Source: a virus
IMG/VR virus record: IMGVR_UViG_3300034167_000313
Location: 1-34,473 of that record
DNA: 34,473 nucleotides
Direction: 5' to 3' (one strand)
Shown here: piece after piece, positions 1 through 34,473 of the stretch
How the letters are laid out: the number at the start of each line of letters is the position of its first letter
Position numbering within the stretch: position 1 is the first letter of the stretch
Program-made: the position numbers and the translations under genes
The notes under the pieces: model-generated
The model's input: the letters and a program-made list of their open reading frames with translations, nothing else
Databases searched by the model: none
Told to the model about the DNA's origin: nothing

Positions 1-82
1 AGCTAATAAACAATTCAATCTTTGTACTTACCTGACTTGCTTCATTAATACTAATAATATACGGTGACCTTGCTCTAATCAT
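1..82 (-). CDS. Tail structural protein, N-terminal fragment cut by the contig end
   Basis: The start codon is at 82 and the reading frame runs off the left edge after about 27 codons. It is identical to the start of the complete 344-aa gene at 33817-32783, because these bases are the left copy of the terminal overlap. It overlaps the end of the 192-aa gene by four bases (ATGA). It is not a separate gene; the intact copy is at the other end. Confidence 0.85.
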   Translation of the reverse strand, partial: MIRARSPYIISINEASQVSTKIELFIS

Positions 83-657
83 TTCGGTTGTTTAATTGAG
101 TAGTTAAATATCTTTTCTAAATCTATTTTTAAGTCATTGACTAATTCTTGAGGTAAACGTTTGTAAGCTGCTTCAAATGGTTTAGTGAAAAACAAAGTTG
201 GTCTTATACCTTTCGCATAAATTGACCTTGTTATTATCCATGCTGTCGCATCGTAGGATAAAAATTTACCTGTAGACTTCTTTGTTTCAGGGTCACGCTG
301 TCTAAACTGAAATTTACGTGCCTTAACCCATCTTTGTATTCCCTCCGTTAATCCTCCTTTTGCTCCCGTTCCGCTCCCAAATTTATATGGTGACTTTGGC
401 GCTCTTGCGTTTGAACGTTTACCTCTCACCCCCTTATCTTGATAGTTACCGTATTCCTCCATTTGAAAGTTAAGGAAATAACCTTTAGCATAAACCTTTG
501 CTTCACCTTTCAATGAGTTGTATAACTTTCGTGTGTTGTTGTGTGAACCAAAAGGCGCACGTCCCTTCGTTAAGTTAGTACGAGCTTGTTTAATTACCGA
601 AGTTTTGAACTTATCCAATGCAGCTTGTAAGCCTGACTCCCTTAAATCTGCTAACAT
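79..657 (-). CDS. HK97 gp10-like tail completion protein, allele A
   Basis: This 192-aa protein resembles the HK97 gp10-like neck or tail-completion family, which helps join the tail to the head. The middle holds a YxxxxDxGxxG-type segment (EYGNYQDKGVRGK, about 69-80), a glycine-rich stretch and the GGLTEGIQRWVKARKF region. The C-terminal third ends in a basic amphipathic helix. It overlaps the upstream 152-aa gene by seven bases and the downstream 344-aa gene by four. It is the left allele of a gene repeated at 33814-34392, differing at five residues (T19, R78, N83, A84, K88 here) although the DNA differs at about 50 sites, so nearly all changes are silent. The family call rests on the pattern and the neighbours. 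Confidence 0.7.
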   Translation of the reverse strand: MLADLRESGLQAALDKFKTSVIKQARTNLTKGRAPFGSHNNTRKLYNSLKGEAKVYAKGYFLNFQMEEYGNYQDKGVRGKRSNARAPKSPYKFGSGTGAKGGLTEGIQRWVKARKFQFRQRDPETKKSTGKFLSYDATAWIITRSIYAKGIRPTLFFTKPFEAAYKRLPQELVNDLKIDLEKIFNYSIKQPK

Positions 658-1109
658 ATTGTCATTTCGTTTGGTGCTAATATGTCAAAGGTCATAGTCC
701 AACCTGCAACCGCATCTGTGAACCTATCAACAAACGGCTCGCAACTTGCAGTGTCATCTAACACTTCATACCCTGCATCGTTAATGTCACCACGGCGAAC
801 CCTCTCAAATATCCTATTAAGTATGCTTAAAGTAGTGTTTAACACATCATCCTCATTATCGTTACCCTTGTAAATATCCGTTACATCGTCTTTACTTATA
901 TCAACTATTGACATCATAACCAATGAAACATTGTACACCGTTGTATTTCCCCTAAATGCTACATCGTTAAATATAATGTGACACAATGGGTACATATCTT
1001 GCTTTGCATTTGTGATTTTATCAAGGCTGCCTTTCGTTACTCGATTAACCAATGGGTCCGCAAGTATAGAGTCATGCAGTAATGTAGATAGGTTATAATA
1101 GTTTTTCAT
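651..1109 (-). CDS. Putative tail completion or tail terminator protein
   Basis: This 152-aa acidic protein has no motif I can name with certainty. Its size and its place, between the frameshifting chaperone-like gene and the gp10-like protein, fit a tail terminator or minor tail protein. It has a beta-rich middle (HIIFNDVAFRGNTTVYNVSL) and a C-terminal segment, DAVAGWTMTFDILAP, of the kind seen in small virion proteins that measure or close the tail tube. The ATG at 1109 lies 16 bases inside the end of the frameshift extension (stop at 1095-1093), and its own stop overlaps the next start by seven bases. Its last 29 codons are repeated at the right end of the contig. Confidence 0.55.
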   Translation of the reverse strand: MKNYYNLSTLLHDSILADPLVNRVTKGSLDKITNAKQDMYPLCHIIFNDVAFRGNTTVYNVSLVMMSIVDISKDDVTDIYKGNDNEDDVLNTTLSILNRIFERVRRGDINDAGYEVLDDTASCEPFVDRFTDAVAGWTMTFDILAPNEMTIC

Positions 1110-1359
1110 GTGATCGCTTTAATTGTTTAACCTCGATTCTGCTTTTTTGTTGTTCGAACGTTAAAAAAGTTAAGCACTGATGAAGTCCCAACGCTGTAAC
1201 TTCGTCAAATCTTCTAATGTCTCCTTGAGCGACATGATAGATTGAGCTATACCAACCCCATTGTTTTGAGAATTGAACATTCTCTGAATATGGGTTTTGT
1301 TCTTCATTTTCTCCAAAGAGGACAGCGTACTGCTTATTAATTCTATTCCTAAAGTCCAA
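1093..1359 (-). CDS. -1 frameshift extension of the tail chaperone-like gene
   Basis: This 88-codon reading frame overlaps the end of the 225-aa gene in the -1 frame. It has no good start of its own: the first in-frame start-like codon is a TTG formed by the end of a nine-T run. The frame is protein-like, with a FSKQWGWYSSIYHVAQGDI segment, a following helix and a basic C-terminus. It runs past the frame-0 stop at 1170 almost to the next gene. A ribosome slipping back one base on T9 (1366-1358) would give a fusion of 163 + 88 = 251 residues. This is the layout of the lambda G/GT tail assembly chaperones. Independent initiation at the TTG cannot be excluded. Confidence 0.6.
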   Translation of the reverse strand: MDFRNRINKQYAVLFGENEEQNPYSENVQFSKQWGWYSSIYHVAQGDIRRFDEVTALGLHQCLTFLTFEQQKSRIEVKQLKRSHEKLL

Positions 1360-1847
1360 AAAAAAACAGATGCAGGTAGTACAACGTCCAATGGTGCGTA
1401 TTTTAACACCTCTGAGTAACTTAAATCACCCTTGTAAGGTTCTATCTCATATTTGCCCTTAACGTCCTTAACAATTGGCCTATACATTACAGCCAGTGCT
1501 TTGTGTATGTTTTGAAAATCTCCTATGTTAGATTCAATGTCGATGTACTCACCCCAACTTATTTCTTCAAGGTCTGGAATAAATCCAAACTCCACACCGT
1601 TCAATTTAAACCTATGTTTAAACTTTGTTTTCTCGTTAAACAATTTATCAAAGTGTTGCACCAACTCTATTACCGTCGATGCTTTCATCTTAACAACTTC
1701 CTTTAATTCAAGCCCACAAAAGATTTCAATCATTTTTTGAAATACAAACTCTTTATCGTCTGAGTTGTTCAAAGTAACCATGTACTTCTGATACCTATCT
1801 AAACTTATTTCGGATAAGTTGGAAGGGATGTCAATTTCAATCTTCAT
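1170..1847 (-). CDS. Putative tail assembly chaperone (gpG-like, frame 0)
   Basis: This 225-aa protein is mostly helical and soluble. Residues 1-160 hold alternating acidic and hydrophobic segments (for example GFIPDLEEISWGEYID, about 91-106), and the region around APLDVVLPASVFFW precedes the slippery run that encodes V161-F162-F163. After that point frame 0 continues for 62 residues to a stop at 1170, while the -1 frame continues to 1093. The role as tail chaperone is inferred from this architecture and the tail-gene neighbourhood rather than from a recognised domain. The ATG at 1847 overlaps the stop of the upstream lipoprotein gene (ATGA). The first 15 bases match the first 15 bases of that lipoprotein gene. 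Confidence 0.6.
   Translation of the reverse strand: MKIEIDIPSNLSEISLDRYQKYMVTLNNSDDKEFVFQKMIEIFCGLELKEVVKMKASTVIELVQHFDKLFNEKTKFKHRFKLNGVEFGFIPDLEEISWGEYIDIESNIGDFQNIHKALAVMYRPIVKDVKGKYEIEPYKGDLSYSEVLKYAPLDVVLPASVFFWTLGIELISSTLSSLEKMKNKTHIQRMFNSQNNGVGIAQSIMSLKETLEDLTKLQRWDFISA
1358..1366 (-). promoter_or_regulatory. T9 slippery run for -1 frameshifting
   Basis: On the minus strand, nine T's sit in frame 0 as GTT TTT TTT TGG. A U UUU UUU heptamer allows both tRNAs to re-pair after a one-base backward slip, giving TTT TTT TTG GAC and entry into the open -1 frame. Downstream structure was not evaluated. Confidence 0.55.
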
Positions 1848-2071
1848 TTTTTATGTATTGGATTACTACAATTCCCTTTATGGGAACCCCAATCATGATT
1901 GGAACCATTAAATTTGCCAATATATTGGCAGCTATCGATTACAATTTCTTGTAAGTCAAACCCAATATTACCATATCTAATGCCTGTATCTTTTGTTATA
2001 ACATTGGGACGTTCACAACTTATAACACTTAAAAATATTACTAAAGCTATTATCTTAATTTCAATCTTCAT
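1844..2071 (-). CDS. Small putative lipoprotein
   Basis: This 75-aa protein has a lipoprotein signal peptide: a basic start, a hydrophobic core IIALVIFLSV, and lipobox VISC with the acylated cysteine at residue 19. The mature part is about 57 residues, with a C-terminal WGSHKGNCSNPIH segment that may bind metal or form a disulphide with C50. I chose the ATG at 2071 over that at 2077 because it gives a normal signal peptide. No lipoprotein export signal of the K-(D/E)2 type follows the cysteine, so it may face the periplasm. It looks like an accessory gene placed between terminase and tail genes, and its 5' end repeats the 5' end of the next gene. Confidence 0.6.
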   Translation of the reverse strand: MKIEIKIIALVIFLSVISCERPNVITKDTGIRYGNIGFDLQEIVIDSCQYIGKFNGSNHDWGSHKGNCSNPIHKK

Positions 2072-2252
2072 AAACATTTTCTATTTCTACTTCATAACCT
2101 AACTTTTCAAGAATACCTTTAACAATTGTTTCAGTATCTGTATTTCTGAAATCAAGCTCTTCACCGTTAACCGTTGTAATCATTCCGTAATCATAACAAC
2201 AACCATCACCACACGTGCTTTCGTATTCTTTAAATGTTATTTTTACTTGCAT
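2061..2252 (-). CDS. Small cysteine-rich hypothetical protein
   Basis: This 63-aa acidic protein has a compact STCGDGCCYDYG stretch (about residues 13-24) with three cysteines, which could bind metal. The rest alternates beta and charged residues. It overlaps the upstream 40-aa gene by ten bases and runs 11 bases into the lipoprotein gene. No function can be assigned. Confidence 0.55.
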   Translation of the reverse strand: MQVKITFKEYESTCGDGCCYDYGMITTVNGEELDFRNTDTETIVKGILEKLGYEVEIENVYED

Positions 2253-2365
2253 AGTATACTATTGTAATTTCTTATTTTATACAATACTTCATGTATTATA
2301 AAATCGTTTATGTTTTGATATCCATAACAATCGCGATATAAACCTGGTGTCAATCTACAACTCAT
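2243..2365 (-). CDS. 40-aa hypothetical protein
   Basis: The start at 2365 overlaps the stop of the upstream 63-aa gene as ATGA, and the frame runs 40 codons to a TAA at 2245-2243. The protein begins MSCRLTPGLYRDCYGYQ and contains three cysteines. It fills what would otherwise be a gap in a tightly coupled operon. Function unknown. Confidence 0.45.
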   Translation of the reverse strand: MSCRLTPGLYRDCYGYQNINDFIIHEVLYKIRNYNSILCK

Positions 2366-2553
2366 TTTGCTATCATTACTTTAGCCCTTACACCCTTCCA
2401 ATACTTCAACGATGCTTCAGCTTTCGCTACCTCATTGTCGATTGACTCAACGCATTGGAATTTCCAATTATCCCCGTATTCGTCTTTGTAAGCGTCCACA
2501 ACCTTTGCGCTGCTCTCATTAATCATTTGTCTTAGTGATTTACCTAATTCCAT
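2362..2553 (-). CDS. 63-aa hypothetical protein after terminase
   Basis: This small protein is charged and probably helical (SLRQMINESSAKVVDAYKDE). It overlaps the end of the large terminase gene by 14 bases and is coupled to the next gene by ATGA. It has no membrane segment or cysteine pair. Its place beside terminase is compatible with a packaging accessory role, but nothing in the sequence shows this. Confidence 0.55.
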   Translation of the reverse strand: MELGKSLRQMINESSAKVVDAYKDEYGDNWKFQCVESIDNEVAKAEASLKYWKGVRAKVMIAK

Positions 2554-3745
2554 ATTTACCTTTATTTGGGTTACTTAATTGATAACTAACTGCATACCTT
2601 AACGCATCTAACGCGTGGTTATATTTATCTATCGGTGTTTCTGATTTCTTTTCAAGCCAACAATAGTTATTTAATTCTTTTATCAAATCTACTGAATTTT
2701 CTTCAATAATTAAGTCATAGTCTTGTAATAAACTTATTCCGTACTTTACTGAGTCGGCTCCTTTGATTGTAGGTACAATGTTAAGACCTTGAGACTTTAG
2801 TTCATTTATCAAACGTGGCTCTGCATTATCGGCAACTATTAAGTCGCGCCCTGCAAATTGCCTATTTAGTTGTGAAAGTTGTGATGTGGTCAACCCTGTT
2901 TGATAAATATGAAGTCTAACATAAATTATCTTGTTAGTTTTATCAATTGACGTTTCGATTAATGTAGATGGATCGTTTGAGAATCCATAATCCTGACCAA
3001 ATACACTTCCATTATCTTTGTTGTATTCACCTATCCTCCAATTGGTAAAGATAACTCCTTCTGCTTTCTCTAACCATCCTCCGAGTATTGTGTGTTTATA
3101 CTTGTCGGGACGGCGTTCTTTTATCGTTTTTATTTGATTTAAGAAACTTTCAGATAAGTTTGATATATTATCCTTATATGTTGTGTGAATGTACGTAGTA
3201 TCGCCTTTAATTGTATTGACTCCTGCTTCAACTCCTCTACTCTCGAAAAACTTTTGATAAATGAAATGTTCTTTAGTAGCAGGGTTAAGTATTAATATTA
3301 CCCTATTTTGTTTTTCTTTATGTCGAATAGAATAATCAATCTTATCGAACGTATCTTCATCCGTTAACTCTTCAGCTTCATCTAAAATCCAACAAGTGAC
3401 CCCAGCCAATGATTTTAAATTAGCGGTTTGGGTTCCGCTCGATGTCTTTATTCCCTTGAATAGTATCTTACTCCCTGTCCTTAGATTTATTATTTCGTCC
3501 TTTGTTATATGGAAGTCTTTATGCTTATCTAATATATCAATCTTATCAATAAATTCAGGTATAATAGAGATGTGAGCAGAAGTAAGGGTATAACGTGTAA
3601 ATAAGATAACGTGGTTGCTTTCGTATGTAAGGAGTAGTAATAGTAGATTAATAGAATATGACTTACCACTACCCCTACCACCTGTAACAATGAAATATCT
3701 AGAATCATTTGCAAATGTTTTATATTTCGGATTCAGTATTACCAA
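2540..3745 (-). CDS. terL: Terminase large subunit (TerL)
   Basis: This 401-aa protein is the packaging motor and nuclease. The ATPase has Walker A at TGGRGSGKS (21-29), Walker B at CWILDEAEE (118-126) and a coupling motif ILNPATK (152-158). The nuclease domain carries its acidic residues at D252 (GQDYGFSNDP), D306 (LIVADNAEP) and D380 (NHALDALRY). Length and motif order are normal for PBSX-type terminases. It overlaps the small terminase gene by 26 bases. The circular map of the contig fits headful packaging or a replicative circle, but the packaging mode cannot be read from this gene alone. Confidence 0.93.
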   Translation of the reverse strand: MVILNPKYKTFANDSRYFIVTGGRGSGKSYSINLLLLLLTYESNHVILFTRYTLTSAHISIIPEFIDKIDILDKHKDFHITKDEIINLRTGSKILFKGIKTSSGTQTANLKSLAGVTCWILDEAEELTDEDTFDKIDYSIRHKEKQNRVILILNPATKEHFIYQKFFESRGVEAGVNTIKGDTTYIHTTYKDNISNLSESFLNQIKTIKERRPDKYKHTILGGWLEKAEGVIFTNWRIGEYNKDNGSVFGQDYGFSNDPSTLIETSIDKTNKIIYVRLHIYQTGLTTSQLSQLNRQFAGRDLIVADNAEPRLINELKSQGLNIVPTIKGADSVKYGISLLQDYDLIIEENSVDLIKELNNYCWLEKKSETPIDKYNHALDALRYAVSYQLSNPNKGKYGIR

Positions 3746-4097
3746 AACTTATTAAATCTTTTAGATTAACATTAGTGTTTTTATTTTCACTCTCAACATA
3801 TTGCATAGATAGTTTTTTTAATTCATCAGGAGTAGCAATCAATTTCATCAAAGCCATCTGTAAGGCAGGAGCATTTGACTTGTACCATTTAGAACGCATT
3901 GAAACTTTTAATTCAATACGATTAGTTTCTAATAATCCTTTTAGCTCGTCGGATTTTTCGGATTCAGGAGGGAAAAACTCGTAAAATGTAGCTTTATGAA
4001 TTGGTAAAAAAGCAACAATATCATCTATAAAAAACAATTTATGCTTAACTATCATTTCCTTTGCTTGCTCGAATATCTTTTGTTTGTCGTATGCCAT
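3720..4097 (-). CDS. Terminase small subunit (TerS), putative
   Basis: This 125-aa protein lies directly upstream of TerL and overlaps it. The N-terminal 35 residues form a helix-turn-helix-like segment (IVKHKLFFIDDIVAFLPIHKATFY, about 17-40) suited to pac or cos site recognition. The middle (LLETNRIELKVSMRSKWY, then APALQMALMKLIATPDE) is a pattern typical of Bacteroidota small terminases that oligomerise through helices. The C-terminal 20 residues are polar and may contact TerL. The call rests mainly on position and this pattern. Confidence 0.75.
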   Translation of the reverse strand: MAYDKQKIFEQAKEMIVKHKLFFIDDIVAFLPIHKATFYEFFPPESEKSDELKGLLETNRIELKVSMRSKWYKSNAPALQMALMKLIATPDELKKLSMQYVESENKNTNVNLKDLISFGNTESEI

Positions 4098-4101
4098 GAT
4101 G

Positions 4102-5130
4102 TTAAATTTTATCTAACCATTGTATTCTAATCTGATTTGCTATTTGTGCGGTCATTACAGGCGGAACACTCATACCAATTAAATACTTTGGTTCTACATC
4201 TTGAAAATCGTAATCTAGTGGGTATGTTCCGATTTGACAAATATTATTATCTGACAAATAATTTGGTTTTTTATTGTGTAATAAAGGACTTGAATTACTT
4301 GCAATAATAGTATTACAAACTTCATTATCTGAAACTTTTATACTCCCAAAATAATTACCTTTTGGGTGTGCTTTTGATAAAGCATTTCCTTGTGGGCATA
4401 ATTCCCAATACTTTAACATTTCTCCTGTAATATTTTTTCCTATTGTATTATTTTCAATTAATCGAAAAGGTATTGTATCCTCATTAAAATCTAACTTCAA
4501 TTTAGGCAAATTCAAATCTTTTCTTTGGCAAATAAAAAACACTCTTTCACGTTTTTGTGGCACTCCCATTGATGCGGCATTAAGTAAGAATAGCTGAACA
4601 TTATAACCTGCTTCGTCAAATGCTTTAAAAATACGCTTTACATAAAGTTTTGCGTTACCTTGTATCAATCCTTTTACGTTTTCAGCTAAAACTATTTTAG
4701 GTTGTATTTTTTTTGCAAGTGCTATGTATTCAAAAAACAAATCGTCTAAAACTTGTTCAGCTTGTCCCTCTTTAAATACCTTTTTTTTGCCCCAATCTTT
4801 TTCACGATTACCAGCCATACTAAATGAAGAACAAGGCGGTGAACCATCTAATAAATCCAAATTATATAATTCATCTGGAATATCTGAACGCTTAACAAAT
4901 TCTCTAATATCTTCTAAAAATAAGTGTTTAGGTTTGTGATTTAACTGATAAACCTTTGCGATTTTAGGGTCAATTTCAACCCCTCCTAAATGATTAAACC
5001 CTGCTAATTTGTAGCCCATTGTTGAACCGCCACCACAAATAAAAGTTCCGAAAACATTATAATTATTTGGCTGTATATTCTTTGACGGATAGCCGTCTTT
5101 TAAATACCATTTATAATGAAATAAGTGCAT
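4102..5130 (-). CDS. DNA (cytosine-5) methyltransferase, orphan
   Basis: This 342-aa protein has the ordered motifs of C5 methyltransferases: the SAM-binding FGTFICGGGSTMGY (27-40), acidic VEID (51-54), the catalytic SPPC with Cys100, ENV at 150-152, and QKRERVFF (192-199). The target recognition region lies roughly at 200-310, and the final segment (about 320-335) is the AQIANQIRIQW helix. No restriction enzyme is nearby, so it probably protects phage DNA from host nucleases or marks it for packaging; this is inference. It overlaps the ParB-like gene by 20 bases and is followed four bases later by TerS, in one operon. Confidence 0.92.
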   Translation of the reverse strand: MHLFHYKWYLKDGYPSKNIQPNNYNVFGTFICGGGSTMGYKLAGFNHLGGVEIDPKIAKVYQLNHKPKHLFLEDIREFVKRSDIPDELYNLDLLDGSPPCSSFSMAGNREKDWGKKKVFKEGQAEQVLDDLFFEYIALAKKIQPKIVLAENVKGLIQGNAKLYVKRIFKAFDEAGYNVQLFLLNAASMGVPQKRERVFFICQRKDLNLPKLKLDFNEDTIPFRLIENNTIGKNITGEMLKYWELCPQGNALSKAHPKGNYFGSIKVSDNEVCNTIIASNSSPLLHNKKPNYLSDNNICQIGTYPLDYDFQDVEPKYLIGMSVPPVMTAQIANQIRIQWLDKI

Positions 5131-5653
5131 CGTAAAGTATTTTTTCGGGTGTTTGTCCTAACTCTTGTAATCGTTCTTTTACTAAATTATAATCGTCTTC
5201 AGTAAACTCTAATTTAATAGTATATTTCTGATCCTCAAAATCATTTAAATCAAGTTCTTTGTTCTTTTCTGAATAATCTGTTTCAGTATTAAAACTCGGC
5301 ACTTCCAACCCCCATTCTTCTAATTGTTCAGTATCCCATTCGCTTAATAAGTCCCAATCCCATTCGCCACCTGAAACATTATCTTTAATCAAAAATTCTC
5401 GTTGTTGTTCCTCTGTAAGATTGTCAGCTATGATTACAGGTATTTCTTTTAAACCCGCTTCTTTACAAGCCTTGAATCTCATATTACCACCTAAAATAAT
5501 CATATCTTTATTGACTACAATAGGTCTAATATCTAACATTTCGGGAAAGTCTTTAATCGACTGAACTAACTTTGTAAACTTATCGTCCTTAATTAACCTC
5601 GGGTTGTTAGGGTTTAATTTAACATCCGATATTTTTGTTTTTATTATATTCAT
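5111..5653 (-). CDS. ParB/sulfiredoxin-like nuclease domain protein
   Basis: The 180-aa protein begins with a ParB N-terminal-type domain (about 1-100): conserved LNPNNPR near residue 13, RPIVV at 43-47 and the signature GGNMRFKACKEAG (55-67). The remainder is acidic, with repeated W/E segments and no clear DNA-binding helix-turn-helix, so it is not a full partition protein. Such stand-alone ParB-like proteins are common next to methyltransferase and terminase genes in Bacteroidota phages and prophages. The start overlaps the stop of the 131-aa gene (ATGA), and its end overlaps the methyltransferase by 20 bases. Confidence 0.85.
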   Translation of the reverse strand: MNIIKTKISDVKLNPNNPRLIKDDKFTKLVQSIKDFPEMLDIRPIVVNKDMIILGGNMRFKACKEAGLKEIPVIIADNLTEEQQREFLIKDNVSGGEWDWDLLSEWDTEQLEEWGLEVPSFNTETDYSEKNKELDLNDFEDQKYTIKLEFTEDDYNLVKERLQELGQTPEKILYDALISL

Positions 5654-6045
5654 CCTAAAAATCCGCCTTGCCCTTCAGGAAAAGACTCTTTGTTATATTC
5701 ATTAAAAACTATTCTAACTTTGCGTAACATGTCGTTTAAACAACTAGCACATGAAGTAGGTCTCTCGTTTGTTTTAAATACTCTATTGTAAACCTTTAAG
5801 AATTCAATTTGTTGTGATGGTTTAATCTTAACAGATATTTGAGGTAATAGTTCTTCCAATAATTTATATTCAGGCTCTGTTAAGCATTCAGGTGTTTTGT
5901 AAGGGAATAGCTTGTTAAGTACTTCTTTACGTTTATCGCAGCCACAATCTTTACCTGCAATGAATTTAACAGCTTTATCAATTCCTGTTGCTTCAGTAAA
6001 CTTAGCTACTGTATCTCCAAATCCTTTCGATACTCTTTTTGCCAT
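5650..6045 (-). CDS. Conserved cysteine protein, terminase-operon type
   Basis: This 131-aa protein has an N-terminal GFGDTVAKFTEATGIDKAVK segment, then CGC at 34-36, a helical middle, and SCASC at 98-102. The four cysteines could form one zinc site. I recognise the general type from Bacteroidota phage and prophage operons just before ParB, methyltransferase and terminase genes, but its function is not known to me. It overlaps the sigma-like gene by 40 bases, so the two are likely translated together. Confidence 0.7.
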   Translation of the reverse strand: MAKRVSKGFGDTVAKFTEATGIDKAVKFIAGKDCGCDKRKEVLNKLFPYKTPECLTEPEYKLLEELLPQISVKIKPSQQIEFLKVYNRVFKTNERPTSCASCLNDMLRKVRIVFNEYNKESFPEGQGGFLG

Positions 6046-6488
6046 ATCTTTAATTTTCGTTTACATTTTTTAATAGTGTGAAAAATAGATGTTAAACTTA
6101 TTTTAGTTTCCTTTTCTAATTCTCGCATACTTTTTCCGCTTCGCAAATATAATAAAAATAGTTGTTGGTCGAACCACTCCCATGTTTTTATTTCATCTTC
6201 AACGCTTTGGTAATATAACTCTATTTCATATGTTTTGTTGTTTTCATCCTCTGATAAGTCAACCAGAAGGTCTATGTCTACTGTTGAAACATTACGCTTG
6301 CATGAGTCATAAAAAGAGTTGCGCAGCATTATCCAGATGAATGATTTGGTTACTACTTGACCTTTGCCGTATTTGTGAAAACGAATGTACATATCTTGTA
6401 CAATGTCTTCAGCATCGGTCTTGGCTCCGAATCGTTTAACAATTCTTACCCATTCATCGTGGTACTGCGCAATTTCTGTTAGATTCAT
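6006..6488 (-). CDS. Sigma-70-like (ECF-type) RNA polymerase factor
   Basis: The 160-aa protein has the two-domain layout of small sigma factors. Region 2 spans about 8-66, with AEDIVQDMYIRFHKYG as the core-binding helix and KSFIWIMLRNSFYDSCKR following. Region 4 spans about 105-150 with a helix-turn-helix (SGKSMRELEKETKISLTSI, then a basic helix). It probably redirects host RNA polymerase to phage genes of this downstream operon, since it stands first before ParB, methyltransferase, terminase and the structural genes. A terminator-like hairpin and a promoter-like box precede it, suggesting controlled expression. Which promoters it recognises cannot be told here. Confidence 0.8.
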   Translation of the reverse strand: MNLTEIAQYHDEWVRIVKRFGAKTDAEDIVQDMYIRFHKYGKGQVVTKSFIWIMLRNSFYDSCKRNVSTVDIDLLVDLSEDENNKTYEIELYYQSVEDEIKTWEWFDQQLFLLYLRSGKSMRELEKETKISLTSIFHTIKKCKRKLKIWQKEYRKDLEIQ

Positions 6489-6504
6489 GGGGTTAAAGAT
6501 AACG

Positions 6505-6537
6505 AAAAAACCCTTACAACAATTGCTGCAAGGGTTT
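6505..6537 (-). terminator. Rho-independent terminator or attenuator before the sigma gene
   Basis: The minus strand reads AAACCCTTGCAGC, loop AATT, GTTGTAAGGGTTT, then a run of T's. The stem is 13 pairs with two G-U pairs. It lies after the MazG-like gene and only 17 bases before the sigma-like start codon, downstream of a -7-like box. Confidence 0.75.
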
Positions 6538-6553
6538 AAAACTAATTATATGC

Positions 6554-6565
6554 TATGCAAATATA
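6554..6565 (-). promoter_or_regulatory. Promoter-like -7 box before the sigma gene
   Basis: TATATTTGCATA matches the Bacteroidota -7 consensus TAnnTTTG, but no TTG box lies 19 bases upstream. The same 12-mer occurs at 14860-14871 before the HNH gene. If used, transcription would start near 6551 and run straight into the hairpin at 6537-6505. Confidence 0.45.
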
Positions 6566-6569
6566 CAAA

Positions 6570-6854
6570 TTATTCTTTTATAAACGTTCCGTTAATTGTT
6601 TTGCCTTTTCGATATTCAATAACTTTAAAGGCACGTTTTGCACAATCTTCTAACGAGTAACCCATTTGATTAGCTAATATTACAAGTGTGATGTAGGTAT
6701 CTCCAAGGGCGTCAATCGTTTCTGAAATATCTCGCTTTAGTATTGCAGATGATAACTCTCCAACCTCCTCCATGACCTTTGCAAGCTGTTGAAATTTGTT
6801 GTCGGGGTTGTCTAATTTCCTTGCTTTGCCCCAGTTGATTATTTCTCTTTCCAT
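6570..6854 (-). CDS. MazG-like nucleotide pyrophosphohydrolase
   Basis: This 94-aa all-helical protein carries the MazG pattern: EEVGE (29-33), then ETIDALGD (45-52), with the acidic residues E30, E33, D48 and D52 placed to bind magnesium. One MazG domain of this size hydrolyses NTPs or dNTPs and in phages may adjust nucleotide pools or ppGpp levels. The ATG at 6854 overlaps the DUF3310-like gene by 16 bases. It is the last gene of the middle operon, followed by a promoter-like box and a terminator. Confidence 0.85.
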   Translation of the reverse strand: MEREIINWGKARKLDNPDNKFQQLAKVMEEVGELSSAILKRDISETIDALGDTYITLVILANQMGYSLEDCAKRAFKVIEYRKGKTINGTFIKE

Positions 6855-7189
6855 TCTTTTAAATATAAATCAATTAAAAATTTTGTCTTTTCTAAATCCT
6901 GTACAAAGTTGCCTTTTTTTCTGCATCTTACAAGACGTTTAACTAAATCAAATTCGTATGAGTTTAAGTCGTGATCTTCTGCAAACTTGTACAAACTACC
7001 TTTCTCATTATTGTAATAACTTGGTGCGTTATCGGTCACTACTTCAAAGTACTTTTCAATCGTATCAAACTGATGGTCTTGCCCTTTGTCGTTTATCACC
7101 CAAATATAGCTCTTTGTTTGCCCGACAACTTCGTAGACTTTACCATAAGTAAAATTCGCAAAGTATTTTTCTATACATCTTAGTTTCAT
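6839..7189 (-). CDS. DUF3310-like protein (phage nucleotide-kinase type domain)
   Basis: The 116-aa protein has two parts. Residues 1-50 form a small beta domain (GKVYEVVGQTKSYIWVINDKG) resembling short SH3-like segments fused to phage proteins. Residues 55-113 match the DUF3310 pattern: KGSLYKFAEDHDL, FDLVKRLVRCRKKGNF, QDLEKTKFLIDLYL. DUF3310 is found in phage T7 gp1.7, a nucleotide kinase, and often appears near nucleotide metabolism genes. Here MazG is directly downstream with a 16-base overlap. Enzyme activity is not shown by the sequence. Confidence 0.65.
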   Translation of the reverse strand: MKLRCIEKYFANFTYGKVYEVVGQTKSYIWVINDKGQDHQFDTIEKYFEVVTDNAPSYYNNEKGSLYKFAEDHDLNSYEFDLVKRLVRCRKKGNFVQDLEKTKFLIDLYLKEWKEK

Positions 7190-7374
7190 ATTTGCTCTAT
7201 ACTATAAATTTCACTTGCTTTAACATAAAAAGTTTTATCTAAAAAACTTATGAATTCTACCCAACTTCCTGCATTAGATTCACTATGTATTCCCAAAACT
7301 AATTCTTCTAAACCTGCTTTTGCTTTAACTCTCCTGCCTTCTACGTGACCGTAGGATATGTAATACTCATTCAT
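7186..7374 (-). CDS. 62-aa hypothetical protein
   Basis: A small beta-rich protein (MNEYYISYGHVEGRRVKAKAG at the start) joined to its neighbours by ATGA overlaps at both ends. It has no cysteines or membrane segment. Function unknown; its position suggests an early host-modifying or nucleotide-related role, which is only inference. Confidence 0.55.
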   Translation of the reverse strand: MNEYYISYGHVEGRRVKAKAGLEELVLGIHSESNAGSWVEFISFLDKTFYVKASEIYSIEQI

Positions 7375-7733
7375 AAATTATACATTTTACTTATTTCTTC
7401 ATTAATACCGTAATCAATTAGGTATCTTCTACCGTTTAGTTCTCCCCAATTTGCTTTGTTGTATAGGTCGCAGTTATTAATATCAAGCTCTTTAATAGCT
7501 GCTTTTACAAATGCTATATCATAGTGGCTAACTGCCTTAATAGGGTCGTATCGTTTCATTCTGATTATTCCACGGTTGTAACTGTAAAGGTCACCTAATA
7601 AACCTAAATCTTTGTACTTATCCCAAAGGTCGCGTTCTTGTAAACATTGTAAATAGCCACGCAATGAAATGGGTACTTTAACAACATGGTTCTTGAATAT
7701 AAAAACAACTCTTGTACTAATTTTTATCTTCAT
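7371..7733 (-). CDS. Small protein with kinase-like motif order
   Basis: This 120-aa protein carries, in order, features reminiscent of the protein kinase fold: a lysine in a beta strand (VVKVP, K19), a glutamate in a following helix (CLQERDLW, E33), a hinge-like IIRMKRY (56-62), a catalytic-loop-like DLYNKANWG (89-97) with D89 and N95, and DYG (107-109) in place of DFG. It would be a very short kinase, lacking the glycine loop and most of the C-lobe, so it may bind nucleotide without phosphotransfer. The spacing D+6 to N is one longer than usual. It is coupled by ATGA to both neighbours. The fold is my inference. Confidence 0.5.
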   Translation of the reverse strand: MKIKISTRVVFIFKNHVVKVPISLRGYLQCLQERDLWDKYKDLGLLGDLYSYNRGIIRMKRYDPIKAVSHYDIAFVKAAIKELDINNCDLYNKANWGELNGRRYLIDYGINEEISKMYNL

Positions 7734-7951
7734 TTTAAAAAGTGTTTTATTATTTGAATCTTACTTTTTTCTATTGTTATAAACTTCCCATCTACCCTTG
7801 CAAAGATACTATTTGTTTTTAAACTTCGCTTTATATTACACACCCTGCATACTTTTGTTTTGCCTTTTTCGGCTTTAACTTGGTATTTGGAATCATCTTT
7901 TAAAAACAAAAACAAGGGTAGATTTCGCTTGCAGCTAAAACAAATTTTCAT
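7730..7951 (-). CDS. Small zinc-finger-like protein
   Basis: This 73-aa basic protein has two cysteine pairs, CFSC (4-7) and CRVC (about 35-38), separated by a lysine-rich stretch, the layout of a single four-cysteine zinc ribbon. The C-terminal half is basic and hydrophobic (KFITIEKSKIQIIKHFLK). It may bind DNA or RNA. It starts two bases after the alpha-CTD-like gene's stop and overlaps the next start by ATGA. Confidence 0.6.
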   Translation of the reverse strand: MKICFSCKRNLPLFLFLKDDSKYQVKAEKGKTKVCRVCNIKRSLKTNSIFARVDGKFITIEKSKIQIIKHFLK

Positions 7952-7952
7952 A

Positions 7953-8291
7953 CTATGATTTAGTTAAATATTTTTCTTTTAGTTTTTCAAATTCTACCAT
8001 GTTTTTTTTTCCTGAATTTCTAAATCTTAAAACTTGCTTTTTTTCAATTCTAAATAAATCTTTCAAAGTATAACTTAAATAATCTTTAGGATTTAAATCT
8101 TCAAGAAATAAACTTAATTCTTTACACACGTAATTTCTGAATCTAACAGATATAACTCCACTCAAGTAAAGTTTTTCTAAATTTTCTTCATCTAATAATT
8201 TAGAATCTATTGAATTTAATTCTTCAACTAATTGACTTCTATAAATCATTATAGTTTTTAATGCTTTTTCATATTCTAATCTTGTTACCAT
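7953..8291 (-). CDS. RNA polymerase alpha-CTD-like protein
   Basis: The 112-aa protein ends in a segment resembling the alpha subunit C-terminal domain, a helix-hairpin-helix fold. SGVISVRFRNYV (44-55) corresponds to the LSVRxxN helix and LRFRNSGKKNMVEFEKL (88-104) to the xxRNFGKKSLxE helix. The first 40 residues form a separate helical, charged arm. It lacks the alpha N-terminal domain, so it cannot assemble as alpha. It may bind promoter DNA or compete with the host domain during takeover. It starts a tight group of small genes after a 73-base gap without a visible promoter. Confidence 0.6.
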   Translation of the reverse strand: MVTRLEYEKALKTIMIYRSQLVEELNSIDSKLLDEENLEKLYLSGVISVRFRNYVCKELSLFLEDLNPKDYLSYTLKDLFRIEKKQVLRFRNSGKKNMVEFEKLKEKYLTKS

Positions 8292-8364
8292 CTTACTAAA
8301 TTTTAAATTAATTACTTTTCGACTTGTGTATGTTACGATTGAAAATCACGTCCACTAACAGCAG

Positions 8365-8544
8365 TCATGAACCACAAAATAAGCAATTTGTATCCTCATC
8401 TTCATCCGCTTCGGGATTGGTTTCTATTTCGGGATTTAGCTCTTTTTTCAACTCATAAATCTTTTGTAAAATATCACCATCGGCAAACAAATCACCAGTC
8501 AAAAATGATTTAAGTTCTTCTATTTGTTCTTTAATTGTTGTCAT
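8365..8544 (-). CDS. 59-aa acidic protein with C-terminal CxxC
   Basis: The frame starts at 8544, overlaps the previous gene by 14 bases and ends at TGA 8367-8365. The protein is helical at first (TIKEQIEELKSFL), then strongly acidic (EADEDEDTN), and ends CLFCGS. A lone CxxC at the C-terminus could bind metal with a partner. Its acidic tail recalls DNA-mimic or inhibitor proteins, but that is only a resemblance. Confidence 0.5.
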   Translation of the reverse strand: MTTIKEQIEELKSFLTGDLFADGDILQKIYELKKELNPEIETNPEADEDEDTNCLFCGS

Positions 8545-8683
8545 CGTATTTATTATAATATGCTTTTCTAATCATTCTACCTACATTAATGACGCCTACC
8601 CGATTCTCTCTAAACTTCCATCTGCAGATGTCAAACTCAATTGCTATCATCCAGCGATTCCTGTTCTTGTTGTCCTTTTTCAT
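8531..8683 (-). CDS. 50-aa basic hypothetical protein
   Basis: Coupled to the upstream 62-aa gene by ATGA at 8683-8680 and overlapping the next gene by 14 bases. It is rich in lysine, arginine and tryptophan (MKKDNKNRNRWMIAIEFDIC), consistent with nucleic-acid binding. Function unknown. Confidence 0.5.
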   Translation of the reverse strand: MKKDNKNRNRWMIAIEFDICRWKFRENRVGVINVGRMIRKAYYNKYDDNN

Positions 8684-8868
8684 GTGTTTGGTAATTTTTC
8701 ATAACTAAAATACTTTAAGTAATTATTTAACATAAAGTGTGTGTTTGTGTGACCACCTTTGGTATACTCAAGCTTTAAAGCGTTATCCATTGCTATGCCA
8801 GCGGCTAACGCTTTCTTATAATTCTTGTGACCTTTGTAATGTTTTTCTGCTTGCTCTCTATACATCAT
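8680..8868 (-). CDS. 62-aa hypothetical protein
   Basis: The protein is basic and rich in tyrosine and histidine (MMYREQAEKHYKGHKNYKKA), with a helical middle. The start overlaps the previous stop (ATGA), and a second in-frame ATG lies at codon 2. No domain recognised. Confidence 0.5.
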   Translation of the reverse strand: MMYREQAEKHYKGHKNYKKALAAGIAMDNALKLEYTKGGHTNTHFMLNNYLKYFSYEKLPNT

Positions 8869-9176
8869 AGTTGTATCTCAATATTAATGTTTTGTTTAAA
8901 CTCGTCAATCTGCTTGATAACATTGGAATAGGTCTGAGCCATTGTTTCGTTGTTATTTTCTACAAATGTAGTCGCAAATCTTTCAACTCCTGTAATGAAT
9001 GCATTTATAGTTTGCTTAATTTCGCGCTTGTGAAATATATTATCAGATACATCATCTAATGAATGTAAAGCAGATTGGCAAAGCATTGTTGCGTGTGCTA
9101 TGTGTTTGTAGTATTCAATCGCCTGCTGACGTTTAGCCTCAGTCAAATCGCTGAGGCTTGTTGCTTTTTTTTTCAT
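8865..9176 (-). CDS. Helical hypothetical protein, 103 aa
   Basis: The ATG at 9176 is two bases after the stop of the SSB-like gene and begins MKKKATSLSDLTEAKRQQ. Upstream in-frame start-like codons overlap that gene heavily and are less likely. The protein is alpha-helical throughout and mildly acidic at its C-terminus, with no cysteine motif beyond one cysteine. It belongs to the recombination and replication gene cluster, but I cannot assign it a role. Confidence 0.6.
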   Translation of the reverse strand: MKKKATSLSDLTEAKRQQAIEYYKHIAHATMLCQSALHSLDDVSDNIFHKREIKQTINAFITGVERFATTFVENNNETMAQTYSNVIKQIDEFKQNINIEIQL

Positions 9177-9177
9177 G

Positions 9178-9471
9178 TTAGAATGGTTCTGTTGATTCAA
9201 CTTTATTAACTCTCCACGCATCTATTGACGTGAAGTACTTACCTTGCCATTCGTTGGTCTTAAAGTTAAACAACACCTCAACTTCTTGGTCAACCTTGTT
9301 GTATTGGATAAACTTATCTACTTTCTCAGTTCCAAAGATTCCAAACTTTACCGCTTGAGGATATTGGCCTTCAATCTCTGTCACTACAAACTCAATCTTT
9401 TTGTTTGCTCCTACTTCAATCACTTCTAAAATGTTAGTGATTTTTCCGTTAAATTTCATTTCGTTTTTCAT
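9178..9471 (-). CDS. DUF3127-like single-strand DNA-binding (OB-fold) protein
   Basis: This 97-aa protein matches the pattern of DUF3127, a Bacteroidota OB-fold family: GKITNILEV near the start, then EFVVTEIEGQYPQAVKF (27-43), QEVEVLFNF and GKYFTSIDAWRV at the end. Such proteins are thought to act as SSB-like factors. The company of an ERF annealing protein and a Gp157-like protein supports a role in recombination or replication. It overlaps the upstream 53-aa gene by 23 bases. Confidence 0.75.
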   Translation of the reverse strand: MKNEMKFNGKITNILEVIEVGANKKIEFVVTEIEGQYPQAVKFGIFGTEKVDKFIQYNKVDQEVEVLFNFKTNEWQGKYFTSIDAWRVNKVESTEPF

Positions 9472-9610
9472 CTTCTTTTATTTTATTATTTGCTATTTTA
9501 AACGCCTCTTTGACACATTCTGTTACACTATACTTTTTCTTTTGGTACTTTAACCGCATCCTTATTTCGTCTATTGGGATGTCGCTAAAGTCAACTATAC
9601 TTCTTTTCAT
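9449..9610 (-). CDS. 53-aa basic hypothetical protein
   Basis: The start overlaps the stop of the 27-aa gene as ATGA (9610-9607), and the frame ends at TAA 9451-9449 inside the start of the SSB-like gene. The protein is rich in lysine and predicted helical (RMRLKYQKKKYSVTECVKEA). Function unknown. Confidence 0.5.
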   Translation of the reverse strand: MKRSIVDFSDIPIDEIRMRLKYQKKKYSVTECVKEAFKIANNKIKEDEKRNEI

Positions 9611-9690
9611 AATGTTTTTAAATAATATTCTAACTCTTCTCCTTCTAATTGCTGAATCTCAATAGTGGATTCATAATATAAATCATTCAT
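9607..9690 (-). CDS. 27-codon coupled mini-gene
   Basis: The ATG at 9690 overlaps the stop of the Gp157-like gene (ATGA), and its own TGA overlaps the ATG of the 53-aa gene (ATGA). The peptide is acidic, beginning MNDLYYESTIEIQQLEGEE. The double coupling, inside an operon where nearly every junction has this form, argues that it is translated. Function unknown. Confidence 0.45.
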   Translation of the reverse strand: MNDLYYESTIEIQQLEGEELEYYLKTL

Positions 9691-10181
9691 TTTATTGCTA
9701 AGTTAATGTTTTCTACTAAACGACAACCATAAACTTCTTGTCCGTTTTCGATTGCTTTTTTTATTGCCACCTTGTCTGCTGTTTCAGTAACTTTTACAGA
9801 CTTATATTGCTTTGGCAAGTCATTCACATCGTAATCAATAACAACCTGCTTTGATTTTCGAGTACTAAACTTTAAAAACCCTGCATCATAATTGCCAAAT
9901 ATATTAACAGCTTGTAAGAGATTTGATTTAAGTTTTGATACCAATGTATCGTTATGCTTTTTAATTGCTTGTAATCGCTTAATTTCATTGTCTATTCTAT
10001 CGTTTAAACTTTCTCTTTGTTTGATAACTTCAACATAAGCAATAGATTTAACTTCTAATTCCGATTTGTTAATGATTAACTCTTCTTCCAACTCAGGAGT
10101 CAACACACCCTCAGCCATTTCTATCCTACCGAATAACTCCATGTATTCAGCATTGATTTTGTATAGTGATTTTTCTAACAT
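9687..10181 (-). CDS. Siphovirus Gp157-like protein
   Basis: The 164-aa protein has the Gp157 layout: a long helical N-terminal part (about 1-100) with ERIDN-type charged repeats and a KRLQAIKKHNDTLVSKLKSN segment, then a beta-rich C-terminal part (FLKFSTRKSKQVVI, LPKQYKSVKVTETADKVAIK, AIENGQEVYGCRLVEN). Gp157 proteins occur with ssDNA-annealing proteins in Siphoviridae-type phages and have been linked to recombination or phage resistance. It overlaps the ERF gene by seven bases. Confidence 0.8.
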   Translation of the reverse strand: MLEKSLYKINAEYMELFGRIEMAEGVLTPELEEELIINKSELEVKSIAYVEVIKQRESLNDRIDNEIKRLQAIKKHNDTLVSKLKSNLLQAVNIFGNYDAGFLKFSTRKSKQVVIDYDVNDLPKQYKSVKVTETADKVAIKKAIENGQEVYGCRLVENINLAIK

Positions 10182-10678
10182 AACTCTAATTGTTTAGGTG
10201 TTAATTCAAACTTTTCTTTTAGTTTTTCCATTGTGTACTCCCCTTTTTTAATCTTTTCAAGTGCAGCAGCCAAACGCTCATCTGTTATTGTTTCTTTACG
10301 TTTGCCTGTTTGCTCGCCACTTGCATCGATGTCTTTATCGGTTACAAGTCCTAACATAGAACTCAAAGTGTAACGTCTGAAGTAAGTAAACGCAGACCCC
10401 ATAACTTGGTAATCATTCATCCCCTTTAGTTGTACATTCATTGGAATATCTGCAATGCTTTCAATAGACTCACCGCTTTCAATGTGGAATACTATTGTTT
10501 TCATTTGATTGTTTACTATCGGTTGCGTAAATCCTAACCCATGTTTTTTCATCAATGGATTGATTACTTTGTAAATCGCTGTAAGGTCTGCATACGAGTA
10601 ACCATAACCTGCTGTGCCTTTGTGTATTGTCGGTACTTCCTGTTGGAAGTTTGCCAATGCTTTGTATAAATTTTTCAT
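10175..10678 (-). CDS. erf: ERF-family single-strand annealing protein
   Basis: This 167-aa protein matches the ERF superfamily. AGYGYSYADLTAIYKVINPLM (about 23-43) is the conserved N-terminal signature, FHIESGESIES lies in the middle, and MGSAFTYFRRYTLSSMLGL (about 97-115) is the strongest family motif, followed by DIDASGE. The C-terminal tail is helical and basic to acidic. ERF proteins anneal complementary single strands and can circularise or recombine phage DNA. Gp157-like and SSB-like genes follow in the same operon. The start is coupled to the 70-aa gene by ATGA. Confidence 0.9.
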   Translation of the reverse strand: MKNLYKALANFQQEVPTIHKGTAGYGYSYADLTAIYKVINPLMKKHGLGFTQPIVNNQMKTIVFHIESGESIESIADIPMNVQLKGMNDYQVMGSAFTYFRRYTLSSMLGLVTDKDIDASGEQTGKRKETITDERLAAALEKIKKGEYTMEKLKEKFELTPKQLELC

Positions 10679-10887
10679 GATACAATTAGTTTAACATTGT
10701 TTTTCTTAAAGATTGTCATTTCTAAATCGTATTCAATTGAATCCCAATTTATATTTAAGTCGTCAATTAATACATCTTGTTTCATAGCTCCAAGTACAAT
10801 ATCATGTCTTGATGTGCTAATGTAAAGGAACTTGCTAGCGTCTACCTTCCGAAGGATCAATGCTAATTTTCTGAGGTTTGTTTTCAT
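10675..10887 (-). CDS. 70-aa hypothetical protein, first gene after the middle promoter
   Basis: The protein is mixed alpha/beta (KLALILRKVDASKFLYISTS then DIVLGAMKQDVLIDDLNINW) with no cysteine. It is the first gene downstream of the clear promoter at 10941-10912, about 18 bases after the expected transcription start, and ends in an ATGA overlap with the ERF gene. Function unknown. Confidence 0.6.
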   Translation of the reverse strand: MKTNLRKLALILRKVDASKFLYISTSRHDIVLGAMKQDVLIDDLNINWDSIEYDLEMTIFKKNNVKLIVS

Positions 10888-10911
10888 TGTGTGTTTTGTT
10901 TAGTTATGTTA

Positions 10912-10941
10912 CAAATATAATCATTAATAATTAATCTGCAA
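10912..10941 (-). promoter_or_regulatory. Bacteroidota-type promoter for the recombination operon
   Basis: The minus strand reads TTG (10941-10939), 19 bases, then TATATTTG (10919-10912), an exact fit to TTG-N19-TAnnTTTG. Following bases GTAACATAACTAAA closely match the leader after the promoter at 17446-17416. The -33 box lies inside the end of the VRR-NUC gene. Confidence 0.75.
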
Positions 10942-11197
10942 GTATTTCTTTAAATTTTTCTAAACTTTTTATTAAATAATATTTGAAGCCTTGGTCAATC
11001 AATTGCTTTTCAACGTATTTCTGTAATTCAGATTGAACTCCACGTTCTGCTTTAAATTCAACAAATATTGTTTTACCGTCTTTGAATAGCGTGCAATCAG
11101 GATAGCCACTAACGTTACAACGTATCACTTTTAAAACAAAATACCCTTTAGCTTTAGCATATTTGATGCACTTACTTTGTAGTTCTTGTTCGCTCAT
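10931..11197 (-). CDS. VRR-NUC nuclease
   Basis: With the ATG at 11197 this is an 88-aa protein, a minimal VRR-NUC (PD-(D/E)xK) nuclease. GYPDCTLF (31-38) supplies D34, and IFVEFKAERG supplies E47 and K49. A conserved EXELQK helix (about 56-66) follows, then YYLIKSLEKF. In phages this domain often accompanies an SF2 helicase; the helicase gene here overlaps its start by 26 bases. An upstream TTG-like start at 11233 would add 12 residues but overlap further. It may act in replication-linked DNA processing. Confidence 0.85.
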   Translation of the reverse strand: MSEQELQSKCIKYAKAKGYFVLKVIRCNVSGYPDCTLFKDGKTIFVEFKAERGVQSELQKYVEKQLIDQGFKYYLIKSLEKFKEILAD

Positions 11198-12386
11198 ATT
11201 GTTTAAGTGTAAAGTTTTTTTTCTGTGAAACAACCTTGTAAATTTTCTCAGTTAAGCTACCTTTCCCAAATACAAAATAAACATCGTTTGAAGTGCGACC
11301 TTTAACAGTTAAGCGGTCACGAGCTTGAATGAACATACTGCCACTAAATCCAAATGAATAAAATACTAAGCAATGAGCCTTACTTAAATTGACCCCTAAC
11401 GCAGAACTGTACTGTTGTCCAATGTAATGCTTGTCCGATGTGTTAAACTCGTTTAAATCGCATGTAGAGTTAGGAAAAACTAACTTTAACAACTCAAGCT
11501 CCTCCACGTAATAGTAAAATATTGCTAACTTTTTGCCTTCAAAGTAGTCGCGGATAAATTCAGCTTTGCGAGTATTCAATATCATGCTTTTTCCATTTTC
11601 AAACTTTATAGTTCCGGATTCAAGCATATGAACTTTCTGCATTAATTTTGCTCCTGTATCTGCTAATATTACGTTTTCTTTACCCTCAATTATTAAGTCT
11701 TTCTCTAAACGTTCTATTAAGTTTCTGCATAATGTAGGGTAATAGATAACGTGTTCTTTTACTTTTGATTCAAATCCGCTTTGTTCTTGAGTAAACTTAA
11801 TAATATACGGTTGTATTACTTCGTCAATCAATGCAATTTTTGCATCTGAATAATCGTTAATCATTGCATAACCCATGTTTTTCTGCTTCACATTTACAAA
11901 TGTTTTTGACCACTTGTAAAAATTAACGTCTTTGAATGGTGAATAAGAACTAACCCAAAACTGATGGTACATTTGAGAATAAGATTCGGACGCTGGTGTA
12001 CCACTTAAAAAAATCATTGGTACACGTGAATATTTTAGTTTAAATTCTTTCACTCGTTTACTTGGCTTCGGGAATGCTCCAAACCTATGATGCTCGTCGT
12101 GGATTATTAAATCAAAGTTCCCTTCGATATTAGCTAATTGCTCATCGTTTGTAACGGTTAAATTAAACGTATACCCAAAGTTAGTGTAATCGCTTTCAAT
12201 CGAGCTTATAGCTTTCTTTTTAGTTAAGAATAGAACGTTGTTAGCTCCGTATAGTTTAGCTGTTTCTAAAGCCGTCAAAGTTTTACCTGTACGTACCTGC
12301 ATCATTAGGTAAACTATTCGCTTTTCTTTGAGAATACCGCACGCTTTGTGCGATATCTCAGTTTGGTAATCTCTTAAAACTTTCAT
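11172..12386 (-). CDS. SF2 DEAD/SNF2-type DNA helicase
   Basis: This 404-aa protein has SF2 motifs in order: LRDYQ near residue 4-8, Walker A VRTGKT (31-36), DEHH Walker B (97-100), SGTP motif III (128-131), and motif VI QARDRL (353-358). The DEHH form and short linker suggest a SNF2- or DEAH-type ATPase, as seen in phage replication modules with a VRR-NUC partner. It is coupled to the upstream 52-aa gene by ATGA. Substrate and polarity cannot be read from the sequence. Confidence 0.9.
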   Translation of the reverse strand: MKVLRDYQTEISHKACGILKEKRIVYLMMQVRTGKTLTALETAKLYGANNVLFLTKKKAISSIESDYTNFGYTFNLTVTNDEQLANIEGNFDLIIHDEHHRFGAFPKPSKRVKEFKLKYSRVPMIFLSGTPASESYSQMYHQFWVSSYSPFKDVNFYKWSKTFVNVKQKNMGYAMINDYSDAKIALIDEVIQPYIIKFTQEQSGFESKVKEHVIYYPTLCRNLIERLEKDLIIEGKENVILADTGAKLMQKVHMLESGTIKFENGKSMILNTRKAEFIRDYFEGKKLAIFYYYVEELELLKLVFPNSTCDLNEFNTSDKHYIGQQYSSALGVNLSKAHCLVFYSFGFSGSMFIQARDRLTVKGRTSNDVYFVFGKGSLTEKIYKVVSQKKNFTLKQYERTRTTK

Positions 12387-12541
12387 ATTTTCTTTAAGTA
12401 TAATTTAACCAACTCTAATCTTTTTATCATACCCTCGTACTTTTCAATCATATCTAATTTTTCAGGTGTGTTTTTAATAATAACATTCATAGAACTTTTT
12501 AACTTATCAAGTTCACATTTTATTAATAAGTTAGTTATCAT
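12383..12541 (-). CDS. 52-aa coiled-coil-like protein
   Basis: Starts at 12541, overlapping the previous stop (ATGA), and ends in an ATGA overlap with the SF2 helicase start. The protein is helical and basic (MITNLLIKCELDKLKSSMNV, then KLDMIEKYEGMIKRLELVKL) with a heptad-like pattern of leucines and isoleucines. It might be a helicase partner. An ATG three codons upstream is possible but does not give the overlap. Confidence 0.5.
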   Translation of the reverse strand: MITNLLIKCELDKLKSSMNVIIKNTPEKLDMIEKYEGMIKRLELVKLYLKKI

Positions 12542-12744
12542 TTTATCCATGTTTCATACTCTTTATTTGATTCAATTAAAAATATATCGTCTTTAATATA
12601 TCTAAGGTTTTTAATAGATTGTTCTAATGAAATAATTAAATCTAATCTACTTGGGTGGTTTTCTTTTATAAAATCTATTGAATCTTTATAAGAGTCAATT
12701 ATAAAATCAAGTTCCCTAAATGCTAATAAACTATCTATTGTCAT
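12538..12744 (-). CDS. 68-aa helical hypothetical protein
   Basis: The ATG at 12744 overlaps the stop of the SF3 helicase (ATGA). The protein is acidic and helical (MTIDSLLAFRELDFIIDSYK, SRLDLIISLEQSIKNLRYIK). It lies between the two helicases, so a replication-accessory role is possible, but no motif supports one. An upstream TTG in frame is not needed. Confidence 0.5.
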   Translation of the reverse strand: MTIDSLLAFRELDFIIDSYKDSIDFIKENHPSRLDLIISLEQSIKNLRYIKDDIFLIESNKEYETWIK

Positions 12745-14231
12745 ATCGTGTCCCAAATATCAAGGTCGCTTTCTGTTACTTCTTTAGGTGTAATAGACCT
12801 TTCTGTTATCATAAATTTTAAAGCTCCTCCAGGAGTTCTTGATTCGTAATCGTAACAAAAGAAATCACAAAACTTTTTTATAGATTGTGTTACCTCTTTT
12901 TTTGATTTTGCCATAAATGATTTTGAAATACTAAACTTATATTTGTCATAGGTTTCTTGACCAGATAACCATTCATTTTTTGGCAAATCTAAACAAAATT
13001 CGTAAAGCTCTTTGCCTAAATTAGCTTCCAACTTTTTAATTGGTAAAGAAATTGACTTGTAAGATACCAATCCATTATTAAGATATTTCTTTAAACATTC
13101 AATCATGTAACAATCGAAACGCGCCCACTCTAATTCATCCCAATCAGTAAATAAATAATGACCAAAAAACTCATAAGGTGTATTGTCAGCGTTAAAAAAA
13201 GGGGAAAGTTCTAACTCAAACTTTCTTGCATCGTGTGAATCTCCATTTCCTTTTAATACGTAGTTTGTAGATATGACTATTTTAGGCGAGTCTTCAATAG
13301 GTAGCTTAATTGTATCTTTTCCTTTGTAAGTTATATCAATGCCCTCTGTAATAACACTAAACAAGTTTTCAAACTGAAAATTCTTTTTAACATCGTCAAA
13401 AACCAATATCTGACAATCTGTTTTTACTGATTGATAAGGGAAGTCGCCACCAAACTTAAACTGTTTACCATCTATCGTTTGTAATTTCTTCATGTGCTTT
13501 AAAGCATTGCAGCAAATTCCTTTTCCAGACCGACCGTTAGGGGAGTCACTTATAAGCTCATCGTTTAAAATCACAGCTTTATTATTACCAGATGTTTTAT
13601 AGGAATGTATTAAATACCCAAACGCACTTTGAAAAGAATTATATCTAGCAACCGCAGTATCGTATTTGTTTTTGTCTTCTATCGATGAGTTTTCGTTTAT
13701 ATCAATACCTCCAGATATTTTCCAAATAAATTTTCTAAACTCTGAATCGTGGTGGTCTGATTCTACATACTTTCTCTTAATCACTTGATCCTCCCAAATA
13801 TTTAGATTAAAATCTGTATATTTCTTTAGCTCTGATTTATCTTTATTGACTTCTAACACACCGTTTTCATAAAAAATATATGCAGTATCTTTTGTGTCTT
13901 TAAGAACTTTTATTTCTTTACTGTCAATCATGCTCAAATAATCCCTTTTAAAGAACTTTATATTTGCAGTCATAAGATTAAACACGTCCTCGCTCAATCG
14001 TTCTTTTAAGATGTAGTTTAGTACAAAATCTTTAATTTCTACTTCGTCTATAATTTCTAAAAATATTCCATTTTCTTTTATAAGATTAAACGTACTATTT
14101 GAATTAGGTCTATTCTTAAAAAAATTTCTCATCTCTAAAAACCTTTTAAATTTATAGTTGTTTAGAGACACTTTTCCGTCTTGGTTTACTGACCAAAATT
14201 TATCCTCTGGGTTTATATTTATATTGTTCAT
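12741..14231 (-). CDS. SF3 helicase, phage replication initiator type
   Basis: The 496-aa protein has an uncharacterised N-terminal part (1-200) and a superfamily 3 ATPase. Walker A is PNGRSGKG (231-238), Walker B ILVFDD (275-280), motif C KIVISTNY (317-324) and the likely arginine finger lies in DARKFEL (R336). This matches the D5/NrS-1-type phage primase-helicase ATPases. A catalytic primase (for example DxD) is not evident in the N-terminal part. It lies next to the iteron-like region at 14936-15188, with only the HNH gene between, so it may load at that origin. The start overlaps the HNH stop by ATGA. Confidence 0.85.
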   Translation of the reverse strand: MNNININPEDKFWSVNQDGKVSLNNYKFKRFLEMRNFFKNRPNSNSTFNLIKENGIFLEIIDEVEIKDFVLNYILKERLSEDVFNLMTANIKFFKRDYLSMIDSKEIKVLKDTKDTAYIFYENGVLEVNKDKSELKKYTDFNLNIWEDQVIKRKYVESDHHDSEFRKFIWKISGGIDINENSSIEDKNKYDTAVARYNSFQSAFGYLIHSYKTSGNNKAVILNDELISDSPNGRSGKGICCNALKHMKKLQTIDGKQFKFGGDFPYQSVKTDCQILVFDDVKKNFQFENLFSVITEGIDITYKGKDTIKLPIEDSPKIVISTNYVLKGNGDSHDARKFELELSPFFNADNTPYEFFGHYLFTDWDELEWARFDCYMIECLKKYLNNGLVSYKSISLPIKKLEANLGKELYEFCLDLPKNEWLSGQETYDKYKFSISKSFMAKSKKEVTQSIKKFCDFFCYDYESRTPGGALKFMITERSITPKEVTESDLDIWDTI

Positions 14232-14758
14232 ATTAATTCTTTTAATTTGTTTTGATATACTTGGTGTGCTTCTAATTCTGTTTTAAACCTACCTAAATTA
14301 TATTTTATTTTATTATGTCTTATTTCTGCTCTCCATTTACTTCTGTGTTTATCCCAACTTACACCTGTATATTTTGAAGTGGCATTTTTTATGTCCTTAG
14401 ATACGTTTTCTCGATTAGTTATTATTTGTAAATTTTCTAATCTATTGTCTGATTGGTCATTATTTATATGATCTACTACCAAATCTTTGTTTTTATCTCG
14501 TGTATAATTTAAAAAAGCTGACACTACTAAATGATGGACTTTAAACATTTTTTTTATTCCGTCCTTGCTTAATTCTAAAGTGTAATAATTGCGATATTTA
14601 CCAGTAACGAAAGGCTTCATAATTATTTCTTCATGGTTTCTTTTACCCCCATTGCCTGAAACCCATTTTCTTGATAAAGACATAACTCTACCTAAATTAC
14701 TTACTTCATAAAGACCTTCATAATCTTTAATTGGTTTCCAAATTTCTTTTCCTATCAT
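14228..14758 (-). CDS. HNH endonuclease with NUMOD4 and AP2 domains
   Basis: With the ATG at 14758 the protein is 176 aa and has three parts. NUMOD4 spans about 5-25 (IWKPIKDYEGLYEVSNLGRV). The HNH nuclease spans about 70-120, with HHLV, VDHINNDQSDNRLENL and the NREN ending. An AP2-like DNA-binding domain spans about 125-170 (YTGVSWDKHRSKWRAEIR, then LGRFKTELEAHQVY). This is the standard layout of free-standing homing endonucleases in phages. It sits between the candidate origin and the SF3 helicase and is coupled to the latter by ATGA, so it is not an intron remnant. A TTG 18 bases upstream is a less likely start. Confidence 0.88.
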   Translation of the reverse strand: MIGKEIWKPIKDYEGLYEVSNLGRVMSLSRKWVSGNGGKRNHEEIIMKPFVTGKYRNYYTLELSKDGIKKMFKVHHLVVSAFLNYTRDKNKDLVVDHINNDQSDNRLENLQIITNRENVSKDIKNATSKYTGVSWDKHRSKWRAEIRHNKIKYNLGRFKTELEAHQVYQNKLKELI

Positions 14759-14795
14759 AATTTTTTTTAAATGCAAAAAGCCATCTTCAAAAGGT

Positions 14796-14854
14796 GCGTG
14801 AGAAAACCCTTATCAGATAGCTTTTTAAATAATTTCTTTATGAAGTTCTCACGC
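14796..14854 (-). other. Inverted repeat in the leader before the HNH gene
   Basis: GCGTGAGAA (plus strand 14796-14804) is the exact reverse complement of TTCTCACGC (14846-14854). The minus-strand transcript would fold with a loop of about 41 bases containing AGCTATCTGATAAGGG. It follows the -7-like box and precedes the start codon at 14758, so it may be a leader structure. A regulatory function is not demonstrated. Confidence 0.4.
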
Positions 14855-14859
14855 TTCGA

Positions 14860-14871
14860 TATGCAAATATA
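14860..14871 (-). promoter_or_regulatory. Promoter-like -7 box before HNH and SF3 helicase
   Basis: TATATTTGCATA fits TAnnTTTG and is identical to the element before the sigma gene. No TTG is found 19 bases upstream, so it may need an activator or another sigma factor. Confidence 0.4.
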
Positions 14872-15433
14872 GCAATAATATTTTAATTATATTCTATTTA
14901 TATTAATTTATAACGATTCTAAATAATGTTTTATTCATCTCTACACATTATTACACATCTCTACAGCTATCTCTACACACTTTAAGCCTTGTGTTTATTG
15001 GTGTTTTATTGTTTTTGTAGACTTGTAGAGATGTTTTTCAATATTTTTTTATTTTCACTGTTTCCCCTTTTATATATAAAAGATTGTTATTTTACCTCTA
15101 CATCTCTACAAAATCACGTTAACCCTTGTGTTTATTGGTGTTTATAGTGTAGAGTTGTATGTAGAGATGTGTAGACTTGTAGAGATGTCGTAAAATTAGA
15201 AATATTTAAAAAGTAAAAAGTGACGGTTTTTTTCGGTGTTAAAATATTGTTGTTTAGAGTGTTATAATCAAAAAGTCACTTTGTCAAGTTTTTTTCAGAA
15301 AAAAAATAAATGTTTTACTACTACTACTAAGGGCGATGTAACTTGGATATTTTATTTTTTGTTTCAAAACACTGATAATGAAAGGATAAAAGCCGAAATA
15401 ATTATTTATGTAATTTTTACTTTTTTACGAATC
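14872..15433. other. Gene-free intergenic region, AT-rich
   Basis: No credible gene on either strand. It holds the repeat cluster at 14936-15188 and, further right, an inverted pair AAAGTGAC (near 15217) and GTCACTTT (near 15275) with AT-rich DNA. The rest, about 15290-15433, shows nothing specific. Confidence 0.6.
14936..15188. other. Candidate replication origin with ATCTCTACA iterons
   Basis: The 9-mer ATCTCTACA occurs exactly at 14937, 14957, 14969 and 15102, and its complement TGTAGAGAT at 15024, 15160 and 15178. Degenerate copies lie at 15016, 15095, 15148 and 15170. Two longer direct repeats lie in the same block: a 20-mer at 14987-15006 and 15124-15143, and a 19-mer at 15016-15034 and 15170-15188. 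Between them are AT-rich tracts and a 14-base palindrome TTTTATATATAAAA (15068-15081). This layout fits iterons beside an unwinding element, next to the helicase genes. An operator array is the main alternative. Confidence 0.6.
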
Positions 15434-15463
15434 AAAAAAAAAACCGACTTGTTAGGTCGGTTT
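15434..15463 (-). terminator. Rho-independent terminator of the first early operon
   Basis: The minus strand reads AAACCGAC, loop CTAACAA, GTCGGTTT, then T's (15440-15434). The eight-pair stem is perfect. It lies six bases after the stop of the lipoprotein gene and closes the operon started at 17390. Confidence 0.9.
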
Positions 15464-15469
15464 AGTTGG

Positions 15470-15721
15470 TTAAAAAGGAGGTTGCCAGCATTCACCTACT
15501 TTGTTTTGCTTATATGGTTCTATTTCACTACTAAACATACGTTTTGTTTTTAGAAATGTACAATCGCTTATCATTGTTATTTCAGCGGTGTAAATATTGT
15601 TTTTATACATCACAATTGAATCATGCTTTATATCTGTTATACGTAAACAATCGCACTGTTTTATTTCTTCCTTTGCGCATCCGACCATTAGTAAAGATGC
15701 TGCTATAATTATATTTTTCAT
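15470..15721 (-). CDS. Small lipoprotein with a surface export-like signal
   Basis: The 83-aa protein has a signal peptide MKNIIIAASLLMVGC with the acylated cysteine at 15. It is followed by AKEE, which fits the K-(D/E)2 lipoprotein export signal known from Capnocytophaga and related Bacteroidota, so it may reach the cell surface. The mature part of about 68 residues has cysteines at C23, C25, C54 and C77. It is the last gene of the early operon and precedes the terminator; its ATG overlaps the previous stop (ATGA). Surface display early in infection would suit a superinfection exclusion lipoprotein. An outer-membrane spanin subunit is the alternative. Confidence 0.65.
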   Translation of the reverse strand: MKNIIIAASLLMVGCAKEEIKQCDCLRITDIKHDSIVMYKNNIYTAEITMISDCTFLKTKRMFSSEIEPYKQNKVGECWQPPF

Positions 15722-15963
15722 TTTAATTTATTTATGTGCATTTCTACTACTCTTTTTAATCCTTCTATTTCTGATTTAAATTCGTTAACTCTTTGATTAT
15801 GGTTTGCTGCTATTCTTGAGTTTCTTCGCTTTAAATAAGAACCACCAACTCCATTCTCATTATGTTTTAAAGCCGTATTGTTATCAATGTAACTTTGAAG
15901 ATAATTAATCCTTTCGTTTATTTCGTTTATTCGTCTGTTGTTATATTCTTTAGTTGTTTCCAT
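15718..15963 (-). CDS. 81-aa charged coiled-coil protein
   Basis: The start at 15963 overlaps the glucosaminidase stop by one base (TGATG), and the stop overlaps the lipoprotein start (ATGA). The protein is helical and basic with a glycine-rich linker (NGVGGSYLKRRNS). It has no membrane segment, so it is not an inner-membrane spanin. Function unknown. Confidence 0.55.
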   Translation of the reverse strand: METTKEYNNRRINEINERINYLQSYIDNNTALKHNENGVGGSYLKRRNSRIAANHNQRVNEFKSEIEGLKRVVEMHINKLK

Positions 15964-16328
15964 CAAAACTTTTTTAACATTTGAATATATCCTTCATCCT
16001 CTGCGTATCCTATTTTTTGCAAGAACACGTAATAATCGCCTTTAACGTATCTTTTATCTTGCCAGGTCTTGTAATACTCTACACAAGCTTCAACGCTCTT
16101 AAAACGCATTAAACGACCCTTATAAATGAATCCAAACGCATTGTTATACTCCGTGAATGCTCTACTAACTCCATTACCTGTTTCAAGGCGATATTGTGCG
16201 TAAACAATTTCAGGATGTTTTATCCCCTTGTCTTTGATTTGCTGTAAAGTCAATTGAGCGCCAGATATACTGCTCATCAGCAGAAAGCTCGTCATAAGTA
16301 GGGGTTTGATAAATGTAATCTTCTTCAT
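15963..16328 (-). CDS. Exported glucosaminidase-like cell-wall hydrolase
   Basis: With the ATG at 16328 the protein is 121 aa. A signal peptide (MKKITFIKPLLMTSFLLMSS, cleaved near SGA-Q25) precedes a glucosaminidase-type domain: HPEIVYAQYRLETGNG (38-53) with the likely catalytic E49, YNNAFGF (61-67), and a final GYAEDEGYIQML (108-119). The domain is short, like FlgJ/GH73 relatives found in Bacteroidota phages. An upstream ATG at 16352 adds eight residues that spoil the signal peptide. Export through the Sec route would let it act without a holin. It lies in the early operon, not beside the holin-like gene. Confidence 0.75.
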   Translation of the reverse strand: MKKITFIKPLLMTSFLLMSSISGAQLTLQQIKDKGIKHPEIVYAQYRLETGNGVSRAFTEYNNAFGFIYKGRLMRFKSVEACVEYYKTWQDKRYVKGDYYVFLQKIGYAEDEGYIQMLKKF

Positions 16329-16518
16329 AATATGCTTGGTTTTTATGCCCAAAATATAGGCTTGTTATATACTTTTTTCCTTCCCATGTTGCGATTGCGT
16401 GTCCAACGGTTGCAATGGGTACGTTTAAATGTTTTGCGATGTCCAACTGTATCCATCCCGCTTCGAGCATGTTACGTACACGTTCGTAAATGTATTCATA
16501 GTTCGAAGGGCTTTTCAC
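16210..16518 (-). CDS. Helix-turn-helix DNA-binding protein, putative
   Basis: The 102-aa protein contains a helix-turn-helix-like segment at about 17-45: MLEAGWIQLDIAKHLNVPIA then TVGHAIATW, with the turn at HLNVP. The C-terminal part is aromatic and acidic (NQAYYEEDYIYQTPTYDE). It starts with a GTG at 16518 inside the end of the upstream gene; the next in-frame ATG would cut the N-terminal helix. It may regulate the early operon. It overlaps the following glucosaminidase gene by about 120 bases, which is long. Confidence 0.6.
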   Translation of the reverse strand: MKSPSNYEYIYERVRNMLEAGWIQLDIAKHLNVPIATVGHAIATWEGKKYITSLYFGHKNQAYYEEDYIYQTPTYDELSADEQYIWRSIDFTANQRQGDKTS

Positions 16519-16825
16519 AATAGCAATTTATTAAAATGTTTTGAAACGGTGCGTCTTGGTCGTAATCTGTAACCATGTACTCACCTGACCCTCCGCACGT
16601 TATACATTTGTTTATTTCTGCAAACTCCGTGAATTGTTCTAACTCCATTGTTGTACATATACGGTTTCCAGGTTCATCGTAAACTAAACCGTCTTGTATG
16701 TATATACGCTCTCTAAGGTCTTCAAACGTTGCCCATACACTATCACTGTCAATCTTTGTAAATTCCACGTCTGAGGGCATAATTAACGTGTCTACCTTAA
16801 ATATATTTCTAATTAACTTCTTCAT
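16496..16825 (-). CDS. 109-aa protein with a zinc-finger-like C-terminus
   Basis: The protein is acidic in its first 70 residues (SDVEFTKIDSDSVWATFEDL). Near its end it has CITCGGSGEYM and then CYC, four cysteines that resemble a DnaJ-type CxxCxGxG half site plus a partner pair. This suggests a metal-binding fold. The start at 16825 overlaps the small membrane protein gene by 17 bases. Role unknown; an early regulator or protein-folding helper are both possible. Confidence 0.6.
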   Translation of the reverse strand: MKKLIRNIFKVDTLIMPSDVEFTKIDSDSVWATFEDLRERIYIQDGLVYDEPGNRICTTMELEQFTEFAEINKCITCGGSGEYMVTDYDQDAPFQNILINCYCEKPFEL

Positions 16826-16961
16826 AACTTCTACCTATTAAATAACAACCTAATAAACCAAATGCAATCCATATTGCTGTTGATGTGTTCCAATAGCGAT
16901 TTACAAATCCTACAATGATAATGCAAATCAATGCGTATAATAATTTTCTAGCGTGCTTCAT
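16809..16961 (-). CDS. 50-aa two-helix membrane peptide
   Basis: The frame from ATG 16961 to TAG 16809 encodes a basic start (MKHARK) and two hydrophobic segments, LLYALICIIIVGFV (7-20) and AIWIAFGLLGCYLI (29-42), joined by a short polar loop. It overlaps the previous and next genes. It could be a small holin-like or membrane-targeting early protein. Confidence 0.55.
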   Translation of the reverse strand: MKHARKLLYALICIIIVGFVNRYWNTSTAIWIAFGLLGCYLIGRSYEEVN

Positions 16962-17121
16962 GTCCCATAATTTTTAAGATTAATAAATAGTTTTCCCCGA
17001 CAACCTTTTGCGTTTCGGTTACTAGCTCCTTTGAATAAGGAATTTTTTCGAACCTGTTACCATAACCTAAAATCTCTCTGATTTCGGTGATTTGGCTTTC
17101 AATTAATTCTGCTGTTTTCAT
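16948..17121 (-). CDS. 57-aa hypothetical protein
   Basis: A helical protein (MKTAELIESQITEIREILGY) with a mid-segment NRFEKIPYSKELVTE. It lies five bases after the 87-aa gene and overlaps the membrane peptide gene by 14 bases. No motif recognised. Confidence 0.5.
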   Translation of the reverse strand: MKTAELIESQITEIREILGYGNRFEKIPYSKELVTETQKVVGENYLLILKIMGHEAR

Positions 17122-17126
17122 GTTGT

Positions 17127-17390
17127 TTAAAAAATTTGAGGTTGAAATTTTCTTAATTCATAATCTGAAGAAACTTTTACAATTTTGTTTTTTGTTGTAT
17201 GTTTCCAAACTCTGGATTTTACTCCATTACCTTCTATTAACCAACAATCATTTTCAGATTCATAAGTTGATTCACCTACTACAAAAGCTTCAAAACCATT
17301 TGTATCTCTGTAAATCATTTTTTTTAAATCACGATATTTAACAGTTGGCTTGTAAATCTCATTTGCTGTTGTCCATTTATTACTCATCAT
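17127..17390 (-). CDS. 87-aa hypothetical protein, first early gene
   Basis: The protein is mixed and basic (KWTTANEIYKPTVKYRDLKK, then a beta-rich middle FEAFVVGEST) and ends KFQPQIF. It is the first gene after the promoter at 17446-17416, so it is likely among the earliest expressed and may act on the host. Two adjacent ATG codons (17390 and 17387) are possible starts. Function unknown. Confidence 0.6.
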   Translation of the reverse strand: MMSNKWTTANEIYKPTVKYRDLKKMIYRDTNGFEAFVVGESTYESENDCWLIEGNGVKSRVWKHTTKNKIVKVSSDYELRKFQPQIF

Positions 17391-17415
17391 TGTGTTTATG
17401 TTTTTAATTATGTTA

Positions 17416-17446
17416 CAAATTTAAACATTTATTATTAATACGCAAA
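17416..17446 (-). promoter_or_regulatory. Bacteroidota-type early promoter
   Basis: The minus strand reads TTTG (17446-17443), 19 bases, then TAAATTTG (17423-17416), a full match to the Bacteroidota consensus. The leader GTAACATAATTAAA and a later ACACAATGA closely match the leader after the promoter at 10941-10912. It lies just after the late terminator. Confidence 0.78.
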
Positions 17447-17454
17447 CTTTTAAG

Positions 17455-17485
17455 CAAAAAAAAAGCGATTTATTTCTAAACCGCT
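17455..17485 (-). terminator. Rho-independent terminator of the late operon
   Basis: The minus strand reads AGCGGTTTA, loop GAAA, TAAATCGCT, then about eight T's. The stem is nine pairs with one G-U. It follows the endolysin candidate stop by about 20 bases and separates late genes from the early promoter. Confidence 0.9.
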
Positions 17486-17506
17486 CCAAAACACCCTATA
17501 AAGGTA

Positions 17507-18094
17507 CTAAAATTCCTCCAATAAACAGTATGTTATCCTATTTTGATTTTTAATTAAATTTATGATCATGCTGTATTGTTCTACATTGTTGCATACTTGG
17601 CAACCTGCACTCCAACCACCAATGTTTTCACCAATCTTTTTTACGGATAAATCATTAGAAATGCTATGGAAGTTTATTCCGTAACCACTGCCTTTAATAG
17701 GTATTCCAATTTCTTCACTTTTACCATCCCTATCTCCGTCACGGTATACTATAAAGTTACCAACTTGACGTAATGCAGGCATTTTACCTTGGTGTAAACC
17801 ATAAGCCCAAACATCGTAATACCATTCGTTGGATTTAACAACCGCGGCACCGACCTTGTTGTACTTCAAATAACCACCTTCTAAAATTGGTGTCCCAGGA
17901 TTAGTTGTACCTGTAACAACCTTAACAAATTGTTCACCATTGAATAAGTAAAACTTATCATCGTACTTGTTTGGTGCGTCCTCATTGCTTCTAACTCCTA
18001 CTATCCAATATCCAACAGGAATAGTTTTGAACGACTTTAACTCTTCTACTCTATCGAGTAGTTGGTCTGTTGTATAATTTCTAACGTTGCTCAT
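17507..18094 (-). CDS. Putative YkuD-like endolysin
   Basis: This 195-aa protein contains a motif like the L,D-transpeptidase (YkuD) active site: GINFHS with H143, then GGWSAGCQV with S162, G164 and C165, a spacing close to the family HX-S-X-GC form. The N-terminal 100 residues are a separate mixed domain (YWIVGVRSNEDAPN, WYYDVWAYGLHQGKMPA). In a phage, placed directly after a holin-like gene and before the late terminator, it most likely cuts peptidoglycan peptides at lysis. There is no signal peptide, which fits a holin-dependent enzyme. The YkuD match is partial and should be read as inference. Confidence 0.6.
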   Translation of the reverse strand: MSNVRNYTTDQLLDRVEELKSFKTIPVGYWIVGVRSNEDAPNKYDDKFYLFNGEQFVKVVTGTTNPGTPILEGGYLKYNKVGAAVVKSNEWYYDVWAYGLHQGKMPALRQVGNFIVYRDGDRDGKSEEIGIPIKGSGYGINFHSISNDLSVKKIGENIGGWSAGCQVCNNVEQYSMIINLIKNQNRITYCLLEEF

Positions 18095-18287
18095 CTACTG
18101 TAAGTTGTGATAATACTCCTGCTACTGACCCAACTGCCACCATATAAGGTGCAATTGCAAATCCAAAAGGCGGTGCGATTAAAACAGCTCCTATACCTCC
18201 GATTGCTATTCCAACGCTTTGCACACGTTTCCAAAAGTCGGGTGTCGGTGCATTCCATCTATTTCTTAACAACTTCAAAACTTCCAT
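18081..18287 (-). CDS. Putative holin
   Basis: The 68-aa protein has a basic N-terminal tail (MEVLKLLRNRWNAPTPDFWK), two hydrophobic stretches at about 25-39 (VGIAIGGIGAVLIAP) and 42-62 (GFAIAPYMVAVGSVAGV), and a polar C-terminus. Two helices, small size and overlap with the endolysin candidate by 14 bases suggest a class II holin. A minor virion or membrane peptide is possible. Confidence 0.6.
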   Translation of the reverse strand: MEVLKLLRNRWNAPTPDFWKRVQSVGIAIGGIGAVLIAPPFGFAIAPYMVAVGSVAGVLSQLTVDEQR

Positions 18288-18381
18288 CTTTATATTTTAT
18301 CATGTAATTACTTGAGTCGCTCCATACTGTTTTAACGACTTTATTATTAACTATTTGCCCCTCGTAAAACTTACGTTTCAT
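18259..18381 (-). CDS. 40-aa hypothetical protein
   Basis: The ATG at 18381 overlaps the previous stop (ATGA), giving MKRKFYEGQIVNNKVVKTVW as the start. A longer frame from an upstream start is less likely. The protein is basic and beta-rich, and overlaps the holin-like gene by 29 bases. Function unknown. Confidence 0.5.
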   Translation of the reverse strand: MKRKFYEGQIVNNKVVKTVWSDSSNYMIKYKDGSFEVVKK

Positions 18382-18587
18382 ATAGGAAATTCTGTTATTA
18401 CGGGATTGTAGTCTATTTCGGGTAAATTCCAACCAAATAGTATATCTGTTGTGCAATTAAAATATTCCTCGTTTGAAATAAACCACACACCGTTGGCATC
18501 TAATGTAGGGTTAAAGAATTGAACACCATCGTAACTCTGACCTACTAAAGTGTTTTTTTGTTCTGTTGTTAATTGTCTTACTTTCAT
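18378..18587 (-). CDS. 69-aa hypothetical virion-associated protein
   Basis: A small protein with an aromatic, polar composition (KNTLVGQSYDGVQFFNP, then WFISNEEYFNCTTDILFGWN). It starts one base from the end of the 270-aa structural gene (shared base junction at 18587) and is coupled to the next by ATGA. It may be a minor structural or decoration protein, inferred from position only. Confidence 0.5.
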   Translation of the reverse strand: MKVRQLTTEQKNTLVGQSYDGVQFFNPTLDANGVWFISNEEYFNCTTDILFGWNLPEIDYNPVITEFPI

Positions 18588-19399
18588 TATACGTTACGAG
18601 ATAAAGTTGTTTGATATGCTTGAACTGCTGTGTAAAAATTAGATGCTTCTGTGTCTGTTAAACCGTCTCCAATTGATGCAAATGCTGTTTCCTTATCGTC
18701 AAAATTTTGTGGCGAAAATGAATCACTTCTTGCGCCTATAAATATGGAATAGGAGTTAGCAATTGCAATAATTGTAGTTGTATTAGTAGCAATGAGTGAG
18801 GAATTTTTATATGCTTTAATAGAATTATTTGACGTTCTACTTACAACATAATATCCAGTAGTATTAGTATTCGAATACTGTGCAAATGCAGTATTAGAAT
18901 CAATTATCCCATAAAAATTTTCATCTGTAAATCGTAAAAACATCTGATGTGATGTTGTAAAACCAGGATTAGTCGAACCCATTGAAGCCCTATTAGCTCC
19001 TGCGGTATTACTCCTTGAGTAAAAACTTAAATGACAGTTATTTTGTGTTAAATTGCTTTGTGGTATTAACTTAGTATCAGCATATGATGTTGTACCATTT
19101 GGCAAAGCTCCATTTGAACTATGTGTCCACCCACCATTAAAAACCAATCTATAAGCAGCATCTAAGTCTCTCGGGTCTTTTAAATTCCATTTGTGAGCTG
19201 AAGCAGTACCACCTACAAATGGATACATAGCTTTCATTTTAGTCCAAATGTTGTAAGTTTTTAAATCAGTTACAAGCGTGTTAATCGCTGTTTTTTGTGT
19301 GTTGTCAGTAATTGCAGCCGCTGTGATGAATGCTTGAGCATCCGCGTCAAACGAAACCCCACCACTGCTACTTACTATCCCGTAATTTGTTAATATCAT
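18587..19399 (-). CDS. Virion structural protein, laminin-G-like (fibre or decoration)
   Basis: The 270-aa protein begins with a helical part containing AFITAAAITDNTQKTAINTL and YPFVGGTASAHKWNLKDPRD (about 27-79), a signature shared by Bacteroidota phage structural proteins I have seen. The remainder (about 85-255) is threonine-, serine- and asparagine-rich and beta-structured, as in concanavalin/laminin-G folds. It is probably exposed on the virion and may bind host sugars. It lies after the connector gene and before the lysis genes. The specific role, fibre or decoration, is unknown. Confidence 0.6.
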   Translation of the reverse strand: MILTNYGIVSSSGGVSFDADAQAFITAAAITDNTQKTAINTLVTDLKTYNIWTKMKAMYPFVGGTASAHKWNLKDPRDLDAAYRLVFNGGWTHSSNGALPNGTTSYADTKLIPQSNLTQNNCHLSFYSRSNTAGANRASMGSTNPGFTTSHQMFLRFTDENFYGIIDSNTAFAQYSNTNTTGYYVVSRTSNNSIKAYKNSSLIATNTTTIIAIANSYSIFIGARSDSFSPQNFDDKETAFASIGDGLTDTEASNFYTAVQAYQTTLSRNV

Positions 19400-19463
19400 T
19401 TAAGTAGATTTTAAGTTTAATTATATTCTCCTCCTTTGGTTTGTACTCTTTTTTTTTCTTCAT
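19368..19463 (-). CDS. 31-codon possible mini-gene
   Basis: The ATG at 19463 overlaps the connector stop as ATGA. The frame encodes a lysine-rich peptide (MKKKKEYKPKEENIIKLKIY) and ends at 19368 inside the next gene. The junction form supports translation, but the peptide is simple and could be chance. Confidence 0.3.
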   Translation of the reverse strand: MKKKKEYKPKEENIIKLKIYLNDINKLRDSK

Positions 19464-19960
19464 AAATACCAATTAGTTAAATAGTTATTATGTTGTGGGT
19501 AAACATCACCATTTTCATTTGTTGTGTACTCAGGAAACAAGCTATTGTTTTTGCAAATATAGTCTAAAAACCTTTGTGAATAGCTTTCAGCAATACGTTT
19601 TTCTTTCTCAATTAAATAATCAACTTCCTCTTTTGATACTATTTCACTATTCTCAGATTGGTGCTTATAAATCCCTTTGTTTGAAATTGTGTAAGCACAA
19701 AAAGGTAAATATTCCACCATTGTAAAATGGATTAACATAGGCTTTAAATACGACCTTACAAGCGTTATATAGTTACCTGCAAGTGTGTTGTTGGTAATAT
19801 CCGTTTTTATCTTATCCAATAGCTTACTACCCGTGTATTGTTGTATCCAAATGTTTTGGGCAACAAGAACAAATTGAATCACTTTGTCAACGTCTGTATT
19901 TGCGTTCAAAGAAGTGTATTCTTGTAAGTCTTTTTTTGATATTAATAGTGCTTCTGCCAT
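19460..19960 (-). CDS. Head-tail connector (gp6-like), putative
   Basis: The 166-aa protein follows the portal and resembles the gp6-type head-tail connector family of Bacteroidota phages (DUF6712-like). LLISKKDLQEYTSLNANTDV starts an N-terminal helix, QNIWIQQYTGSKLLDKIKTD follows, and a long helical C-terminus ends in a tail rich in asparagine. Such proteins form a dodecameric ring under the portal. The call relies on position and general pattern; no catalytic motif is expected. Confidence 0.65.
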   Translation of the reverse strand: MAEALLISKKDLQEYTSLNANTDVDKVIQFVLVAQNIWIQQYTGSKLLDKIKTDITNNTLAGNYITLVRSYLKPMLIHFTMVEYLPFCAYTISNKGIYKHQSENSEIVSKEEVDYLIEKEKRIAESYSQRFLDYICKNNSLFPEYTTNENGDVYPQHNNYLTNWYL

Positions 19961-19969
19961 GTCTTAAAA

Positions 19970-21703
19970 TTATTTAGGTAAAAATCCCTTGTTAGGCATA
20001 TCAATCGGTCTTGTATAAACTTTTTTATCATTCACGGGTACAATCTCACCAAGTTTGCGAGCAACCGAAGGTCTAAACTCCTTCATGTATTTTTTCGCGA
20101 TTGGTGAATTAACATCAGATTTTCTTAAGTAAGTCTCTCTCGCCCATTTATGGTGGCAAGCTCCACCGCCTTTGTACAACCATATATCGTATGTAGTCGC
20201 TCCACGCGGCCCTAAACCACCTTCTGTACCATCTGTGCGCGTACGTGTTTCGTTTACAATTTCATTACTCATTCTAACAATGTCTTCTTTACGATAAACC
20301 TTATTAGCTTGAATCATTTTCTTACAAAACAAACGTGACTTTTCAGTTATTTCACCAACGTATCTATAACGATGTTTGAAAAGTTTACCGTCTTGAATGC
20401 TGCTCGCGTTTGGTCGTGCTGTACCTGTTTTAACAAGGTTTAAAAACTTAGAAAGATTTGTAGGTTCGTTTAGTTTTTCAAGCTCTGCATCCAACTCATC
20501 CTCTAAATCATAATCAACCTCTCTACTATCAACTAATACCCATTCATCTAAATCAATGTCTTCACCATACTTCGCAACGTCTAACTCATCTTGCGCGCTC
20601 ATTTTAACCTCTTGTACAGGCTGTGGTTCATCCCCTTGTAAAGGATTCAATGTTTTAAATTTAAGGTTAAGAGAAACACCATTGAAAGATAACACTTTTT
20701 TAAGCATCTCAACAATCATTTGTTGTTTTGGTTTTATAACCATGTTTTCAAATAACAACGCTCCTGTTTTCATCTCATCAGCATTTGAACTAAAGCCACT
20801 TGCTGACGTCACACCAAATAACAATGGTGTAGTTACATTGTGGCTACGTAATATTTTAGCTGTAGACTCATCTGATAAATAAGAATAATGTTCTGGAGCA
20901 TCGTTCAAAGGTATAGTATCGACCGTTGTCTTTGTATTTTCGTTTTCGTTAAATGATATTAAAGTTTTCTTACCTTTTGAACCTGTTAACTTACCAATTA
21001 CTTGCGCTGAAATCTCATCTTTCTGCTCATCCGTTGGGGTACCGTTGTTAAAATTTACGATAGTCGTGGGAGCAAATGAGTTACTAACCTCATTAATAAG
21101 ATATTCAGCAATTTTCTCTTCCAATAATGCGTAATCAATTCCACCTTGATAATCTACATTTGAGAAGTATTTCATACCCGCAGAATAAGGCGCTAGATAT
21201 AAAATCTCTACTTCTTTTTTTGAAGTTCCGAAAGAATCGAATCTTTTAGGCACGTATTTTTTCGGGTCAGACCAATTGTCAGAATAGAAATATCCTACAA
21301 TATCCCCATCCTTATTGCATTTCTCAGGTCTTAATAATTGTATAGGTGTGTGAAAAGCCCTTGTAATCGCTTTATGTCCTTTGTCGTAGTGAATCTGTAA
21401 GGCACACTGACCAAGTGCGTACAAATCAAAGATAATACGTCTTAAATCATCCTCTTTAAGAATAGATAACAGTTGCGCCCATTCGTTTGGCTTCATCGCG
21501 CTATCCGTAGCTGTTAAGCCTTGACCGTATATTAGTCTACAAATGTTATTAATTACAGCATTGTTCGTTGCTGAATTACTATATCTGTCGATTAAGAATT
21601 GATAGTAGTTATTATCTTCACCATATTCAACCCATTCGTTGCGATTATTTTCGACAATTACGGGAGCAGTATAGGAAGATAGTTGTATAATGTTATTATT
21701 CAT
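19970..21703 (-). CDS. Portal protein with an extra C-terminal domain
   Basis: The 577-aa protein is the portal, the ring through which DNA enters and leaves. Residues 1-365 show the usual helical and stem regions (WVEYGEDNNYYQFLIDRYSN, LPNDAPEH-type turn, and TTPLLFGVTSASGFSSNADE, the common portal pattern near the crown). The last about 150 residues (from about 420) hold KHRYRYVGEITEKSRLFCKK, then KGGGACHHKWARETYL. This resembles the fold seen at the C-terminus of phage Mu gpF-like minor head proteins, so it may be a fusion. The ATG overlaps the previous gene by eight bases. Confidence 0.82.
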   Translation of the reverse strand: MNNNIIQLSSYTAPVIVENNRNEWVEYGEDNNYYQFLIDRYSNSATNNAVINNICRLIYGQGLTATDSAMKPNEWAQLLSILKEDDLRRIIFDLYALGQCALQIHYDKGHKAITRAFHTPIQLLRPEKCNKDGDIVGYFYSDNWSDPKKYVPKRFDSFGTSKKEVEILYLAPYSAGMKYFSNVDYQGGIDYALLEEKIAEYLINEVSNSFAPTTIVNFNNGTPTDEQKDEISAQVIGKLTGSKGKKTLISFNENENTKTTVDTIPLNDAPEHYSYLSDESTAKILRSHNVTTPLLFGVTSASGFSSNADEMKTGALLFENMVIKPKQQMIVEMLKKVLSFNGVSLNLKFKTLNPLQGDEPQPVQEVKMSAQDELDVAKYGEDIDLDEWVLVDSREVDYDLEDELDAELEKLNEPTNLSKFLNLVKTGTARPNASSIQDGKLFKHRYRYVGEITEKSRLFCKKMIQANKVYRKEDIVRMSNEIVNETRTRTDGTEGGLGPRGATTYDIWLYKGGGACHHKWARETYLRKSDVNSPIAKKYMKEFRPSVARKLGEIVPVNDKKVYTRPIDMPNKGFLPK

Positions 21704-22013
21704 ATATAATAAATTCGTTGGTTGTTACCGTTTGTGTGAAGTTTGAACTTGGATTATTTGTGCAAAATATACGACCGTAAAATCTAATGTCGTTGGTTTT
21801 GCCAATTTTACAAACATAGGTATGTCCTTCTTTTAGCCCAAATGTAGCGGTCGCATTATGGTAATAGTCACCTGTTGCGTAGGTAGTAATATTAATCGTT
21901 GTGGTGACGTTTGTCTGTTCGTCTGTTAAGAATATCTTATCTGAGTTCCCTGAGCCTTCACGTGGCACGAAGTAAACTATTTGAGGGCTTGTGGATGTCG
22001 TTAATACTATCAT
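21696..22013 (-). CDS. 105-aa beta-rich putative virion protein
   Basis: The protein is threonine-rich with alternating beta residues (TSPQIVYFVPREGSGNS, TTTINITTYATGDYYHN). It lies between a terminator and the portal gene. It may be a minor capsid or tail protein. No family recognised. Confidence 0.5.
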   Translation of the reverse strand: MIVLTTSTSPQIVYFVPREGSGNSDKIFLTDEQTNVTTTINITTYATGDYYHNATATFGLKEGHTYVCKIGKTNDIRFYGRIFCTNNPSSNFTQTVTTNEFIIYE

Positions 22014-22048
22014 GTAATAGTATAACTAAAAAAGAGTGTTTTTGTTGC

Positions 22049-22078
22049 AAAAAAAAAGAGGGGTGTTTTAAGCCCCTC
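22049..22078 (-). terminator. Rho-independent terminator after the second tail paralogue
   Basis: The minus strand reads GAGGGG, loop CTTAAAACA, CCCCTC, then nine T's. It follows the stop at 22085 by seven bases. Confidence 0.85.
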
Positions 22079-22084
22079 CGTGTA

Positions 22085-22681
22085 TTAACTTGTTATTATT
22101 TGTGTGACGGTTGTGCCGCCTGCAGGAATAATGTCATAATAAAATGAACTTGTACCATTTACCACAAATTGTGACGGTAGAAGCTCCTCGGCTTGGAAGG
22201 TCATGGAATATCCACTAAAATCACCAAGCGCCCCCCCATTGTTGACACTTCCTGCCGTTAAATCACAACCTCTTAAAAGTCCAACTAAGAAAAATTGACC
22301 TTCGTTGTTTTCAACTAAAATTCTCGGCTTTGCATACGCTAATGTCTTAACAGCGTTGTGTGTAGCAATATCCTGTTTTTTTAGTTTGATAGTCAATGTT
22401 TGTCTAAAGAATGTCGTTCCGTTTTCACGTGAACTTACTATTTCTTGGTCGTAAACATTCTCGTTAGATTTAAGCTCGAACTTGTATAAGTATTGCACAA
22501 AATTTACGTAGTCGATTGATTCGCTAAAATCAGTATCAACTACATAAATACCACTTCCGAGCGAAGTCTCTTTGTAGATGTAATTCGGCGCAATATCTTC
22601 ATTGATAAAGTAAACGTTTTTAAGCCCTGCAAGGCTGTCCTTACAAGGCTCTGAACGTCCAAGTGTTATTAAACAAGCCAC
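22085..22681 (-). CDS. Tail tube-like protein, paralogue 2
   Basis: This 198-aa protein begins with a GTG at 22681, two bases after the stop of paralogue 1; the homologous start (MACLITLGRSEPCKD here, MACNLSIGRAEACKE there) supports this over an ATG at 22717. Conserved blocks are YKFELKSNENVYDQEIVSSR, TLTIKLKKQD, ILVENNEGQFFLVGLLRG and NNGGALGDFSGYSMTF. It is most like a major tail tube protein, or a paired tail/decoration subunit. It is about 18 residues longer than paralogue 1, in a middle insertion. A terminator follows it. Confidence 0.68.
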   Translation of the reverse strand: MACLITLGRSEPCKDSLAGLKNVYFINEDIAPNYIYKETSLGSGIYVVDTDFSESIDYVNFVQYLYKFELKSNENVYDQEIVSSRENGTTFFRQTLTIKLKKQDIATHNAVKTLAYAKPRILVENNEGQFFLVGLLRGCDLTAGSVNNGGALGDFSGYSMTFQAEELLPSQFVVNGTSSFYYDIIPAGGTTVTQIITS

Positions 22682-22683
22682 GA

Positions 22684-23226
22684 CTAAGAAGTTGTTACTG
22701 TTGCACCTGTGAAACAATCAGAAACGATAGTCGTTGAACTTGTAATGTCCGTAAATGGTGCAGGTAAAGCTTCTTCCGCAACAAAAGTTAAAGAGTAACC
22801 ATTGAAGTCACCTAAAGCACCACCATTATTTATACTTCCTGCTGTTAAATCAGCTCCTCTAAACAATCCCATAACAAAGAATTGACCGTTATTATTTTCT
22901 ACAAGTACGTGTGGTCTTGAGTAAGCCAATAATTTGATTTCTTTGTGCGTTGTAGTATCTTGTTTTTTCAACTTAATTGTTAACGTTTGACGAAAGAACG
23001 TTGTACCAGCTTCGCGACTTGACACGATTTCTTGGTCAAATACATTTTCGTTTGATTTCAACTCATATTTATACAAGTTATCCACGTTTGTTACTGCTGT
23101 TATTAGGTCATTTGAAAAAGTCACATCAGATGGAACTATTTGATAGTTAATGAAGTACACTGCTTTTAGTCCTCCGATTGCTTCTTTGCACGCTTCCGCG
23201 CGTCCTATTGATAAATTACAAGCCAT
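22684..23226 (-). CDS. Tail tube-like protein, paralogue 1
   Basis: The 180-aa protein starts MACNLSIGRAEACKEAIGG and has the blocks YKYELKSNENVFDQEIVSSR, TLTIKLKKQDTTTHK, VENNNGQFFVMGLFRG and NNGGALGDFNGYSLTF, which are close to those of paralogue 2 (roughly 70-75% in the shared blocks by eye). It directly follows the major capsid gene, from which a terminator separates it. A major tail protein role is likely, since tube proteins are abundant and often lie near the capsid gene. Confidence 0.7.
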   Translation of the reverse strand: MACNLSIGRAEACKEAIGGLKAVYFINYQIVPSDVTFSNDLITAVTNVDNLYKYELKSNENVFDQEIVSSREAGTTFFRQTLTIKLKKQDTTTHKEIKLLAYSRPHVLVENNNGQFFVMGLFRGADLTAGSINNGGALGDFNGYSLTFVAEEALPAPFTDITSSTTIVSDCFTGATVTTS

Positions 23227-23240
23227 AAATTTAAAGTTTA

Positions 23241-23265
23241 AAAAAAAAGGAGGGATATACCCTCC
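23241..23265 (-). terminator. Rho-independent terminator after the major capsid gene
   Basis: The minus strand reads GGAGGG, loop TATAT, CCCTCC, then eight or more T's (23248-23241). It lies between the capsid stop and the first tail-tube-like gene and could raise the ratio of capsid to downstream message. Confidence 0.85.
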
Positions 23266-23291
23266 CCTTAATTGGTTAATTAATTAGTTAA

Positions 23292-24251
23292 TTAGTTAGC
23301 TGAGTTAGGAATGTTATAAGTAACAATATCTGATACTGAATGGTAATTTACAGCCATACCCGCACGTAATACAAAACGTACATTTTGTGAACCGTCTAAT
23401 GGACTCATGTCTAAAAGCGCGATTTCATTTGTATCGTTTAATAAACCACAACCGAAGAACAAGTTTGAAGTTTCAGCAGCGATCGCAGTGTTAGCAGCTA
23501 ATCCGTTTGCAACGAATAATGGAATACCATCGAAAGTTAAAGCACCACCATTGTACCATTGTGTTCCCTTAGCATCTGTACCAGAGTTAGAAGTAGCAGC
23601 AACTGAGAAACCACCCAAAGCTCTAATGTAAGCCTTCATAACACCTTGTGGCACGTAGATTTTCAAGTCTGGTGAACCATATAAAGCAGCAGGAATAGCA
23701 TCGACAATTTTTCCTAATTCAGCAATTACTGTAGCAGATGCAGAAATAGCAGAAGAACCTGCAACCTCGTTAGCAGTTGGTAAAGCAGCATCCGCAGCCA
23801 ATAATGTAGCGATACCGTCAATTTGACCCGCTGTTGCGTTTGCACCTCTCCAAATAGAAACCTCAACAGATGAAGCAACCTTATCAGTGATGTAAGCTAA
23901 TAAGTAGTCAACAAATGATTTTGCCAAAACTTTGTTTGCACTGAATCCCATTTCTTCAGCTTGAAAAGTAGCTAAAAAGTCTTTTTTACACAATTGTAAA
24001 TTTACTTGAAATTGCTCTAAAGTCAAACTTCTTTCAGAAAGTGTTACAGTAGATGTAGCATCAAAATCACAAGTTGCGTTCTTTAAAATGTCGTCCGTTC
24101 CAATTTTGAACATTGTAGTTTTGTAAGCAATGTTTGGTATGATAGTCATACCTCCATTTGCCAAAGTGTTACCGCTTAATAAAGCAGCTTTTACCCATAG
24201 TTTGGAATCTTGCCCAGCATATGAAGTTGAAATGTTAATTGTTGTAGCCAT
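23292..24251 (-). CDS. Major capsid protein, HK97-fold type
   Basis: This 319-aa protein is the likely major capsid subunit. It opens with MATTINISTSYAGQDSKLWV, continues with a beta/helix body (LLSGNTLANGGMTIIPNIAY, then KKDFLATFQAEEMGFSANKV), and has an A-domain-like end with GGFSVAATSNSGTDAKG and VFRVLRAGMAVNYH-type strands (QNVRFVLRAGMAVNYH). Size, absence of a long N-terminal scaffold, and position after a scaffold gene fit HK97-fold capsid proteins of Bacteroidota phages. A terminator directly follows. Confidence 0.83.
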   Translation of the reverse strand: MATTINISTSYAGQDSKLWVKAALLSGNTLANGGMTIIPNIAYKTTMFKIGTDDILKNATCDFDATSTVTLSERSLTLEQFQVNLQLCKKDFLATFQAEEMGFSANKVLAKSFVDYLLAYITDKVASSVEVSIWRGANATAGQIDGIATLLAADAALPTANEVAGSSAISASATVIAELGKIVDAIPAALYGSPDLKIYVPQGVMKAYIRALGGFSVAATSNSGTDAKGTQWYNGGALTFDGIPLFVANGLAANTAIAAETSNLFFGCGLLNDTNEIALLDMSPLDGSQNVRFVLRAGMAVNYHSVSDIVTYNIPNSAN

Positions 24252-24262
24252 TTTTTATTTGT

Positions 24263-24820
24263 TTATTTGTTATTGTATACTTCTTCTAAAATCTTATCTC
24301 TTGTTGATTTACCTGTGTTTGTCGCTAAATCCATATGCTCAATTGGTTTTGAGTTTTCAGGGTTGTACTGAATTGGTTTAGGCTCTTCAGTCAACTCGAT
24401 TACTTCTGGAGTCATTGCAGCTAACTTAGTTTCAAGTTCAGCAATCTTTGATTCCATTTCTGCGAAGTGTTGCTCAGTGATTGATACAACTTTTTTAGGT
24501 TGTTTTACTTCAACTTCTGGAGTCACATCAGCTTCAACAGGAATCTCTTCTTCTTCTGATTCAGCAGGCATCTCTTCAATCGCTGCAATTAATCCTTTTT
24601 CTTCAACGATAAGTAAACGACCATCTTCAAGCTCGTATTTACCAACCTCTAAAGGTACAGGTTCACCCTCAGATACTACAATCATAACACTTGCACCGAC
24701 CTCGAATGAATCCGCTTCGATTACCGTGTTACCATCTACTAACTTCATTTGCTCTAACTTCACCTCCATTCCTAAGAAGGTCTTGATAGTTTTTAACGCG
24801 TCTTTTATTTCTTTAGTCAT
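24263..24820 (-). CDS. Putative capsid scaffolding protein
   Basis: The 185-aa protein is very acidic and elongated. A beta-rich region (about 38-82: SFEVGASVMIVVSEGEPVPL, GKYELEDGRLLIVEEKG) precedes a glutamate-rich linker and a coiled-coil (about 115-135: HFAEMESKIAELETKLAAM). It ends STRDKILEEVYNNK. Upstream position next to the capsid gene and acidic coiled coil are typical of scaffolds. The end resembles the start of the neighbouring 123-aa protein. Confidence 0.7.
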   Translation of the reverse strand: MTKEIKDALKTIKTFLGMEVKLEQMKLVDGNTVIEADSFEVGASVMIVVSEGEPVPLEVGKYELEDGRLLIVEEKGLIAAIEEMPAESEEEEIPVEADVTPEVEVKQPKKVVSITEQHFAEMESKIAELETKLAAMTPEVIELTEEPKPIQYNPENSKPIEHMDLATNTGKSTRDKILEEVYNNK

Positions 24821-24822
24821 AT

Positions 24823-25194
24823 TTATATTTGTTTTAATTCAGTTTCTAATTGGTTAATTAATTTATTTCCGTAAATAATTCTATCTGAGTACATTTTAGG
24901 CTGTGGTATTTTTGTTAAATCAATACCCAATGCTTTAACTTGTGCTTCAAAACTTATTTTTTCCTCTGACAATCCTTTAACAAATCTTGATATTTCAGAA
25001 ATAGATTTAGTTACAGATTGCTTTGCTTTTTGTTTCGTTGATTTAAGAGTTTCTAAAGTATCAATAGCAGGTTTGTTTATAGCACTCATTTTTTCAAAAG
25101 CTCCCGTTAAGTCATTACCAATTGCTAACTGAACGTTAATCTCAGATAATTCAACTTTATAAAGCTCGCTTAGTATTTTATCTCTTGCTTTCAT
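24823..25194 (-). CDS. 123-aa helical protein, scaffold-associated
   Basis: This helical, basic protein starts MKARDKILSELYKVELSE, similar to the C-terminal STRDKILEEVYNNK of the scaffold. It then shows heptad-rich helices (TLKSTKQKAKQSVTKSISEI). It ends two bases before the scaffold gene. It may be a second scaffold or head assembly factor. This is inference. Confidence 0.5.
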   Translation of the reverse strand: MKARDKILSELYKVELSEINVQLAIGNDLTGAFEKMSAINKPAIDTLETLKSTKQKAKQSVTKSISEISRFVKGLSEEKISFEAQVKALGIDLTKIPQPKMYSDRIIYGNKLINQLETELKQI

Positions 25195-25209
25195 AACTAT
25201 ATAACTTTA

Positions 25210-25371
25210 TTAACCTCTTTCTGTTGTAATTTGCCTTACTTCAATAGTATGGTTTACATTACTAATTGTTTGTTGGTTAGTACTTCCAACCCCTTGAGAG
25301 TTACCATCGCAACACTCTTTTGAATACGTGCCATCTTTACATTGGCACCCTTTTTTACCTCCTTTTCTCAT
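25210..25371 (-). CDS. 53-aa cysteine-rich protein
   Basis: The start overlaps the GAF-like gene's stop as ATGA (25371-25368). The protein begins MRKGGKKGCQCKDGTYSKEC and has C9, C11, C20 and C21, an arrangement that could bind one metal, then a polar, beta-like tail. Function unknown; its position follows the membrane protein. Confidence 0.5.
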   Translation of the reverse strand: MRKGGKKGCQCKDGTYSKECCDGNSQGVGSTNQQTISNVNHTIEVRQITTERG

Positions 25372-25982
25372 AACATTAATATATTACCTATTTCATTTGT
25401 AAACTCTTTAAACTCCTTAAAATCAATCTCTGTACACTTATTTTCTTTTACGTAATCAATTCCAATGTAAGCCACAAAACTTCCTTTCTTAAAATATGGT
25501 GCTATACATATAGATTGAATTCCTTGCCTAAATAACGATGCTTTTGTCGTTTGCTCTTTGATGTTGTTTATTTGGCAATAATTCATTTTCTCTAACATTA
25601 TCTGTTGTAAGAACATCGGGTATAAACTAACGGGAATATTCTGTAAATTATGCGCTTCCGAGCTAATACCATTGTTGCAAACTTCAAACGTCATTGATTG
25701 GTGGTTACGGTGTGTTCCATCGTAGTACTTGATCGTGTTGTGAAATTGAAATATATAAGCCCTATCAGCATTATATTTTGTCATCAATTCATTTAACATT
25801 TGTTGAATTAAAACATTGTTATTAATGTCTTTTTTCACCTCGTCAACACTTTCAATTTTTTTAACCACTACTTGAGTGACCAATGACTTGTAATAAAAAA
25901 GAATGAAAGCAAGCAGAATTATAATTAGCACTATTGTTTTCGTCTTTCTGATTTGCTCTAAAATGTACTTGATTTCATTCAT
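25368..25982 (-). CDS. Membrane-anchored GAF-like protein
   Basis: The 204-aa protein has one N-terminal membrane helix (TIVLIIILLAFILFYY, 16-31), a charged linker (about 36-60) and a domain from about 70 resembling GAF folds: YNADRAYIFQFHN (70-82), then QGIQSICIAPYFKKGSFVAY and YIGIDYV. GAF domains bind small ligands or sense redox and nucleotides. A phage copy placed between fibre and scaffold genes is unexpected. It could sense host state or position virion assembly at the membrane. It is coupled to the cysteine-rich gene by ATGA. Confidence 0.6.
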   Translation of the reverse strand: MNEIKYILEQIRKTKTIVLIIILLAFILFYYKSLVTQVVVKKIESVDEVKKDINNNVLIQQMLNELMTKYNADRAYIFQFHNTIKYYDGTHRNHQSMTFEVCNNGISSEAHNLQNIPVSLYPMFLQQIMLEKMNYCQINNIKEQTTKASLFRQGIQSICIAPYFKKGSFVAYIGIDYVKENKCTEIDFKEFKEFTNEIGNILML

Positions 25983-26018
25983 AATTATATAACCTTGATT
26001 TAGGAGTGTTGTTGTAAA

Positions 26019-26168
26019 TTAGATGTAATCGTTTATGATAGTTTCTTGTGCTGTTATTTCGGTTGTTACATCAGCATTTAAAACCTCATTTCCTACTCTG
26101 ATTATATTTAAGTAGGTGCTTTCTACATACGTGTAAGCTCCCCTTACTTCTTGGTATACCTCTATCAT
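26019..26168 (-). CDS. 49-aa hypothetical protein
   Basis: The ATG at 26168 overlaps the previous stop (ATGA). The protein is acidic and beta-like (MIEVYQEVRGAYTYVESTYL, then NEVLNADVTTEITAQETIIN). It follows the fibre-like gene and may be a tail-fibre accessory. No motif. Confidence 0.5.
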   Translation of the reverse strand: MIEVYQEVRGAYTYVESTYLNIIRVGNEVLNADVTTEITAQETIINDYI

Positions 26169-27193
26169 GATAAACAATTTAAAGTTAATTGTGAAATATC
26201 AAAACTACAAGCGTTTGATGTCGCACCCGAAGTTCTAACCGCTTGCATAGTTATCGGTGTGGTATCGCTTGGTAAATTCGTAGTGATTGACCCCTCAACT
26301 GTTACGTTGTTTTCCAATGAAGTAACTTTGTAATAAACAGTCATTGAATTAAATGGGTTGTACAATTCAAAAACAAAAAAATCAGTTGCTGCACTTCCTG
26401 TCCTGTTTGCAAGAAAATTAGCTCCTAAATCTATCTTTGTAGCTGTACCTGTTCCATCGTTATGGAATACTTGTAAATTAGTATCCAAAGCATCCGAACC
26501 AATACCAATAATGTTAGTCAAACTATCTACATTTACCGTAGAAGATATCCCTAATAAAGTTGTTGCCGATGTCATCCCATAGAATTGGCGCGCGCCTGTA
26601 TTTAAGGCAGTATCTGAAACACCAAATCCAACGCAAAACCTCCAACCCATGTCAATAATATTGAAAGCACTTGTTGACCTGTAACCGCAAACACCGTTAG
26701 CTGCAGGAGTTGAAACACCAATTTTTAAACGTGTCTTTTTCGTTTGCATGGAAGTTGTTGACACCGCCACCGCTGTTGCTGTCCCTTGTAGTGTTCCTGT
26801 TGCAATGTTTTCAGAAAGTACAGTTGTTGAATTGTGTTGCGCCCTGTAACCCCTTGCAATTTCTGAACTCGCTACATTCCAATAACCAGTTGTTACAAGT
26901 TTAGCGTCAATTTGATTTTCAACCGCCTGAGTCGTTGGATATTTAGTGTTATTTATAGTAGTGAAATCAGTCGCTTTATTTGCTAACACTTCGAAAGCCG
27001 CAACGTCATAAATTATTTCCGAAATCCCACTTAATGTACGTGTGTATATCTTCCCATTTGCAGTGTTCATGTAGAACTCACCAATGTACAAATCAGTGTA
27101 CAACCATGTTCCATCTCTATGGTCTGATGTTGCAGGAATAGTTGCAATGCCAGCCCCTTTTTTTATTATAATTCTCTTTGTTATATCGCTCAT
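26165..27193 (-). CDS. Fibre-like structural protein
   Basis: The 342-aa protein has an N-terminal part (about 1-90: GTWLYTDLYIGEFYMNTANG, then KATDFTTINNTKYPTTQAVE) and a large serine/threonine-rich beta domain (about 110-330). The TKYPTTQAVE segment is a common short trimerisation-type region in phage fibres. The C-terminal domain would bind the receptor. It is coupled to the 81-aa gene before it and the 49-aa gene after it. Tail fibre or head fibre cannot be decided. Confidence 0.65.
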   Translation of the reverse strand: MSDITKRIIIKKGAGIATIPATSDHRDGTWLYTDLYIGEFYMNTANGKIYTRTLSGISEIIYDVAAFEVLANKATDFTTINNTKYPTTQAVENQIDAKLVTTGYWNVASSEIARGYRAQHNSTTVLSENIATGTLQGTATAVAVSTTSMQTKKTRLKIGVSTPAANGVCGYRSTSAFNIIDMGWRFCVGFGVSDTALNTGARQFYGMTSATTLLGISSTVNVDSLTNIIGIGSDALDTNLQVFHNDGTGTATKIDLGANFLANRTGSAATDFFVFELYNPFNSMTVYYKVTSLENNVTVEGSITTNLPSDTTPITMQAVRTSGATSNACSFDISQLTLNCLS

Positions 27194-27435
27194 AAATTGT
27201 ATATATCTGAATTAATACTCGCACCAACGCCACCTGTTAAGCTGTAAACATCCTCATCTGCACTAGTGCCACCAAATAAAACACCGTTATCCTCATCGCT
27301 TAAATTTGTAATGAGTATTTTTTTAGGTATGCCACTATTGAATGGTTGTATAAATAAAGAGTCACTATCCAACGCGGTAGTGACTTCTTTAAATCTTATA
27401 AATGAAGGTGTTAAATTGCCGTTAAACTCGGTCAT
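27190..27435 (-). CDS. 81-aa hypothetical protein between fibre-like genes
   Basis: The protein is polar and acidic (MTEFNGNLTPSFIRFKEVTT, then SDEDNGVLFGGTSADEDVYS) with no membrane helix. It shares a one-base TAATG junction with the gene before it and an ATGA with the gene after it. It may be a fibre connector. Confidence 0.5.
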   Translation of the reverse strand: MTEFNGNLTPSFIRFKEVTTALDSDSLFIQPFNSGIPKKILITNLSDEDNGVLFGGTSADEDVYSLTGGVGASINSDIYNL

Positions 27436-28151
27436 TATAAAGCTAAATTACCAAACACATACGCCTCCGTAGCTGATATAAACAGAATTGTAGCACTTGA
27501 ATACTGACTGTTAATCTTAAGTTTGCCGCCGTCACTTCTTAATGTTACACCCGAACCTGCAATTGTCGTTTGACCTGCTCCATATTGTGTGATTAATACT
27601 TGTTGACCTATTGTAAAAACTCCTGAAGGCACGGTTAAAGTGTTTGCGGTTGCCTTGTTCATTTCAATTACCTGACCGTTATCAGTTGCTACAAGTGTGT
27701 AAGAATCTGTTTTTCGTGCTAATGTTAAATCAATTACTTTTTGTTGTGTGTACGTAGCCCAACTTGTACCATTCCATCTGTAGGTAGTGTTGTTTTTAAC
27801 TCCAGTTACCAATGTCCCAACCGTTGCCGCTGAGTTTTGCAATACATACGCCCAAAAGGTACCATCCCATTCAATTACCCCTGCATACGTTCCACTTGCA
27901 AATAGATATCTATCTCCAATCGTTGGTGAACCTGGCACTTCTGTTATTCTATCTAACACGGTAATCCCGTAATCAACACCAACCCCTAATTCTTTAATAG
28001 AACCGTCAACATGGTATTTTAACTTTCCATCAATGTAATGGATAGTTCCGTTTTCTTTTACGATTCCACTTTCGGATGCAAGTACGTCTGGTTGCACCTT
28101 CCATGTAGCGTTGTTAATCGTTTGCGTGTTGTCAATTATTGTTACTCCCAT
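27435..28151 (-). CDS. Fibre-like or head-fibre protein, 238 aa
   Basis: Residues 1-55 form a variable start (NATWKVQPDVLASESGIVKE). The middle (about 68-130) contains PGSPTIGDRYLFASGTYAG and VIEWDGTFWAYV, like DUF2793 domains of phage structural proteins. The last about 90 residues (LVATDNGQVIEMNKATANTL, VPSGVFTIGQQVLITQYGAG) form a beta domain common in fibres. It sits between the protease and a larger fibre-like gene, and may be a receptor-binding or head-fibre subunit. Confidence 0.65.
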   Translation of the reverse strand: MGVTIIDNTQTINNATWKVQPDVLASESGIVKENGTIHYIDGKLKYHVDGSIKELGVGVDYGITVLDRITEVPGSPTIGDRYLFASGTYAGVIEWDGTFWAYVLQNSAATVGTLVTGVKNNTTYRWNGTSWATYTQQKVIDLTLARKTDSYTLVATDNGQVIEMNKATANTLTVPSGVFTIGQQVLITQYGAGQTTIAGSGVTLRSDGGKLKINSQYSSATILFISATEAYVFGNLAL

Positions 28152-28152
28152 T

Positions 28153-28719
28153 TTATATTGATTTTAAAAGTTCCTTAATTTCGTTTATTATATCTTCATG
28201 GCTTTCTGCTTCAAGTTGGTCTAAGCCATCAAATTTTCCCTCGATACTAAACCCTTTGAATTTACCATCTTTGATTTGTTGCCAAACTTCCTCGTTGTAA
28301 ACTTTCATCTTAACAACCCATGAACCTTTAACAGCATCTAATTTATAAATGTTAGATTTATCGTGTTTCTCATCCTCAACAATCCAACTCTCGATTAAAC
28401 TAACACCCTCAACATTGTGGTCATGGTCCACCGTCACGTTGTTGTTGTAATTCTTTTTTAAGTAAAGTTCTTGCACCTTTGCGATTGTTTCCTCACTAAA
28501 TGATATAGTGAACTCTTTGTCTTTAATACGTCTTAAAATCTGTTTGTTAGGCACCAATGCAAGCCCCACAACTTCCCTCTTTTCATCGTTGGCTACTTTC
28601 AACTCAACGCTTATCTCACTTAAGTAAATAAACGTTTCTTCTATGGCAGGTCTGTCTACAAGTGAAATAGCAAACACCCCTTGGTCATCGTCTTTAATTG
28701 TTAGCTCTATATTCTGCAT
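28153..28719 (-). CDS. Prohead protease (XkdF-like)
   Basis: The 188-aa protein resembles XkdF-like proteases (peptidase S78 group). VTVDHDHNVEG (96-105) supplies H99 or H101, SLIESWIVED (107-116) is the conserved strand, and FKGFSIEGKF (154-163) supplies a likely catalytic S158. It cleaves scaffold and capsid proteins during head maturation. Unusually, it lies after the tape measure gene and five genes before the scaffold. The 238-aa gene starts two bases after its stop. Confidence 0.78.
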   Translation of the reverse strand: MQNIELTIKDDDQGVFAISLVDRPAIEETFIYLSEISVELKVANDEKREVVGLALVPNKQILRRIKDKEFTISFSEETIAKVQELYLKKNYNNNVTVDHDHNVEGVSLIESWIVEDEKHDKSNIYKLDAVKGSWVVKMKVYNEEVWQQIKDGKFKGFSIEGKFDGLDQLEAESHEDIINEIKELLKSI

Positions 28720-28740
28720 ATCTTTATAACTTAGAATTGA

Positions 28741-30444
28741 TTAAAATGTTGCATTTCTTACTCTATTACGGTCTAAGGCTTGCGCTGTCGATACTTCACC
28801 ACTTACTACATATGCTTTAACAGGTTGTTGTTGCAACGCTCCTAACTGCATTTGTGGTTGTGCTTGTATAATATCAAAGGACGGTGTACGTGGTGCTGTT
28901 GGTGTACTTGTTGCTGTATCTCCACCACCGCCACTACTCTGAAATTGTGTGTTAGCTATCTTTGCAATGTTTAAAGCTCCTAATGTACCTACTAAACCTG
29001 CCTGTATAATTTGCGCACCAGGAAATAAAGGCACCTGAGTTAATGCAGCTGTTACACCTTGAGCAGTGTTGACAATCGCATTCCCTAAGCTCGCAGCTTT
29101 GTTTAATTGAAATGCTTTGCGTTGGTCTGCCTCGTTACCTTGAGCGAATAAGTCAGCAACACCATTAAGGACATCAAAAGACATTGCTGTTAACTCTTGT
29201 TTCTTTCTGTTTTTATCTTCTTCTAACTTTATTTCAGCTTCGTTATGTGCTTCAATCTGTTTTACCTTTTCTTCATTAATAACATTTTGCGCTTCCATCA
29301 GTTTTCGAGCGTCTCGAATAGCTTTTGATGTAGGGTCTTCTATTTCTTTTTTCTTTAAAATATTCTTTTCAGAATCTTCTAAGTCTTGGGCTTGTTTACG
29401 TGCGAACTCATCTTTTTTCTTTTGTAGCTCTTGTTCTTTTTTATCTTGTTCTTCTTTTATTTTTGCTAACCTAACAGCATTGTCTTGAGCTGCCTTTTCC
29501 CTTATTGCTGTTTTGCTTTCTTCAATCTCTATTAACTTCGCTTTATACTCATCACTTCCTTTTTCTAATAACGATAATTCTTTACGTTGCAATTCAAGTT
29601 GTGCGCTTAATACGTTTTTACCTTTGGCTTTCATTAAATCAATCTCAAACTTCTGATTATCGATTGATTGTTTTGTTTTTAGTTCTTTATCTTTCTTATC
29701 ATAGCCTTGATTGTAAGCTGTAGCCATGTTTGCACCTAACTTTTTTGCGTTGTCATAAGCCTTTGAAAAGTCACCATTGAATATATTGCCTAAAACTTGT
29801 CCTATGGTTTTAAATCCAGCCACAACACTGCTAATCGTACCGCTTGCAACCTGCGAAAAGTTCTTAAAAAAGTCTGTTACTTTAGAAAACCCTGGGAATG
29901 CATCGGTAATTGCCTTGCTAAATTCCTTCCAATTAGCGATAATACTACCTAAAATTACTACTAAAGCTCCTATACCTGTTGAAATTAATGCGGCTCTTAA
30001 TGAACCAAACGCTTTAACAACTTGGTTTTTAACAACTGAAGCTAACTGAATAAACGAATCCTTTGCTCCTCCTAAAGCTTGCAAGCCCTCAGTTAAAGCC
30101 ATAGCACTCTGAACTTTCAAAAGTTGCTCTTCTACCTTTTTACTTTCAACACCAATTAAACCCAAAGCACCTTGATAGGCAGCGAACCCACTTGCAACAC
30201 CTCCCAACGATGAAGATAAGGCTTTGAATTTAGCATCAGGGTTAAAGGCGTCTGTTAAGGCTTTCGCATCTTCAATTTGGTCTTTTAATTCCGCTGCTCT
30301 TTTTGCTGCATTAGCTGCTTCTTTAGATGTCACACCGAACTGCTCCGATAACTTCGCAACCTCCGCCTGTGCTTCCCTAAGCTGTGATTTTAGCGACCCT
30401 AAATTATTCTTAACCTCTAATTCAATTATTTTCTTTTCTGCCAT
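28741..30444 (-). CDS. Tail tape measure protein
   Basis: The 567-aa protein has the tape measure layout: a coiled-coil N-terminus (1-65), a hydrophobic segment at about 150-170 (AALISTGIGALVVILGSIIA), a long charged coiled coil (about 230-425, rich in K and E), a hydrophobic region (about 440-490), and a glutamine/proline-rich end. At about 0.15 nm per residue a tail near 80-90 nm would be expected. It follows the 58-aa gene, which overlaps it by 23 bases. Confidence 0.85.
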   Translation of the reverse strand: MAEKKIIELEVKNNLGSLKSQLREAQAEVAKLSEQFGVTSKEAANAAKRAAELKDQIEDAKALTDAFNPDAKFKALSSSLGGVASGFAAYQGALGLIGVESKKVEEQLLKVQSAMALTEGLQALGGAKDSFIQLASVVKNQVVKAFGSLRAALISTGIGALVVILGSIIANWKEFSKAITDAFPGFSKVTDFFKNFSQVASGTISSVVAGFKTIGQVLGNIFNGDFSKAYDNAKKLGANMATAYNQGYDKKDKELKTKQSIDNQKFEIDLMKAKGKNVLSAQLELQRKELSLLEKGSDEYKAKLIEIEESKTAIREKAAQDNAVRLAKIKEEQDKKEQELQKKKDEFARKQAQDLEDSEKNILKKKEIEDPTSKAIRDARKLMEAQNVINEEKVKQIEAHNEAEIKLEEDKNRKKQELTAMSFDVLNGVADLFAQGNEADQRKAFQLNKAASLGNAIVNTAQGVTAALTQVPLFPGAQIIQAGLVGTLGALNIAKIANTQFQSSGGGGDTATSTPTAPRTPSFDIIQAQPQMQLGALQQQPVKAYVVSGEVSTAQALDRNRVRNATF

Positions 30445-30598
30445 TTGTAGCTTGTTTTAAGTATAACTCTCTTTTAGCCTGTTTGTAGCTTTCACGCACC
30501 GAATTAGTAAGTTTATATTTCCCTTTTGCGATGTCTATAATTTCGCTTTGACCGTAAAAATCGTTAGACTTCAATAGTTGAATAATTGTATTAAGCAT
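30422..30598 (-). CDS. 58-aa protein before the tape measure
   Basis: With the ATG at 30598, which overlaps the 730-aa gene by eight bases, the protein is 58 aa and basic (MLNTIIQLLKSNDFYGQSEI, then SYKQAKRELYLKQATNGRKE). A longer GTG-started frame at 30631 would overlap more. It may be a small tail chaperone partner. Function unknown. Confidence 0.5.
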   Translation of the reverse strand: MLNTIIQLLKSNDFYGQSEIIDIAKGKYKLTNSVRESYKQAKRELYLKQATNGRKENN

Positions 30599-32783
30599 CT
30601 TGGTAAATTGTTGTGTATGGTATACCGTCACGTGTTAACGATGTTGTAACAGGCACACCCGACGTGTTAGTTGGTAAAGTAATGGATATTAATTGCTCTG
30701 ATGTATAAGTTGTGCAAGTAGCACCCACGCATATTTCTGTTGATGTTTGACCATTCTCGATAAATACAGGCACTTCAACTGTTGTTGTTGCGGCTTGTTG
30801 AATCGGTAAATTAACATTCGCAACTGCTCTAAAATCATTAATCAATGACAAATCAACTTCACCAGTTGTTAGGTTTACTTTCATCTCATTAATTATGTAT
30901 CGTTTGTCACGTATAATTAACCTATCATTTAACTTTAAACTTGTAAGTAATGAAATAGGGAATAACGCTTTAACGTTGGTTAGTCTGTTTTTTTTGTTAA
31001 ATAAATTCTGCAAATAAGGATTGTAATATTTTGAGTATAAAGAATTATCTATTGTCACACCATTAAATGCGCTTGGCTCTGTTGAAAAATGATTTGAATA
31101 AACAGCGTTGTTATACGTTACTTGATTGCACAACGGTCTGTATTCTGTTAGTAAACTTGTTGCGCTACCATCGTTAAAATAAAATGAAGTAGATTGGTAT
31201 TGGTCTAAGTAAAGTAAAATTGGTTTATTATCGTAATTATCTACAGCTGTAGACTCATTTAACAAGTAAGCAACAGGCGGCTCGGTAGCATCTGTTATGT
31301 CTTCTTTTACAAAGTAAATGTTTTCAAACGGTACATCTATTTTGTAATCCCCTCCATCGTAATTAGGAAATGATTCTTTAACACTTCCAAACTCCCGAGT
31401 TGCGTTTGTTGTTTCGTTAAAATATTTTTCGTTTAAATAACTTTCTGACTTCTCATAATCAAAAGATATTTCTTTGTAAAGTTTATGTCTTTCAATTGTT
31501 ATTTCATCAGTGTCAACATATTCTGTAATATCCACAACCGCACCCCTACTATACCAATCGTCTAACGGCTCTACTTGAAATTTGCCTATTGATGTAGCGT
31601 AACAAGTCAAATTAAACATTTTAAATATACCACTTATAAAGTCACTAACTTTAATGTTAGGAGCGTATACGGTTGGATTTACATAAGGATTCCCAAAAGT
31701 TTTTACAAATGCAGCGGTGTTTAAATAACGCCCTGACTCAATACCATTTAAAGGGTTGTAGTCCCTTCTATATAAATTAAAATTTAAAGTAGCAGTTCCC
31801 GATAAATTAGTTCGCGCTTTAAACTCTAATTTGTTTGAACCTACTAATAAACTTGATGAAAAAACAACCTCGCTTTGTGATAATGTTGTTGTACTTATAA
31901 ATTTACCGTTTAAAAAAGTGTCAACATAAACCTCGAAATTTAGGATTAAAGAAACATAATTTACTACTACAGATACACCTGAAGCGTTTGTCACATCGAT
32001 ATAAGTGCTGTAAATTTTATCACCAACAATACTTGCAAACGTAACGTTTTCTGTAGCACTTAAAGTATTAAAAGTTTTAGCATTTTTTAACCATAAAAAC
32101 AATTCTGTAAATAACTTTTGATTAAAGAAATTAGAATTAAATGTTACGTTATATTTTGTTTGTATCGCTTCAAAAATACGCTTAACTTTCAATGCAGGAA
32201 ACAACTCATTAAATCTAATCGCACCGCTTGATGTATCTATATCTGTATTGACTCCCACTCCATAAGTCCATTGCTTAGTAGATGAAATTAAAGGGAATTT
32301 AACGTCTTGTGAGCTTGCATTTATTAATCGAGACTTTACAGCAGAACCACTGTAAAAAAAGCCGTACGAACTCAAATCTAAATCCTTTAGAGTGTCATCC
32401 CCGAATGCATCTTTAAGGCTCGTTAAATCACCGTAAAACGTAATAGAATAGCTTTCAACTCTGCCCTTAACAACGTTTGAACTTTCGATTGATATCTTAC
32501 CACTACGAAATGGTATCGTTCCTATCTCGATAAATCCGTTGCGCTTAATATTAGGGTTGTCATTTGCATTTACATCCGACTGGTAAAAGTGTTCAAACAG
32601 TCTATTATTCCGTGGCGATGCAGGAATAGTAAATGACTGAGTAAAGTCAGTGTAAACCTTTGCAAGGTCTTGAACGTTTTGAATCGAACTATTAATTTGA
32701 ATTTCTTCATCGTTAAACAACTCTAACTTTTCATAGTTGCCTGAATTAGCAATAACTTCTATATATACGTCTACCTTTCTCAT
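30591..32783 (-). CDS. Large tail structural protein
   Basis: The 730-aa protein is the largest product in the window. Its N-terminal region contains IQINSSIQNVQDLAKVYTDF and TQSFTIPASPRNNRLFEHFY, a signature I associate with Bacteroidota siphophage tail proteins near the tape measure. The body is beta-rich with polar loops. It is followed by the 58-aa gene and the tape measure. It could form the distal tail or baseplate. Domain-level assignment is not certain. Confidence 0.7.
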   Translation of the reverse strand: MRKVDVYIEVIANSGNYEKLELFNDEEIQINSSIQNVQDLAKVYTDFTQSFTIPASPRNNRLFEHFYQSDVNANDNPNIKRNGFIEIGTIPFRSGKISIESSNVVKGRVESYSITFYGDLTSLKDAFGDDTLKDLDLSSYGFFYSGSAVKSRLINASSQDVKFPLISSTKQWTYGVGVNTDIDTSSGAIRFNELFPALKVKRIFEAIQTKYNVTFNSNFFNQKLFTELFLWLKNAKTFNTLSATENVTFASIVGDKIYSTYIDVTNASGVSVVVNYVSLILNFEVYVDTFLNGKFISTTTLSQSEVVFSSSLLVGSNKLEFKARTNLSGTATLNFNLYRRDYNPLNGIESGRYLNTAAFVKTFGNPYVNPTVYAPNIKVSDFISGIFKMFNLTCYATSIGKFQVEPLDDWYSRGAVVDITEYVDTDEITIERHKLYKEISFDYEKSESYLNEKYFNETTNATREFGSVKESFPNYDGGDYKIDVPFENIYFVKEDITDATEPPVAYLLNESTAVDNYDNKPILLYLDQYQSTSFYFNDGSATSLLTEYRPLCNQVTYNNAVYSNHFSTEPSAFNGVTIDNSLYSKYYNPYLQNLFNKKNRLTNVKALFPISLLTSLKLNDRLIIRDKRYIINEMKVNLTTGEVDLSLINDFRAVANVNLPIQQAATTTVEVPVFIENGQTSTEICVGATCTTYTSEQLISITLPTNTSGVPVTTSLTRDGIPYTTIYQDA

Positions 32784-33817
32784 TATACAACGCTATTAAT
32801 TAAATCATACGCAAATTCAAATTCCAAAATATAATTAATCTGTTTTGTGTTTATAGACTTATTCAGTTCAATTGATTTTGTTTTAAGGATAGCAGGATTT
32901 TCATCTACTAACACTTTTTCACTCAACATTAATTGCTTTAAGTTATCCTTAAAATCTTCTTCAACCCATCCACTATTAACCTTTATACTTTGCTTTCCGT
33001 TTTGATTGTACGTTGTTCTTTGACCACCTGTTAAGCTGTAATTGTACGGTTGCATTAAGTTGTAATCTTTGTTAGTCACCTCGATATTATCGTTTGATGC
33101 TTTAAAGAAGAACTCCCTTTGAAACGCACCATATTTATTTATGAAGTCAACTTTAACAGGTGTATACAAACATTCTTCAACAGGTTTAAAAGTCCATGTT
33201 GCTTGCATTACGTTTGAACTGTTTATAACCTCGACCGTATACTCTTTTGTAAATTCTGAATTATAACAACGTGGCACGTAATAAAAACCCAAGCCTAAAG
33301 ACGCACTTAAATAAACATTTCCATCAGTAACATTTGTCCATCTTATTTTATCATTTGCTGCAACGTAAACCATAATAAAACCTGCATTCGCGCCACTATG
33401 ATAGTAATAGTTTTTTTGGTCTAACAAGTAATTACCACCGTTATAATTAATACTATTAGAAAACTCTGAGTATCCATCAGTTGCAATGTAATCAGTTGTG
33501 TCTACTAATGTTTCTGTTGCTCCTACAGTCTTATATCTCTTTACCCTTACATTAAGTTTATCAACACACGTATAACTAACTGCAGCCGTTAAACTTGTAA
33601 CGTTAGTATATGCAGTGTGGTCGAAGTATTCACGAATGTAAGGTGAAATATCGTAGTAGGTTGTTGGAGCATTCGATGCAGGAATTGCTTTGCTAAGTGT
33701 GTAGCTCAAAGTTGGCGAGCCACCTAAAGCCCCAAAGCTAATAAACAATTCAATCTTTGTACTTACCTGACTTGCTTCATTAATACTAATAATATACGGT
33801 GACCTTGCTCTAATCAT
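32783..33817 (-). CDS. Tail structural protein, 344 aa
   Basis: The protein is beta-rich and polar (IRARSPYIISINEASQVSTK, then CVDKLNVRVKRYKTVG). It follows the gp10-like gene and precedes the 730-aa protein, sharing a single base at the junction (32783). It is likely a tail component, perhaps distal tail or baseplate. No named domain seen. Its first 82 bases are repeated at the left contig end. Confidence 0.6.
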   Translation of the reverse strand: MIRARSPYIISINEASQVSTKIELFISFGALGGSPTLSYTLSKAIPASNAPTTYYDISPYIREYFDHTAYTNVTSLTAAVSYTCVDKLNVRVKRYKTVGATETLVDTTDYIATDGYSEFSNSINYNGGNYLLDQKNYYYHSGANAGFIMVYVAANDKIRWTNVTDGNVYLSASLGLGFYYVPRCYNSEFTKEYTVEVINSSNVMQATWTFKPVEECLYTPVKVDFINKYGAFQREFFFKASNDNIEVTNKDYNLMQPYNYSLTGGQRTTYNQNGKQSIKVNSGWVEEDFKDNLKQLMLSEKVLVDENPAILKTKSIELNKSINTKQINYILEFEFAYDLINSVV

Positions 33818-34392
33818 TTCGGTTGTTTAATTGAATAGTTAAAAATCTTTTCTAAATCTATTTTTAAGTCATTGACTAATTCTTGAGGTAAACGTTTGTA
33901 AGCCGCTTCAAATGGTTTAGTGAAAAACAAAGTTGGTCTTATACCTTTCGCATAAATTGAACGTGTTATTATCCATGCTGTCGCATCGTACGATAAGAAT
34001 TTACCCGTTGACTTCTTTGTTTCGGGGTCACGTTGTCTAAATTGAAATTTACGTGCCTTAACCCATCTTTGTATTCCTTCCGTTAATCCTCCTTTTGCTC
34101 CCGTTCCGCTCCCAAACTTATAAGGTGAGTTAGGCGCTCTCGAACTTGAACGTTTACCCTTAACCCCTTTGTCTTGATAGTTACCGTACTCCTCCATCTG
34201 AAAATTCAAGAAGTAACCTTTAGCATAAACCTTTGCTTCACCTTTTAAAGAGTTGTAAAGTTTTCGCGTGTTGTTGTGGCTGCCAAAGGGTGCGCGTCCC
34301 TTAGTTAAGTTAGTACGAGCTTGTTTAATTACCGAAGCCTTGAACTTATCTAAAGCAGCTTGTAAGCCTGACTCCCTTAAATCTGCTAACAT
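33814..34392 (-). CDS. HK97 gp10-like tail completion protein, allele B
   Basis: The 192-aa right-end copy of the gene at 79-657. It differs at five residues (A19, K78, S83, S84, N88 here). Four of the five lie in the variable stretch at 78-88, between the conserved DKG and SPYKFGSG blocks. Despite about 50 base changes, almost all are silent, showing that both alleles are under strong purifying selection and come from real phages rather than sequencing error. The downstream 344-aa gene starts with an ATGA overlap. Confidence 0.7.
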   Translation of the reverse strand: MLADLRESGLQAALDKFKASVIKQARTNLTKGRAPFGSHNNTRKLYNSLKGEAKVYAKGYFLNFQMEEYGNYQDKGVKGKRSSSRAPNSPYKFGSGTGAKGGLTEGIQRWVKARKFQFRQRDPETKKSTGKFLSYDATAWIITRSIYAKGIRPTLFFTKPFEAAYKRLPQELVNDLKIDLEKIFNYSIKQPK

Positions 34393-34473
34393 ATTGTCAT
34401 TTCGTTTGGTGCTAATATGTCAAAGGTCATAGTCCAACCTGCAACCGCATCTGTGAACCTATCAACAAACGGC
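34386..34473 (-). CDS. Tail completion protein, C-terminal fragment cut by the contig end
   Basis: The last about 29 codons of the 152-aa gene (complete at 1109-651) enter from the right edge and stop at 34386, seven bases inside the gp10-like start. It is part of the terminal overlap and is not a separate gene. Confidence 0.85.
   Translation of the reverse strand, partial: PFVDRFTDAVAGWTMTFDILAPNEMTIC

Follow-up and report, generated by a model that had tools for sequence, protein, structure and literature searches.

A candidate two-module iteron origin beside an SF3/D5-type helicase, and a pseudoknotted leader RNA, in a Bacteroidota phage

The iterons of phage P4 are short and occur in both orientations together with AT-rich DNA. 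This layout of ori/crr is shared by the locus described here, which lies in an IMG/VR virus record from a Bacteroidota phage (34,473 bases; this whole stretch is referred to as the window). As in the P4 alpha system, the window encodes an SF3/D5-type helicase with a C-terminal winged helix resembling the P4 domain 1KA8, which in the window is a predicted fold. The P4 iteron sequence differs from that of the window, P4 alpha has a fused primase whereas none is recognised by Pfam in the window helicase, and P4 is a satellite while the window looks like a complete phage.

Both SaPI Rep and SCCmec Cch2 recognise their origins through C-terminal domains, and in Cch2, a D5-family helicase, the C-terminal part binds direct repeats (PMC7581432). 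The window shares this helicase family with SCCmec, where the iterons are AAGTG, but unlike the window the putative Cch2 origin consists of three 5-nt iterons downstream of the gene, and the primase-polymerase is separate. The PICI ori is likewise found immediately 3' of rep, in contrast to the window, where the array precedes the operon on its 5' side and is separated from the helicase gene by a leader and an HNH gene; placement at the 3' side, as in PICI, is seen in some distant cellular relatives. A further difference from SaPI/PICI is that the iteron sequence drifts across the phage group of the window. No characterised origin for Bacteroidota phages was found in the literature searched.

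The array and its surroundings

Essentially all genes of the window are on the minus strand, and read in that direction a lipoprotein-like gene ends first, followed by a terminator-like hairpin, the array, a promoter box, the leader, the HNH endonuclease and the helicase. The neighbouring features are:

15441–15463, minus strand: intrinsic-terminator-like hairpin, at the end of the upstream transcription unit and ahead of the array
14864–14871, minus strand: TATATTTG, Bacteroidota-type -7 box of the replication operon, assigned by consensus only
14228–14758, minus strand: NUMOD4-HNH-AP2 homing-type endonuclease (Pfam), between leader and helicase
12741–14231, minus strand: SF3/D5-type helicase, 496 aa, proposed initiator, with a C-terminal winged helix at about residues 396–478

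The array occupies the longest gap without a convincing gene, which extends from 14758 (the ATG of the HNH gene) to 15470 (the end of the next gene), and is composed as follows:

14937–14945, plus strand: iteron 1, exact ATCTCTACA
14957–14965, plus strand: iteron 2, exact match
14969–14977, plus strand: iteron 3, exact match
14987–15006, plus strand: 20-mer repeat CCTTGTGTTTATTGGTGTTT, copy 1, flanked by the opposed iterons of module A
15016–15024, minus strand: degenerate iteron (TGTAGACTT on the plus strand, 2 mismatches), opening the 19-mer at 15016–15034
15024–15032, minus strand: iteron 4, exact match
15043–15088, no strand: AT-rich centre between the iteron modules, candidate unwinding element, containing the palindrome at 15067–15082
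15094–15102, plus strand: degenerate iteron ACCTCTACA
15102–15110, plus strand: iteron 5, exact match
15124–15143, plus strand: 20-mer repeat CCTTGTGTTTATTGGTGTTT, copy 2, flanked by the opposed iterons of module B
15148–15156, minus strand: degenerate iteron AACTCTACA
15160–15168, minus strand: iteron 6, exact match
15170–15178, minus strand: degenerate iteron TGTAGACTT, 2 mismatches, opening the second 19-mer copy at 15170–15188
15178–15186, minus strand: iteron 7, exact match

The 11 iterons (seven exact and four degenerate) are thus arranged in two inverted modules, 14937–15034 and 15094–15188, each running from forward iterons through the 20-mer CCTTGTGTTTATTGGTGTTT to reverse iterons, with the 19-mer occurring twice. 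Between them, the stretch 15035–15093 has a GC content of 17% and contains the perfect 16-bp palindrome CTTTTATATATAAAAG. A preceding sequence-only reading had listed the seven exact and four degenerate copies, the two longer repeats, the palindrome and the position in the longest gene-free gap, all of which were confirmed. It had also named frequent occurrence of the 9-mer elsewhere as an objection, and this did not materialise: the seven exact ATCTCTACA/TGTAGAGAT sites all lie inside 14937–15186, with no others in the 34-kb window, while the chance expectation for exact ATCTCTACA is 0.21 and none of 100 shuffles reached seven or more. When 9-mer clusters were scanned over the whole genome without bias, the array scored highest, at 17.2 against a simulated maximum of 6.3. 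A nucleotide search of the array against annotated phages gave no match. Within the clade of the window (n = 11 members) the iterons and the AT-rich centre are constrained, with mean column identities of 90% and 91%, respectively, compared to 80% in the other spacers.

Two further observations were made on the record. An element common to many loci, TTATTTAGAATnnnTATAAAT, is located between array and promoter, in the window (approximately 14896–14930, minus strand) as well as in L005, L006, L036 and L043. The ends of the record form a 738-bp direct repeat (1–738 and 33736–34473) with 50 mismatches and no gaps, and as the copies are only 93.2% identical, the two versions of a 192-aa gene differ. 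The record probably represents a genome that is circular or permuted and was assembled from a mixture of strains.

Arrays and initiators in related loci

The helicase search gave 57 IMG/VR loci and 60 loci in bacterial genome contigs. Two-orientation 9-mer clusters were scanned for in 52 loci with a relative of the SF3/D5 helicase, the window included, the cut-off being the highest value in three sequences simulated for each locus. Unconstrained EM motif finding had been dropped in favour of this clustered scan on account of the low-complexity motifs it returned in many loci. In 39 of the 52 loci, the strongest cluster exceeded the simulated maximum and was located upstream of the initiator gene, at a distance of at most approximately 2.2 kb; among the other loci are several contigs starting at or near that gene. 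A search of related phages for the 9-mer in the same place had been suggested; the cluster recurs in that position, but its sequence differs by clade. The iteron is TGTAGAGAT in the clade of the window and TGTAGAAAGTT, CGTAAAAAGTT, CGTAAAAAAGT, AGTGGACTT, AGTGAACTT, AGTAATCTTT, AGTAAAAAGTT, AATAAGTTA, GTAGACTTT or AGTACACAT in others, with an (A/T/C)GT core recurring across these diverged motifs. Depending on the locus, an HNH gene, a methyltransferase gene or no gene stands between array and helicase, while the array stays, as it does in the HNH-less L014, L016, L034 and L036. Being missing or replaced in many relatives, the HNH endonuclease is considered to lie outside the core system.

Clusters were also seen beside distant primase-helicases in cellular Bacteroidota contigs, upstream of the gene in L066, L068, L070, L073 and L076, and downstream in L081, L083, L087 and others. 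In the isolated Bacteroides phage BT-TP2 (L135:5040–5288), nine GGTTACAAA-like sites in both orientations are found just 3' of the initiator gene, and a Flavobacteriaceae contig (L074) has both array and leader. IHF-like sites occur at 1.64/kb in arrays versus 0.24/kb, values that are uncorrected for AT content, with none in the window.

The helicase sequence displays the SF3 motifs Walker A (GRSGKG), Walker B (FDD) and motif C (STN), and its predicted structure matches poxvirus D5/E5-type SF3 helicases (Foldseek), with a model core of low confidence (residues 213–339 mostly at pLDDT <50). A Pfam scan of the 496-aa protein gave no match, and hence no primase domain was recognised; nor was a primase found among the scanned neighbour genes by Pfam or PHROGs. 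Since the distant relatives, of 770–830 aa, carry Prim-Pol or BT4734-like N-terminal domains, the window helicase appears to be a primase-less version. Modelled alone, its C-terminal domain (CTD) is predicted to be a winged helix (pLDDT 80). In VIA, the origin-binding domain of phage P4 (1KA8) and RFX5 tie as the best structural match to this domain; for 1KA8, with 71 aligned residues and rmsd 2.2, Z is 7.4, a value within the range of common winged-helix matches. In two loci (L039:4504–6306 and L044:5880–7672) the full helicase gene is preceded by an additional short ORF similar to the N-terminus of the helicase.

Across the loci, iteron type follows the CTD. The partial Mantel correlation of iterons with CTD given the helicase core was 0.27 (p 0.0006), in a type of test that does not fully remove phylogeny, compared to 0.03 (p 0.35) with the core given CTD and -0.07 with the N-terminal domain given CTD. 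An individual case is L024, a natural mosaic with the core of one lineage and the CTD and iterons of another: its core is 96% identical to that of L042, yet the two CTDs share only 48%, while the L024 CTD is 88% identical to that of L015. The iterons of L024 belong with those of L014 and L015 (motif distance 0.12–0.15), the distance to L042 is 0.95, and L042-type sites are missing. CTDs and iterons do not correspond one-to-one, since the AGTGGACTTT iterons of L023 resemble those of L014 although CTD identity between them is only 48%. As a possible specificity position, and as a lead only, residue 425 of the window protein, in the helix before the recognition helix, is I/L/K with CGTAAAAA iterons and S/T/N with TGTAGAAAG iterons.

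These comparisons lend strong support to the initiator C-terminus setting iteron specificity. From them and from the structural model we conclude that the iterons would be read by the C-terminus of the helicase and not by its N-terminus. The earlier proposal had been that the helicase or its N-terminal domain binds the sites; the N-terminal option is not supported, on account of this pattern of iteron similarity, which follows neither N-terminal domain nor core, and of the likeness to the P4 origin-binding domain.

A leader RNA beside the array

Pseudoknots are known from the leaders of ColIb-P9/IncL/M repZ and T4 gene 32. The window is similar in that a replication gene has a pseudoknot in its leader; it differs in having a linker of its own, AAAGAnATT, and a second hairpin that resembles a terminator. 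The leader follows the promoter and precedes the first start codon of the replication operon:

14774–14857, minus strand: pseudoknotted leader RNA, with P1 at 14857–14854/14845–14842 and S1 at 14854–14846/14804–14796
14839–14830, minus strand: leader linker AAAGAAATTA
14827–14815/14786–14774, minus strand: hairpin P3

In S1, the loop of P1 (14854–14846) pairs with 14804–14796 within the loop of the longer hairpin P3, which looks like a terminator and ends in a U-run, 15 nt ahead of the ATG at 14758. The leader recurs in more than 30 related loci with compensatory changes and a strongly conserved linker. In 28 of the 32 loci examined, none of 40 dinucleotide shuffles equalled the best H-type pseudoknot (mean z -5.9 over all 32); for L014, L016 and L017 the automatic choice of pseudoknot was a different pairing from the one read by eye. 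An alignment of 11 sequences shows the pseudoknot helix paired in all cells, with changes on both sides at five of its eight pairs. A covariance model, built with this helix left out, detected leaders in related loci at the corresponding position.

Nor is the leader confined to the replication operon: second copies lie before a lipoprotein-like gene (L006, 565–658) and, weakly (E 0.38), before a NUMOD4/HNH-like gene (L041, 3827–3919). A leader-like pseudoknot was also noted downstream, not upstream, of a helicase fragment (L057:965–1086). Three weak flavobacterial hits of the model in 397 genomes (E 0.0009–0.01; L129, L130 and L131) were set aside as unconfirmed, those in L129 and L131 looking like plain terminator hairpins. 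Rfam 15 gave no match to the leader at the gathering threshold and none on it at E up to 5, and a Pistol-like ribozyme topology was considered and dropped, with no Rfam match.

The 5' strand of S1 is copied again before the AUG in 7 of 24 leaders (at least 6 nt; about 4% in mismatched pairs). Such copies, which would allow an alternative pairing, lie just before the start codon in L006, L014, L016, L018 and L041. For the window leader a switch is not claimed, as this second copy is absent there. Attenuation, translational control and action as a separate small RNA are all possible modes of function. It is slightly more likely than not that this apparently undescribed leader represents a new class of structured phage RNA, in which the loop of one hairpin is paired to that of a second, terminator-like one, the two being joined by the conserved linker AAAGAnAUU. 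In a widespread group of Bacteroidota phages, whose origins and initiators would change specificity together, it would either regulate expression of the replication operon or take part in replication control as a small RNA.

The proposed origin and other readings of the array

It is highly probable, judging from the sequence comparisons, that 14937–15188 is the origin and the SF3/D5 helicase its initiator. The C-terminal winged helix would recognise the 9–11 bp iterons in the two inverted modules, leading to two helicase assemblies, one on each side of the AT-rich centre at 15043–15088, which would melt this centre and then travel outwards. Priming would be supplied by a host primase, as the window helicase has no recognisable primase domain. 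An origin beside the SF3 initiator had been proposed from the window sequence, and comparison with relatives supports it strongly: the array stays with the helicase while the neighbours change, and the repeat type follows the helicase. GC skew, which had been proposed as a check around 15 kb, does not support the site. The extreme at fourfold sites is near 18.7 kb, and the sign is wrong for a bidirectional origin at 15 kb; because the genes are all on one strand, the skew was judged uninformative or confounded.

Iteron proteins often autoregulate, and the array is positioned approximately 65–325 bp upstream of the operon promoter box, as would suit an operator at which the helicase or another phage protein represses or activates the promoter at 14864–14871 without any origin role. 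However, the array, at about 250 bp with 11 sites in two mirrored modules and a conserved AT-rich centre between them, is large by the standard of operators, and in L081, L083, L087 and L135 the array is downstream of the initiator gene and away from its promoter, making this explanation improbable. Clustered inverted repeats also mark partition, packaging and recombination sites. We nevertheless see very little likelihood of a parS-like, packaging or recombination site, given that the array is linked to, and matched in specificity with, an SF3 helicase rather than a terminase or recombinase, and that no ParA/ParB pair was recognised beside it. Finally, the sites might be bound by the adjacent HNH endonuclease through its NUMOD4/AP2 parts, as a homing target or self-protection site; in the window this gene, which contains DNA-binding modules, does lie between array and helicase. 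This is exceedingly unlikely, considering that the array is kept in the four HNH-less loci named above and that, per partial Mantel, it is the helicase CTD that the repeat type follows.

We conclude that the array is, as far as comparison allows a reading, a P4/SaPI-like iteron origin, very likely a variant of that known type, to which the natural specificity swap and the leader RNA add interest. With about a dozen related origins that differ in their iterons, and one core/C-terminus mosaic, material is already at hand for studying origin recognition by a D5-type initiator and the evolution of this specificity. The lock-and-key relationship between iteron and helicase is testable, since the repeats and one end of the helicase change together, and BT-TP2 offers a cultivable system for testing the origin model. 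The conserved pseudoknot leader would be a second, apparently undescribed control element beside the origin.
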